Source: Thermocrinis sp.
GTDB lineage: Bacteria; Aquificota; Aquificia; Aquificales; Aquificaceae
Length of the DNA: 64,000 bases
Direction of reading: 5' to 3'
Assembly: GCA_028276475.1 (NCBI GenBank)
Contig: JAPYWH010000001.1
Location: 1-64,000 of the forward strand
Below the pieces are notes generated by a model, which worked only from the letters and a program-made list of their open reading frames with translations, made no database searches and had not been told where the DNA came from. Position numbers and translations under genes: made by a program. Positions 1 to 64,000 of this stretch are shown here, in pieces (the stretch's first letter is position 1; every line of letters starts with the position of its first letter).

Positions 1-2
1 CA

Positions 3-1319
3 GAGGAGATTGACTTTATCACCTGTGCCTACAACTTCAACTTGGCAGAGTTCGTAAAACAGGGCTACGGCAAACATATATATGTATCAAGTGAGAACCT
101 AAGAAGCTTTAACAGAAGGGACGACTTCTCTCAAGAGGAAAAGCAAAAAATACTTCTAAAAATCTTTATTCTTCTCACGGGTATCATAAAAGCAAGGGAA
201 AAGGTAAAAGACAGGGTTCCCTATCACAAACCCTTGCTTTTGGTGTTGGTCCATTCCGTCAATGTTGATGACTCAGACATGGAACTGTTTTTCAGAGGGC
301 TGGTCAATATAGCGAAAGGTCAAATACAGGACAGTGATTTTCAGGGGGCAAAGGACGAACTTATCCAAGAGTTAGAAAACGCAAGTTTTCAGTTTGAAAA
401 CGTAAGGCTTAGCGTAGAGTTTTTAGATTTGCTAAGCAAGATAACTTTTGAAGACCTACTTGAGGATGTGTTTAACTCCAAAAGCCCTGGAGCCATAGAG
501 GTGGTTCAAATTCCACAAAACAGACAGGAGCTACTTTTCAAGCTAAAGTCTGGAGATAAACCCTTTGCCCTGATGAAGATAGGAGATATAACTCCGTGGC
601 TCAGGAAAAAGCTGGAAGGTTATGAAATCGTTGAAAGATTTGAAGAGGAAAAAATCTTTGCAAAACTGAACGAAGATGAAGACATAAACATTTTGATGGG
701 TTCCCGTGCCTTTTATGAAGGTTGGGACTCTAACCGCCCTAATGTAATCGCATTTATAAACATAGGAATGGGAGAGGATGCCAAAAAGTTTGTGTTGCAG
801 AGCATAGGAAGGGGAGTAAGGATTGAACCTTTTAAAAACATCAGGAGAAGACTGGAAATCTTACACAAAAACTCTCAAATAGATATATCCGCATACCAAC
901 AGGTAAAAGATTGGACCACTCCAATAGAGAGCCTGTTTGTGTTTGGCACAAAGGCGAGCAATCTGGAAACCATACTGCAAACACTGGCGGAACAAACAGA
1001 AGAGAAAGAAAACCTTGGAGACCTGTTTGAGATAAACCCTGCGGTCCAAGGAAAGCTTCTGTTGGTTCCAGAGTATAAAGAGTCAGAGTTAATACTCAGG
1101 TTACATCCCGAAGATAAGGAAATAGCCAGAGAGTTTCTTGAACTTGACGATCGGATCTTAGTTTGTATGTTTGATGTCCATCCAAGGGTTTTAATGAAGC
1201 TTAAAAACGACTTTGATGCTTTGGTGCACGCAGACCATCAAGAGAGGAAAATAGGCATTCCTGAAGCTGTCCTTAAAAAGCTTTTTGGATATTTTTCTCA
1301 GAAATTCTATATATATTGA
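3..1319 (+). CDS. Type III restriction enzyme Res-like / SF2 helicase, C-terminal part (5' end outside window)
   Basis: Frame open from position 3 (EEIDFITCAYNFNLAEF...); helicase motifs ILMGSRAFYEGWDSNRPN and QSIGRGVRIEPF. Confidence 0.75.
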   Translation, partial: EEIDFITCAYNFNLAEFVKQGYGKHIYVSSENLRSFNRRDDFSQEEKQKILLKIFILLTGIIKAREKVKDRVPYHKPLLLVLVHSVNVDDSDMELFFRGLVNIAKGQIQDSDFQGAKDELIQELENASFQFENVRLSVEFLDLLSKITFEDLLEDVFNSKSPGAIEVVQIPQNRQELLFKLKSGDKPFALMKIGDITPWLRKKLEGYEIVERFEEEKIFAKLNEDEDINILMGSRAFYEGWDSNRPNVIAFINIGMGEDAKKFVLQSIGRGVRIEPFKNIRRRLEILHKNSQIDISAYQQVKDWTTPIESLFVFGTKASNLETILQTLAEQTEEKENLGDLFEINPAVQGKLLLVPEYKESELILRLHPEDKEIAREFLELDDRILVCMFDVHPRVLMKLKNDFDALVHADHQERKIGIPEAVLKKLFGYFSQKFYIY

Positions 1320-1463
1320 CTACATCAAGCATATTTAACAGGTTTGGAGCCTTTGTGCCTGAGGTTTGGGTTAGGGCTCATGCTCTTTGAAATTGAGGGA
1401 AAAGAGGTCAGATTTTACATGGGGCACCAAGAAACCGGTGCCCGCTCTTCCAATACGGATCAC

Positions 1464-1919
1464 TTACTTTTCTGCGTAGGTTTCCTTTACTTCCCTTGCT
1501 TTCTTTGCCATTTCTGGGTCGTATGCCTTCCCTTGCCAAAGGACCTGATAGACAACCTCAAAGGTGCTCTCCGCCAACTCGGTTAGTTCCTTAAAGAGCT
1601 GGTTGAACCTTTCGCTTCTGTGGGATTCCTCGTGGTCCTCAAGGCTTCTCCAGAAGGTTATTATGAGGACTTCTCTATCCTTTAGAGGATGTTCGGTGAC
1701 TTCTCCCGCAGTGGAACCCTCAAGGGAAACACCACCTGTATTAAGGGCAACAAAGCCTCCATAAAAGCCCGTGTCTGAGTGGTATGTCTTAACATGCTCG
1801 CAGAGGTAAGCAACCCTTTCAGCTACATCGTCAAGGGTTACGCCCTCTTTGAGCACTACATAATTTATGTTTATGATGGCATCCTCTGGAACATCTACGA
1901 TCCTATTTGCTCCAAACAT
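1464..1919 (-). CDS. Small sulfur oxygenase reductase-like / antibiotic-biosynthesis-monooxygenase-fold protein
   Basis: Start moved to 1919 (MFGANRIVDV), preceded by AGGAGGTATGCC; motif ITFWRSLEDHEESHRSE resembles SOR TFWKDWKDHEEMHRQ. Confidence 0.65.
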   Translation of the reverse strand: MFGANRIVDVPEDAIININYVVLKEGVTLDDVAERVAYLCEHVKTYHSDTGFYGGFVALNTGGVSLEGSTAGEVTEHPLKDREVLIITFWRSLEDHEESHRSERFNQLFKELTELAESTFEVVYQVLWQGKAYDPEMAKKAREVKETYAEK

Positions 1920-1985
1920 GGCATACCTCCTAAGGGGAGTTAATATAAGAATATAAGAATATAAGTATATTCTAAACATCTTAAT

Positions 1986-2777
1986 TTGCAAGAATGTTGT
2001 GTCTTTTCGGAGGTTGAGGGTGCAGTTTTAAGAGTTATAATTAAACTTGGCTTGGAGAAAAGGCTTTCCGCACATAACTTAAGGAAAAGTTTCAAGGGTA
2101 GAGAAATTCTAAAGGGTATAGACCTTTACATTGAGAGGGGAGAAGTAGTAGGGCTACTGGGTCCCAATGGGGCGGGTAAAACCACCCTGTTTAACTGTTT
2201 GGTGGGCTTTCTGTCGGTGGATGACGGGACCATAGAGTTGGAAGGAAAGGACATCACTCATCTGCCTACCCACAAAAGGGCTAAGGAGGGCATATCCTTT
2301 TTGCCACAGGAACACACCCTCTTTGAGGACCTAACCGTTATAGAAAACCTTCTGATATTTCTGGAGTTTTTTGAAGAGAGCAAGGAGAGTGCCTTGGCAA
2401 GGGCGGAGGAGTTGCTTTCGGACTTCGGGCTCTATGAACTGAGAAACCAAAGGGCAGGAAATCTTTCCGGTGGTCAAAAGAGAAGGTTAGAGATCGCAAG
2501 GGCACTGATCCCAAAGCCCAAGTATATATTCTTAGACGAGCCCTTTGCGGGTATAGACCCTATAATGGTGGCAGACATAAAGGAGCTGATTCTAAACCTA
2601 AAGGCTCAAGATATAGGTGTCTTGATCACCGACCACAACGTAAGGGAAACCATAAGGCTAGTGGATAGGGTTTACATAATCTCAGAGGGCACGGTGATAG
2701 CCCAGGGTCAGCCAAAGGATGTTATTTTGAACCAGAGGGTTAGGGAAGTTTATTTGGGTAAGGACTTCCATCTGTAA
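1986..2777 (+). CDS. lptB: LPS export ABC transporter ATP-binding protein
   Basis: Walker A GPNGAGKTT, signature LSGGQKRR, Walker B YIFLDEPFAGIDP; ORF start uncertain. Confidence 0.88.
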   Translation: MQECCVFSEVEGAVLRVIIKLGLEKRLSAHNLRKSFKGREILKGIDLYIERGEVVGLLGPNGAGKTTLFNCLVGFLSVDDGTIELEGKDITHLPTHKRAKEGISFLPQEHTLFEDLTVIENLLIFLEFFEESKESALARAEELLSDFGLYELRNQRAGNLSGGQKRRLEIARALIPKPKYIFLDEPFAGIDPIMVADIKELILNLKAQDIGVLITDHNVRETIRLVDRVYIISEGTVIAQGQPKDVILNQRVREVYLGKDFHL

Positions 2778-4365
2778 TCTCTTTAAAAAGCTCTCTGACT
2801 GCACTTTTCCAGTCCTTCTTTCCCTCCTCCACTAGGTCCAGTACTTCCTCCATCTTGGCGGTGTATTGGTAATCCACCAGCTTTGGAAAGTTCTCCATAA
2901 GATAGTCAAGCACCAAGAAGGCGGTCTCTGTGGGCTTTAGGTAGCCCTTTTCCACCACCACGTAGCCTCTCTCTTTTAGGGTTTTTATGATCGTCGCGTA
3001 GGTAGAGGGCCTTCCAATGCCTAAGCTCTCAAGTTTTTTTACCAAGGAACCTTCCGTGTATCTTTTTGGTGGCTCTGTTTGCCTTTCTTCCAAGATGACC
3101 TTTTGTGGCTTGAGAACCTGTCCCTTTTCAAGCTTGGGCAGTTTCTCCTCCATAAAGTCATAATCTTCAAACCTTGTCCATCCGTCAAAGACTAAGGTCC
3201 TTCCCTTTGCGATAAACTCGAAGGGAATACCTTGCGTTAAAGGAGCAAGCATCACCTTAGTGTTTTTCAGGACTGCAGGAGTAGAAAGGCTTGCCAAAGT
3301 TCTGCCCACGATCAGTTCAAAGAGCTCAAGGCTATTTCCCGGTGGCGGTTTTTTGACTAAGCTGGTGGGCCTTATGCATTCGTGGGCAGACTGCACATGG
3401 GCTTTTTCCCTGAACTTTCTTAACTTTCCTACATACTCCACACCGTAGTTTTTCTCTATCCACTGGAGGAACTCTGTAGCCTTTTCGGGACTCATCCGGT
3501 GGGCGTCCGTTCTTGGGTAGGTAATGTAGCCTTCTTCATAGAGCAGTTGGGCAAGCTTTGTGGTTTTTTCCACGCTAAAGCCGAGCCTTTCGTTGGCGGT
3601 CTTTTGTAGCTCGGGTGTGCTAAAGGGCTTGGGCGGTGGCACATGCTCCTCCCACTCTTTAACTTCCTTGACTTCAAAGAAGACATCCTTTAGCTTTTCC
3701 AAGTAGGGCTTGGCGTTATCTGGCTTTTCAAACCTCACGCCCAAGTAGGCAGAAAATCCTTCAAAGACCGCTTTGATGTAGTAAAACTTCTTCTTCCTAA
3801 AGGACTGGATTTCCCTCTCCCTTTCCACTATGAGCCTTAGGGCGGGAGATTGAACCCTTCCTACAGAGAGCCCTCTTGTTTTTAAGCTTTTCTGAAGTGC
3901 TGGCGAAAGGAGATAGCCTATGAGCCTGTCTAAAACCCTTCTGGCAAACTGGGCTTTAACCAAGTTCATGTTGATGTTTGTCTGCTCCTTTATGGCTTTT
4001 TGGAGGGCGGGCTTGGTGATCTCGTAAAAATACACACGCCTTATTGGAATGTTTTTAACCTTTCTTAACTCCTCCCAAAGAAAGTAGGATATTGCCTCTC
4101 CCTCTCTGTCTGGGTCCGTTCCCAAAAGCACAAGTTGGGCTTTAAGGCTACTTTTCTTGAGCTCATCAAACAACTTCTTTTTCCCCTTTTTCCACAAAAA
4201 GGTGGGATTTAATGTTTCCAAATCCACACCCAACTTATCCTCGGGCAGATCCTTAATGTGCCCACCGGTTGCCTTAACCAAATAGTCCTTTCCCAAATAC
4301 TTACTTATGGTCTTTGCCTTTGTGAAAGATTCCACCAAGAACAGGATCATCTTTTTTGGACCCAC
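2740..4365 (-). CDS. topA: DNA topoisomerase I (type IA), no C-terminal zinc fingers
   Basis: TOPRIM ILFLVESFTKAKTI...GTDPDREGEAIS; active site EGYITYPRTDAHRMS. Confidence 0.95.
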   Translation of the reverse strand: MGPKKMILFLVESFTKAKTISKYLGKDYLVKATGGHIKDLPEDKLGVDLETLNPTFLWKKGKKKLFDELKKSSLKAQLVLLGTDPDREGEAISYFLWEELRKVKNIPIRRVYFYEITKPALQKAIKEQTNINMNLVKAQFARRVLDRLIGYLLSPALQKSLKTRGLSVGRVQSPALRLIVEREREIQSFRKKKFYYIKAVFEGFSAYLGVRFEKPDNAKPYLEKLKDVFFEVKEVKEWEEHVPPPKPFSTPELQKTANERLGFSVEKTTKLAQLLYEEGYITYPRTDAHRMSPEKATEFLQWIEKNYGVEYVGKLRKFREKAHVQSAHECIRPTSLVKKPPPGNSLELFELIVGRTLASLSTPAVLKNTKVMLAPLTQGIPFEFIAKGRTLVFDGWTRFEDYDFMEEKLPKLEKGQVLKPQKVILEERQTEPPKRYTEGSLVKKLESLGIGRPSTYATIIKTLKERGYVVVEKGYLKPTETAFLVLDYLMENFPKLVDYQYTAKMEEVLDLVEEGKKDWKSAVRELFKEITDGSPYPNKLP

Positions 4366-5090
4366 TCCTCAAAGCTGAGGTTTTCCTTTATAGCCCTTAA
4401 CATTTCCTCCTCCAAGGGTGTAAGGTCTTTGGGAATGAGGTCTGGTCTCTTTTCCAAGGTTCTTTTTATGGAGTGCCACAGTTCCCAAAGCTCAATCATT
4501 TTATGGTTGCCTGAGAGTAAAACTTCGGGCACCTTCATGCCTCTGAACTCTGCGGGTCTGGTATATACGGGAGAGCCCAGCCACCTTCTGAAGGAGTCCC
4601 TTTCTATGCTCTGCGGGTCGCTGAGAACACCCGGCAAAAGCCTTGCAATACCTTCCAAGAGCACCAAGCCAAGGAGCTCACCGCCGGAGAGCACAAAGTC
4701 CCCCAAAGAGAGCTCCTCGTCCGCCAAAGGGCTTACCCTCTCGTCTATACCCTCATACCTTCCGCATATCACAAGCAAGCTATCAAGCTTTGAGAGCCTA
4801 TCCAAGTCCCTCTGGTCTATCACCTTTCCCCAAGGCTGAGGGATTATAACGTAGGGTCTTCCATACTTGCTTACGAGGTCCTCGTAGGCTAAAAAGATGG
4901 GCTCGGGTTTTAGAACCATGCCCGGATGCCCTCCGTAGGCATAATCATCCACCTTTCCCTTTTCTGCGTAATCCCTTGGGTTTATGGCTACCACCTCTAA
5001 GGCACCCTTCTTTATAGCTTGGGATACAATTCCATGCTCACAAAAGCATTCCACAAGGCTTGGGAATATGGTAAGGAAGAAGAACTTCAT
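4347..5090 (-). CDS. trmD: tRNA (guanine-N1)-methyltransferase
   Basis: LLVICGRYEGIDERV, LGDFVLSGGELLGLVLLEGIARLLPGVL. Confidence 0.95.
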   Translation of the reverse strand: MKFFFLTIFPSLVECFCEHGIVSQAIKKGALEVVAINPRDYAEKGKVDDYAYGGHPGMVLKPEPIFLAYEDLVSKYGRPYVIIPQPWGKVIDQRDLDRLSKLDSLLVICGRYEGIDERVSPLADEELSLGDFVLSGGELLGLVLLEGIARLLPGVLSDPQSIERDSFRRWLGSPVYTRPAEFRGMKVPEVLLSGNHKMIELWELWHSIKRTLEKRPDLIPKDLTPLEEEMLRAIKENLSFEEWVQKR

Positions 5091-5953
5091 CCCCTTAAAA
5101 ACTCATCCACTACCGCCTTTGCCCTCTCCGGATTAAACCGATAGTATATATCAATGGTGGTCTTCACATTGGCGTGTCCTGCAAACTCCTTTACTAATTC
5201 CGCAGGAAAGCCCTGGTTTATAAGGTTTGTTATGTAAGTATGCCTAAAGCTATGAAGTGAAAAGTCTATGCCGAGCCTTTTTGAAAGCCTGTTGGTATAT
5301 ACCTGCAAAGAGCCCGCCTTGGTTCTTAGGTTTGAGTCATAGTCCTCCAACCAACGGGAGAGCTCTTGGGTAAACCGGAAGGTTTCCTCCTTGGTGGGAC
5401 CTATCAGTGGGGCGATCCTTTCTTTTTTCCTCTTGGTGATCTCCGCGGGTAGATGTAGCCAGTATACACCGCTTTTATCCAAGAAAAAGTTCTCCGAGCT
5501 CAGATTTTTATACTCCGATAGCCTTACACCGCTGTATAAAAAGAGTTTGTATATGTTTTCATACTTTAAACCCTTTACCTTTTGAAATATCCTCTCAAGT
5601 TCAGGCTTGCTTAGCGCCTTGGGCTTTCTGTGCATAACTTTTAACCCGTAGTCTTCCTTTATATCCTCTATGGTTTCTTCAATTTCTGAGTATTTTTCCT
5701 TTTGTAGGTAGCCTCTGCGGGCGAGGAACCTGTAGAAGTGTCTGAGGGCGGAAAAATGGGTAAGCAAAGAGGTAGAGGAAAGCTCTGAGCTGTCCGCATA
5801 CTGGTAAAGGTCCGCAGAAGAAACCTCAACGAGCTTATGACTTGGCAGTTGGAGTTTTTTTAAAAAAGACTTGATGGCGTTTAAGTAAGTTATGGTGGTC
5901 CTTTCGCTCTTTGTCTTCTCTAAGTGCCTCCTCCAAAGTTCCAAAAGCTCCAC
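5087..5953 (-). CDS. Tyrosine recombinase/integrase (XerC/D-like)
   Basis: LYSGVRLSEYKNL, LHSFRHTYITNLI, FAGHANVKTTIDIYYRFN catalytic R/HxxR/H/Y pattern. Confidence 0.88.
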   Translation of the reverse strand: MELLELWRRHLEKTKSERTTITYLNAIKSFLKKLQLPSHKLVEVSSADLYQYADSSELSSTSLLTHFSALRHFYRFLARRGYLQKEKYSEIEETIEDIKEDYGLKVMHRKPKALSKPELERIFQKVKGLKYENIYKLFLYSGVRLSEYKNLSSENFFLDKSGVYWLHLPAEITKRKKERIAPLIGPTKEETFRFTQELSRWLEDYDSNLRTKAGSLQVYTNRLSKRLGIDFSLHSFRHTYITNLINQGFPAELVKEFAGHANVKTTIDIYYRFNPERAKAVVDEFLRG

Positions 5954-5968
5954 AGAATAAATTATAAA

Positions 5969-6040
5969 TGGGCGATGGAGGAGTCGAACCTCCGACCTCC
6001 ATCGTGTGAGGATGGCGCTCTACCACTGAGCTAATCGCCC
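5969..6040 (-). tRNA. tRNA-Val (anticodon CAC)
   Basis: Reverse complement GGGCGATTAGCTCAGTGGTAGAGCGCCATCCTCACACGATGGAGGTCGGAGGTTCGACTCCTCCATCGCCCA folds as cloverleaf; loop CTCACAC. Confidence 0.93.
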
Positions 6041-6043
6041 ATC

Positions 6044-6117
6044 CGTCCCCGGGAGGAGTCGAACCTCCGGCCTCGAGATTAGGAATCTCGCGCTCTATCC
6101 TCCTGAGCTACGGGGAC
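6044..6117 (-). tRNA. tRNA-Arg (anticodon CCT)
   Basis: Reverse complement GTCCCCGTAGCTCAGGAGGATAGAGCGCGAGATTCCTAATCTCGAGGCCGGAGGTTCGACTCCTCCCGGGGACG; loop TTCCTAA. Confidence 0.93.
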
Positions 6118-6128
6118 TAACTATTCAA

Positions 6129-6614
6129 TTATAACACGTCTTTGGCTCCTTTGCAGGGCTTGGGTAGGGTGTTATTTAAACCTTCTATTATCCTTTTTTC
6201 CTCTTGACTTAATTTATGCCCTCTTAACCAATACAGAAATTCCACATATTCTCGCTCCGTCAGGCATTTATCAAGCCTTTTCTTGTTTTCTTCAAACATC
6301 TTTTTGGCAATGTCGTTAATCGGCTCAAGTCTAAAGCTCTATGGGTCGTCGTAATAATAAACAACAAAAAAGGGTATATTGCTGTTGTCAGCCAAAATAG
6401 AAATCGCCTCATAACTTCTGGGATGGGCGTTATCTTTGCTACCCGTAAATCTTTTGTAATCAATGAGTGCCACAGGCTTTCCGTAGTAATATTCCACCAT
6501 CAAAAAGTCTATATCCACTGCTGGACAATGGAAACCCCACTCCCTGTGGCGTTTGCTCAGTTCTAAATCCCTCCACTCTGTCCTTTCTTTTCTTACCTTT
6601 GATGGGTCAAACAT
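6129..6614 (-). pseudogene. Putative PD-(D/E)xK-like restriction endonuclease interrupted by in-frame TAG (6339-6341)
   Basis: VDIDFLMVEYYYGKPVALIDYKRF nuclease-like core; frame continues after TAG as SFRLEPINDIAKKMFEENKKRLDKCLTEREYVEFLYWLRGHKLSQEEKRIIEGLNNTLPKPCKGAKDVL*. Confidence 0.6.
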
Positions 6615-6669
6615 GTCCCTTTAGAATAAAATCTAATCCAAGGGCTTGGCACCTTTTCTTTGTGGTTAA

Positions 6670-7401
6670 TCAAGACTCCAAATCGTTGTCAATACCTATA
6701 AAATTGCAACCTCTTTTCAAAGCTACCACTGCGGTAGTTCCTCCTCCTACAAAAGGGTCTAAGATGGTCTGTCCTGGGAAAACGAACTTATCAAACAGCA
6801 GTTCAAAACCTTCTTCTGACTGCCCCCACCTGTGAAAACGTTTATCGTTGTTGTTAGGAGAGGTTTTAACCACATCTCCAAAAGAATCGCCCGAGTATTT
6901 GCCTTTGCTGAACAAAAGCACAGGCTTCCAGAAGGAATTGCACCTTATCCTCCACAGATAGGGACTTTGCCCTCCCGGAGTTAGATAAGCCAGCGTCCAA
7001 ACATAGTTAAGCTTACTGGAAAGCTTGCCAATTATATCCGGCAGATAGCTTTGCCCTACCATCACAAGCAATCCCCCTCCGGGCTTCAAAACGTATGCAG
7101 ACAGTTCACCCAAAACTTCATAAACCCACAAAAATTTTTTGGAGTAAGGTGGGTCCGTGATAACCCAATCCACGCTTTCAGGCAAAAGGATATCCTTATA
7201 GTCCCTCACATCCTTATGATGGAGTTCTAAAAAGGGTGGTTGAGGTGGTCTTTGGGACTTTAACCACTCCCTAAGCCTTCTTCTTTCTGACTTGGACAGC
7301 AACCTTCCTTTTTCCATAAAAAAGTCAAAGTAAGAACCCTTATAGGCAAGCAGTTCATCCCTAAAAAGCTCTGGGTCGTGTTTGAGCACCTTCCCCTTCA
7401 T
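6670..7401 (-). CDS. Site-specific DNA methyltransferase (beta-class order, DPPY then FxGxG)
   Basis: WVITDPPYSKKF; ILDPFVGGGTTAVVALKRGCNFIGIDND; apparent premature TGA at 6670-6672, frame continues to 6607. Confidence 0.88.
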   Translation of the reverse strand: MKGKVLKHDPELFRDELLAYKGSYFDFFMEKGRLLSKSERRRLREWLKSQRPPQPPFLELHHKDVRDYKDILLPESVDWVITDPPYSKKFLWVYEVLGELSAYVLKPGGGLLVMVGQSYLPDIIGKLSSKLNYVWTLAYLTPGGQSPYLWRIRCNSFWKPVLLFSKGKYSGDSFGDVVKTSPNNNDKRFHRWGQSEEGFELLFDKFVFPGQTILDPFVGGGTTAVVALKRGCNFIGIDNDLES

Positions 7402-8132
7402 TATTGTATGATCATCAAAAACTCTCTAACCGCCCTCTCAAAGCCAAAGACCACTGCGTTGGAAACTATGGAATGTCCCACGTTCAGCTCTTCCACATAG
7501 CCTTTGAGCTCTTTTACCAGATCCTTAACGTTTTGATAGGTGAGACCATGCCCCGCATAGACCCTCAAGCCCAAGCCCTTTGCCTTTGTGGATGCGGTTT
7601 TTAGCCTTTGAATTTCCTCCTCAACACCCTTCCAATTGTGGGCGTTCCAAAGGTTCGCATACCTACCCGTGTGCAACTCCACCGCATCTGCCCCCACCTC
7701 CTTTGACGCATAAATCTGTTCCTCCTCTGGCTCTACAAAAAGGGAAACCTCGATGCCCTCCTCCTTTATTTCCCTGAGAAACTCCTTTAGATAGTCCTTC
7801 AACCTCATCACATCCAAGCCACCTTCCGTGGTGATCTCCTCCCTCCTTTCGGGCACCAAGGTAATTCGGTTTGGCTTTACCTCCAAGGCGATCCTCTTCA
7901 TCTCTTTGGTGGGTGCCATCTCCAAATTGACGGGGACCCTCACCAACTTCTTTATAAGCCTTAGGTCCTCCTCTTGGATGTGCCGGCGGTCTTCCCTCAA
8001 ATGCAAGGTAATTTGATGGGCACCCGCCTGCTCTGCCAAAAGGGCACAAAAAACCGGGCTTGGTTCAAAGGTCCTCCTTGCCTGCCTTAGGGTTGCCACA
8101 TGGTCAATATTAACTCCAAGTCTCATGCTCAA
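7401..8132 (-). CDS. pdxJ: Pyridoxine 5'-phosphate synthase
   Basis: [55 protein letters not shown]. Confidence 0.97.
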
Positions 8133-8944
8133 AAATGCACATCACAAACCTGCTCGTATTCTATAAGTTCTTTTATTACCGCCTTTTCTCCGCAGAGAGG
8201 ACAGCTTGGGTCCTTGCGCAGTTTTACCTTCCTAAAGTCCATAGAGAGGGCATCCATGATAAGGAGCTTGCCCACCAATGGCTCTCCGATGCCCAATATG
8301 AGCTTTATTGCCTCCGTAGCTTGAATGCAACCCATTATGCCCCCAATACTTCCGAGAATTCCCGCCTCCTGGCAGGAGGGCACAAGACCCGGAGGAGGAG
8401 GCTCTGGGAAGAGACATCTATAGCAGGGAGAATTTTCTTTATTTCTGTAGTCAAAGACAGAAACCTGACCTTCGAACCTCAACATGGCAGCTGAAACCAA
8501 AGGCTTGCCCGCAAAGTAGCAGGCGTCGTTTATAAGAAAGCGGGTGGGAAAGTTGTCGGTGCCATCCAAGACCACGTCGTAATCCTTGATTATATCCATT
8601 ATGTTTTCTTTGCTTATGCGGGTGTTATAGGTGATCACCTTCACATCCGGGTTTAGCATTTCCACGGTCTTTTTGGCGGATTCCACCTTAGGAGTGCCCA
8701 CCCTCTCGGTGTTGTGGATCACCTGCCTTTGGAGGTTTGAGAAATCCACCACATCAAAATCCACTATGCCGATGGTTCCCACACCGGCTGCCGCTAGGTA
8801 CAGTATGGCGGGGGAGCCCAAACCCCCAGCACCTATCACAAGCACCTTGGAATTTAACAACTTTTCCTGCCCCTTACCGCCCACCTCGGGCAGGATTATA
8901 TGCCTTGCGTATCTTTTTATCTGCTCCTCGGTAAACTTAAACAT
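8129..8944 (-). CDS. MoeB/ThiF/HesA-family adenylyltransferase
   Basis: [42 protein letters not shown]; CxxC motifs PCYRC, CPLC. Confidence 0.93.
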
Positions 8945-8964
8945 CTCAGCCCTCTACTAAAAAT

Positions 8965-9360
8965 TTATATGTTCAGCAAAATACTTCGCAACTCCTGACC
9001 CTCGGAACTTCCCACCAAGCCCCTCTCATGAACCTGCTTATCAACCCGAGAAGGCTCCAAGGTGGATATTATGTAGTCCATAGCCTTGTAAGCCTTGGAA
9101 GGGTCCCCACAGGTATAGACATCTACCGTCGCCAATCCGTGTTCGGGCCATGTGTGTATGGATATGTGGGACTCCGCAAGAAGGATCACACCCGTGGCAC
9201 CGTGGGGTTGGAATTGGTAGTAATGAGAGGAGATCTTGGTGAGACCGGCTACCCTTACCGCGGTCTCTAAAAGGTTTTTGATGTCCTCCACCCTGTCAAT
9301 AAGGTCAGGGCTAACGCCGTGCAGGTCTGCTAAGATATGCAGTCCGAGGGCTTTTGCCAT
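8965..9360 (-). CDS. speD: S-adenosylmethionine decarboxylase proenzyme
   Basis: LAESHISIHTWPEHGLATVDVYTCG (processing-site context ESHISIHTWPE). Confidence 0.96.
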   Translation of the reverse strand: MAKALGLHILADLHGVSPDLIDRVEDIKNLLETAVRVAGLTKISSHYYQFQPHGATGVILLAESHISIHTWPEHGLATVDVYTCGDPSKAYKAMDYIISTLEPSRVDKQVHERGLVGSSEGQELRSILLNI

Positions 9361-9456
9361 TTCTTCTCCTCCTTGTCAAGGTTTTTTAAAAGCTTCCAAA
9401 GCCAAACCATAGCAAAAAACCTCCTTTTGGAAAGAAGACAAATTATAATAACTTTT

Positions 9457-9915
9457 ATGAAAAAATCAAGCAGAAAAAAACTCCTCAGACCCACTTCATC
9501 TATGGTAAAGCAGGCGGTGTTCAACATGTTGGGAGACATAGAGGGCATGCTATTTATAGACCTATTTGCTGGGACTGGTCAGATGGGTTTTATGGCTATG
9601 GAAAGGGGTGCAGAGGTCCTTTTTGTGGAAAAGAACAGAAAGTTTGCCCAAGCCATAAAGGAAAAAGGAGGAAAAGTGATCATCTTAGATGCGATAAAGT
9701 TTTTAGAACACTTGGAAGACAAGCCAGACATAATCTTTGCTGACCCTCCTTATGATTATGAAAACTACCAAAAACTTATTGACTTAGCCCTCAAAAAACT
9801 AAACAATGGGGGATTTTTTATCCTTGAACACAGAAAAGGTCAAAACTTTGGGGCAGAAAGGGTAAAAACCTACGGAGATACTGCCCTATCTATATGGAGG
9901 AAGGAGAATGATTAG
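9457..9915 (+). CDS. rsmD: 16S rRNA (guanine966-N2)-methyltransferase
   Basis: RPTSSMVKQAVFNML, LFIDLFAGTGQMGFMAMERGA, IIFADPPY; start moved to ATG 9457. Confidence 0.9.
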   Translation: MKKSSRKKLLRPTSSMVKQAVFNMLGDIEGMLFIDLFAGTGQMGFMAMERGAEVLFVEKNRKFAQAIKEKGGKVIILDAIKFLEHLEDKPDIIFADPPYDYENYQKLIDLALKKLNNGGFFILEHRKGQNFGAERVKTYGDTALSIWRKEND

Positions 9916-10390
9916 CGTAGTATATCCGGGCACCTTTGACCCTCCCCACTTGGGGCACCTTGACATAGTCAGAAGAAGTTGTGGGCTCTTTGATAGGGTG
10001 GTAGTCGCCATAGCCAGAAGTCCAAGGAAATACTTGCTTTTTAACTTGGAAGAGAGGGTGGATATGTTTAGAGTGATGGTTGAACCCTTAGGTGCAAAGG
10101 TGGAGGTTAAGGGCTTTGACGGACTTTTGGTGGATTTTATGAGGAAGGAGGGGCTGAGGGTGATAGTGAGGGGTGTTAGGCTTTTTACGGACTTTGAGTA
10201 TGAACTTCAGATTGCCCTCAATAACAGCAAGTTGGCTGGCGTGGAAACCATATTTATGATGCCCTCTCAGGAATACATACACATAAGCTCCACCATAGTG
10301 AGGGACATAGCCAGCTACTGCGGAACTTTAGAGGGCTTGGTCCATCCCTACGTGGCAAAAAGGCTAAGAGAAAAGTTCAACTGCCCTTAG
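9908..10390 (+). CDS. coaD: Phosphopantetheine adenylyltransferase
   Basis: VVYPGTFDPPHLGHLDIVRR, YIHISSTIVRDI. Confidence 0.97.
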   Translation: MISVVYPGTFDPPHLGHLDIVRRSCGLFDRVVVAIARSPRKYLLFNLEERVDMFRVMVEPLGAKVEVKGFDGLLVDFMRKEGLRVIVRGVRLFTDFEYELQIALNNSKLAGVETIFMMPSQEYIHISSTIVRDIASYCGTLEGLVHPYVAKRLREKFNCP

Positions 10391-10827
10391 CCCTTGCACT
10401 CCACACCTTCCCTTTCTATGTACTCTTTCATCTTTTGCAGGGCAGTGTCTCCCGTCAGTAGGTCCTTTAGGTCCCTTTCCAAGTTTGTGGGCTTTAGCCT
10501 TGCGATCCAACCCTCCCCGTAGGGGTCGTCGTTTATTAGGTCTGGTTGGTCAAAGAGCTTTTCGTTCCTTTCCACAACCTCACCCTCTATGACCGCGGGC
10601 ACGGGACCTGTCCATTTGCCACTCTCTAAGGACGCTATTGGTTTTCCTTTTGGCACATGTTTGCCGGGTGGCTTTATCCGGACGTTTACCATTCTGCCCG
10701 CGCGGGTTTGCCCTACATCCGTGGCACCAACCCTGATGGTGCCATCCTCCTCAAGGCGATACCAAACTTGGTTCTCTATATCATAGTAAAGTTCCTTGGG
10801 AATCTTACAGCCCTTATAGGTTTCCAT
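10387..10827 (-). CDS. GcvH-like lipoyl-binding protein
   Basis: VGATDVGQTRAGRMVNVRIKPPGKHVPKGKPIASLESGKWTGPVPAVIEGEVVERN lipoyl-domain pattern. Confidence 0.8.
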   Translation of the reverse strand: METYKGCKIPKELYYDIENQVWYRLEEDGTIRVGATDVGQTRAGRMVNVRIKPPGKHVPKGKPIASLESGKWTGPVPAVIEGEVVERNEKLFDQPDLINDDPYGEGWIARLKPTNLERDLKDLLTGDTALQKMKEYIEREGVECKG

Positions 10828-10865
10828 AGCAAAAGTATTTTAAGGGCATAAATTTTGAAAAGGAT

Positions 10866-11495
10866 ATGATTTTTGACAACAGAAAGACCGCTGGACGCTT
10901 GCTGGGTGAACGGTTAAAGGAAAAGCTCGGAGAGGAAGGGAATTATATAGTTTTGGGCATCCCAAGAGGGGGAGTGGTGGTAGCAAAGGAAACCGCGGAA
11001 GTTCTTGGGGCACCTTTAGGTGTGTTGATCGTAAGAAAGCTGGGCGTTCCAGAAAATCCAGAGCTTGCCTTTGGTGCCATAGACCCAGATGGCAACATAT
11101 ATTTGGATAAAAGCACCGTTGAATACTTTGGGCTCACTCCCCAGGTCATCCAGAAGGTAGCCCAGGAGGAACTTAAAAAGATAAGGGAAAGGGAGAAGAA
11201 GTTTGAAAAGGGGCTCATAAGGGATTTTAAAGATAAGGACGTTATAGTGGTTGATGATGGCATAGCCACCGGCATGACCCTACAGGCGGGCGTGGAGTAT
11301 CTAAAAAGAAAAGGAGCAAAGAAGGTGATCGTGGCAGTGCCCGTATGCCCAAAAGAGACGGAAGAGAGGTTAAAAAGATATGCACACCAAGTCTATTGCT
11401 ATTACTCCACTACCACCTCTCCCTTTGCGGTGGGTATGTTTTACAGAGACTTTAAACAGGTGGATGATGAAGAGGTCCAAAATCTGTTGCAATAA
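10866..11495 (+). CDS. Phosphoribosyltransferase
   Basis: PRPP motif VIVVDDGIATGMTLQAGVEYL; RPxG-like VLGIPRGGVVVAKETAE. Confidence 0.9.
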   Translation: MIFDNRKTAGRLLGERLKEKLGEEGNYIVLGIPRGGVVVAKETAEVLGAPLGVLIVRKLGVPENPELAFGAIDPDGNIYLDKSTVEYFGLTPQVIQKVAQEELKKIREREKKFEKGLIRDFKDKDVIVVDDGIATGMTLQAGVEYLKRKGAKKVIVAVPVCPKETEERLKRYAHQVYCYYSTTTSPFAVGMFYRDFKQVDDEEVQNLLQ

Positions 11496-11541
11496 ACCCG
11501 CACTAAACCTATATTATAAACCCTTGAGTAGGAGGTAGAGT

Positions 11542-13254
11542 ATGATTAACAGAAGGCTTGTTAAAAGACTTATAAGCTTAGGAGAGAAAGGGTACATAAC
11601 CTACGACGAGCTGAACGAAGCTTTGGGAGACAGCCTTATAGACACTGAGCTTTATGAGGAAGTTATGGACTTCCTCCAAGAGAGAGGGATAAGACTGGTG
11701 GAGACGGAGGAGGTTCAGGAGGAAGAGAGAGAGGAGGAATTTTTGGTATCCACCGACCACCTTCTGCAGAGCACCAAGGATGGAGACCCGGTAAGGCTCT
11801 ACCTTAGGGAGATGGGAAGGATTCCTCTTTTAACTCGGGAAGAGGAGATAAAATACGCCAAGCAGATAGAGATGGGCAGAAAGATCATGAGAAGGGGGCT
11901 ACTGAGAACTTCCTTTCTGGTGGAAAGGGTGTTGAGGGAATGGGGGAACGTATGCAACGGAAAGATAAGGGTCCAGGATATTGTGGACACCTTTGATGAG
12001 AGTAAAACGGTGGAGGAGTATGAGGAGTCCCATGAGCATTTGGAAAGGCATTTTATAGAAAAGGGTTTGGAGCTTGCCAAGGCATACAAAGATGCCATTT
12101 ATTGGCGGGACCTATACCTTTCCTACAAACTGCCCGAGTATAAAAAGGAGTATCTCAAAAGGCACGCTAAGATGAACCGTATACTCAAAGAGCTAAAGCT
12201 AAAGCACTCCAAGTTTGAAAGGATCGCCGACGAGCTTTTGAACCTCTATCAAAAATACACAAGAAAACTCAAAGAGTATGAACAAAGAAAGTTAAAGCTT
12301 GAAAAGATCCATCCCGATGTGGAAGAGCTTATAAGGGAATGCGACTACAACACGGAACTTCAAGCAAAGGCAGAGAGGGCAGGGTATAACTTTGCCAAGT
12401 TGCAAGTTCTAAAGAGCGAGTTTTTGGCAATTCAAAAGGAACTAAAGGAGCTTGAGAAGGAGCTTGGCATACTGCCCGAGGAGATCAAAAGGGTAACGCA
12501 TATCATAAGGGAAGGGAGGACAAGGGTAACTCAGGCAAAGCAGGTGATGGTAAAGTGCAATCTAAGGCTTGTGGTTTCCATAGCCAAAAAGTATGTGAAT
12601 AGGGGGCTACCCTTCTTGGACTTAATTCAGGAGGGCAACATTGGACTTATGAAGGCGGTGGATAAATACGACTACAGAAAGGGCTACAAGTTTTCCACCT
12701 ATGCTACCTGGTGGATCAGGCAGGCGGTAACCAGGGCAATAGCAGACCAGGCAAGAACCATAAGAATACCCGTCCATATGATAGAGACCATAAACGATAT
12801 TACCAAGGCACACAAAAAGCTCTTTCAGGAGCTAGGCAGAGAACCCTTGGCGGAGGAGGTGGCAAAGTATTTGGGCATTCCCGTAGAGAAGGCAAGAAAG
12901 GTGTTAAGGATATCTCAGGAGCCCATCTCCTTGGAAACACCCATAGGAGATGATGAGGATGCACACCTAAAGGACTTCATAGAGGACAAGAGCGTTCCCT
13001 CTCCCGAGGAGGAGGCTACAAGGAAGATCCTCAGGGAAAAGCTAATAAAGGTCCTCCAGAGCCTTGGCGAGAAGGAAAGGGAAATACTCATGTATAGATA
13101 CGGATTGGTGGACGGCACCGAGTATACTTTGGAGCAGATCGGCAAGATGTTCAATGTAACACGGGAGAGGATAAGACAGATAGAAACAAAAGCCATAAGA
13201 AAGCTAAGGCATCCTGCCCGGGCTAAGCATCTAAAGGACTTTGAGACCCTATGA
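11542..13254 (+). CDS. rpoD: RNA polymerase primary sigma factor
   Basis: [87 protein letters not shown] upstream. Confidence 0.97.
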
Positions 13255-14200
13255 GCTTTTAGCCCTCGGCGGTCCCACAGCCAGCGGAAAATCTCAGCTT
13301 GCCTGTTTGTTAGCAGAGAGGGTAGGCGGAGAAATAATCAGCGTGGATTCTATGGCGGTCTATAGACATATGGACGTTGGGACCGCCAAGCCCAAAGACT
13401 GCCCGATAAAACATCGCCTTGTGGATGTGGTTGAGCCGGGCGATTACTTTGACGCCAAACTTTTTGAAGAGTTAGCCCAGAAGGCAATACAGGAAATAAA
13501 GTCTAAGGGAAAGCTACCCATCCTCTGCGGTGGCACCTATCTCTACTTTCAAGCACTGCTTTACGGACTTGCACCAACACCCGAGCCAGACTGGTCTCTG
13601 AGAGAAAAGCTTTACGATGTAGTAAGGAAAAAGGGTAGTGAGTTTTTACACAGAAAGCTCAGGGCTATAGACCCAATTTATGCCCAGAAAGTGCATCCAA
13701 GGGACGCAAGAAGGATCGTGAGGGCTTTGGAGGTTTTTTTGCAAACGGGCAAACCCTTTTCTTCCTTTCATAAGTGGCAGGACGCCAGGTATAAATTTCT
13801 TGGTTTTTACATTACACGCCCTTGGGAGAGCCTCTCCAAAAGGATAGAAGAGAGGGTAGAAAAAATGTTCCAAGAGGGACTTGTTCAAGAAGTGGAAAAA
13901 CTGATGAGCATGGGCTTTGAAGGATTTTTAACCTCCGCCCAAGCCATAGGATACAAGGAGCTTGTGCCATACCTTAAGGGTGAGGTAAGCTTGGAGGAGG
14001 CAAAGGCTCAGGTCATAAAAAACACCAAGGAGTATGCCAAAAGGCAGATAAGGTGGTTCAGAAAACAGGGCTGGGTGGAGATAGATTTAGACCGGCTTAG
14101 CCTTGAGTCGGCAGTGGAGCTGATCCTTTCAAAACTTTTTGCCGGAGATGAGCCTGAGCAGGTCGTTGAGAATTACAAACAGGGACAGGGCTACTATTAG
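13241..14200 (+). CDS. miaA: tRNA dimethylallyltransferase
   Basis: [45 protein letters not shown]. Confidence 0.97.
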
Positions 14201-15418
14201 GGCAAAGCCGAGCCTCTGCCATGCCTCCTTGAACTTCAAAGGAAGAGGTTTCCTTCTGATGCTTTCAATCAGGAAAAGGAGTATTAACCCTCCGTCTAAC
14301 ATAGGAAGTGGAAGTAGATTAAAGATCGCCAACTGAACGGATATGAAAGCCATAAGACCGAGGTAGGGAATCAGTCCCTGCTGGGCGGACTGTCCTGCCA
14401 TCTGGGCTATTGCAATGGGACCTCCCAAGTTTGTGGGAGAAAGGGAGCCCGTGATCATACTCCAAAGGGCTCTTAGAGTGAGGGAGGTAAGGGTGGCGAT
14501 CCTCTCAAAGCTTCCCTTAAAGGCTTCAAAGGGACCCTGCTTTACTTTGATCGTTTCCACCTTGGGTGCAATGCCTATCATAGAAATGCCCGTCCGTGGA
14601 TCCTTCATGGGAACCAAGGTGATCTCCCTTATTTGCCCCTGCCTTTCTATCTTTAGGTCTATTTTTTCTGCAGACCTTATGAGCTTAACCGCTTCTTGCC
14701 AGCTTTTTATTTCCACTCCGTTTATGCTCAAGATCCTGTCTCCCTCCTGCAATCCCACCTGCTTGGCTGGGCTTCTTTCCAGAACAGTGCCCACCACGGG
14801 CTCAATAATTGGCTCTGCACCAAAGCCCCTTGGGTTCCTTAAGTCCATCTTTCCCCCAAGGGTCAAAACCTTACCATCCCTCAGAACTTCCAGCTTTAGT
14901 TCCTGTTCAAAGATGTCCTTTAGTAGCTTCTCCTCCAAATCCTTCCAGCTATCCACCTTTTTGCGGTTTACCGAGAGGATCAGGTCTCCCCTTTGAAGAC
15001 CCATCTTCTGAGCTGGGCTGTTTTCCTGCACATAGCCCACCACTGGCTTTTCGAAGGCATACCTGGGAACCTCTTTGCCAAGCATTCCAATTAGCCAAAA
15101 GATAAGAACCGCCAAGATGAGGTTAAAAAAAGAACCTGCAAAGGCTATCAGGATCTTTTGCCAGTTTGGTTTGGAGGAAAAAGCCCTCGGGTCCGAGATG
15201 CCGTCCTCCTCTCCGTAGAGCTTTACAAAGCCCCCCAATGGCACCGCCGAGAGCCTGTATTCGGTCTCTCCCCACTGCTTTTTAAATAGCACAGGACCAA
15301 AGCCAACGGAGAAGACCTCCACCTTAACTCCAAAGAGCTTAGCAAACAAAAAGTGCCCCAGCTCGTGAAACCAAATAAGAATGCCTACCAAGATTAAAAA
15401 AGCTAAAATCGCCTCCAT
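14129..15418 (-). CDS. rseP: RIP metalloprotease (site-2 protease), two PDZ domains
   Basis: LIWFHELGHFLFAKLFGVKVEVFSVGFGP (HExxH); FNLLPLPMLDGG. Confidence 0.95.
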   Translation of the reverse strand: MEAILAFLILVGILIWFHELGHFLFAKLFGVKVEVFSVGFGPVLFKKQWGETEYRLSAVPLGGFVKLYGEEDGISDPRAFSSKPNWQKILIAFAGSFFNLILAVLIFWLIGMLGKEVPRYAFEKPVVGYVQENSPAQKMGLQRGDLILSVNRKKVDSWKDLEEKLLKDIFEQELKLEVLRDGKVLTLGGKMDLRNPRGFGAEPIIEPVVGTVLERSPAKQVGLQEGDRILSINGVEIKSWQEAVKLIRSAEKIDLKIERQGQIREITLVPMKDPRTGISMIGIAPKVETIKVKQGPFEAFKGSFERIATLTSLTLRALWSMITGSLSPTNLGGPIAIAQMAGQSAQQGLIPYLGLMAFISVQLAIFNLLPLPMLDGGLILLFLIESIRRKPLPLKFKEAWQRLGFALIVALSLFVILNDLLRLISGKKF

Positions 15419-15419
15419 C

Positions 15420-16745
15420 TCAGTCCTTCCACTCCTTTAAAAGTTCCTCTGGGACTTTAAAGTTATCCCTAACATGCCCGTTGCCAAGGATCACAAACTT
15501 CTGGATGGTTAGTTCCTCCAGCGCCATGGGACCCCTTGCATGGATTTTATCGGTAGATATGCCCATCTCCGCCCCCAACCCAAACTCGTTGCCGTCGGTA
15601 AACCTCGTGGATGCGTTCACATAAACCGCCGCGGAATCCACCTCTGCAAGGAACTTCATCGCCTTAGTGTAGTTTTCGGTAATTATGGCATCCGAGTGTT
15701 TGGAACCGTAGGTTTCTATAAAGTCTATAGCCTCCTCCAAGCTATCCACCACCTTTACCGCAAGTATTAGGTCCAAAAATTCCTCGTAGTAGTCCTCTTC
15801 TGTGGCAGGCACTGCCTTTACAAAGGAGAGCCTTGGGTCAGACTTTATAACCTTTAAACTATCCTCGTCGCATCTAAGCTCCACACCAGCCTTTCCTAAG
15901 ATGTATGCCATCTTTGGGAAGAAGGTGTTTAGAATCTTTCGGTGTATTATCAGATTTTCCACTGCGTTGCAAACGGAAGGTCTTTGAACCTTTGCGTTGT
16001 AGACTATGTGGTAAGCCTTTTCTAAGTCTGCTTCCTCATCCACGTATATGTTGCAAACCCCCTTGTAATGCTTTATGACGGGCACCTTTGCCTTTTCTGC
16101 CACAGCCCTTATCAAGCTTTCCCCACCCCTTGGAATGGCAACATCCACCTTGCCTTCCATCTGCAAAATTTCCCAGACGATCTCTCTTTCGGGTCTGTCT
16201 ATAAACTGGATGGCTTCTTCTGGAAAGCCCTCCATGGCAGAGGCTTCCCTGAGGATTTCCACCAGAGCCCTGTTGGAGTTTATGGCTTCCTTTCCACCCC
16301 TTAGGATTACCGCATTGGAAGATTTTATGCACAGAGAACCAGCCTCTATGGTTACATTTGGTCTTGCCTCGTAGACGATGAATATCACTCCCAAGGGTAC
16401 CCTCATCCTTCCTACCTTTAGCCCGTTGGGAAGTTGCCACATGCGGGTGATCTCTCCCACTGGGTCCGGCAGGCTTGCCACATCCCTAAGAACCTTTATC
16501 ATACCGTCAATCCTCTTGTCGTTCAGAAGCAATCGGTCCAGCAAAGCAGAAGAAAGCCCCTGAGATTCTCCAAAGGCTATATCCTTTTTGTTCTCTTCCT
16601 TTATGTATTCTCGCCTCTTGTCCAAAAGCTCCGCCGCCCTCAAAAGGGTGCGGTTTTTCACCTCGGTGGGAATGGAACTCAAAATCCTAAGGACCTTCCG
16701 TGCCCTTTCTACCTTCTCCTCTGCGTAGCTTTTCAACTCCTGCAT
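15420..16745 (-). CDS. proA: Glutamate-5-semialdehyde dehydrogenase
   Basis: VGRMRVPLGVIFIVYEARPNVT, VQRPSVCNAVENLIIH, TRFTDGNEFGLGAEMGIST. Confidence 0.97.
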   Translation of the reverse strand: MQELKSYAEEKVERARKVLRILSSIPTEVKNRTLLRAAELLDKRREYIKEENKKDIAFGESQGLSSALLDRLLLNDKRIDGMIKVLRDVASLPDPVGEITRMWQLPNGLKVGRMRVPLGVIFIVYEARPNVTIEAGSLCIKSSNAVILRGGKEAINSNRALVEILREASAMEGFPEEAIQFIDRPEREIVWEILQMEGKVDVAIPRGGESLIRAVAEKAKVPVIKHYKGVCNIYVDEEADLEKAYHIVYNAKVQRPSVCNAVENLIIHRKILNTFFPKMAYILGKAGVELRCDEDSLKVIKSDPRLSFVKAVPATEEDYYEEFLDLILAVKVVDSLEEAIDFIETYGSKHSDAIITENYTKAMKFLAEVDSAAVYVNASTRFTDGNEFGLGAEMGISTDKIHARGPMALEELTIQKFVILGNGHVRDNFKVPEELLKEWKD

Positions 16746-16787
16746 GGAAAATATAATAAGCCAAGATGCTTGGATTTTCTATTTATG

Positions 16788-19700
16788 TTATGTATGCAAA
16801 ACCCTTTTAAAAAACTTCTCAGCCCAATCCCCATCCTCTAAAAACAGTATGTTTTTCTTCTCGTATTCCTCTTGGGATTTAGATTTCTTGCTTACTTGAC
16901 CTTTTTGCAATTCTTGGTGAGGAGTGGTAGAGAGAACAAAACCCTTTACCTCCACTTGCCAGTTTTCGTATTGCTTTCTAAGGGTTTCCCTCAATCCCTC
17001 CGAAAGGAAAATAATCTTTTCATTATCAAGCACATCTCCCAGCATCTTTAGTCCCTTTGGTTCTATGAAAACTATGTAAATTCTGTTTCCATTCTTTTCT
17101 CTTATCCAAAGGATAAAGTCAGGATAAAACTCTCCCCAGTCAAGCATAAAGCCCACCCCTTCCCTTGCCTCGTTCCTGAGTAAAACTATGTGGTATTCAT
17201 CCAAAGGTTTTCGGTTTTGGGCTAAATAATCCCTCAGACCTTCCAAAAACCTCTTCTCTCCCTCGTTCAACCCCGGTGGAGAAATGCTTATACCTTCCTT
17301 TTCCAAAAGCAACGGAACAAAGACAGAATTATCTATAACAATCCTTGGCAATATATCCCTTTCCTTATGTTCATCCAAAAGGTCATCCATATTTTCAACA
17401 AGTCTTTTCAACTTTTCAATCAATTTTGATTTATCCGCAGGTACGGTCAGTGTATAGTATTCCACCTTATCGGAAGCCAGTCTAAACAGGCTTAATTGCT
17501 CTCTTGCAGGCTTGTAAGTTATAATGTCCTTTTCAAACCTACCCTTCTCCCTCTTGTAAAACTTGTCTATGTAGCTTTTCAGAAGGGAAATGGCTATGTT
17601 TTCCAAATTCTTCAAATCTTTCAAGTCCTTTACTTTAAAATCGTTTGGCACAATAACTTTGCACCTTTGTTTGAGGATTTCCTTTAAAGTCTCCAAATCA
17701 AAGCTAAGGTTTAAGTAGCGGATCTCCCTTTTGAACTCCAAAAGCTCTGTATAGATCCTCGTCCAATCAAAAAGCTCTATATCCACAAGGTCTGCGATGC
17801 TTTTTGACGCAATCTGAGTTTCAACTTCAGAAGATTGGACATCTTCCCTTTGCTCCTGTGCCATGTAAACCGCCATGCTTGGCACCAAGTTTATAGAAGC
17901 GGAATTATCATCCACTCTTAAGTGTAAAACCCTCTCCCTTTCAAATTTTTTGCTTTCATCTTTGGTAGGATAAGGAAAGTCCTTCCAAATCTCTCTGTTT
18001 AACACACGCACAGGCACTTTTATTTCTTCAAACTCTACCTCTTCTTTCTTTATGGCGGACAAAAACTTACCTATGTAGTCTGCGGATATGCCGTATATGT
18101 TTAAAGTTTCAAGGGTTGAGATTTCAGGATTGCCAGACCTTTTGAGGGAAAGGTTTTTGCCCTTTAGCCTTACGCCCCTTCCAAAAAGCTGGATGATCTG
18201 CGGACCTTCGCCCTTTCCGATGTTCAAAAGTCCCATACAGGAGACCCTCCAAGTGTCCCATCCCTCTATGAACTTTTTGGAACCTATGAGTATGTTAATG
18301 GTGGAGTTTTCCCTTTTTATGCTATCGAAGAGAGAATCACTTATTGCGTCCTGCTCTATTTCAAAGTCCTTCTCTTTCAGTAGTTTTTTAAAGGCAGACA
18401 CATCACCAATATTTACCACGCCAAAGTATGCGTTTTCTCCAAGCCTTAGCCCAAACTCTCCCTCCGCCCTCTTTATCTCAAGAATCCTCAGCTTCCCCCT
18501 ACCGTTGAAAACTTTTTCGTAAAGGTCCTCCAAATCAAAGCCCCTTCTTAACCTTTCAAACTTATGCCTAAAAATATCCTCTCCCTTTTCGTTTTTAAAC
18601 TCTCCGTTTAGGATTTTGTCAATCCTCTCCTTCAGCCAATCCCTGTTTAAGCTATTTCTTATAAGGTCTAAAACCTTTACTATGTCTGAGTCTATGTTTT
18701 TGCCCGAGACGGTGGAACCTACGAATATCCAAAGTGGTTTTTCTATGTTATACTCTCTGGCAATCCCTCTTTTTTCTTCATAAACCAAAAGTTGTTGGTA
18801 AAAGTCCAAAAGGTTTGCACAAAAAGCCATTTCTGTAAAGTCATCAATCTTTGAGTTTTTGATGTTTAGCACCCAAAAGTCCTTTCCATAGCCATCAAGG
18901 TAAAAGTATTTGTAAGAGTAATCAAAGATTATAGCCTTTGCGTATTCCTTTAGGATGTCCTCCTTGTCTAATATCTGCCCAAAGGTGGCACTATATTCAA
19001 AGGCAAAACCCTTTTCAATAAGCTTGTCCCTAAGCTTTGCCCACTTCTTCTCTTCAGACCTTTTGCCCTTATGCCCCTCATCCACAAAGATGAGATTTTT
19101 CCCCTCAAAGGCTGAAATGTGTATAGACCTTCCCCTTCCCCTTGTGTTTTCCGCTAACTTTGTGATCTCTATTATCAAAACTTCGTGTTCCCTTTGTCCG
19201 CTTGAACTCCCGCTTTCGCTGTAAAGCCTGCATGGAATACCGCTTTTTTGCATTTCCTCGTAATGCTGTTTGGAAAGCCCCTCGTTGGGAGTGATTAACA
19301 AAATGTTATCCGGTTCAAAGGGTTTATACCTCAAAAACTGCAAATAGTTTATGTGCATTATGAGGGTTTTGCCAGACCCCGTTGCCATCCAAAAGGCAAG
19401 CTTTTTAAGGTCTTCTTCCGAAAATTTACCTACGGTTTCTCTTACCTTTTTCTCTAAACTATTAACAAATCTGTTTAAATCCGCCAAAAACTCCTTCTTT
19501 TGGTTTGTTAACCTATCTAAGAATATCTCCGTGAATAAAACCGCCAAGTATTGGAAGTCTTTAAGTTCTATCTTTTCCTGTCTGCCTTGGTTTATTTTCC
19601 CTAGGTATTCCTGTATGTTTTGGTCGTATCTTTTTAGCTCATCCTTTGGAAGTCTTACTCCCTCCTTTGTCATAAGATTTATGGCAAAGTTCGTTAGACC

Positions 19701-19814
19701 ATCCCTTTCGCCCTCTTCCACACTTTTTAGATATCTCAAAAGCCCTCTGTTATCCTCTTCACCAAAAAGCCCTAAAAAATACTTGTTTAAGACCAAATAC
19801 TTTTCAATTTTCAT
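16788..19814 (-). CDS. Type III restriction endonuclease Res-like subunit
   Basis: Walker A KLAFWMATGSGKTLIMH; LIFVDEGHKGKRS; IQLFGRGVRLKG; C-terminal PD-ExK-like FYPDFILWI...YIVFIEPKG. Confidence 0.88.
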   Translation of the reverse strand: MKIEKYLVLNKYFLGLFGEEDNRGLLRYLKSVEEGERDGLTNFAINLMTKEGVRLPKDELKRYDQNIQEYLGKINQGRQEKIELKDFQYLAVLFTEIFLDRLTNQKKEFLADLNRFVNSLEKKVRETVGKFSEEDLKKLAFWMATGSGKTLIMHINYLQFLRYKPFEPDNILLITPNEGLSKQHYEEMQKSGIPCRLYSESGSSSGQREHEVLIIEITKLAENTRGRGRSIHISAFEGKNLIFVDEGHKGKRSEEKKWAKLRDKLIEKGFAFEYSATFGQILDKEDILKEYAKAIIFDYSYKYFYLDGYGKDFWVLNIKNSKIDDFTEMAFCANLLDFYQQLLVYEEKRGIAREYNIEKPLWIFVGSTVSGKNIDSDIVKVLDLIRNSLNRDWLKERIDKILNGEFKNEKGEDIFRHKFERLRRGFDLEDLYEKVFNGRGKLRILEIKRAEGEFGLRLGENAYFGVVNIGDVSAFKKLLKEKDFEIEQDAISDSLFDSIKRENSTINILIGSKKFIEGWDTWRVSCMGLLNIGKGEGPQIIQLFGRGVRLKGKNLSLKRSGNPEISTLETLNIYGISADYIGKFLSAIKKEEVEFEEIKVPVRVLNREIWKDFPYPTKDESKKFERERVLHLRVDDNSASINLVPSMAVYMAQEQREDVQSSEVETQIASKSIADLVDIELFDWTRIYTELLEFKREIRYLNLSFDLETLKEILKQRCKVIVPNDFKVKDLKDLKNLENIAISLLKSYIDKFYKREKGRFEKDIITYKPAREQLSLFRLASDKVEYYTLTVPADKSKLIEKLKRLVENMDDLLDEHKERDILPRIVIDNSVFVPLLLEKEGISISPPGLNEGEKRFLEGLRDYLAQNRKPLDEYHIVLLRNEAREGVGFMLDWGEFYPDFILWIREKNGNRIYIVFIEPKGLKMLGDVLDNEKIIFLSEGLRETLRKQYENWQVEVKGFVLSTTPHQELQKGQVSKKSKSQEEYEKKNILFLEDGDWAEKFFKRVLHT

Positions 19815-22767
19815 GGCTAAACATAAGCCTTTTGAATTCAGGTTCTATGTTCCGCACATCGGGTTTAAAGCTTTCAAATGCTAAGGCATGCTGTCCGTTT
19901 ATGTATATAATCTCCGGGTTAAACTCCTTCAAAATCTCCTCTATAAAGTCCCTGTCCTTTTTGTAATCCTCCTCCGCCCACCCTTCCCAATAAACCCTCC
20001 AAACCACCGCCACACTTTTGCCCTCCCTTTCTCCCAATATGAATGTGTATCTGTTCCCTTCCCTTTCTTTACGCATTAACTTGTTTATCTTTAGCCCAAG
20101 CAAGTAGTTAAAAGTCTCTATTACATCTACCGCCATTTCTTTTGGCTCTCCCACTTCGGAAAGATTAACCTTTAGCTTGTAGTTGTATGGGTCTTTTAAC
20201 ATTGAGATGTTCAAAAGGTGTGGGTCATCCCTTGTTTCAAGCTCAAGGAAGTATTTAATAAGGTAGTCATCTTTGAAAAAGTCCTTGTGTGGTTTGCTTT
20301 CCTTTAGCTCAAGGTTATCAAGGGTGTCTTCGTATTGCTCAAGGATGATGTATTTAAAAAATCCCCCCGCAGTCCGCTCGTTGTATTTTTCCTTAACATC
20401 CTTTTCTTTGGAAATGCCAGATTTATCGTAGGCTAAAACCCTTTTCATCCTTGGCATAACCACAGTCCAAAAATGCTCCCCCATCTCCACACCAATCCAC
20501 TTTCTTTTAAGCTTGTGGGCTACCGCCGTTGTTGTCCCACTTCCCAAAAAGAAGTCCATAACCAAGTCGCCTTCTTCGGATGTGGATTCTACTACTCTTC
20601 TAATAAATATTTCTGAGTTTTCTGTATCAAACCTCCATGTTTTTGAGTAGCCTTGATAATCAGCCCAAACATCTTTTAATGGCTCTTCATATGTGTATAA
20701 ATACCATTTGCCATCTTCAAATTTTAATCTCCCTTCCATCAAATATCTATCTATCTCTTCTTGCTTTATTCCCCACTTTCTCCCTTTAGGAGACCAATAT
20801 TCTTTTCCATTTATAATTCTAAAATCTTGGTAGTCTTTATCTTCGGTGGGTAAAAAAGGTTCATATTTAGATGGTTGTTCTTTTTTTCTGTAAATCAGAT
20901 TAAATTTTAACTTATCCGTCTTGGAGAAGAAAAACAAACTCTCCACTTCTTCAGAGAACTTCTTTATATGAGTCATTGTTTTGTAGAACTCTTTTGATTT
21001 TGCTATTTTTATCTCATTCCTAAAATTCTCCTCTCCAAAAATCTCATTCATCAAAAGCCTAACATACATATTCCCGTTGTAATCACACCTAACAAAAATG
21101 CTCCCCCTTTCGTTCAAAAGCTCCTTTGCAAGCCTTAGCCTATTCTCAAGCATTGCAATCCAAGTGGAGTCCTTATACTTCACATTGTATAAATAGTCTG
21201 CGTCTTGCTCCTTGTTAAAGGGTGGGTCAATGTATATGGTTTGGACTTTTTCCTTATATCTATTCAAAATCGTATTCAAAGCCTGCCAGTTTTCGCTCTT
21301 TATCAAAAGCCCATCCAGTGCATCATCCAGATTAACCTTTTCGCTTATCCTCTCCAAAAGCTCCCACTTAAACCTCTCGTCAAAGTATCCCGTGTCAATG
21401 GGTAGCTTTTTGCCCTCTAAATCCTCTTCCCTTTCAAACTTTCCAAAGCCAAGCCTTTCCCACTCCTCAAGCTGTGCTTTGTTTTGCAAAACCTTTTTTA
21501 AAACTTCCCTGTAAAACTCCTCGCCCGCCCATTCCTTAATCCTGTCTAAGGTGATCACATAATGGGTTTGTATAACAAACTTTTTCTTTTCCCAAAGCTT
21601 TTTCTGAAAGTCCTCAATCTGTGCCAAAAAGTCTATGATCTTTTCTCCTACTTCTTTAACAACCTTAGCCCTTGTTATGTGCTTGTCTAAATACTTTTCT
21701 TCCGAAAGGGTTTCGTAGTTCAAAACCTCAGACTTTATAAAGTAATCAAGCTGTCCCATTAAAAACTTCTTTAGGTTTTTGTGGATAAAGTAGTCCCTTG
21801 TGTTCTTTGCGGTAAATCGGTTTATGTGATAAAGGAGTAAGGGTTGTTGGTTTCTTTGTTCTTCAAGCAGGTTTTTAATTGCAAATTGAAACTCCTTTAT
21901 CTTGGAGAACAGTTCCCTTAAATCTTTTTCTAATTTCCCAAAAATCTTTTCGTTTATCTTCTCCTGTTTTATACCTCTTCCCCTTCCTCCGTTTTCTTCC
22001 TCTTGTTCTATCTCCTGACCATTTCCGTTATCCTTGTAAAGCTTTATCTCCTCTTCGCCCAGTTCTCTGTATTGAAATCTGATTATTATGCCTTCTTGGT
22101 CTATTTGTATTGGCTCTTCATCCAAGACAAAATACCTTTGCTTTGTTGCCTTGTTGCTGTTTATTTCCTCCCGTGCGGACACTGTCCTAAAGATTACCTT
22201 TTTGTCCCCTGCCCTAAAGGTATAGTCCCTAAAGAGTATACCCGTTTTTATGTAATATTGGTCTGCGTTTGCCCAGTAAAGCTTTACCTCTTCTCCGTTG
22301 TAGGGTATGCTGTATTTTGGCTCCTTTGAATACCTGTACTGTGGGATAAAATCTCCATCTTCGTAAAACCTTGAAAAGAAAGAGTAAAGGTCGTTATAAA
22401 CTTGTTCTTTTATCTCTTGTAGCTTTTCTAAAAGCTCTTTTTGTTCTTTTATTCGCAAGTATTCCTGTCCTATGTTAGTGTTTGCAAAGACAGGGTTTAA
22501 CTCTCCGGTTGGTGTAAAGGCATTTTCTCCAAGGGTTCTTACTATCTCCCTCCTTACTCTTTCATACTCTTCGTGTATGTCCTCAGATAAGTTTTTCTTG
22601 TGCTTTTGAAAGGCATCCTCTATTATCTGTGGCAGTTTTTGGTTTATAAACTCTTTTACTTCTTTCTGTTTGTAGTTGAGAATTCTGTATATGCCAAAGT
22701 CAAGGTCTGAACTTTCAAACTGGAAAATGTCCCTCAATAGCTCTTGGAATTTTTTTAGGGTATGCAT
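19804..22767 (-). CDS. Type III-like DNA methyltransferase (Mod), long N-terminal extension
   Basis: VQTIYIDPPFNKEQDADYLYNVKYKDSTWIAMLENRL; LVMDFFLGSGTTTAVAHKLKRKWIGVEMGEHFW. Confidence 0.9.
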   Translation of the reverse strand: MHTLKKFQELLRDIFQFESSDLDFGIYRILNYKQKEVKEFINQKLPQIIEDAFQKHKKNLSEDIHEEYERVRREIVRTLGENAFTPTGELNPVFANTNIGQEYLRIKEQKELLEKLQEIKEQVYNDLYSFFSRFYEDGDFIPQYRYSKEPKYSIPYNGEEVKLYWANADQYYIKTGILFRDYTFRAGDKKVIFRTVSAREEINSNKATKQRYFVLDEEPIQIDQEGIIIRFQYRELGEEEIKLYKDNGNGQEIEQEEENGGRGRGIKQEKINEKIFGKLEKDLRELFSKIKEFQFAIKNLLEEQRNQQPLLLYHINRFTAKNTRDYFIHKNLKKFLMGQLDYFIKSEVLNYETLSEEKYLDKHITRAKVVKEVGEKIIDFLAQIEDFQKKLWEKKKFVIQTHYVITLDRIKEWAGEEFYREVLKKVLQNKAQLEEWERLGFGKFEREEDLEGKKLPIDTGYFDERFKWELLERISEKVNLDDALDGLLIKSENWQALNTILNRYKEKVQTIYIDPPFNKEQDADYLYNVKYKDSTWIAMLENRLRLAKELLNERGSIFVRCDYNGNMYVRLLMNEIFGEENFRNEIKIAKSKEFYKTMTHIKKFSEEVESLFFFSKTDKLKFNLIYRKKEQPSKYEPFLPTEDKDYQDFRIINGKEYWSPKGRKWGIKQEEIDRYLMEGRLKFEDGKWYLYTYEEPLKDVWADYQGYSKTWRFDTENSEIFIRRVVESTSEEGDLVMDFFLGSGTTTAVAHKLKRKWIGVEMGEHFWTVVMPRMKRVLAYDKSGISKEKDVKEKYNERTAGGFFKYIILEQYEDTLDNLELKESKPHKDFFKDDYLIKYFLELETRDDPHLLNISMLKDPYNYKLKVNLSEVGEPKEMAVDVIETFNYLLGLKINKLMRKEREGNRYTFILGEREGKSVAVVWRVYWEGWAEEDYKKDRDFIEEILKEFNPEIIYINGQHALAFESFKPDVRNIEPEFKRLMFSHEN

Positions 22768-22924
22768 GGGCTATATTATACCCTACTAACTACTCCACAT
22801 TATGGAAAAGGCAGTGCTTCCTGCTTCTGTCTGAAATAATCTTTGCAGGGCTTGACTGCATTAGCCCTTTTACACTTAGGGAGTATGCTAACATCACTAC
22901 CCAATAAGCTGATATGTATGGTTT

Positions 22925-23479
22925 TTAGATACCACCTTCAAACCTGATCTTAAATCCAAGTTCTCTTAGCATAGTGAAAAGATCACAACACTCAACTGAA
23001 AACTCTTCACAGACAATAGGAATAGGTATCTTGTTCTTTCTGTTACGGTCTAACTTTTCCTGTGTTACTATAACAATCTCTTTTTTAAAAACGCTTTTCA
23101 TATCCCTATAATGCATTGCATAAGCCACAAGCCAAGGATCTGCATTGTCCTCTTCTTTAAATTCTTCAATAGCTTCATCTTTAAATGTTCCTCGTTTACC
23201 TTCCGCCCATTGGATGATCTCTTTATAGTTTTTCAAAACATTTATATTCTCTGAACTATGAAAAAAACCTAATGGTTTTAAATCCCTCTCAACCCAATCA
23301 AATAGCTGATCTTCAATACAACTTAGTTCAGTATAGACTTTATCAATGCTGAATATTTGACCATTTTTAGCTTGGTATTTTAAAAAATCCCAGAATGCTG
23401 TTCCGTAATCAAAGGAGTAAAAGGTTCTGTAAGGTTCTATGAATATATTTGTATCCAGTAAGTAAACTTTATGCTTCAT
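22925..23479 (-). CDS. DUF4411-family PIN-like protein (putative toxin)
   Basis: VYLLDTNIFIEPYRTFYSFDYGTAFWDFL; EEDNADPWLVAYA; IVIVTQEK. Confidence 0.82.
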   Translation of the reverse strand: MKHKVYLLDTNIFIEPYRTFYSFDYGTAFWDFLKYQAKNGQIFSIDKVYTELSCIEDQLFDWVERDLKPLGFFHSSENINVLKNYKEIIQWAEGKRGTFKDEAIEEFKEEDNADPWLVAYAMHYRDMKSVFKKEIVIVTQEKLDRNRKNKIPIPIVCEEFSVECCDLFTMLRELGFKIRFEGGI

Positions 23480-24639
23480 AAATATCCCTCAATGATGAGT
23501 TTTTCTATCTTTTTAAAACTCAGTTTGGTAATATCCAGTAAATCCGTATGCAGAATAATTCCGCTATTTACCGCTTCAATCATTAACCTTAAAAACCTCC
23601 TACCCCAATAATTGACAATATTTGTATAATAATCTCCTCCTTTCTTTTTTGTTTCTTCTTCTTCATATTTATTCTCATACATGTATAAATCTCTAAGTTT
23701 TTGAGAATAAGTTTTTTCGCTAATAAAGCCCAAATCTAACAATCTTCTAAGGATTACTACCCTGCTAACTTTAAAGTGTTTAGCCAATTCCTCTAATTCA
23801 ACATCTGGTTTGTATATCTTTCTTAATTCCATCTCAGGAACTAAAAATTCAGCAGTGCATTCATCACAGAACTTTTCCACCTCAACATCTGCAGGTCTAA
23901 GCTCTTCCAAATCAAAAGATGCGCTCTGTCCTATTAATACATGGACAACTTCATGAATAAGGGTAAATATTTTTGCAGATATGGAATCCTTATTGTTTAT
24001 AAAAACCACAGGAGCAATATCATCATATAAAACAAAACCTCTGAATTCTTTAACATCCAAAACCCTGCGGGTATTCTCAATATAGCTACTTTTTATTACT
24101 ATTATTCCTTTTTCTTCTGCTCTATCAACCAGATAATTGAAAGCGTCTACCCATCTACTCATTGCATTTAATCCTTCTTTAACATCAAATAAGTTTTTAA
24201 GCTCATTGACCACCGCTTCTACATCAAAGTTATCTTTATATTTGCCTGCATAAGGTAATCGTTCATACCCAAACTCAATAAGTATTTCCCTTGCCCAATT
24301 TTTTACTTTCTGTGCATGCAAAACTGCATCTTTCAAATTCTTTGATGGTTTAAAACTGCCTCTCTTAAATGTTCTATAATGAGGTATTGGAAATTCTATT
24401 TCTGGGAGTTTTTCCAAGAAGAAGTCTCCAAAAGGGACATTAAATATTTTGGAAAGTTCCACAAGTTGATTGTAGGTGGGAAAATCCTCACCTCTTAACC
24501 ATTTGTCAAAACTTTTATACTTTTTTCTTGCCTTTTCTGCGTCCTCTGGAAATCTAGTTGCTAATTCTCTGATTATATCTGGGTTTATTATATCAACCTT
24601 TACACTACCCATCAAAAAACTCCGTGCCTGGATTAACAA
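23476..24639 (-). CDS. HTH domain + ImmA/IrrE-family metallopeptidase (putative antitoxin/regulator)
   Basis: FTLIHEVVHVLIGQSASFD zinc-peptidase motif; N-terminal HTH; overlaps next gene by 4 nt. Start may be internal (MGSVKVDI). Confidence 0.85.
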   Translation of the reverse strand: MLIQARSFLMGSVKVDIINPDIIRELATRFPEDAEKARKKYKSFDKWLRGEDFPTYNQLVELSKIFNVPFGDFFLEKLPEIEFPIPHYRTFKRGSFKPSKNLKDAVLHAQKVKNWAREILIEFGYERLPYAGKYKDNFDVEAVVNELKNLFDVKEGLNAMSRWVDAFNYLVDRAEEKGIIVIKSSYIENTRRVLDVKEFRGFVLYDDIAPVVFINNKDSISAKIFTLIHEVVHVLIGQSASFDLEELRPADVEVEKFCDECTAEFLVPEMELRKIYKPDVELEELAKHFKVSRVVILRRLLDLGFISEKTYSQKLRDLYMYENKYEEEETKKKGGDYYTNIVNYWGRRFLRLMIEAVNSGIILHTDLLDITKLSFKKIEKLIIEGYL

Positions 24640-24681
24640 ATAAGCCTAAGCCAGAAGGTATAATATAACTCAACTCAAAAT

Positions 24682-24710
24682 TTTACTCACGGAGAGCTAA
24701 AGCTTATAAT
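24682..24710 (+). promoter_or_regulatory. Candidate sigma70 promoter of trpB (TTTACT-N17-TATAAT), 10 nt before ATG
   Basis: TTTACT cacggagagctaaagct TATAAT read directly. Confidence 0.6.
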
Positions 24711-24720
24711 TAACCTTGCT

Positions 24721-25911
24721 ATGAAGGTGCCAAACGAGAGAGGATACTTTGGAAGCTTTGGTGGAAGGTTTGTGCCGGAGACTTTGATGTACGCTTTAGA
24801 GGAACTTGAAGAAGAATACCAGAAGGTTAAAGAGGACCCAAGCTTTTGGCAGGAGTTTGAGTATTACCTCAGGGAGTTTGCGGGCAGACCTACGCCCCTT
24901 TACTTTGCCAAGAACCTGACCGAGTATGCGGGAGGGGCAAAGATATACATAAAGAGGGAGGACCTTTTGCATACGGGTGCCCACAAGATCAACAACACCC
25001 TCGGACAGGCTTTGCTTGCCAAGAGGATGGGAAAAAACAGAATAATCGCAGAAACTGGTGCGGGTCAGCATGGGGTGGCTACTGCCACTGCCTGTGCTTT
25101 GCTTGGTTTGGAATGTGTGGTGTATATGGGAGAGGAGGATGCCCAAAGGCAGAGGCTGAACGTGTTTAGGATGAAGCTCTTGGGTGCGGAGGTGAGGGTA
25201 GTCAAAAGTGGAAGCAGGACCCTAAAAGATGCCATAAACGAAGCCCTGAGGGATTGGGTTGCCAACGTGGAGACCACCCATTACATAATAGGCTCTGTGG
25301 TGGGACCCCATCCCTTTCCCATGATGGTCAGAGACTTTCAGAGCGTAATAGGTAAAGAGGCAAAGGGGCAGATTTTGGAAAAGGAGGGCAAACTGCCAAA
25401 GGCAGTGGTTGCATGCGTAGGCGGTGGCTCCAATGCGATGGGAATTTTTTATCCCTTTGTGGAGGATGAGGGGGTTAGGCTTGTGGGCGTGGAGGCGGGT
25501 GGTCTTGGACTTGAGACGGGCAAGCATTCTGCATCCATCAACGCAGGGCAGGTGGGAGTTTTGCACGGAATGAAGTCCTTCTTTTTGCAAGACGAAGAGG
25601 GGCAGATTTTAACCACCCACTCCATCTCTGCGGGGCTTGACTATCCGGGGGTGGGTCCAGAGCATGCGTACCTTTTTGAAAGTGGCAGGGCGGAGTATGT
25701 CTATGCTACAGACCAAGAAGCCCTGGAGGGCTTTAAGCTCCTCTCAAGGCTTGAGGGGATCATTCCTGCCCTGGAGCCAGCCCATGCGGTCCTGAAGGTG
25801 GTGGAGATAGCTGGTAAGCTAAGCAAGGAGGACGTAGTGATCTTCAACCTCTCCGGCAGGGGAGACAAGGATATGGAAACGGTTATGAAGCACTTAGATG
25901 GTGAGGTTTGA
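24721..25911 (+). CDS. trpB: Tryptophan synthase beta chain
   Basis: [62 protein letters not shown]. Confidence 0.98.
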
Positions 25912-27115
25912 TCTTTTATTTCCTATAATTTTCTTTTTGCTGTCTTTGATCCTTGCGGTTCCGCGCTCTTATGACCCATACCTTTATGAGGAAGACCTGG
26001 GGGAGGGTAGGCTAATTCTTAGGGTAGAGGGTGTGGGAGAAATTTCAGAGAAGGGCTTTTCTGCCCGGGTAAAGGTCTTGGGTGGGGACTTCCCAGAAAT
26101 TTACGAGAAGACTGCCTTTTTGAGGGTCTATGGGGCGGAGGATGTGCCATCTAAATACTTGGAGGTTTATGGAAAGGTCAGAGTGAGGGAAGGAAGGATT
26201 TTTATTAGTGCTACATACAAAGATGTATCCTTTGCAAATGTTTCACCTTCCCTGAGGGATCGATTTGCCAAGCGTTTGGAGGACAGGATAGGGGATCAGG
26301 AAATCAGGGCTTTAGCCTTAGCATACTTTTTGGGAGAAGATCAGAGCATTGTTCCCATGAGGGTTCAATCTGCTTTTTTGACTACGGGGCTTGTGCATCT
26401 TTTGGTGGTCTCTGGTGGGCATCTTAGCCTTTTGGCACTTATGCTCAGATTTTTGGCTCCCTACCGGCTTGGGCTTTGGCTTGCCCTTTTGGGCGTTAGC
26501 CTTTATGCCCTCCTTTTGGTTCCCTCCGAGCCTCCCGTCCTCAGGGCTTACCTTATGATCCTTACGTCCATTCTATTGCTTTTGTACGGAGAAAGACCAA
26601 ACCTTTTGGGTATTCTGTTAGCATCCGGTGGCGTAATACTTCTTCTCTTTCCTGAGTATGTAAGCTCATACTCCTTTTGGCTCTCCTTCTGTGCAACCCT
26701 CTATATTTTGCTCTCACTCCGGGACCCTCCCAGAAAGGATGCGGTTTTTCTCTCCTTTTGGGTGTCCTTCTTTGCCTTTTTGGGAACCATGCCCATCGTT
26801 TCCCTTTTTTCCTTTTCTGCGCCTTTTAGCATTCTGCTAACTCCACTGCTTTCTGTTCCCTTCTTAGCCTTTACCTTTTATGGCTTTTTGGATATGCTGA
26901 CCTTCTTTTCTCTGCCAGCCTTCCCTTTGGAGATGATGGGAAGGTTTATAAACGCCTCTGTGATGTTTTTCTCGGATTTTGCACCCACGCTATTTTTTAA
27001 CTTTAGCCTTTGGGAGGCGATCCTTAGCCTCAGTTTGGGGGCGGTTCTGTTATATTTCCTCAAGGGATGGGAAAAATTGTTGGTGGGTTTGGTATTCGTC
27101 CCATTCCTGTTTTAG
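25898..27115 (+). CDS. ComEC/Rec2-family competence membrane protein (no C-terminal metallo-beta-lactamase domain)
   Basis: [27 protein letters not shown]; multiple hydrophobic segments. Confidence 0.85.
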
Positions 27116-28120
27116 CCTGAAGTAGTAGCTTCCGTCTCGGGTGATTAGACCCTCCAGTTCATAAAAGCCAAGCTTTTGGTGGAGTTCCCTTTCATCCATA
27201 CCCAAAAGTTGGGAAAGTTCGCTAAGGGTCTTTGGGGTGTTTAAAGCCATAAGCACTGGGTCTTCCTCTTGGACTTCCTCCTTTAAGCCAAACTTTTCAA
27301 CCCTTCCCACCAGCTTGGCAACGCCCTCATTGACCAGTTTTATGCATCCTTCCCACCTTTCGCTTGTGCCATAGCCCACATGCACATAAACGGGTCTGTT
27401 TTGCTCTTTGGCGTAGTAAGCTGTTATGAGGGCGCCCGAGTTCTCTCCCGCTTCTACCACAAAAACACCCTCAGAGATACCACTTATGAGCCTGTTCCTC
27501 CTTGGAAAGGTATGCTTGTCCGCCTTTTCCCAGGGTAGGAGCTCCGAGAGGAGAACACCGCTCCTGAGGATGAAGTCCTGCATCCTTTGGGGCACCTCAA
27601 GGATGCCCATTCCTAAAAGGCAGAGGGTATAGCCACCTGCCTCTATACAAAACTTGTGGGCGTAGGCATCTATGCCCTTGGCTCCCCCTGAAGCTATGGC
27701 GTAGCCCTTGTCCACCAAAAACCCCACCAATTCCTTTGTGTATCTTACGCTGTAGCTGTCTGGGTTGCGTGTGCCAACCACTCCAAAACAGCTTACCGCT
27801 TTTAGTTCTCCTCTGTAAAATAACACGGGCGGTGGGTCCTCAATTTCCTTTAGCCTTACAGGATATTGAGGGTCCGAAAGGCATACCCAGTTTATTCCTT
27901 CCCTCTCCACAACTTTTATAACCTCTTCTGGCTCAAAGCTGAACTTCTTTTCCGTAATTGCCTGTGCCTTCGCACCCCCCAACAGGGCTTTAAGTTTCAA
28001 CTGGTCCGCCTCAAAAACAAGCCTTGGGTCTTTGAAATTTTGATAGAGCTTTTTTATACTCCTTTCCCCAAGCCCTGCCACAGACTTTAGGGCAAGCCAC
28101 CAGTAGAGGCTTTCCTTCAC
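27050..28120 (-). CDS. dprA: DNA processing protein DprA
   Basis: VVGTRNPDSYSVRYTKELVGFLVDKGYAIASGGAKGIDAYAHKFCIEAGGYTLCLLGMGI; RRNRLISGISEGVFVVEAGENSGALITA. Confidence 0.95.
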   Translation of the reverse strand: MKESLYWWLALKSVAGLGERSIKKLYQNFKDPRLVFEADQLKLKALLGGAKAQAITEKKFSFEPEEVIKVVEREGINWVCLSDPQYPVRLKEIEDPPPVLFYRGELKAVSCFGVVGTRNPDSYSVRYTKELVGFLVDKGYAIASGGAKGIDAYAHKFCIEAGGYTLCLLGMGILEVPQRMQDFILRSGVLLSELLPWEKADKHTFPRRNRLISGISEGVFVVEAGENSGALITAYYAKEQNRPVYVHVGYGTSERWEGCIKLVNEGVAKLVGRVEKFGLKEEVQEEDPVLMALNTPKTLSELSQLLGMDERELHQKLGFYELEGLITRDGSYYFRLKQEWDEYQTHQQFFPSLEEI

Positions 28121-29829
28121 TGTTTGTCCTTCTCTATGAGCTCTTTAACATAAAGGAGGGCATCCTCCACCGCAAGGTCTATCCTCTCGCCGGTATGTCT
28201 TTTCCACAGCTCCACCTTTCCATCCTTTGCCTTTTTCCCCACCACCAAAACGTAAGGAAATCCGCAGAGTTCTGCGTCTGCAAACTTAAAGCCCGGGCTC
28301 TCATCCCTATCGTCATAGATAACATCCAAGCCCATCTCCATAGTCTTGACATAAAGCCCTTCTGCCACAGACCTTTGGGTCTCGTCGGAGGTATTGACGC
28401 AGATGATGTTTAGTTCAAAGGGTGCCACCACCGTAGGAAACTTTATACCCTTCTCGTCGTGATACTGTTCCACTATGGCAGAAAGGCATCGGGATATGCC
28501 AATGCCATAACAGCCCATGACCACCGGTTTTTCCTGACCAAAGCGGTCCTTTATCAGGGCTTTCATGGGTTCCGAGTATCTTGTTCCCAAAAGGAATATG
28601 TGTCCAAGCTCAAGACCACGCCCTACCCTGAGAGATCCGCCACACCTGGGGCATGGGTCTCCTTCTTCCACCTCGCAAACATCCACAAACTCTCCGTACT
28701 GGATGTCCCTCCCTGAGTTCACGTTTATGTAATGGTAATCGGGCTCGTTTAGGGCTACCACCATGTTCTTTACGCCATAGGTAGAGTTGTCCCAAAGGAC
28801 CTTTATATCCTCCGGCAGGTTGAAGGGACCCACAAAACCCTTTGTGGTGCCAAGCCATTGCTTTATCTCTTCCTCGGAAGCCAAGCGAAAGTCCTCCGTG
28901 CCAAAGAGGGCTTCAAGCTTTTTCTCATCCACCTCCCTGTCTCCCCTTATGAGAACCATTACCCTTTCTCCGTCCCCTTTTACGTAAAGGAGTGCTTTCA
29001 GAATCTTGTAAGCGGGCACCTTTAGGTAATCGGAAAGCATGGCAATGGTAGTGGTGTTGGGCGTATAGACCTTTTCCATGGGCTTTTCTTCCTCTATCTC
29101 TTCTTTGTGCTTTGGGAGGGGGACAATTTCTGCGTTGGCGGAGTATCCACAGCTTTCGCAAAAGGCTACCTTTGCCTCTCCGTAATCGGTAAGAATCACA
29201 AACTCATGGGACATCTTCCCTCCAATGGCACCCACGCTTGCTTCTACCAGGAGGGTGTTTAGCCTGAGCTTTTTAAAGATCCTCTCGTAGGCAAACTTCA
29301 TAGATTCATAGGAGATCATGGCGGAGAACTCATCTTCGTCAAAAGAATAAGCGTCCTTCATCAAAAACTCCCTTGACCTAATCAAGCCAAAGCGTGGTCT
29401 TTTCTCGTCCCTGAACTTTACCTGTATTTGATACAAGATCAGGGGCAAGGCTTTGTAGGAGTTTATGAACCTCCTAAAGAGGTCTGTGATCTCCTCCTCG
29501 TGGGTAGGTCCAAGGCAGTATTCCCTTCCGTGTCTGTCCTGCAGTTTAAAAAGTTCCCTGCCGTACAAATCCCACCTTCCAGTTTCCTTCCAAAGTTCAG
29601 AGGGGTTCAATACACTCAAGAGGACCTCTTGGGCTCCGCTCCTGTCCATCTCCTTTCTGACTACGTTTTCTATCTTCCTTAGAACCTTGAGGGCAGCGGG
29701 TGTGTATTCGTAAATGCCGGAGGCAACCTGAGCCAAAAAGCCACCTTTTAGCAGTAGTTTGTGGGAAACTGCCTCCGCATCCGCTGGCTCTTCCTTTAGT
29801 GTATACCAAAAATATTTACTCCATCGCAT
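28117..29829 (-). CDS. proS: Prolyl-tRNA synthetase
   Basis: LLLKGGFLAQVASGIYEYTPAALKVLRKIE; CLGPTHEEEITDLFR; PVVMGCYGIGISRCL. Confidence 0.97.
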   Translation of the reverse strand: MRWSKYFWYTLKEEPADAEAVSHKLLLKGGFLAQVASGIYEYTPAALKVLRKIENVVRKEMDRSGAQEVLLSVLNPSELWKETGRWDLYGRELFKLQDRHGREYCLGPTHEEEITDLFRRFINSYKALPLILYQIQVKFRDEKRPRFGLIRSREFLMKDAYSFDEDEFSAMISYESMKFAYERIFKKLRLNTLLVEASVGAIGGKMSHEFVILTDYGEAKVAFCESCGYSANAEIVPLPKHKEEIEEEKPMEKVYTPNTTTIAMLSDYLKVPAYKILKALLYVKGDGERVMVLIRGDREVDEKKLEALFGTEDFRLASEEEIKQWLGTTKGFVGPFNLPEDIKVLWDNSTYGVKNMVVALNEPDYHYINVNSGRDIQYGEFVDVCEVEEGDPCPRCGGSLRVGRGLELGHIFLLGTRYSEPMKALIKDRFGQEKPVVMGCYGIGISRCLSAIVEQYHDEKGIKFPTVVAPFELNIICVNTSDETQRSVAEGLYVKTMEMGLDVIYDDRDESPGFKFADAELCGFPYVLVVGKKAKDGKVELWKRHTGERIDLAVEDALLYVKELIEKDKQ

Positions 29830-29857
29830 AGGGAAGTTATTTTAAAATATCCATCCC

Positions 29858-30889
29858 ATGCTAAGCGGAATGCTAAAACTTTTTGGTCTGTTTTCCAACA
29901 ACATAGGCGTAGACCTTGGCACCGCCAACACTGTAATCTACTTAGAGGGCAAAGGGGTTGTTCTTTCTGAACCCTCCATAGTAGCAGTGGACGTGAAAAC
30001 TGGAAAAGTCTTGGCGGTTGGGAGGGAAGCTAAGGAAATGCTTGGAAAGACTCCCGAGACAATACAAACCATAAGACCCCTCAGAGACGGAGTGATAACG
30101 GACTTTGAGGCAACAAGAATAGTGCTCTCTTACTTTATTAACAAAGTAGTAGGCGGTGGCATACTCAGACCAAAGCCAAGGGTGGTGGTAGGTGTGCCCT
30201 CGGGCGTTACACAGGTGGAAAAGAGGGCAGTTATAGATGCTGCAAAGAGCGCGGGCGCAAGGGAGGTATATTTAATAGCGGAACCCATGGCAGCGGCCAT
30301 AGGTGCCGGTCTTCCCATAGACCAGCCCGTTGGAAATATGGTGGTGGATATTGGAGGGGGAACCACAGAGATAGCAGTAATATCCCTGGCGGGCATAGTG
30401 GCGTCCACCTCTATCCGGGTGGCGGGGGATGAGATGACGGAGGCGGTAGCCAACTACATTAAGAAAAAGCACCACATATTGATTGGGGAACAAACCGCAG
30501 AGAGGATAAAAATAGAACTTGGAAGCGCAGTGGAGGAAGAGGAAGAGAGGACCATGGAAATAAAAGGCAGAGATATAACTGGTCTCCCAAAGACCATAAC
30601 CATAACAAACAAAGAGATTGCGCAAGCCTTGGAAGATGTGGTTAGTGCCATAATAAACGCCATAAAGGCTACCCTTGAAAGAACACCGCCGGAGCTTACC
30701 TCAGATATTGCAGAAAGGGGCATTACCTTGGCAGGAGGTGGTTCCCTCCTTAGAAATTTGGATGTGAGGGTGCACAGAGAGACGGGGATAATAACTAAAT
30801 ACTGCGAGGACCCTATAACCGCAGTGGCAAGAGGAGTGGGTTCCATACTTGATAAGATGCACCTAATAAGGCGAGTATCCATGGAATGA
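29858..30889 (+). CDS. mreB: Rod shape-determining protein MreB
   Basis: NIGVDLGTANTVIYLEGKGVVLSEPSIVAVD; MVVDIGGGTTEIAVISL. Confidence 0.97.
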   Translation: MLSGMLKLFGLFSNNIGVDLGTANTVIYLEGKGVVLSEPSIVAVDVKTGKVLAVGREAKEMLGKTPETIQTIRPLRDGVITDFEATRIVLSYFINKVVGGGILRPKPRVVVGVPSGVTQVEKRAVIDAAKSAGAREVYLIAEPMAAAIGAGLPIDQPVGNMVVDIGGGTTEIAVISLAGIVASTSIRVAGDEMTEAVANYIKKKHHILIGEQTAERIKIELGSAVEEEEERTMEIKGRDITGLPKTITITNKEIAQALEDVVSAIINAIKATLERTPPELTSDIAERGITLAGGGSLLRNLDVRVHRETGIITKYCEDPITAVARGVGSILDKMHLIRRVSME

Positions 30890-31659
30890 AAGAGCGGTTA
30901 TTTTATTTTTCTCTCTTTCTGCTCAGCGTGTGTGCCTACTTGTTTAATTTGTCTTCTTATCCTTTGCTTTCTCCCTTCGCAAGTCTTATAAACAGCCTTT
31001 TAATGCCTGTAATGGAGCTCAAAGCCCAGACCACAAAAAGAGTTCAAGACCTTGTCAATACTTATGTGTTTTTAGTGGATACACAAAAAAGAAACAAAAA
31101 GTTGTTGGAGGAGGTCAGCGCACTTAGTCTAAAGGTCAGCGAGCTTGAAGGTTGTAAGCGTGAGCTTTTGCAGTTGAAAGGATTAATGGAAGAACCTCCC
31201 ACTGTTGAATACACCCTTGCGGGAGTGGTCGCCTACGACCCTTCAGGAAGGGATGAGTTTATGCTCCTTGATAAGGGAAAGAGGGATGGGCTTGAAGAGG
31301 GCTTTGTGGTAGCCCACAGAAACGTATTTTTGGGCATTATAGATCAGGTTTATGTGGGCACTTCAAGGGTCAGGACTGTTTGGTCTGATAACCTCCACGT
31401 AAGCGCCACCGCGGGTGGAAAGAACTACATATACAGGGGTGGGTTTCCAAAGGGTAGCCTGTTGCACGTCCCCCAAGAGGATGAACTAAAAAAAGGGGAA
31501 AAGGTTTTTTTGAGAAGCCTTAAACTCCCTCCCCTTGAAATAGGGGAGGTTTATGAAGTCTATCCTTCAGGAGAACAGTTTTTTAAAAGGGTTGAGGTAA
31601 AACCCTATGGGGACATTAGAAGGGTTGATTTTGTGCTGGTGTTGAGGAGAAGGCTTTGA
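30886..31659 (+). CDS. mreC: Rod shape-determining protein MreC
   Basis: Position after mreB; N-terminal TM, coiled coil, VVAYDPSGRDEFMLLDKGKRDGLEEGFVV. Confidence 0.9.
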   Translation: MKERLFYFSLFLLSVCAYLFNLSSYPLLSPFASLINSLLMPVMELKAQTTKRVQDLVNTYVFLVDTQKRNKKLLEEVSALSLKVSELEGCKRELLQLKGLMEEPPTVEYTLAGVVAYDPSGRDEFMLLDKGKRDGLEEGFVVAHRNVFLGIIDQVYVGTSRVRTVWSDNLHVSATAGGKNYIYRGGFPKGSLLHVPQEDELKKGEKVFLRSLKLPPLEIGEVYEVYPSGEQFFKRVEVKPYGDIRRVDFVLVLRRRL

Positions 31660-32102
31660 TGTTTTATTTGCTTTTGGCTTTAGTTCTTTTTCTTCAGAGC
31701 TCGGTGTTTGTTGGAATTTTTGGAAGTTATCTGTTTGTCCCGGACCTCCTTTTAGCTCTTCTCTTCCTCTCAAACGCCAGAGGTCGTACAAATTACCCAA
31801 GGGGCTTTATAGGGGGATTTCTCCTGGATGTGCTCTTGGACACTCTGGGGTGGCACACCTCGGGTAAGCTCTTAGCCCTGTTTGTGCTTAGCTTTATAAA
31901 GAGAAAGTTCTTTATAGAAACCCTTTCCTCCCTCATGTTTGCCTACCTGATAGTAGCCCTTTTGGAACACTCCTACAGACTTTTGCTTTTTAGGTCCAAA
32001 TTCTACTACCCTCTGGAACCTATCCCTCTTTTGATTGAGTTCCTTGTGGAGTTGGCGGTGGTTTATTATTTTGGAAAGAAATTGCTGAAAAATGAGACGT
32101 AG
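31656..32102 (+). CDS. mreD: Rod shape-determining protein MreD
   Basis: Small polytopic membrane protein between mreC and PBP2; FVPDLLLALLFLSNARGRTNYPRGFIGGFLLDVL. Confidence 0.8.
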   Translation: MMFYLLLALVLFLQSSVFVGIFGSYLFVPDLLLALLFLSNARGRTNYPRGFIGGFLLDVLLDTLGWHTSGKLLALFVLSFIKRKFFIETLSSLMFAYLIVALLEHSYRLLLFRSKFYYPLEPIPLLIEFLVELAVVYYFGKKLLKNET

Positions 32103-33864
32103 GAACTTCCTGCTGGTGCTATTGCTTTCTGTTTTCCTTTACTTGGCGTTGGTTTTTAGGCTGTTTTATTTGCAGATATTTAAAGGAGAGTATTACAAAA
32201 ACTTGGCAAAGAGAAACTACATAAGGCGAAGGGTGGTCTACGCCCAAAGGGGAGACATCCTTGACAGAAACGGCGTAAAGTTAGCCTATGATATACCCGA
32301 ATACGCCCTATTTTTGGACCCTCAGTTGATAGAGGAGAAAAGCACTTTAGAGGAAACCCTTAAAAGCCTTGATGAACTTTTTGGTATAAAGCTGTCTTAT
32401 GAGTTTTTGCAGAGCAAAAAAAGAAGCGTTGAACCTATACTCTTAAGAAAGTTAGAAAGTCAGGAAGAGTTGGACAAGTTTTATAACAACAGCTACCGCC
32501 TGCCGGGTGTTTTCATAAACATGCTTCCAAAAAGGTTTTATCCCTTTGGAGAAGAGTGTGCCCACCTTTTGGGGTATGTGGGTTATCCAACGCAGGAACA
32601 CATGGAGAAATACAAGGAAAGAATATCCTTTCAGAGTTTGGTGGGAAGGCAGGGCTTGGAGAGGATTTTTGATGAACAGCTTCTTGGTTGGGTTGGCACG
32701 GAAGAGCTAATCGTCAACGCGGTGGGAAAGATTATAGGAACCTATAAGGAAACTGCACCCAAGAAAGGCAACAGTTTGGTTCTTACAATAGACAGCCGAA
32801 TTCAGAAGATCGCTTTTGAGGTTTTTAAAACCTCTGGGCACAAGGCGGGTGCCATAATGGTTTTAAGGGCAGACACGGGGGAGGTCTTAGCCTTGATGAG
32901 CTATCCCTCCTACGACCCAAACCTGATATACGATAAGTGGGAAGATTATCAACAGGACCCTATGAACCCCCTTTTTAACAGGGCATTGAACGCCTTTTAT
33001 CCACCGGGTTCTGTCATAAAGGTTGGTTTGGCAATTGGACTTTTGCAGGAGGGAGTGAGCCCAAAGGAGGGCGTCTTTTGCAGAGGAAAGTTTTCCCTTG
33101 GCAATAGGGATTTTTACTGCTGGCTAAGAAGCGGACACGGTTGGGAGAACATGCGCACCGCCATACGAGACTCTTGCGACGTTTATTTTTATAGCTTTTG
33201 CTACAACAGGCTTGGACCAAGGAAGATTGAAGCCACTCTTAGGAGCTTTTCCTTTGGAGAAAGCGTGCCCCTTGAACTACCAAACGCACGGGGCATAATG
33301 CCCAATCCCGAGTGGAAAAGAAAGGTCAAAAGGGAACCATGGTATGGGGGAGACACGGTCAATATGTCCGTAGGTCAAGGGTATCTAAAGGCAACCCTCC
33401 TTCAACAATGCCTGATGGTGATGGGTATAGCAAACGATGGGGTTATTTACAAGCCTTTCTTGGTCAAAGAAATTAGGGACCCAGAAGGGCGAGTAGTTTG
33501 GAAGAATAAAAAGACTGTCTATAAGGTTATAAAAGCACCCCTTGAACACTTTGCCCTCGTTAAGGAAGCTATGAGGGATGTGGTTAGGTCTGGAACGGGT
33601 GTTATGGCTAACTCTTCTATTGCAGAGATCGCCGGAAAGACAGGCACCGCCCAAGTGGCTTCTATAAGCACAAGGAGGAAGAACCTTCCCTACAAACTCA
33701 GGGACCACGCCTGGTTCGTTTGCTTTGCCCCATACAGAAATCCCCTCTTTGTGGTAGGCGTTTTGGTGGAGCATGGAGGATCTGGAGGGTCTGTAGCCGC
33801 ACCCATAGCAAGAAGGGTGATAGAGAGAATATACATAGAAGGCATACACAAAGAGCCAATGTAA
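32092..33864 (+). CDS. mrdA: Penicillin-binding protein 2
   Basis: RRVVYAQRGDILDRNGVKLA; NAFYPPGSVIKVGLAIGLLQEG (SxxK); AGKTGTAQ (KTG). Confidence 0.95.
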   Translation: MRRRNFLLVLLLSVFLYLALVFRLFYLQIFKGEYYKNLAKRNYIRRRVVYAQRGDILDRNGVKLAYDIPEYALFLDPQLIEEKSTLEETLKSLDELFGIKLSYEFLQSKKRSVEPILLRKLESQEELDKFYNNSYRLPGVFINMLPKRFYPFGEECAHLLGYVGYPTQEHMEKYKERISFQSLVGRQGLERIFDEQLLGWVGTEELIVNAVGKIIGTYKETAPKKGNSLVLTIDSRIQKIAFEVFKTSGHKAGAIMVLRADTGEVLALMSYPSYDPNLIYDKWEDYQQDPMNPLFNRALNAFYPPGSVIKVGLAIGLLQEGVSPKEGVFCRGKFSLGNRDFYCWLRSGHGWENMRTAIRDSCDVYFYSFCYNRLGPRKIEATLRSFSFGESVPLELPNARGIMPNPEWKRKVKREPWYGGDTVNMSVGQGYLKATLLQQCLMVMGIANDGVIYKPFLVKEIRDPEGRVVWKNKKTVYKVIKAPLEHFALVKEAMRDVVRSGTGVMANSSIAEIAGKTGTAQVASISTRRKNLPYKLRDHAWFVCFAPYRNPLFVVGVLVEHGGSGGSVAAPIARRVIERIYIEGIHKEPM

Positions 33865-33883
33865 GGTTATATTTTTCTCCATT

Positions 33884-35056
33884 ATGGCGGAGACCCTTTT
33901 AGACCACAAGAGCGTGCAGTTTGAATTTGCAAAGAAGGGCTTTTTTTCTTTCATTGAAGGCAAGGACTACCTTTTGCCTTACCTGAAGCCCGAAAAAACT
34001 CCTCTTCTGCTTATGGACCTGGAGGGAATAAAGGGTAGATACATAGAACTTAAGTATCACTTTCCCAACTTCAACGTGTATTACGCGGTAAAGGCAAACG
34101 ACCATGAAAGGATCATAAGGGCACTTGCTGAGCTTGGTGCGGGCTTTGAAGTGGCTTCCGCGGAAGAGCTAAACAGGGTGCTTGGTGTGGGTGTGAGCCC
34201 AAGCAGGATTATATCAAGCAATCCGGTTAAACCTCCCGAGTTCATAGAGTACGCCTACAAAAAGGGAGTAGACCGGTTTGCAGTAGATTCCTTTACAGAG
34301 GTGGATAAAGTATCAGCCTTAGCAAGCAGGGCAAAGGTGTATGTTAGAATTGTTGTGCCCAACGAAGGGAGCGACTGGCCTCTTTCCAAAAAGTTTGGTG
34401 TGGACTTAGATACTGCCTTGGACATCTTGGAGTACGCGAGAGAAAAAAGGTTAATACCTTACGGCATAACCTTCCATGTGGGTTCTCAGTGCAACAACTT
34501 TAGAAACTGGTTTATAGGCATAAAAACCGCAGCAGAGCTTTGGGAAAAGGCAAGGGAGAGGGGTCTAAGGCTCAAGATGTTAAACATTGGTGGGGGCATA
34601 CCGGTCAGATACAGCTACGAAGCCCTAAGCATAGAGGATATAGCATACTATGTAAAGGGGCTACTTCAGAAGTTCTTTCCCATACTGCCCTACGAGCTTC
34701 AAATGGAACCTGGCAGGGGCATAGTAGGAGACCAGGGTATCATGGTATGCAGGGTCATAGGGAAGGCAAAAAGGGGAGAGGACCTCTGGCTTTACATAGA
34801 CACGGGCGTGTTCAACGGTCTTGCAGAAGCCTTGGGAGGTATAAGGTATGCCTTTTACCTAGACAGAGAAGGTGAGCTAAAAGAATGGACCATCGGCGGT
34901 GTATCCTGCGATAGTATGGATGTGGTGGCAAGGAAGGTAGCCCTTCCAGAGCCAGAGGTGGGAGATTTCTTATACATCCTCTCCGCTGGGGCATACACAA
35001 CTGTATATGCAGCACCCTTCAACGGTTTTCCCGCTCCCGAAGTTGTATTTCCTTAA
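33884..35056 (+). CDS. Fold-type III PLP decarboxylase (ornithine/lysine decarboxylase-like)
   Basis: NVYYAVKANDHERIIRALAELGAGFEVASAEEL; FHVGSQCNN; GGVSCDSMDVVA; GAYTTVYAAPFNGF. Confidence 0.88.
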   Translation: MAETLLDHKSVQFEFAKKGFFSFIEGKDYLLPYLKPEKTPLLLMDLEGIKGRYIELKYHFPNFNVYYAVKANDHERIIRALAELGAGFEVASAEELNRVLGVGVSPSRIISSNPVKPPEFIEYAYKKGVDRFAVDSFTEVDKVSALASRAKVYVRIVVPNEGSDWPLSKKFGVDLDTALDILEYAREKRLIPYGITFHVGSQCNNFRNWFIGIKTAAELWEKARERGLRLKMLNIGGGIPVRYSYEALSIEDIAYYVKGLLQKFFPILPYELQMEPGRGIVGDQGIMVCRVIGKAKRGEDLWLYIDTGVFNGLAEALGGIRYAFYLDREGELKEWTIGGVSCDSMDVVARKVALPEPEVGDFLYILSAGAYTTVYAAPFNGFPAPEVVFP

Positions 35057-35876
35057 AGGAAACCCTTATGACACCCTTTTCCTCTTCCAACATTATTATT
35101 TTTTCTGTGAAAGGCGCCAGGTCCTTAAGGTCATAAATTAGCTTTTGCTGGCTTATGTATGGTATGTTTATGAATACCAACGTCCCACTTTCCAGAATTC
35201 TAACTATTTCTCCTATCTCCCTCTCATCAAAACGTTCTGTATAGCCTATATAAAAGATATCAGGTTTTATTAGCATGGCGTCCCCAAGCCCTTCTTGCAA
35301 ACTTTCTACATCCGTGCCTATCTCCCTCTGTATAACCAAAGAGTTCCCATGCTTCAAAAGGTAGTTTAGAGGCTCTTCCAATATGTAAATTACCTTTGAA
35401 AAGTTGATGCTAACATGCTGTAGTAAAGAGTAAGCAAACATAGAAGCTTTTTTATGATCTTTGCCCGTTATCACCACACACCTGCCAGATAGATCTTCTA
35501 CTATTCGGTTTATCTCCTTTATTACATGGGATGGGTCTTGGCAAAGCTCTTCTATAGTTGGTATTTCAAAGGGTGTCTTGATTATGGATATTACATAACT
35601 GCCCCTCTGTGTCATGTATACAACCCTAAAACGTCCGCTCTTGTGTATACCAAAAGAAAAAGAACCTTCCTTACCCAAGGGACCTAACGAGCCAGACGCA
35701 TGGCTTTTCAGCGCCACTAAAGTGTCCCTTATATCTTCGCTAGTAAGGACTACGGGCATAAATCTTACCAGTTTGCCCTCCCTCCTTTCCATGGGGGACG
35801 CATTTGGTGCCAGGAAGACCTCTGAAACAGTGCTTACACTTCCCAAGTAGTTCAATATTTGAGCTACGTAATTCAT
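35019..35876 (-). CDS. PilT/GspE-like ATPase homologue with degenerate Walker motifs
   Basis: FSFGIHKSGRFRVVYMTQRGSYVISIIK resembles PilT N-domain; P-loop position reads VVITGKDHKKASMFA. Confidence 0.6.
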   Translation of the reverse strand: MNYVAQILNYLGSVSTVSEVFLAPNASPMERREGKLVRFMPVVLTSEDIRDTLVALKSHASGSLGPLGKEGSFSFGIHKSGRFRVVYMTQRGSYVISIIKTPFEIPTIEELCQDPSHVIKEINRIVEDLSGRCVVITGKDHKKASMFAYSLLQHVSINFSKVIYILEEPLNYLLKHGNSLVIQREIGTDVESLQEGLGDAMLIKPDIFYIGYTERFDEREIGEIVRILESGTLVFINIPYISQQKLIYDLKDLAPFTEKIIMLEEEKGVIRVSFKEIQLRERENR

Positions 35877-36062
35877 TGATAAATATTTTAAAACAAAAAG
35901 GACCTTACCTTGGGTGAGAAATTAAGAAAGGCTGGAAAAATCCTCTCCTTCAGACAAAGCCTGTAAGATAAGACATCAAAAGAGTTTGTGGTTTGGGACG
36001 CTTGCGGACAGCCTTCAGGGTCATACCGTTTGTAGTTTCTTCGGCTGGTTTATAATTTTTCC

Positions 36063-36713
36063 ATGCTCTTTGTCCTTTCCGCACCCTCGGGGACGGGGAA
36101 AACTACGGTGGCAAACTTTATCATAAGGGATGTGGAAGACATAAGGCGTGTGATCACCGCAACCACCAGACCAAAAAGAGAGGGTGAAGTGGAGGGTGTT
36201 GATTACATCTTCCTTACAGTGGAAGAATTTGAACAGGGTATAAGGGAGGGTATGTTTTTGGAATATGCAAAGGTGTATGGCAACTATTACGGGACGCCAA
36301 AGGATCAGGTTTTAAAAAACGAAGAGGAAGGTTATGACTCCCTCTTGGTCATTGATGTGCAGGGCGCCATGACCATAAAGAGAAATTTCCCAGACAGCGT
36401 GCTCGTGTTCTTGCTTCCTCCATCCATCGAGGAGCTCAAAAGGAGGCTTTTAACCAGGGGCTACGGGCACGAAAACCTCCAAGAGCGCTTACGCACTGCG
36501 GAGTGGGAAATCTCCTGCGCAAAACACTTTGACTACATAGTGGTAAATGAATTTTTGGACGAAACGGTAGAAACTCTTAAAAATATCATCCTGTCTTCAA
36601 GATATACTTCCAAGAACTTCTTGGCGAATATTTCAAAGTTCCTCAAAGATGATAAAATAATAAAGCTTTTAGAAAAAGAATGCACGGAGGTAAGTCATGG
36701 GCAAAAGACCTAA
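36063..36713 (+). CDS. gmk: Guanylate kinase
   Basis: LFVLSAPSGTGKTTVANFII; ATTRPKREGEVEGVDYIFLT. Confidence 0.96.
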   Translation: MLFVLSAPSGTGKTTVANFIIRDVEDIRRVITATTRPKREGEVEGVDYIFLTVEEFEQGIREGMFLEYAKVYGNYYGTPKDQVLKNEEEGYDSLLVIDVQGAMTIKRNFPDSVLVFLLPPSIEELKRRLLTRGYGHENLQERLRTAEWEISCAKHFDYIVVNEFLDETVETLKNIILSSRYTSKNFLANISKFLKDDKIIKLLEKECTEVSHGQKT

Positions 36714-36918
36714 CATAGAGGGCGCCCTAAAGCAGGTAAGCAGTAGGTATGAACTGGTGCATGCGGTGGCAAAAAGGGTTGAACAGCTACTAAAAGAGGG
36801 AGACGATATATTTGTCAGGGACAAGGTAAAAAAAGAACTCATAAAGAAAACCTTTTATGCCATAGAGGAACTGGCAGAAGGAAAGGTTCGGGTAAAGAAG
36901 GTTAATTTGGAACCATGA
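36697..36918 (+). CDS. rpoZ: RNA polymerase omega subunit
   Basis: Short ORF after gmk: NIEGALKQVSSRYELVHAVAKRVEQL. Confidence 0.8.
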   Translation: MGKRPNIEGALKQVSSRYELVHAVAKRVEQLLKEGDDIFVRDKVKKELIKKTFYAIEELAEGKVRVKKVNLEP

Positions 36919-37319
36919 TAAAGAGCCTTCTCTTTTTGCATCTCTTTTTTGCTACCCTTTGGGTGGGTGGGATGGCATACACATTGCTCTTTCTTAGACC
37001 ATCCCTTAAAAGCTTGCCAGAGGGTCCAAAGCAGAACCTTGTCCAAAACCTATACGGAAGGTTCTTTTTGGGCGTGTGGCTGTCTATACTCGTTCTTTTC
37101 ATCACGGGCGTTGGGCTATGGCATGGCTACAAGAAGGACTTTTCCTCCAACTTCCTCTTTCACCTAAAGCTCCTTCTCTTCGCCCTCATGGTGCTAAACT
37201 TTGCATACATTTACTTTTTCCAATACAGAAAAGGTAAGTTCGGTGCAATCCCAAGCCTCATTGCTATAAACTTTGTCTTTGCTATACTTATATACCTGAT
37301 CATCTCGTGGATCGCCTAA
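36915..37319 (+). CDS. Small integral membrane protein (CopD-like)
   Basis: Four hydrophobic segments; LHLFFATLWVGGMAYTLLFLRPSL. Confidence 0.6.
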   Translation: MIKSLLFLHLFFATLWVGGMAYTLLFLRPSLKSLPEGPKQNLVQNLYGRFFLGVWLSILVLFITGVGLWHGYKKDFSSNFLFHLKLLLFALMVLNFAYIYFFQYRKGKFGAIPSLIAINFVFAILIYLIISWIA

Positions 37320-38956
37320 CACTTTTTCTAATTTTTGTGCTGTTTTCCTTTGCCTTTTCCCAACTTACCCAGGAGTATACCCTTTTATCTGAGTTTTTAC
37401 AAAAACGGGACTTAGCCCTGGGTGAAAGGCTTTTGAGGGACTATCCCAACGCGGTTTTTGTGGATGATCTGAGGCTTTTGCTTGCGGAGGGATACTATCA
37501 GAGGGGAGAACTAAAGAGGGCTGAGGAGCTTTTGAAGGAGATAAATCCCAGGGCTTTGAAGTTTGATTATGTGGAAAAATACGCCCACCTCTGGAGGGCT
37601 ATGAACTTAGATAAAAAAACTGCCCTGTTGAACCTTCCTCATCTTTTCAAGGATTACATACCGGAGGTTTTTCTAACTGAGGAGGAAAAGTTAAAGGTTG
37701 GCGAAGGGCTTATAAAAAAAAGACAATACAGAGAAGCTATAAACCTATTGCAGGACATACCCAAGGCTTGCTCCCTTCTGGGGGAGGCTTATGAAAGATT
37801 GAGACTATACAAAGAGGCAATGGAAGTGCTCAAAGACTGCAACAACAGGGAGGGAGCTTTAAAATACGCAAGGGTGGTTTTTAATGTGTCCGAGGAGGAG
37901 TTTAAAAGGGCACTTCTTAAGCTTAAAGGCTATGAAGAATACAATCAAGCCTTATTTTACGCAGGTCGGATCTCTTTGTACAGGGAAAATTACCAAAAGG
38001 CTTTGGAGTGGTTTTCTATGATGGAAGAGGGCTATCAAAAGCACTTTCAATCAGGGCTGGTTCTTTTCATACTGGAGGACTACCATAGGGCAGTTGATGC
38101 CTTTCAGAAGGCTTTGAACCTATCTTCCTCGGATGAGGAAAAGGCGCAGGCGCACTTTTGGCTTTACAAAAGCTACGAGAGGTTGGGAGATTTTCAAAAA
38201 GCTGGGGAACATCTTTTGAAGGCGTCAAAGGGCATAGGCTTTTATTCAACGATGGCAAAGGTGCAACTGGGAGAACCGGTGGCTATCAGAGGGTTAAAGG
38301 TATTCTTTGCCAGCGCAGAGGAAACCTCTATGGCAAGCACCCTAAGGAGCATAACGGAAGCGGGTTTTTTGCATTATGCCCGCTTGGAAGCTTTCAGAAG
38401 CATAGACAAACTTACCACATCGGACATCATTGCCATTCAAAGATTTGACCCTTTCTTAGCCATAAGGCTGGCGGTTAGAAGGTTTGGCATTAGGTCTGAT
38501 ATACACCAATACATAGCCTATCCTACACCCTACAGGGAGTTCGTGGAGGAAGCTTACAAAACCTTTGGTGTGGATAAAAACCTTATATGGGCAATTATGA
38601 GGCAGGAGAGCTTATTTGACCCATTGGCTATATCTCCCAGCGGTGCAAAGGGGCTTATGCAACTAATGGACTTTACCGCAAGGGAGGTCTCCCAAAGATA
38701 CAGAATTCCCAACAGTGTTTTTTCTCCAAGGGAAAACATACTTTTGGGCACCGCATACCTAAGGGAGATGATAGAGCTCTGGAAGGACGATTGGGTTAGG
38801 GCAATAGCCAGCTACAACGCAGGACCAGAGCGAGTTAGAGGCTTTATCCAGCACGCAGACCCTTATGTGTTCATAGAGACCATTCCCATAAGCGAAACAA
38901 GAAACTATGTAAAGCGCGTGTTGGAGAACTATTACACATACAGGGCATTAAATTGA
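37307..38956 (+). CDS. Soluble lytic murein transglycosylase with TPR-like repeats
   Basis: NLIWAIMRQESLFDPLAISPSGAKGLMQLM; ASYNAGPERV. Confidence 0.93.
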   Translation: MDRLTLFLIFVLFSFAFSQLTQEYTLLSEFLQKRDLALGERLLRDYPNAVFVDDLRLLLAEGYYQRGELKRAEELLKEINPRALKFDYVEKYAHLWRAMNLDKKTALLNLPHLFKDYIPEVFLTEEEKLKVGEGLIKKRQYREAINLLQDIPKACSLLGEAYERLRLYKEAMEVLKDCNNREGALKYARVVFNVSEEEFKRALLKLKGYEEYNQALFYAGRISLYRENYQKALEWFSMMEEGYQKHFQSGLVLFILEDYHRAVDAFQKALNLSSSDEEKAQAHFWLYKSYERLGDFQKAGEHLLKASKGIGFYSTMAKVQLGEPVAIRGLKVFFASAEETSMASTLRSITEAGFLHYARLEAFRSIDKLTTSDIIAIQRFDPFLAIRLAVRRFGIRSDIHQYIAYPTPYREFVEEAYKTFGVDKNLIWAIMRQESLFDPLAISPSGAKGLMQLMDFTAREVSQRYRIPNSVFSPRENILLGTAYLREMIELWKDDWVRAIASYNAGPERVRGFIQHADPYVFIETIPISETRNYVKRVLENYYTYRALN

Positions 38957-40222
38957 GCTAACAGCCCTTTCTATGCGGTTTAGGGCTTCTTCTATGTCTT
39001 CCTTTGTGTGGGCGGTGCTCAAAAACCACGCCTCAAACTGGGAAGGTGGAATAAGAACACCCTCTTTGAGCAGTGCCCTAAAGAACTTGGCAAAGAGTTC
39101 AAGGTTTGAGCTTTTTGCAGTCTTGTAGTCATACACCTCTTGGTCTGTGAAAAAGACCGTCAGCATAGAAGCCACCCTGTTTATGGTGTGGGGAATTCCC
39201 TTGTCCTTTAGGATTTTGCTAATACCCTCGCAGAGGGTTTGGGTGATTTCATCTAAATAGTCATAAGGGTCCTTCTCAAAGAGTTCGGAAAGGGTGGCTA
39301 TGCCCGCCACCATAGCCATAGGATTGCCCGACAAGGTCCCTGCCTGATAAACAGGACCCTCCGGTGCCACCTTTTCCATTATCTCCCTTTTGCCTCCGTA
39401 TGCACCCAAGGGCATACCTCCCCCAATTACCTTTCCCATGCATGTAAGGTCTGGTTCCACTGAATATAGCTCCTGGGCTCCCCCCTTAGAGAGCCTAAAG
39501 TTGGTCATGACCTCATCGAAGATAAGAAGGGAAGAGTATTGTCTTGTGATCTCCCTCAAAGCTTGCAAAAAGCCATCCTTTGGAAGGACTGTTCCCATGT
39601 TGCCTGCCACGGGCTCTACGATCACGCAAGCTATATCCTGTCCATATCTTTCAAAGGTTTCCTTTAGGGCATCCACATCGTTGTATGGTAAAACTATGGT
39701 AAGGCTTGCGATCTCTTCTGGCACCCCCGGCGTGCCCGGAATTCCCAAGGTGGCAACTCCAGAGCCCGCACTTACCAAGAGCCCATCGTAATGCCCATGA
39801 TAGCAACCCTCAAACTTGACTATGTACTTTCTGCCCGTGTAGCCCCTTGCCAACCTTATGGCAGACATGGTAGCCTCGGTGCCCGAGGACACAAACCTGA
39901 CCATCTCCACCGATGGCATGGCAGAGATCACAAGCTCCGCCAAGGTGATCTCGTGGGGGTTTGTGATGCCGTAAGACAGTCCTTTTTTTGCCTGCTCCTC
40001 AAGGGCTTGGACTACCCTCGGATGGGAATGTCCCAGTATGAGTGGACCCCAAGACATCAAAAAGTCTATGTATTCTTTACCCTCTACATCCCATATCCTA
40101 CTGCCCTCTCCCTTGGTAGCTATTATGGGCTCTCCGCCCACCGCCTTAAAAGCCCTAACAGGGGAACTAACACCTCCGGGCATGAGCTTCTTTGCGCGTT
40201 CAAAAAGCTCCCTATTGGTCAT
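38948..40222 (-). CDS. hemL: Glutamate-1-semialdehyde 2,1-aminomutase
   Basis: RAKKLMPGGVSSPVRAFKAVGGEP; FVSSGTEATMSAIRLARGYTGR; LIFDEVMTNFRL. Confidence 0.98.
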   Translation of the reverse strand: MTNRELFERAKKLMPGGVSSPVRAFKAVGGEPIIATKGEGSRIWDVEGKEYIDFLMSWGPLILGHSHPRVVQALEEQAKKGLSYGITNPHEITLAELVISAMPSVEMVRFVSSGTEATMSAIRLARGYTGRKYIVKFEGCYHGHYDGLLVSAGSGVATLGIPGTPGVPEEIASLTIVLPYNDVDALKETFERYGQDIACVIVEPVAGNMGTVLPKDGFLQALREITRQYSSLLIFDEVMTNFRLSKGGAQELYSVEPDLTCMGKVIGGGMPLGAYGGKREIMEKVAPEGPVYQAGTLSGNPMAMVAGIATLSELFEKDPYDYLDEITQTLCEGISKILKDKGIPHTINRVASMLTVFFTDQEVYDYKTAKSSNLELFAKFFRALLKEGVLIPPSQFEAWFLSTAHTKEDIEEALNRIERAVSSI

Positions 40223-40908
40223 GGCAAAAGCTCCTCCATCAATGTTTTAAAGGTTCCACTAAGTCTATGATCATCATCCACCTCTTTGTAGTCCTTCACT
40301 TTCACTTTACTGACAAAAATTCTTGAATGTTCAACGGGCACCACCTCATCCCTTGTGCCATGAACTATTACCAAATCCACCGGTGGCTCTGTAGGAAAAT
40401 TAACCCTATCTCCTTCCAAAATCTCGTAGCCCTTTTCTAAAACATCCCGGGCAAATTCTCTGTGGATGGTCAGCTCAAGCCCTGTCTCACACTCGGTAAA
40501 GGAGAGCTCTTCTTTACCCTCCAGCCAAGCCTTTGCTAACTCCTGCCCCACCTCTTCCAGGGTTAGTTTCAGAGTAGAGTAAGAGGGGGCGAACAGGAGA
40601 GCCCTGCTGACGCACTGAGAAGAATAGAACCTAAGATAGTTTAAAATCACATAGGCACCGTGAGAACTTCCGGAGAGCACCAAGCTTTTGAACTTTTGGC
40701 AAAAGCCCCTTATTAGGGCATCCAAAACCTCCAAGGTCCTGGTAGTAGTGGTGTGCTGGTAGTCCATATCCATGGCAAAGAGGGAAAACCTACCGCTTTT
40801 CAAGGCAAAATCCCTCAGGGCTAAAACCTTTGAACTTTTCACATTGCTGGCAAAACCATGAAGATGGATCAGGAGCACCTCAGGATGCACCCTTTCGTAG
40901 ATGAACAT
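40219..40908 (-). CDS. YqiA-like alpha/beta-hydrolase
   Basis: LLIHLHGFASNVKSSKV; LVLSGSSHGAYVILNYL; LVIVHGTRDEVVP. Confidence 0.75.
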   Translation of the reverse strand: MFIYERVHPEVLLIHLHGFASNVKSSKVLALRDFALKSGRFSLFAMDMDYQHTTTTRTLEVLDALIRGFCQKFKSLVLSGSSHGAYVILNYLRFYSSQCVSRALLFAPSYSTLKLTLEEVGQELAKAWLEGKEELSFTECETGLELTIHREFARDVLEKGYEILEGDRVNFPTEPPVDLVIVHGTRDEVVPVEHSRIFVSKVKVKDYKEVDDDHRLSGTFKTLMEELLP

Positions 40909-41149
40909 AGAAAAATAGTTTAACGCATATAAGCTTAAAATTTTATGGCGATGGAGCTTTTTACCTATGAGGAACTCCTGATAAAAGTAGTTTCTGGGGT
41001 CTGATGGTAAGAAAAAGAAGGTATTTGGGCTTTCAAAGGTGAAATACCCCCAAAGCCTGAGGACTATGATTATCCATCGCAGTATTGAATTTTGGGAATA
41101 TTATTAAACCATACCCATCAGGCTTTTTTGGCTTAGAATATATAAGGTT

Positions 41150-43399
41150 ATGGGGAAAGTTAGACTGCAAGATTTAGCCAAAGAGCTTGGCGTAAAGGTA
41201 AAGGATGTGCAAGGATTACTAAAGGAGTGGGGCATAGAAAAGAGCAATTTTGCCTACCTTGAGGAGGAGGAGGTCCAAATAGTGCTGGACCACTTTGGCA
41301 AAGAAACAACCCAAGAAATAAAAGAAGAAAAGAAAGAAGAAAAGGTTGAAAGGGTTCAAGAGAAAGAACCTTCAAAAGAAAAGAAACCACCACAAAAGGT
41401 CAAGGAGGAGGAAAGAAAAAAAGAAAACTTCAAAAGGGAAGAAAAACCTTTGCCCAAAAAAGAAGAAAAGCCGGCAAACAAACCAAAGCCTGTGCCTCAG
41501 GCGGTAGCCCAGCCAGCACCAAAGCCACCAAGCCCACCCCCGCCACCAAAGGTGGAAGTCAAGGAAGAAAAGAAAGCCAAAAAAGAGGAAGAGCAAATTT
41601 TGAAAAAGTTGGAAAAGCAGATCGAAAAGAAGAAGAAAGAGGAGCAAGAAGAGGAAATAAAGATCGTCCAAATACCTGAGATCATTACGGTTAGGGAACT
41701 GGCGGAGCTTTTGAGGGTTCCACCCAATGTGGTCATGGCGGAGCTTTTGAAGAAGGGCGTCCTTGCTACCATAAATCAAACGGTGCCCTCAGAGGTTGCC
41801 CTTCAAGTGGCAGAAGCCTTGGGCTTTTTGGCGGAGGTCAAAAAGGAGGAGGAAGTTTTAGAGGAAGAGATCCCAGACCATTGGGAAAAACTGCCAAGAC
41901 CTCCCATCGTGGTGGTAATGGGACATGTGGACCACGGAAAAACCACCCTTCTGGACGCAATAAGAAAGACCAACGTAGCACAGAGGGAAAAGGGTGGAAT
42001 AACCCAGCACATAGGTGCCTCTGTGGTCCAGTTGCCAGATGGTAGGAAGATCACCTTCTTGGATACCCCCGGACACGAAGCCTTTACATCCCTGAGGGCA
42101 AGGGGTGCGCAGATAACGGACATTGCGGTTTTGGTGGTGGCTGCTGACGATGGAGTTATGCCCCAAACGGTGGAGGCAATAAACCACGCAAGGGCTTTCA
42201 ATGTTCCCATCATAGTGGCGGTCAATAAGATAGACAAGCCCGGTGCAGACCCGCAGAGGGTCAGAAGGGAGCTGTCCGAGCTTGGACTGATCCCAGAAGA
42301 GTGGGGTGGAGACACCATCTTTGTGGATGTGTCTGCCAAAACAGGACAGAATGTGGAAAGCCTGTTGGAGTATATCCTCCTTATGGCGGAGCTTTTGGAA
42401 CTCAAGGCAAGGGTAGAGGGTCCAGCCAAGGGAACGGTCATAGAATCAAAGTTAGACAAGCAAAAGGGTCCTACCGCCACCCTCCTTGTGCAGGAGGGAA
42501 CCTTAAGGGTTGGAGACCCTGTGGTAGCCGGCACCACCTACGGCAAAATAAGGGCTATGTTTGACGACAAGGGCAGAAAGTTAAACTCCGCAGGACCTTC
42601 TACACCAGTGGAGGTTCTTGGCTTTGAAGAACTGCCCATAGCAGGAGACACCTTTATGGTGGTAGAAGACGAGAAAAAGGCAAGGCAAATTGTAGAAATT
42701 AGAAAGCAAAAGAGAGAACAGCAAGAGAAGCTTTCAAAGGGCATCCTGTTAGAGGAGGTGTTTAAGAAAATAGAGGAGGGAGAGCTAAAGGAACTAAAGC
42801 TCATTTTAAAGACCGACACGGTGGGCTCCTTGGAAGCCCTAAAAAAAGCCCTAACGGAGCTCTCTACGCCGGAGGTGTCCGTAAGGATCCTTCACGGTGC
42901 GGTGGGTGGCATCACAGAAAACGATGTGATGCTTGCCAAGGCAAGCCAAGCCATCATAATAGGCTTCAACACACGCCCAGACCTAAAGGCAAAGGAAGCC
43001 GCAGAGAGGGAAAAGGTAGATATAAAACTATACAGCATCATATACGAAGCCATAGAGGATGTTAAAAACGCCCTCAGGGGTATGCTAAAGCCCGTCCAAA
43101 AGGAAGTGGTGCTGGGCTCTGCGGAGGTTAGGGCTACTTTCAAGATCAAAGGTGTGGGCACAGTGGCTGGATGCTATGTGTTGGATGGTAAGATGGTGCG
43201 CAACGCCAACGCCAGGCTCATAAGAGACGGCGTAGTAATATACACGGGCAAGATAGAAGGTTTAAAGAGGTTCAAGGAGGACGTGCAAGAGGTGGCAAGG
43301 GGCTTTGAATGTGGTATAAAGCTCAAAGATTACAACGATATAAAGGTGGGTGATGTAATAGAATGCTACGAGGTCAGGTTAGAGAAACCATCACTTTAA
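41150..43399 (+). CDS. infB: Translation initiation factor IF-2
   Basis: [42 protein letters not shown]-rich linker. Confidence 0.98.
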
Positions 43400-44022
43400 A
43401 GGTAAATGAAATATATCCCTCCATACAAGGAGAGGGTCTGCTGATAGGACTGCCCGCTGTCTTTATCAGACTTCAGGGTTGCAACCTCAGATGTCCATGG
43501 TGCGACCAACCTTCAGCCCTCTCTTTCTCTGAGGGCGGTGCAAGCCTTGAGGTGGAACAAATTTTGGGCAAGGTCTCCGAGTATAGGATAAGGCATGTGG
43601 TCATCACGGGCGGTGAGCCCTTTGCCCAGGAGGGACTGGCTACGCTGGTTAAAGAACTTGCGCAGAGGGATTACTCTGTGCAGATTGAAACCAACGGCAC
43701 CCTTTGGCAGGAAGGTTTGGAAAGGGTGGAAAACCTTCATATAACTTGCTCTCCCAAGTGGTCTGCCCACTGGTTCGTCCATCCCAAAATCTTGCAAAAT
43801 GCCAAAGAGCTAAAGTTTGTGGTGGATGATGTATTAAGCGCAGAAGTTCTGCTGAAGGTTCAGTTTAGGAATTTCCTTGAGGAAGGTAAGGTTATCCTCC
43901 AGCCAGAAGGGAACAAAGCTGTCTTTTTTGAAAGGGCGCTTGGGCTTCAGAGGGAGCTCTCTGAGCTTGGTTTTACTGTGAGAGTTTTGCCTCAGCTTCA
44001 TAAGCTCTTCGGGCTTCCTTGA
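43363..44022 (+). CDS. queE: 7-carboxy-7-deazaguanine synthase
   Basis: [46 protein letters not shown]; start overlaps infB end. Confidence 0.93.
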
Positions 44023-45172
44023 CGCTACCGGGGAAGAAGTATTCTACGATGGCGGAGTATAGGGCTTTTGCGAAGTTATATTGGAAATCCTCCTGTGCCA
44101 TCAAAAGGGCTTCTTGGGGGTTTGTTATAAAGCCCACCTCCACCAAAAGGGAGGGTATGCCGGGGGTTTTTAAAACCGCAAAGCCAGCCCTCTGAATACC
44201 TTTAAACTCCACATGCCTGTCTAAGTGTTTTTTAAGCTTTCTGGCAACCACATTGCCAAACTGGACGCTGTCATACAGAGTTACATCCATCGCCAAGTCC
44301 GCCATCACCCTCCTCACGTTGTGAGGAATATCCGCAGTGCCAAGGGTTAGCTTGGCATACTGATCGTTATGAACTATTGCATGCTTTTTCCTTTGGGCAG
44401 CCTCGGAGGATATGGCAAACACAAAAGTGCCCTTGGCGTGCTCTGAAATGCCCTTTGGTGAGGCGTTGGCGTGAATGCTAACAAAAAGGTCTGCCCTGTT
44501 GCGAAGTGCTATGTTTGCCCTCTCCTGAAGGGGCACAAAGTTGTCATCCCTTCTGGTAAGGACAACCCTGAACCTTCCATCCTCTTCAAGGAACTTTGCC
44601 AGTTTAAGCACTATGGCAAGGTTTACATCTTTTTCTTTTATCCCTTTAAAGCCTATTGCACCAGGGTCGTGTCCGCCGTGTCCCGCGTCCAAAACTATTA
44701 CCCGTTTTTGAGTGATCACCTGTCCTTTACTTCTTTCAGAGATCACCTTTTCCCTTTCCCCTTTAACCTCCTGATAGCCTATAATCTTTAGGACAGTAGG
44801 GTCAAGGATGGCAAGGAGGGGGTCCTCCTGCGGTGGGCTCGCAGTTGCCTTATAAACATCCAGCACTATCCTAAAGGGTGCTTCCAAAGAAAAGGCTTTT
44901 ACCTCAGAATAATCCATATCAAAAACAAACCGAGTGCCCCAAGGATGATGTCCTACCCTTGCCTTTATGTTTTTGGGAACATCTACCCTTTCCATCACAT
45001 CCACCACAATGCGCTTTGGATTGTCCAAAAGCAAAACTCTGTATTCCACACCTCTTTCAAACTGCAAAACTACGCGCTGCTTGTCCGGATAGTTTCCTTC
45101 TCTGTAGGCTACTTGCACGCCGAAGGCAAACCAAACCAAAAAGCTAAAAGTTATTAAAATCCTCAGGAACAT
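43973..45172 (-). CDS. N-acetylmuramoyl-L-alanine amidase with AMIN domain
   Basis: RVIVLDAGHGGHDPGAIGFKGIKEKDVNLAIVLKLAKFLEED; LLVEVGFITNPQEA. Confidence 0.95.
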   Translation of the reverse strand: MFLRILITFSFLVWFAFGVQVAYREGNYPDKQRVVLQFERGVEYRVLLLDNPKRIVVDVMERVDVPKNIKARVGHHPWGTRFVFDMDYSEVKAFSLEAPFRIVLDVYKATASPPQEDPLLAILDPTVLKIIGYQEVKGEREKVISERSKGQVITQKRVIVLDAGHGGHDPGAIGFKGIKEKDVNLAIVLKLAKFLEEDGRFRVVLTRRDDNFVPLQERANIALRNRADLFVSIHANASPKGISEHAKGTFVFAISSEAAQRKKHAIVHNDQYAKLTLGTADIPHNVRRVMADLAMDVTLYDSVQFGNVVARKLKKHLDRHVEFKGIQRAGFAVLKTPGIPSLLVEVGFITNPQEALLMAQEDFQYNFAKALYSAIVEYFFPGSVKEARRAYEAEAKLSQ

Positions 45173-46793
45173 GGATCTCCTCCTCTACCTCCTGCCTTCT
45201 GGTTGCCCAGGGAGGCTTGGGAAATTTTAACATCAACGGAGAGGGTATGTCAGGCTGATAGAGGATCATGGTGCCCTTTTTTAGCATAAGAGCCCTCTGG
45301 CGAAAGTTTCCCACCAAAAATTCATACTCTTTGCTGAGTAGCTCGCTACTGTCCATCCGCCCTACCACCTTGATGGCGGAGTTTGCCAGTATTCTCTTCT
45401 CTATTTCGCTGGCGGTCTGTTGGGCACCGATCAGTATCACTCCCAAACTTCTCCCCCTTTCCGCAATGTCCAAGATCACATCCTTTATGGGGCTCCAGCC
45501 TTCCTTTGGTGCGTATTTATTAAGTTCGTCCAAAAGAACAAAAACTTTAGGGTATGGGTTTGACCTCTTTTCCTTTTCTTCAAAGAGCCTTTTTAACACC
45601 GCACCCACCACAAACATTTGGGCTATGTGATGTAGCCCGCTTATGTCTATTACAGAGAGCCTGTTTTCCTCCCAGTTTATAGGGCTTGACATGTTTGGTT
45701 GGATGAACCTTTTTATGTGCCTGCTCGCCCTTGAGAACCTGCGTAGAAAGGCCCTGGCAGTTTGCAAAGACGCATCCCCAAACCACTCCTTGAACAGACT
45801 CTTTTCCTTTCCCTCAGCCTGCTCTATAGCTTCGCTAAACCTCTCCTCTAGGTCTTCAAGGGATTCTATGTCCCTTACCTGATCATCAAGAAGCCTACCC
45901 TCTGGGCTGTTCTTTGCCAGATAGTACAGCTTGTTGGCAACCCTTTCCACAAGGTAGGGCACCTGAGACTTTGATTCGTCCTCCTCCACAAACATGAACC
46001 TAATTAGCCCCTCCTCTGCAAACTCCCTTATGCTCCAAAAGAAGGGAACAACCTTCTCATCCTGACGCTCTGCGTCTGGGACCGTTGGATTTCCTTCATA
46101 AGGTGGCACATAGAACTTTACTTCTCCGAAGGGCTCCGCCTTCAAACCCAACTTTTTTAGGGCTTTTTCGTCCTCGGGGGAAAGGTTTTTGTTTTTCTTG
46201 TCCAACCACAGAAGGTCTTTGCCCTTCACGTTGAAGATAAGCCCCCTTATCCTTTGGTCTTGCACCTTGTTGAGTATAGAGTAGAGCAAAAAGAGGGCAT
46301 AGGAGGTTTTTGTTGCCACGCCAGACATGCCCGATATGGACACATGGGCACCCTCTGTGCCGTCCAAAAAGTGATAGTTGATATAAACCACCTGCCCAGA
46401 GCGTGTGAGACCTGCGGGGATTTTTACCTTCATTTGGTCGTAATACAGCGCCCTTTCAAGCTCCTCACCCTCCGCAAAATAAACGGGGTCTCCCGGAGAG
46501 GGTGGCACAAAGAACTCCGGCTCCACCCTTGTAAGGGCTATCTTCGCTATGTATGCCACATTTACCGGTATCACTCCCTGTATGGCTAAGTGGGCGTCAT
46601 AAACCCACTGGGCACCCTCCAAGAACTTTTGAACCTCCTGCACCACTCCGTAGAACTTGACCCTTTGCCCGTTGGCAAGTTGAGTTTCCGCATATAGCAC
46701 ATCGTCCAGCTGGACCAAATGATCTTTTTCTACCCCCACCCAGAATTCTAAGGGAGTTATAGGTGCAGTGCCAAGAACTATCCCTACCCTCAT
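45144..46793 (-). CDS. HerA-like (DUF87) ATP-binding protein
   Basis: HVSISGMSGVATKTSYALFLLYSI; PKVFVLLDELNKYAP; RSLGVILIGAQQTASEI. Confidence 0.85.
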   Translation of the reverse strand: MRVGIVLGTAPITPLEFWVGVEKDHLVQLDDVLYAETQLANGQRVKFYGVVQEVQKFLEGAQWVYDAHLAIQGVIPVNVAYIAKIALTRVEPEFFVPPSPGDPVYFAEGEELERALYYDQMKVKIPAGLTRSGQVVYINYHFLDGTEGAHVSISGMSGVATKTSYALFLLYSILNKVQDQRIRGLIFNVKGKDLLWLDKKNKNLSPEDEKALKKLGLKAEPFGEVKFYVPPYEGNPTVPDAERQDEKVVPFFWSIREFAEEGLIRFMFVEEDESKSQVPYLVERVANKLYYLAKNSPEGRLLDDQVRDIESLEDLEERFSEAIEQAEGKEKSLFKEWFGDASLQTARAFLRRFSRASRHIKRFIQPNMSSPINWEENRLSVIDISGLHHIAQMFVVGAVLKRLFEEKEKRSNPYPKVFVLLDELNKYAPKEGWSPIKDVILDIAERGRSLGVILIGAQQTASEIEKRILANSAIKVVGRMDSSELLSKEYEFLVGNFRQRALMLKKGTMILYQPDIPSPLMLKFPKPPWATRRQEVEEEIHVPEDFNNF

Positions 46794-46797
46794 CCCA

Positions 46798-47367
46798 TTA
46801 AATATAACACGGCTCCAAGCTAAAAAGGTCCACCCCGGGCTCTCCAGCCTTTAACCTTTCGTAGGAAAGTAGCCCACCGTAGGCGGAAAAAGGGAAAAAA
46901 TCAAGCTGTAGGTCCGCAAAGTCTATAGAATGGCACCTGAGGGCAATGGTGGTGCCCTCCAAGGGTTCCCCTTTCCAGCGCTTTATGGGACCTATGCCCT
47001 CTTGATTTTGAACCCTGTAGATGATATGACTGCTCACCCTCAAAAGGGCGGTTTTCGGTGCTTGCACAGGCGCATACCTGAGCATCAGACCCAAATTCTC
47101 GTAAGTGTATAAAGGCTTTTGGGTCAAAAAGGCTATGGTCTTTAAAAAGGTTATGCCTATCCTCAAGGGGGTAGTATAGCCAACACCCACCGAGAGGGCA
47201 AAGGCGTCAAAGTCCTCGGGCTTTATACCAATTTTGTTTAAAAGGGTGGGCAAAAGCTCCAAGCCCTTCTTTTTGCTGTCCTCGTAGTATAGCATTGATA
47301 GGTTGCCCTCTTCCACCACAGACAGATTAAAAAAGGAAAAGGAAGTGTCTATGGAGAGAAGCCTCAT
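46798..47367 (-). CDS. tsaB: tRNA threonylcarbamoyladenosine biosynthesis protein TsaB-like
   Basis: MRLLSIDTSFSFFNLSVVEEG; FALSVGVGYTTPLRIGITFLKTIA. Confidence 0.75.
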   Translation of the reverse strand: MRLLSIDTSFSFFNLSVVEEGNLSMLYYEDSKKKGLELLPTLLNKIGIKPEDFDAFALSVGVGYTTPLRIGITFLKTIAFLTQKPLYTYENLGLMLRYAPVQAPKTALLRVSSHIIYRVQNQEGIGPIKRWKGEPLEGTTIALRCHSIDFADLQLDFFPFSAYGGLLSYERLKAGEPGVDLFSLEPCYI

Positions 47368-48803
47368 AGAGGGATTTCTTGGTAGTGTTTATAGTGTTCC
47401 TCCCAGAGGTAAGAAAGCTTTAAGAGGGTGGATTCGTCAAAGGGTCTGCCTATGAGCTGTCCGCCCACTGGCAGGCTACTTACCCTTCCTATTGGCACTG
47501 AGATGGCTGGCAGTCCCGCCAAATTGACGCTCACTGTAAAGATGTCCGCCAAATACATCTTTATGGGGTCCTGAGTTCTCTCTCCAAACTTAAAGGCGGT
47601 GCTTGGAGAGGTGGGGCATGCGATCACATCTACCTTTTTGAAAGCCTCCTCAAAATCCCTCTTTATAAGTGCCCTAACCTTCATAGCTTTTAGGTAGTAG
47701 GCTTCATAGTATCCGGTGGAGAGGGCAAAGGTGCCCAAAAGAATTCTCCTTTTGACTTCTGGTCCAAAGCCCTCGTCCCGGGTTTTTGCATACATCTCGT
47801 TTATATCCTTTGCCCTTGCCCTATAACCATATCGCACCCCATCGTAACGAGCCAAGTTGGAACTTGCTTCGCAAGGTGCTATTATGTAGTAGGTAGGTAT
47901 GGCATACTTGCTGTGGGGCAAAGAGATCTCTTCTATCTCAAAACCAAGCCCTTCATAGAATTTTACAAAGTTATCAAAGCACTCTTTAACACCTTCTTCC
48001 ATTTCAAACTCAAAGAACTCTTTAGGAATGCCGATCTTTAAACCTTTGACTTCCCTTTCTAACTCCTCGCTGAACTTGGGCACCTCCACCTTGGCACTGG
48101 TAGAGTCCTTTGGGTCATACCCGCTAATGATCTCCATCAAAAGGGCTACATCCTTTGTTCTCCTTCCAAGGGGACCTATCTGGTCCAGGGAGGAGGCAAA
48201 GGCTACAAGTCCATAGCGAGATACCCTTCCGTAGGTGGGCTTTAGTCCGATCACACCGCAAAAGCTGGCGGGCTGTCTGATGGAACCTCCCGTGTCCGAG
48301 CCAAGGGACAGTGGGGCAGACAAAACCGCCACCGCCACCGCAGAACCACCGGAAGAACCTCCGGGAACCCTTTCCAAATCCCAAGGGTTTTTGGTGGGAA
48401 AGAAGGCAGAGTATTCAGTGGAGGAGCCCATGGCAAACTCGTCCATGTTGGTCTTTCCCACAACAAAGGCACCAGCTTTCTTTAGCCTTTCTATCACAGT
48501 GGCATCGTAGGGAGAGATGCAGCCCTCCAAAATCTTTGACGCACAGGTGGTAGGATAGCCCTCCACGTTTATGTTGTCCTTTATAGCTATGGGGATGCTG
48601 TAAAGGGGATAGTCTTCTGGGTTTTTCCCTTCCAACTCCTTGGCTTGCTGTAGGGCTTGTTCGTAGGTGGGTGTGATGTACGCCCTGACTTTTTCTTCTG
48701 TCTGAGAAAACCTCTCATAAAAGGCTTGAACTACCTCGGAGGGCTTGACCTCCTTCCTTTTCAAGAGTTCAAGCAGTTCAAAGACGGGTTTTTGCCAAAG
48801 CAT
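47364..48803 (-). CDS. gatA: Asp-tRNA(Asn)/Glu-tRNA(Gln) amidotransferase subunit A
   Basis: GKTNMDEFAMGSSTEYSAFFPTKNPWDLERVPGGSSGGSAVAVA; LGSDTGGSIRQPASFCGVIGLKPTYG. Confidence 0.98.
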   Translation of the reverse strand: MLWQKPVFELLELLKRKEVKPSEVVQAFYERFSQTEEKVRAYITPTYEQALQQAKELEGKNPEDYPLYSIPIAIKDNINVEGYPTTCASKILEGCISPYDATVIERLKKAGAFVVGKTNMDEFAMGSSTEYSAFFPTKNPWDLERVPGGSSGGSAVAVAVLSAPLSLGSDTGGSIRQPASFCGVIGLKPTYGRVSRYGLVAFASSLDQIGPLGRRTKDVALLMEIISGYDPKDSTSAKVEVPKFSEELEREVKGLKIGIPKEFFEFEMEEGVKECFDNFVKFYEGLGFEIEEISLPHSKYAIPTYYIIAPCEASSNLARYDGVRYGYRARAKDINEMYAKTRDEGFGPEVKRRILLGTFALSTGYYEAYYLKAMKVRALIKRDFEEAFKKVDVIACPTSPSTAFKFGERTQDPIKMYLADIFTVSVNLAGLPAISVPIGRVSSLPVGGQLIGRPFDESTLLKLSYLWEEHYKHYQEIPL

Positions 48804-48958
48804 TTACATGTATTTTACCACAGCAAACCCTCTACCCGCCGAGAAGGTTAAGGGCTCTTGCGTTTTTCACTTAATTGGTCCTTCAACCCTTGACAATGAT
48901 AAAAATCGTTTTAAATTTACTGTCATATTCACGAAAATTTAACAGGAGGTGTGTAGCC

Positions 48959-50380
48959 ATGGATGTGTTGGGCTTTTACCCTATGTGGTATGTGCCCGTA
49001 GTGGGCAGTGGCCTTGTTATAGCTATAATAGCTGCCATTCACGTAATGGCATCCCACACCTCCGTGGGTGCCTCAATCCTTTTGGCATACTTGGCTACAA
49101 AAGCCTACAGGGAAAACCAGCCGCAGATCTACGACTACATCAAAAAGTACCTTTTAGGTCTTCTTGTCTTTTCTTACGTGTCAGGTTCTATAACTGGTCC
49201 GGGTATATGGTTTTCTGCAACCGTTGTTAACCCACGGGGTATTTCTGCACTCATTCACAACTTTGTGTGGGTGTGGGCTGCGGAGTGGATATGGTTTGTG
49301 GCAGAGGTGACCCTTGTGTATATCCTCTTTTATACCTTGGGAAAGATTGATCAGAGAAGCTGGCTTAGGCTTGCATGGATCTTTGCCTTAGGTTCTTGGG
49401 CAACCATGTACATGATAGTGGGAATCCTTTCCTTTATGCTCTCTCCAGGGCACGAAAAATGGTTCACCACGGGCAACATACTTGACGCCTTTTACAACAA
49501 GAACTATTTCCCCCACCTATTGGAAAGAACGTCTTATATGTTTGCTATAGCCGGTACCGTAGGCCTTGCCATAGCAGCGCTTATGAAGAAGGACCTTCCG
49601 GAGAAAGTCTACAAGGATATAGTCAAAACTCTCTCTTACTGGGGTATTGGTGGTGTTGTTTTTGGGCTTATGTTCTTTGCGTGGTATGTGTCCACCCTTC
49701 CCGAAAGAAGCCATGTGATAATTGAAGGCGTTGTACCCCTCTATTTGAAGCTACCTATAATGCTAATTATTCTTGTTGTGCTTGCTCACTTTGTCCTGGC
49801 AGCGGTTAGACCGCAGGCTGTAAGGTTCTGGATGGCCTATCCCATATATGCCCTCATATTCTTCGCTGGTGTCTATCCTGAGGAGAAGATCAGAGAGACC
49901 ATAAGAAAACCTTATGTAGCCGGTGAGTTTTTGTGGGTTAACCAGATAATCTCCAGGGATGTACCTGCCAAGGGTATAAAGTCTGAAGTTCCCGTTATAG
50001 ACCAAAAAGGGCTATTGACGGTAAATCCTTTCGTTCCAGAAGGTCTTAAGAAAATAAATTCTCAGAACGAGATAATGGCTGGAAAGGCAATCGCAATCCT
50101 TCAGTGCTCTGGTTGTCATAATGTAACGGGTTCTACGGGGCTAAGACCCTTTGGACAGAAATTTGCAGGAATGACAGACCCTAACGCTGTTTATGGCTTT
50201 TTGACAAGCTACCTTAGAGACAATCACCCACCTTATATGCCAAAACTTGTAGGCACGGATGAAGAGATAAAAGCTCTCTCTGCTTACATAGCCCATATGA
50301 TCTCTAAGGGTGGTTCTGTTTCTGCAAAGATTGAAGTTACCAATACACCTTCAGAAGCCAAAAAGGAGGTTCAGCCATGA
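48959..50380 (+). CDS. Cytochrome bd-superfamily-like membrane subunit with fused C-terminal cytochrome c domain
   Basis: Start moved to ATG 48959 after AGGAGG; polytopic; CSGCH heme-c motif with LVGTDEEIKALSAYIA cytochrome-c tail. Confidence 0.75.
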   Translation: MDVLGFYPMWYVPVVGSGLVIAIIAAIHVMASHTSVGASILLAYLATKAYRENQPQIYDYIKKYLLGLLVFSYVSGSITGPGIWFSATVVNPRGISALIHNFVWVWAAEWIWFVAEVTLVYILFYTLGKIDQRSWLRLAWIFALGSWATMYMIVGILSFMLSPGHEKWFTTGNILDAFYNKNYFPHLLERTSYMFAIAGTVGLAIAALMKKDLPEKVYKDIVKTLSYWGIGGVVFGLMFFAWYVSTLPERSHVIIEGVVPLYLKLPIMLIILVVLAHFVLAAVRPQAVRFWMAYPIYALIFFAGVYPEEKIRETIRKPYVAGEFLWVNQIISRDVPAKGIKSEVPVIDQKGLLTVNPFVPEGLKKINSQNEIMAGKAIAILQCSGCHNVTGSTGLRPFGQKFAGMTDPNAVYGFLTSYLRDNHPPYMPKLVGTDEEIKALSAYIAHMISKGGSVSAKIEVTNTPSEAKKEVQP

Positions 50381-51672
50381 AAGACATGGTAAGGTGGTTT
50401 TTACTGTTCATCCTTTCCTTTATGTTAATAGGCGGAAAGTTGGCGTTTGCTGGTGATGTGGGAACCATGCTAAAGGCTATGGCTGACCCCGCGGGTGCCC
50501 CCTTCTTCCCTGTTGTCATGCAGGTGCTTCAGGTGCTCACATGGATGCTTCATATGATCTTTGTCTACACATCTATTGGCGGTCTCTTCTTTACTATCTA
50601 CGGTTTTACAAAAAAGGAAGAAAGGTGGCAAAGACTTGCTAAGGCAACCCTTGAACTTGCAAAGGTTTCCGTCTCTTTGGCTATAGTTCTTGGGGTCGCT
50701 CCACTGCTCTTTTATCAGGTGATCTATGACCCCCTTTGGTACACATCCGCCAACCTTTCTGCCTGGTGGTATGTCCTCTTTATCGTCTTCCTACTCATAG
50801 GTTATTACTTTATATGGGGAGCTTACTTTACAAAGGATAAACCTTCAATGTCCATGATTATGTCGGTTATTGGTGTCCTGTTTTTGCTCCTTGTAGGGTT
50901 TATCATCCACGTGGTGAACTACCAAGCCCTCTATCCAGAAAAATGGGTAGAGTGGTATACAAATGGTGGGAGGGCTATGAACGCGAGCGGATGGAACATA
51001 TACGCCTTTAATGTGTTCAGGTATTTAGCGTTCTTAGTATTCCCTTCAGTAGCTGTAACAGGAGTATTTCTCATGCTTTACAACTGGTACTTCAGAAGCA
51101 GGGAGGACATGGACAAAGATTACCTTGACTGGGCTGGAAAGCTGGGAGCACGCTCTGCTATGTACGCAGGTATAGGCTGGCTTGTGTCTCACATCCTTTA
51201 CATATTCACCATACCCGCAGACTGGGGTGTAAAAGGAAGCATCTTTACATGGCTTTCAGTTTTGGGACTTGTTCTTTGTGCAGGCGTGGTGTTCTCTTCC
51301 CAAAAGAACCCAGCCAAGATGGCAATACCTTCTCTCTTAGCTGGGTCTGTAGCCCTATTGCTAATAGCGGTATTCAGGGAGTACCTTAGAGTTGCCTCAA
51401 CCGCGAGGTTTGGGTATTCCATATACAGCTACAAGCTGAACTTGGAATTCATGAGCCCACTACTCTTTTTGGGAACCCTCCTAACAGGGCTCGTTCTGTA
51501 TGCCTATGCATGGTGGATGGCTTACCAAGCAGGGAAAACACCCAAAGGTAAAGTTTATGAAGCTTCCGAGACAGAACACCATCTTGGAGACCTCTCTGTT
51601 TTTATAGTCGTTCTGTGGGCTATTGTATTCATAGGTGTAGGGCTCATAGTTGTAGTGAGAAACTATGGTTAA
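50377..51672 (+). CDS. Partner polytopic membrane subunit of the bd-like complex, with N-terminal signal-like segment
   Basis: 4-nt overlap with upstream gene; VLQVLTWMLHMIFVYTSIGGLFFTIYGF, many hydrophobic helices. Confidence 0.65.
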   Translation: MKDMVRWFLLFILSFMLIGGKLAFAGDVGTMLKAMADPAGAPFFPVVMQVLQVLTWMLHMIFVYTSIGGLFFTIYGFTKKEERWQRLAKATLELAKVSVSLAIVLGVAPLLFYQVIYDPLWYTSANLSAWWYVLFIVFLLIGYYFIWGAYFTKDKPSMSMIMSVIGVLFLLLVGFIIHVVNYQALYPEKWVEWYTNGGRAMNASGWNIYAFNVFRYLAFLVFPSVAVTGVFLMLYNWYFRSREDMDKDYLDWAGKLGARSAMYAGIGWLVSHILYIFTIPADWGVKGSIFTWLSVLGLVLCAGVVFSSQKNPAKMAIPSLLAGSVALLLIAVFREYLRVASTARFGYSIYSYKLNLEFMSPLLFLGTLLTGLVLYAYAWWMAYQAGKTPKGKVYEASETEHHLGDLSVFIVVLWAIVFIGVGLIVVVRNYG

Positions 51673-51673
51673 G

Positions 51674-51705
51674 GCTTGCCGGGCTTTTGCCCGGCTTAAC
51701 TTTTT
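51674..51705 (+). terminator. Intrinsic terminator between bd-like operon and convergent fabD
   Basis: GCCGGGC TTTT GCCCGGC followed by TTAACTTTTT. Confidence 0.85.
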
Positions 51706-52636
51706 ATAGGGTTTTTTTCACCTTCTCCAAATCCTCCACCTTTTCCACGTTAAAGACCCTCACTCCGCTTACGGTCTGCTGGACCAACTTTGAAAGCACG
51801 TTTTTGGGACCTATCTCCACAAAGGTATCCACTCCCAAGACTTCCACCATGTATTGGACGCTTTGAAACCATTTAACGGGAGAAAAGAGCTGACGGTACA
51901 GGTTCTCCCTAACTTCATGTGCCATTGTATGTTCCCTTGCGGTGTAGTTTTGCACCAGTGGAATTGAAAGATTTTTTATGGGCGTTTGGGCGAGCTTTAG
52001 TCTAAAGGCATCCGCAGGACCCTTCATCAGGGAGCAGTGGGAGGGCACAGAGACCTTCAGGAGAATAGCCTTTCCTCCCATCTCCTTGCATATTTCCATA
52101 GCCTTTTCAACTGCTGTTTTTTCGCCAGAGATAACTGTTTGCTCGGGAGAATTGTAGTTGGCTGGTTCCACTACACCGAACTGGCTTGCCTGCTCGCAGG
52201 CACTCTCTACCTTCTCCGGTGGTAGCTTTAAAATTGCCGCCATGGTGCCCTTTCCCTCGGGCACACCCTCCTGCATGAGCTTGCCCCTTATGTGTGCCAA
52301 ACGGACCGCCTCAAAGAGCTCCACACCACCCGCCACCACCAAAGCGGAATACTCACCCAAGGAATGCCCCGCCACCACATCGGGCTCAGAAAAGCCGAGC
52401 TCCCTCATAACCCTGTATATGGCAATGGAAGTGGTAAGAATAGCAGGCTGTGTGTTTATGGTTTTGTTTAGCTCTTCCTCCGGTCCCTTAAAGATAAGGG
52501 TAGGGAGGTCGTAGCGCAATGCCTTCTCCGCAGAGTGAAAGGTATCTGTAGCTGTGGGAAATTCCTTATAAAAATCGTAGCCCATGCCCACATACTGAGA
52601 GCCCTGTCCGGGAAAGATGTATGCAAGTTTTCCCAT
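51704..52636 (-). CDS. fabD: Malonyl CoA-acyl carrier protein transacylase
   Basis: LAYIFPGQGSQYVGMG; VVAGHSLGEYSALV. Confidence 0.97.
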   Translation of the reverse strand: MGKLAYIFPGQGSQYVGMGYDFYKEFPTATDTFHSAEKALRYDLPTLIFKGPEEELNKTINTQPAILTTSIAIYRVMRELGFSEPDVVAGHSLGEYSALVVAGGVELFEAVRLAHIRGKLMQEGVPEGKGTMAAILKLPPEKVESACEQASQFGVVEPANYNSPEQTVISGEKTAVEKAMEICKEMGGKAILLKVSVPSHCSLMKGPADAFRLKLAQTPIKNLSIPLVQNYTAREHTMAHEVRENLYRQLFSPVKWFQSVQYMVEVLGVDTFVEIGPKNVLSKLVQQTVSGVRVFNVEKVEDLEKVKKTL

Positions 52637-52667
52637 GGCTTTAAGATTTTAACCCTTTTCCCTATGC

Positions 52668-52985
52668 TCACAACTTCTTTATTTCCCTTCCCAGCTTTTC
52701 CTCCACCGATTGGACCTTGGATACGAGCCTGTTAGATTTGCCCTCTCTGTAATCTATCTTCATGGTTATGGAGATCCTTGGGCAGTCCTTTTTTAGCTCT
52801 TCAAAGCCCCTTTTGAGGACGTCCATCACCTCATCCCAGCTCTCACCCTCAACGATGGTGCCCATGGGTGTGAGCACGTAGGGTAGCCCAGATTTATCCA
52901 CCACATCCACCACCCTTGCCACGTACTGGCTTACGCTTTCACCTTTGCCCAAAGGTGTCATGCTTACAAAGACAAGGACGCTCAT
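52668..52985 (-). CDS. MTH1187/YkoF-family thiamine-binding-like protein
   Basis: VSMTPLGKGESVSQYVARVVDVVDKSGLPYVLTPMGTIVEGESWDEV. Confidence 0.88.
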   Translation of the reverse strand: MSVLVFVSMTPLGKGESVSQYVARVVDVVDKSGLPYVLTPMGTIVEGESWDEVMDVLKRGFEELKKDCPRISITMKIDYREGKSNRLVSKVQSVEEKLGREIKKL

Positions 52986-52993
52986 GAAAAAGA

Positions 52994-55192
52994 TTATAAA
53001 CCAAGCTCCTTTATGATCTCCTCCTTCTTCATCCTCAGAACATCCACCCCAAAGTGCAAAAAGCCATACATTAAGAGTATCCTATCGTCTATAAGCCTGC
53101 CTTTTGCGTTGTTTTCAAGGATTTTAAAGAGTTTTTTGACCTCCTCCTGTGCCTTTGGCTTTTCTACTTTTCTTTCTGTTATAAGGATCTCCACCATTAG
53201 TTCTTTTAAGGGCTTTAGCTTTTCTAAAAGATGGGTGGTTTCTTCAAAGAGGGCGGGAGGTTTCAAGCCTTCCCATTGTAGTGTGCGCTTTAGTAGGTTT
53301 GCCCTGAGATGTCCTATGCCTTTCGCTCCCGCTAGGCTGGACCAATCTTCGCTCAGCCCAAACTTTACCGAGTGGGCGATCAAAAGAAGTTTTTGGTCAT
53401 CCCCATGCAAAAAGCGGTTTTTTCTTAACTCCCACAGAAGCTTTAAAAGGTGCAGTGTATCTGTGCCAAGATAAGAAAATTCCCCCGGTGGATGGCGCAG
53501 GTTGGGATACTTAAAGGTCAGACCCTCCGTATAAAAGAGAAACTGATGGGTGTTGTCCTCAAGGCAGTTTTGACCACAGCTTACCAGCATGCCTTTAACA
53601 AAATGATCATCCTCTTTAAAGCTCTCTCCCTTTTCCACAAAGTCGTAAAGCGTATCAAAGCGCTTGGTGTAAAGTAAAGGTCTGATAACCGCCAGAGTGG
53701 GAAGGCTAATATATTGCCTACGGAGGAACTCCTCCAGCTTGGTGGGAGGTAGCCCGCTTCTTACACATAATAGCCCTTTAGGTGTCAGGGAATTCCTCTC
53801 AAGGTAGGCCCTTTGCCTGAGAAATCTTTCTACATTCTCTATTGTCCTCTTTGACACTTGACTGAAGGAGTAGAACTTTTCCAAAAACCTTTGGTAGTTA
53901 AAGCCTTCATAAAGATAGCCAAGTAGGATAAAAAAGCTTAGCACATCTATGTTTTTTTCTTCCTGAATGGCTGTCTTAAAACCCTGAGAGAAGGTCTTTG
54001 CTATGAGGTCCTCTATAAGGCTTGAACTGCCCCCGTGAATGATCAGATGGGAATAACCCTTCTCTTTTAGTCCTAACCTTCCTGCCCTGCCTTCCATCTG
54101 TAAAATATCCAGCTCGTCGGGTATACACATCCACTTTCTGTTTTTAAAGACCCTTACCATTATGAGCACCCTGTCTGCGGGCAGATTTACGCCGTAGGCT
54201 AAGGTTTGTGTGGCTATGAGAAGTCGGAGGCTTCCTTCTCTGAACTCACTTTCAATGGCTTCCCTCTCCTCCTTTGGCACATCCGCGTTATGAAAGGCAA
54301 TCTCTGGAGGTCTTTCTTCATCCACCTCAAAGGGCAGTGTTTTGTTAAAGATGCCCACCTTTTCCTTGGCGGCAATTTCTAAGAGCTTCCATCCCAGCTT
54401 CTTTTGGGGCACAAAGAGTATGGTCTTCTCGTCGGGCTTGCTAAGCTTCCAAAGGGCATCCCAAAGTTTGCAGGGGACTTTGTCCTCCTCGCAGACCTCC
54501 ATAAATTCTCGCAGGGAGTGGTAGAACCTCTCAAGGGGCACTGGTCTCCACTGGCTCTTTATTAAAAGCTGTGAAGAGGTCCAAAGGGCGAGCTCCTCCA
54601 CACCCGGTATGGTGGCAGAAAGTCCAAGAATGAAAATGCCCTCCTTTAGGCAGTATGCCAAAAGCTCCTCCACCACCCAACGCTTTTTTATTTGATGCAC
54701 CTCATCCACAACCACCGCAGAGAGCTCCTTTACCCACCGGGCGGAGTTCCTGAAGGCTTGAACCAAGCTCTCGTAGGTGCATACCACCAGCTCACCGGAT
54801 GCATCCTTAAAGTTCTCCACCACCCGATCCCCTGTCCTAACATCTACCTTCTTGTAGAACCTTCTTAACTCCACCGCCTTTTCATAGACCAGTGCCTTTG
54901 TGGGTGCGGTGTATGCCTTTCTTCCTTTGAACTTTTTAAAGAACATATAAGAGAGTAAGCTCTTGCCCGCGGAGGTGGGCGCAGAGACTATGGCATTGCC
55001 CTTTTCGTAGGCGTGATAAAAAAGGGTCTGAAGGGGGTTCAAAAGGGGGTAGGGAATGTTTGGGTCTATCTCCTGCGATGGGATAAGCTCAAGGCTCCGC
55101 TTTTGGGTTTCTCCTTCCCTTCGGAAAACCGCCCTGCCGGAAGGTGGGTTTATGCTAAACTGACTTTCTGGCAGGAGGTATATGATCTGCAT
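52994..55192 (-). CDS. Ski2/Hel308-like SF2 helicase
   Basis: IVSAPTSAGKSLLSYMFF; AVVVDEVHQIKKRW; LQMEGRAGRLGL. Confidence 0.85.
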   Translation of the reverse strand: MQIIYLLPESQFSINPPSGRAVFRREGETQKRSLELIPSQEIDPNIPYPLLNPLQTLFYHAYEKGNAIVSAPTSAGKSLLSYMFFKKFKGRKAYTAPTKALVYEKAVELRRFYKKVDVRTGDRVVENFKDASGELVVCTYESLVQAFRNSARWVKELSAVVVDEVHQIKKRWVVEELLAYCLKEGIFILGLSATIPGVEELALWTSSQLLIKSQWRPVPLERFYHSLREFMEVCEEDKVPCKLWDALWKLSKPDEKTILFVPQKKLGWKLLEIAAKEKVGIFNKTLPFEVDEERPPEIAFHNADVPKEEREAIESEFREGSLRLLIATQTLAYGVNLPADRVLIMVRVFKNRKWMCIPDELDILQMEGRAGRLGLKEKGYSHLIIHGGSSSLIEDLIAKTFSQGFKTAIQEEKNIDVLSFFILLGYLYEGFNYQRFLEKFYSFSQVSKRTIENVERFLRQRAYLERNSLTPKGLLCVRSGLPPTKLEEFLRRQYISLPTLAVIRPLLYTKRFDTLYDFVEKGESFKEDDHFVKGMLVSCGQNCLEDNTHQFLFYTEGLTFKYPNLRHPPGEFSYLGTDTLHLLKLLWELRKNRFLHGDDQKLLLIAHSVKFGLSEDWSSLAGAKGIGHLRANLLKRTLQWEGLKPPALFEETTHLLEKLKPLKELMVEILITERKVEKPKAQEEVKKLFKILENNAKGRLIDDRILLMYGFLHFGVDVLRMKKEEIIKELGL

Positions 55193-55201
55193 TAAGAATA
55201 T

Positions 55202-57708
<2,507 letters not shown>

Positions 57709-57711
57709 CTA

Positions 57712-57788
57712 CCCTCGCAACGGGACAGGGTGAACCCCGCCAGGCCCGAAAGGGAGCAACGGTAAGCCTGCCGTCTCGGGTGCGGGGG
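57712..57788 (+). ncRNA. ffs: Bacterial small SRP RNA (4.5S-type)
   Basis: GTGAACCCCGCCAGGCCCGAAAGGGAGCAACGGTAAGCCTG core; pairing ends CCCTCGCA/TGCGGGGG. Confidence 0.92.
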
Positions 57789-57796
57789 TTTTTCAA

Positions 57797-58399
57797 ATGA
57801 AAAAGGTTATCTTTCTCGTAAGGCATGCCCAAAGCGAATTTAACGAAAAGGGAATATTTCAGGGAAGGCTTGACAGCGACCTAACCCCTTTAGGTTTTGT
57901 TCAAGCTCGTCTGTGTGCAGAGGCACTCAAAGACAAGGGTATAGAGCTCGTGATCACATCGCCCCAAAGGAGGGCATACAAAACCGCCCAGACAATAAGC
58001 GATGTTTTGGAGGTTCCCCTACGTGTGGATGAAAGGATCAGGGAGATGTCCTTTGGAGACTTTGAAGGCAAACACTTCTGGAGTTTAGTGGAAGAGCAGA
58101 GGGAAACCTTTACCAACTGGTTGAGGGACCCAGTTAGTCATCCCTTACCCACCCAAGAGGATATGGGGGAGTTTGAAAGGAGGATAGGCGGTTTTTTGGA
58201 GGACTTAAAGAAACTGCCACATCAAAAGGTATGTGTGGTAGCCCACGGGGGCACCCTGCACGCCATTGTGTGTTTGACTACTGGACTAACCTTGAATAAC
58301 CTATGGAACATTCACATGGACAACACGGGCATAAGCCTGTTGGAGTTTGACGGTAAGGGCTTTCATCTTAGGCTCTTAAACAGCCTTTGCCACTTATGA
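57797..58399 (+). CDS. Histidine phosphatase (phosphoglycerate mutase-like)
   Basis: IFLVRHAQSEFNEKGIFQGRLDSDLTPLG; VCVVAHGGTLHAIV. Confidence 0.92.
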   Translation: MKKVIFLVRHAQSEFNEKGIFQGRLDSDLTPLGFVQARLCAEALKDKGIELVITSPQRRAYKTAQTISDVLEVPLRVDERIREMSFGDFEGKHFWSLVEEQRETFTNWLRDPVSHPLPTQEDMGEFERRIGGFLEDLKKLPHQKVCVVAHGGTLHAIVCLTTGLTLNNLWNIHMDNTGISLLEFDGKGFHLRLLNSLCHL

Positions 58400-58819
58400 A
58401 TATTTGTATACGATCTTACCCCTTTCAACTACCTCCGGCACCAAAGTCACCTTCTGGTTGCTCATAAAGAAAACAAAGCCCTCTATCAAACCCTCAAAAA
58501 AGTATATAATCGGCGAGTCTGATAAGTTTTCCCCATTTATAGCGTCAGTGAAGATGTCCTCTTCTATCACAACATTCCCATTCTCTTTTTTTATACTTTT
58601 TGCAAATCCCAGGTCTTCAAGTATTATGCATGCCCTCTTGAGGGCTTCCTCCTTATCCAGAACACTAAAGAATTCCCCCATCAGGCTTTCCAAAAGCTTT
58701 AGTCCCGCTTGCCTTCCTGCATCTCTGAAAACCGCCTTGGCACCCTTGTCCCCTACAAGGGCCCTAACACCCTCTGACGCATTTACTATAGCCAAAATAA
58801 GTATATCTGGGTCTACCAT
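58394..58819 (-). CDS. Conserved-looking hypothetical protein
   Basis: 141-aa ORF between two annotated genes on the opposite strand; no family recognised. Confidence 0.6.
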   Translation of the reverse strand: MVDPDILILAIVNASEGVRALVGDKGAKAVFRDAGRQAGLKLLESLMGEFFSVLDKEEALKRACIILEDLGFAKSIKKENGNVVIEEDIFTDAINGENLSDSPIIYFFEGLIEGFVFFMSNQKVTLVPEVVERGKIVYKYS

Positions 58820-58915
58820 GGCTTCCCTCCTTGGACTTATTTTAACATCCCTTTCTGAATTTCTCGCACAAGCTATTAAGAAGAGATTATAATTTGTGTT
58901 TGTGGGAGGTTTTTC

Positions 58916-59416
58916 ATGAAAGCGTTGTTGCCTTTACTTGTGCTCCTTGGTTTTCTCTTTGCCCAAGACCTCTACCAGGAGTTTGTGAAAGAACAGGCAA
59001 GACAGATTCCACTTAAAAAAGCCATAGTCTTTGGTAGGGGAAAGGCGGAGCTCATCACCTTTATGAACCCAGACTGTGGGCATTGCAGGAAAGAATGGCA
59101 GGAGCTAAAGAAGGTGCCAGACAAGGTAAAGGTTTATATATTTCTAATACCCTTCAGAGGAAAAGAAGAAAGCAGGGCAAAATCGGACTACATAGCCTGC
59201 TCAAGGGAGCCCATAAAAGCCTTAGATGAAGTGTTCTCCGGCAAGTTTGATGGAAAACCACCCAAGGTGCCAAGGTGTCCTCTTGTGGATGAGCACATAA
59301 GGCTGGCAGAGTCTCTCAATGTGGGCGGAGTGCCTTACAACATAATACTGAAAGATTACAAAGTTATTGAGGGCTACAACCCGGAGCTTTTAAAGATCAT
59401 GGGTGTTAAAAAGTGA
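58916..59416 (+). CDS. Exported thioredoxin-fold protein (DsbC/DsbG-like)
   Basis: Signal peptide; TFMNPDCGHCRKEWQELKKV (CGHC); VGGVPYNII. Confidence 0.85.
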   Translation: MKALLPLLVLLGFLFAQDLYQEFVKEQARQIPLKKAIVFGRGKAELITFMNPDCGHCRKEWQELKKVPDKVKVYIFLIPFRGKEESRAKSDYIACSREPIKALDEVFSGKFDGKPPKVPRCPLVDEHIRLAESLNVGGVPYNIILKDYKVIEGYNPELLKIMGVKK

Positions 59417-59922
59417 TCGTGGTTCTCATTGGTCTATCGGGCAGTGGTAAATCCTTTGTGGCAAACATCCTCCACAGGGAGTTTGGCTTTGAGTGGATCA
59501 GAAGCGACCAAATAAGAAAGGAAATGGCGGGCATTGAGCCTACCCAAAAAGTAGAGGTGGGCTTTTCGGAGGGCATATACTCCGAAGAATGGACGAAGAG
59601 GGTCTATGAGAGAATGCTTGATTTGGCGGAAGAAAAGCTAAAGGAGGGCAAAAAAGTAGTTTTGGACGCAACTTTTTTGAGGGCTTGGCAGAGGGAAAGG
59701 GTAAAGGAACGGTTCCCTTCTGCGGTTTTCGTCTGGGTGGTTGCCAAAGAGGAGGAGGTTCTAAAAAGGCTCTCCTCAAGGCAGGATATATCGGACGCAG
59801 GAGTAGAAACTTACCTACGCCAGAAGGAGGTTTTTGAACCACCAGAGGGAGTTCCCACTTTAGACACCTCAGAGAACGGACATAGGGTTAAGGAGAAGCT
59901 GAAAGAGCTCCTAAATTTATAG
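59413..59922 (+). CDS. P-loop kinase-like ATP-binding protein
   Basis: VVLIGLSGSGKSFVANIL; VVLDATFLRAWQRERV. Confidence 0.8.
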   Translation: MIVVLIGLSGSGKSFVANILHREFGFEWIRSDQIRKEMAGIEPTQKVEVGFSEGIYSEEWTKRVYERMLDLAEEKLKEGKKVVLDATFLRAWQRERVKERFPSAVFVWVVAKEEEVLKRLSSRQDISDAGVETYLRQKEVFEPPEGVPTLDTSENGHRVKEKLKELLNL

Positions 59923-60997
59923 CACTCTTAAAGCACTCCAGAGCTTTTTCCAAATTGCCCTCCTCTGCAGGACAGTCTGGTTCCATACCTTTTTCTCCAA
60001 CTACCAAGGTGCCATCGGGGAACTTCATAGCAAAAGTAATGAGCCTGAGGACTAAACCACAGTCGTTCAAGGGATACATGTTGCTACCCACATACTTGCC
60101 CACAGTTCTCTCGCCAGCTACGATTGCCTTTGCGTATCTTTTTAGAAGGCTCGCCAAAAGCTCCGCAGCGGAGGCTGTATTTTTATTCACTATTACAAAT
60201 ATGGGCTTTTTAAAAGCTTTTTCTGACTTGAACTCATAGACGCTGAGACCTCCTGAGGATGTCTCCAGGTAAAACATAACTCCCTCTCCACCCAAAAGCA
60301 TATCCGCAATAGCCTTTGCAACACCTATTAAACCTCCGCTGTTGTTGCTAAGGTCAATGATCAGTCCATCTATTCCCTCCCTTTCAAATTCCTCCATAGT
60401 TTGTTTGAACTCCCTTATTGTCGGGCTTGTAAAATTCACAAGATGAACATAGCCTATTTTTCTGTCTCCTAAGTTTATAATCCTCCTTTCCTCAACGGGA
60501 TTTATGGTAAAGTATCCCTTTTGCACTTCAAGGCTTTCAAAGAATCCATTGCGTATGATCTCAAGCTTTACTGGTGTGTTGGCTGGTGCGCTTCTTATAG
60601 TAAAGCTCCATTTATTTTTGTCCGTCTCCCCGTTTATTGAGTAGATGATATCTCCCTTTCTTAGTCCTGCCTTTTCTGCGGGCGAACCTTCAAAGACCTT
60701 TACGATTACCCCCTCGTCGTTCCACCTGATACCCAACCCAAAGAGCTTTGCTTCTGAATACCAAGTTCTGTCCTCCTCAAGCTTTGTTATGGTAGTCCAC
60801 TTGTCCCCCTTTGCGCGCAAAAAGGCTATGGCTTCCGATTCATCCTTCCACTGTGGAAGTTCTGAAAACTTATTCTTCCAGAGGTGATACCGTATGATAT
60901 ACTCCCTTAGCTTGTTTAAGGTTTCCTCCTTTGAACACTGTTCCTGGGCATAAGAAAGGTAAGCCAGCAGGATAAGCAGTAAGAAAGGAAAGCCCAT
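59888..60997 (-). CDS. S41-family carboxy-terminal processing protease with PDZ domain
   Basis: VFEGSPAEKAGLRKGDIIYSINGE; GLIIDLSNNSGGLIGVAKAIADM; FVIVNKNTASAAELLASLLK. Confidence 0.93.
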   Translation of the reverse strand: MGFPFLLLILLAYLSYAQEQCSKEETLNKLREYIIRYHLWKNKFSELPQWKDESEAIAFLRAKGDKWTTITKLEEDRTWYSEAKLFGLGIRWNDEGVIVKVFEGSPAEKAGLRKGDIIYSINGETDKNKWSFTIRSAPANTPVKLEIIRNGFFESLEVQKGYFTINPVEERRIINLGDRKIGYVHLVNFTSPTIREFKQTMEEFEREGIDGLIIDLSNNSGGLIGVAKAIADMLLGGEGVMFYLETSSGGLSVYEFKSEKAFKKPIFVIVNKNTASAAELLASLLKRYAKAIVAGERTVGKYVGSNMYPLNDCGLVLRLITFAMKFPDGTLVVGEKGMEPDCPAEEGNLEKALECFKSAINLGALSASP

Positions 60998-61075
60998 TGC
61001 TGAGTGGAAATATTATATCCTTTGGGAAGAATTTCCAGAGGGTTTATACTTAACAATGAAAGGCGTGAGCCTTTA

Positions 61076-61363
61076 GAGGTTGTTCTAAAAATACAAACCC
61101 ATTGATGCACGATGGCTTTTCCTCTAAAATCTAACCCTGATGTTTATTAGCCTACAGTTCAGGCTTGAACTAAAAAAAGAAGACAAAGAAAAACCCATAA
61201 AGCTTATGCGGTGCTTGGCAAGTTCTGAAGGTAGCCCTCCTCTTCCCTATTCTTGGATCTGAAGCCCGTATCAGTGGAGGAGGCGTGGGATAGGATGGGG
61301 AGTAGATTAGTCCCTTTAGAGGTTGGATGGGCGTCCAAAGGAGGGATTTTTTAGAACAACCTC
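61076..61363. mobile_element. MITE-like element with 16-bp perfect terminal inverted repeats and a TnpB-like N-terminal remnant
   Basis: GAGGTTGTTCTAAAAA (61076-61091) versus TTTTTAGAACAACCTC (61348-61363); internal ORF 61140-61262 MFISLQFRLELKKEDKEKPIKLMRC... Confidence 0.6.
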
Positions 61364-61368
61364 AGCGT

Positions 61369-61878
61369 TCAATAGTTTTTAGCCTTTGATGTAATGTAGC
61401 TGAGCACTTGGTTTGGGTCTCCCTGTGGGTCCACACCCCTGTAAATTTTCTCCACCTTTCCCTCCGGGTTTATTAAAACCGTATCCCTTGAGCACATACC
61501 AAAAAATAACTTAACTCCGTAAGCTTTGGCTACTTCGCCCTTTGGGTCCGAAAGTAAGCTATGCCTAAAGTTGTATTTTTCTTTGAACCTCTTTATAGCG
61601 GGCACATCGTCGGTGCTTACGCCAAATACCACCGCGTTGTTGGAAAGGAACTTATCATAAAGCCTTGAATACTCTTTGCCCTGCGCGGTGCATCCGGGAG
61701 TGTCCGCCTTTGGGTAAAAGTAAAGCACCACCCACTTGCCCCTGTATTGGGAAAGCTGAACCGGTTTGCCTTCTTCGTTTAAGAGATTAAAATTGTATGC
61801 AGACTGTCCTTCTTGAATTAGGTTCCCAGCCTCCACAAAGCCCAAAAAGGCAAGGAGTTTTATAAGAAGTGCTTTCAT
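61369..61878 (-). CDS. Peroxiredoxin (Bcp/PrxQ-like), exported or membrane-anchored
   Basis: YFYPKADTPGCTAQGKEYSRLYDKF; hydrophobic N-terminus. Confidence 0.93.
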   Translation of the reverse strand: MKALLIKLLAFLGFVEAGNLIQEGQSAYNFNLLNEEGKPVQLSQYRGKWVVLYFYPKADTPGCTAQGKEYSRLYDKFLSNNAVVFGVSTDDVPAIKRFKEKYNFRHSLLSDPKGEVAKAYGVKLFFGMCSRDTVLINPEGKVEKIYRGVDPQGDPNQVLSYITSKAKNY

Positions 61879-61904
61879 AGTGTTTTCTATTTTAAGCCTC
61901 CACG

Positions 61905-62624
61905 ATGATTTATCAAAGGCGAAAAATCGCAGGAGAAGATGTTAAAATAACCTTTGTGCGGTTTATCCTTCCTTGGTCCAAAAGGCAATCAAAGATAAAG
62001 CTAAGGGAAAAATACCCCGTTGGTTTGGAGGTTTATCCCTTCGAAGGACTCAATCCCAAAAGGATAGAGGTTATAAACTGCCTTGGCATTAACATGGAGG
62101 AGCCTTTGCCCCTTTGGAGGAGGCTAAAGGGAAGGTTTTGGGAAAGCTTGGAGTTTTGGGTTTTGCCTCCACCGGTGCAGGAGTTTATAGTGGAGAGCTC
62201 GGTCGTTCTTTCTCCCCTCTTTGGGCTATTAAAGGTGGATACGCCCATTCCCTACGCAGAGCAATCTTGGGAGGACCACTGTCAAGGTTCAAAGCTAAAA
62301 GACTGGTGGAAGGAATCCCTAAAACAGACCTCAAGGGAGCTCTTCAAAGACCAAGTGGTGGTCCCTCTTGTGGGAAGGCAGGAGGAAGGACTTCTGGACC
62401 TTGGAACCGCCCATAAGGTGGTGAGGTTTTTCTTTTACAAAAAAGGACAGAAAGTTACCAACCCTCAGCCCCACAGGGCATACCTTTTGAGATACATTGC
62501 AGAAAAGAGGCTGAGCTTAGAGGAGTTATCAAGGCTAAACTTTTACGATTACAAGGTAAAGGACATAGAAGAGAAGGGAAGGCTAATAAGGGTAATAGTG
62601 GAAGGGCAGGGGGCGTACATCTGA
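61905..62624 (+). CDS. Hypothetical protein
   Basis: 239-aa ORF on the coding strand with no overlapping competitor; no family recognised. Confidence 0.65.
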   Translation: MIYQRRKIAGEDVKITFVRFILPWSKRQSKIKLREKYPVGLEVYPFEGLNPKRIEVINCLGINMEEPLPLWRRLKGRFWESLEFWVLPPPVQEFIVESSVVLSPLFGLLKVDTPIPYAEQSWEDHCQGSKLKDWWKESLKQTSRELFKDQVVVPLVGRQEEGLLDLGTAHKVVRFFFYKKGQKVTNPQPHRAYLLRYIAEKRLSLEELSRLNFYDYKVKDIEEKGRLIRVIVEGQGAYI

Positions 62625-62636
62625 TAAACTATTAGC

Positions 62637-63578
62637 ATGCTCTCGGTGGTCATCCCCGCCTATAACGAAGAGGAAAACGTCCCCATACTTTACGAAAAGC
62701 TCAAAAAGGTCCTGGATGGCTTAGGGCAGGATTACGAGATCATCTTTGTGGATGATGGCTCCACTGATGGCACCTATCAAAGGCTAAAACAACTGGCGGA
62801 GAAGGACAGCCGGCTAAAAGTAATAAGGTTCAAAGGGAACTACGGACAGACCGCCGCCATGTCTGCGGGTTTTGAACACGCAAAGGGAGATGTGATCGTC
62901 ACCTTGGACGCAGACCTACAAAACGACCCCGAAGACATTCCAATACTGCTGGAAAAATTAAAGGAAGGCTATCATGTGGTAAGCGGATGGAGAAAGGACC
63001 GAAAGGACCCATTTTTATCAAGAAGGCTTCCCTCAATGATTGCCAACTGGCTCATATCCAAAATCACCGGCGTGCATCTTCATGACTACGGATGCACCCT
63101 AAAGGCATACAGGGCAGAGGTGGTAAAGGATCTGGAGCTCTTTGGAGACATGCACAGGTTTTTGCCCGCCCTTACCAAAAGGGGAGGTGCCAAGATCACG
63201 GAGGTGGTGGTAAGACATCATCCAAGGATGTTTGGAAAGTCCAAATACGGCATAGGAAGGACTGTTCGGGTTCTTTTGGACATAATGCTGGTAAAGTTCC
63301 TCAATGAGTACATCAACAAGCCCCTCTATATGTTTGGCAGTGTGGGCTTTTTGCTCCTTGGGTTGGGTCTTTTTAGCCTTTTTTACCTGATCTTTTTAAA
63401 GCTCTTTTTGGAGGAGCCCATAGGAAGGAGACCACTCTTAATCCTTAGCGTCCTTTTGATCCTTGCGGGCATACAGCTCATATCCACCGGGCTTTTGGCG
63501 GAGCTTTTGGTCCGGATATACTACAGGACAAAGGACGCAAAGCCTTACGTGATCCAAGAGAAGATAAACTTTGAATGA
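62637..63578 (+). CDS. Family 2 glycosyltransferase (DPM1/ArnC-like) with two C-terminal TM helices
   Basis: LSVVIPAYNEEENVPILYEKL; FVDDGSTDGT; VTLDADLQNDPEDIP. Confidence 0.95.
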   Translation: MLSVVIPAYNEEENVPILYEKLKKVLDGLGQDYEIIFVDDGSTDGTYQRLKQLAEKDSRLKVIRFKGNYGQTAAMSAGFEHAKGDVIVTLDADLQNDPEDIPILLEKLKEGYHVVSGWRKDRKDPFLSRRLPSMIANWLISKITGVHLHDYGCTLKAYRAEVVKDLELFGDMHRFLPALTKRGGAKITEVVVRHHPRMFGKSKYGIGRTVRVLLDIMLVKFLNEYINKPLYMFGSVGFLLLGLGLFSLFYLIFLKLFLEEPIGRRPLLILSVLLILAGIQLISTGLLAELLVRIYYRTKDAKPYVIQEKINFE

Positions 63579-64000
63579 GAAAACTTTTAAGACTTTTTGG
63601 ACTTGCCCAAGGAAATTGCTTAAACTGTGAAAAACCCGCAGTGGGAGAGGAGTTTTTGTGCGAAGACTGTCTAAAGGAGCTCAAACCTCAGCATCCCATG
63701 GAATATACGCACATTCCCTATGTTTTCTCTTACAGAGTTTTTGGAAGGTATGAAGGTGCAATAAAGAGTTTGATCCTTAATGCAAAGTTTGAGAACAACC
63801 CATACACCGCAAGGTTCTTGGGCAAGGTGGTAAAGGATTATCTTTGGCAGTACATAGACGAGATCCAGCCGGACATCATAACCTTTCCTGAGCTCAACCT
63901 TAGGAGGTTTTGGCTAAGAGGCTTCAATCAAGTGGAGGAAATTCTGAAGGGCGCAGAAGTTCCCTATCAGAGAATTTTTGAAAGGAAGGGCTTTGACCCG
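63575..64000 (+). CDS. ComF-family amidophosphoribosyltransferase-like protein (3' end outside window)
   Basis: Open to window edge: NCLNCEKPAVGEEFLCEDCLKEL (two CxxC), RRFWLRGFNQVEEIL. Confidence 0.85.
   Translation, partial: MRKLLRLFGLAQGNCLNCEKPAVGEEFLCEDCLKELKPQHPMEYTHIPYVFSYRVFGRYEGAIKSLILNAKFENNPYTARFLGKVVKDYLWQYIDEIQPDIITFPELNLRRFWLRGFNQVEEILKGAEVPYQRIFERKGFDP

What the first reader, a model, noticed from the sequence alone, without database searches (positions are those of the whole stretch)
6129..6614. Putative restriction nuclease gene split by a single in-frame TAG, with the reading frame preserved for 70 codons after it
The 91-aa ORF has a PD-(D/E)xK-like core (VDIDFLMVEYYYGKPVALIDYKRF) and ends ...YYYDDP*. 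Beyond TAG 6341-6339 the frame is open and protein-like (SFRLEPINDIAKKMFEENKKRLDKCLTEREYVEFLYWLRGHKLSQEEK...) up to TAA 6129. With the TGA in the adjacent methyltransferase, both members of the pair carry exactly one nonsense change and no frameshift. That could be recent decay of a restriction-modification system, or stop-codon readthrough. The pair sits 3' of the pdxJ operon and next to two tRNAs.
Basis: partly seen in the sequence, partly recalled or inferred. Interest (0 to 1): 0.7.

Follow-up and report, generated by a model that had tools for sequence, protein, structure and literature searches.

The report
Recently broken restriction-modification-like gene pair
Two neighbouring genes of a bacterium, a DNA methyltransferase and a small probable DNA-cutting enzyme, each carry one stop codon that related bacteria lack, so the pair looks like a DNA-defence system caught early in being lost, which is an ordinary fate for such systems.

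Summary
The frame 6614-6129(-) is open for 162 codons except for a TAG at 6341-6339. A same-genus complete genome (G003) has the same two genes at the same place, both uninterrupted: codon 92 is Trp (TGG), and the methyltransferase runs 264 codons through the window's TGA. The part after the TAG is a conserved part of the family: all 15 homologues examined continue 40 or more residues past that point. In 51 ORFs compared with G003, only these two are interrupted internally, so poor sequence quality is unlikely. Readthrough is not supported: no tRNA with a stop-reading anticodon, both release factors present, sense codons in relatives. dN/dS is low (0.10-0.14), and one stop per gene fits decay over roughly the last third of the branch. 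Sister species lack the whole pair at this site. Best reading: recent inactivation of a dispensable methyltransferase + small PD-(D/E)xK-like nuclease pair. The nuclease family has no Pfam, NCBIfam or PADLOC model, only an unnamed PHROG, but it sits directly behind the same type of methyltransferase in ten loci. Raw reads could not be checked, and nuclease function is inferred.

The parts
6129..6614 (-). Interrupted nuclease-like gene (162 codons including the final TAA, one in-frame TAG at codon 92)
   Evidence: intact orthologues G003 (91%) and G023 (57-58%); 15 homologues run past codon 91
6339..6341 (-). In-frame TAG; TGG (Trp) in G003 and G023
6450..6515 (-). PD-(D/E)xK-like core, codons 34-55: D34-I-D36-F ... 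E41-Y42 ... D52-Y53-K54 on two adjacent strands
   Evidence: Sequence; conservation in A4; strands 38-43 and 46-55 in the AlphaFold2 model of the G003 protein
6670..7401 (-). Methyltransferase gene as it stands: 243 codons then TGA; N6_N4_Mtase with DPPY and FVGGG motifs
   Evidence: PF01555, E 4.7e-14
6670..6672 (-). In-frame TGA of the methyltransferase, inside a four-codon patch that differs from G003
6607..6669 (-). Former C-terminal 20 codons of the methyltransferase plus its old stop, overlapping the nuclease ATG by 8 nt
   Evidence: all 9 aligned methyltransferase homologues continue past this point
6129..7401 (-). Whole island between pdxJ and tRNA-Arg; absent from G001, G002, G005 and G006 at the same site
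5968..6117 (-). tRNA-Arg (CCT) and tRNA-Val (CAC) next to the island; neither reads stop codons

Best explanation
This is a two-gene unit, a beta-class-type DNA methyltransferase followed with overlap by a small PD-(D/E)xK-like nuclease, lying between pdxJ and tRNA-Arg. It most likely worked as a compact restriction-modification system: the methyltransferase marks own DNA and the nuclease cuts unmarked DNA (function inferred). In the window's lineage both genes have recently been truncated by one stop codon each. The nuclease loses a core strand and its helical C-terminus and is most likely dead. The methyltransferase loses 20 C-terminal residues but keeps both catalytic motifs, so residual methylation is possible. 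Shown: the stops, intact orthologues, conservation beyond the stops, no suppressor tRNA found, and absence of the pair in sister species. Inferred: the enzymatic activities, that the nuclease failed first, and that the stops are true in the population.
For: Intact orthologues of both genes at the same site in G003. All 15 nuclease homologues extend at least 40 aa beyond the stop column, with conserved N100, A103, E120, L127 and R131 there. All 9 methyltransferase homologues extend past the TGA. Only these two of 51 compared ORFs are interrupted internally; the third hit differs only 14 codons before its end. dN/dS is 0.14 (nuclease) and 0.10-0.14 (methyltransferase); about a third of the branch could be unconstrained, in which 0.7 stops per gene are expected and 1 each is seen. 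No suppressor tRNA; both release factors present. The pair is dispensable: absent from G001, G002, G005 and G006 at this site and present in only 3 of 61 genomes of the relatives set. A distant relative, G111, has an intact methyltransferase and a frameshifted nuclease.
Against: The nuclease has not been shown to cut DNA, and no family model names it. The pre- versus post-stop difference in dN/dS (0.08 versus 0.24) is not significant (Fisher p 0.19). The timing estimate is crude. G000 is a 68-contig assembly with no reads available. The TGA patch is a cluster of seven differences, not a single substitution.
Confidence: 0.82

Rival explanations
1. Stop-codon readthrough or recoding: TAG and TGA are decoded at low level and the full proteins are made.
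For: Both frames remain open and conserved after the stop; there are no frameshifts.
Against: No tRNA with a CTA, TCA or TTA anticodon among the G000 tRNAs; prfA and a prfB-type gene are present; G003 and G023 have sense codons, so there is no conserved readthrough; two different stop codons would both need decoding; no other ORF among 51 is interrupted internally.
Confidence: 0.03
2. Assembly or sequencing error, or strain mixture in the assembly, created one or both stops.
For: G000 is a 68-contig assembly; reads were not available.
Against: No internal stops in the other 49 ORFs compared with G003; two errors falling in this adjacent dispensable pair by chance has odds of 1 in 1275 for two random ORFs of 51; the TGA patch differs at 7 bases, unlike a one-base error.
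Confidence: 0.07
3. The truncated products are functional as they are: the 91-aa protein keeps the D...D...DxK core and the 243-aa methyltransferase keeps both motifs.
For: Motifs precede both stops; dN/dS of the pre-stop part of the nuclease is 0.08.
Against: No homologue is that short; in the model codon 92 begins a core strand (92-98) followed by conserved helices; invariant residues N100, A103, E120, L127 and R131 lie after the stop.
Confidence: 0.08
4. The pair was never a restriction system: the small protein is a phage-type accessory protein that travels with methyltransferases and does not cut DNA. (This concerns function; it is compatible with decay by the stops.)
For: Streptomyces phage homologues lack the D and K of the core; three viral homologues have Arg for Lys, and for one of these (L015) the neighbouring ORF is a primase-polymerase; no significant PDB fold match.
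Against: In the cellular and methyltransferase-linked copies the D-x-D ... E ... (D/E)-x-K set is kept, and many of the top weak fold matches are nucleases, including RecU, Hjc, Cas4 and cap-snatching endonucleases.
Confidence: 0.2

Closest known systems
Type II restriction-modification systems with an N6_N4 methyltransferase (PF01555; PADLOC MTase_II models)
   Same: A methyltransferase gene (PF01555; PADLOC MTase_II best E 2.2e-14) is followed with overlap by a small nuclease-like gene
   Different: The nuclease has no model in Pfam, NCBIfam or PADLOC; cleavage, target site and protection are untested
phrog_16357 (Streptomyces phage proteins of unknown function)
   Same: Sequence homology over residues 8-135 (E 1e-21; tblastn 29-35% identity); one copy lies beside a cytosine methyltransferase
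   Different: The phage proteins are about twice as long and have lost the D and K residues of the core
Degraded restriction-modification loci, e.g. Mycoplasma agalactiae hsdR and Type III methyltransferase pseudogenes (PMC9465063)
   Same: Genes truncated by premature stops in some strains and intact in others
   Different: There the causes are mainly length changes and frameshifts; here they are in-frame stops in both partners

Membership tests
Type II restriction-modification system | DNA methyltransferase gene | tested here: met
   PF01555 E 2.4e-14 for the intact G003 protein; DPPY and FVGGG present
Type II restriction-modification system | Partner nuclease gene adjacent | tested here: inconclusive
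   A conserved nuclease-like partner is adjacent and overlapping in G003, G023, L006, L007, L009, L010, L012, L014, L018 and G111; that it is a nuclease is inferred
Type II restriction-modification system | Cleavage of a specific site, blocked by the partner methylation | not testable with these tools
   Needs purified proteins or methylome data
PD-(D/E)xK nuclease superfamily | Acidic residues and (D/E)xK on neighbouring core strands | tested here: met
   D34 and D36 invariant and (D/E)52-Y-K54 in 10 of 13 cellular and IMG/VR homologues, R in the other 3; strands 38-43 and 46-55
PD-(D/E)xK nuclease superfamily | Core fold matching solved members | tested here: inconclusive
   Model pLDDT 79.6; best PDB E 0.024, none below 0.001; many top hits are nucleases of this superfamily
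Pseudogene by nonsense mutation | Intact orthologue with a sense codon, and conserved sequence beyond the stop | tested here: met
Stop-codon readthrough gene | Decoding tRNA, or the same stop conserved in relatives | tested here: not met

The most novel reading that the evidence does not exclude
The overlapping methyltransferase + small nuclease pair is an undescribed compact class of restriction-modification system, shared by thermophilic and other bacteria and by uncultivated viruses, in which the nuclease half is lost repeatedly (window, G111) and some phage copies have lost the catalytic residues.
Probability: 0.35. Interest if true: 0.4.

Novelty: new member of a known kind. Interest (0 to 1): 0.22.

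Why it matters
It is a clean snapshot of a restriction-modification-like island with three states at one chromosomal site within one genus: intact, freshly interrupted in both genes, and absent. It also points to a nuclease-like family without any curated name that travels with one type of methyltransferase. The stops themselves are ordinary decay and do not point to recoding.

Tried and rejected
Suppressor tRNA search: 43 Rfam matches, 42 with ARAGORN anticodons, none reading a stop; the remaining weak match (C30:64983-65057, 29.2 bits) is not called by ARAGORN. Widespread sequence error: not seen in 51 ORFs. Source of the TGA patch by copying from elsewhere in the window: matches no more frequent than chance. 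Promoter and terminator scan: nothing above chance. Plasmid collection: no homologue. PDB sequence search for the nuclease: no significant hit. Literature: one paper on degraded R-M genes, nothing on this pair.

Full report
Observation. The minus-strand frame 6614-6129 reads 91 codons, TAG at 6341-6339, 69 more codons and TAA. The adjacent methyltransferase ORF 7401-6670 ends in TGA; reading on, the frame stays open 20 more codons to a TGA that overlaps the nuclease start.

Relatives. A search of 60 relatives plus the own genome found the nuclease in only two others: G003 (same genus, one-contig genome, 91% identity, no stop) and G023 (same family, 58%, no stop). The methyltransferase has the same distribution, again uninterrupted in G003 (264 aa) and G023. 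Codon 92 is TGG in both. The TGA lies in a four-codon patch differing at 7 of 12 bases from G003, so the exact mutation there cannot be named.

Is the region after the stop part of the family? Homologues were collected from genome contigs (3), viral contigs (10) and phage records (14, all Streptomyces phages). In an alignment with 15 homologues besides the G003 and window rows counted together as one family set (the fragment L018 left out), none ends at codon 91; the shortest continues 40 residues further. Residues conserved after the stop include N100, A103, E120, L127 and R131. The AlphaFold2 model of the G003 protein (mean pLDDT 79.6) has core strands 38-43, 46-55, 82-89 and 92-98, so the TAG falls at the first residue of a strand. 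All nine methyltransferase homologues also continue past the TGA into a C-terminal segment.

Background. Most of the window (about 57 kb) aligns to G003 at 92-94%. Of 51 G003 ORFs with an orthologue in the window, three hold a stop: these two, and a 1023-aa helicase-like ORF whose stop in the window lies about 14 codons before the end. Internal interruption is therefore confined to this pair. If two of 51 ORFs were hit at random, this pair would be chosen 1 time in 1275.

Readthrough. 43 tRNA matches were found; 42 have ARAGORN anticodons, and no CTA, TCA or TTA anticodon is among them. prfA scores above its cut-off, and the second hit is an intact 370-aa ORF taken to be prfB. Relatives have sense codons. 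Readthrough is not supported.

Timing. dN/dS between window and G003 is 0.14 for the nuclease (0.08 before and 0.24 after the stop, not significantly different, p 0.19) and 0.10-0.14 for the methyltransferase, against 0.04-0.09 for four of five neighbours. From the synonymous counts, a crude estimate is that about a third of the window branch could be unconstrained, in which 0.7 stops per gene are expected; one in each is seen. This fits recent loss of constraint. It does not date it.

The island. In G001, G005 and G006, pdxJ is followed directly by tRNA-Arg, with 3-7 bases between the matched ends; G002 also lacks the pair. A tree of the flanks places the window genome outside G003+G001+G005+G006, with the outgroup G002 on its side of a branch supported at 0.997. 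Pair and flanks are similarly diverged between window and G003 (nuclease 92%, methyltransferase 94%, flanks 93%). The simplest reading is an island already present in their common ancestor and later deleted in some sisters; repeated transfer to the same site is not excluded.

What the pair is. The methyltransferase is PF01555. The nuclease hits no Pfam, NCBIfam or PADLOC model, only phrog_16357 of unknown function. A methyltransferase of the same kind lies directly upstream and overlapping in G003, G023, L006, L007, L009, L010, L012, L014, L018 and G111. D34 and D36 are invariant, and (D/E)52-Y-K54 is kept in 10 of 13 cellular and IMG/VR homologues. The top but non-significant PDB fold matches include RecU, Hjc, Cas4 and cap-snatching endonucleases. 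A restriction-modification-like function is therefore likely but inferred. Streptomyces phage copies lack the D and K residues, so not all members need cut DNA.

A second broken copy. In G111 (same order, other family) the methyltransferase is intact while the nuclease is split by a frameshift after codon 63. That assembly has about 230 contigs and its reads were not seen. If true, the nuclease half has been lost at least twice.

Verdict. Real observation, ordinary explanation: recent decay of a dispensable methyltransferase-nuclease pair. The moderately interesting residue is the unnamed nuclease-like family that travels with this methyltransferase.

Noticed in passing
L099 (G111:C125), 1307-2494: Distant relative with an intact methyltransferase and a nuclease split by a frameshift after codon 63
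   Followed up: partly
window 16782-19814 (-): Restriction-helicase-like ORF of about 1008 aa, whose stop lies about 14 codons earlier than in G003 (1023 aa)
   Followed up: partly
window about 10835-10847: Synteny with G003 breaks here: 1421-10847 matches G003 near 1.34 Mb, 10835-61075 matches near 0.18-0.23 Mb
   Followed up: no
L004 5010-5936 and L005 4986-5930: Streptomyces phage homologues of the nuclease that have lost the D and K of the core; in Geonosis next to a cytosine methyltransferase
   Followed up: partly
L100 (G074:C124): Distant nuclease homologue between ORFs that look like a Type III-like methyltransferase and a restriction helicase (by eye only)
   Followed up: no
window 6118-6140 (-): The TATAAT-like element just upstream of tRNA-Arg overlaps the stop codon of the nuclease gene; in the empty-site genomes a similar element lies at the end of pdxJ
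   Followed up: no
L009 2599-3996: Viral-contig methyltransferase partner with an N-terminal ParB-type domain
   Followed up: no
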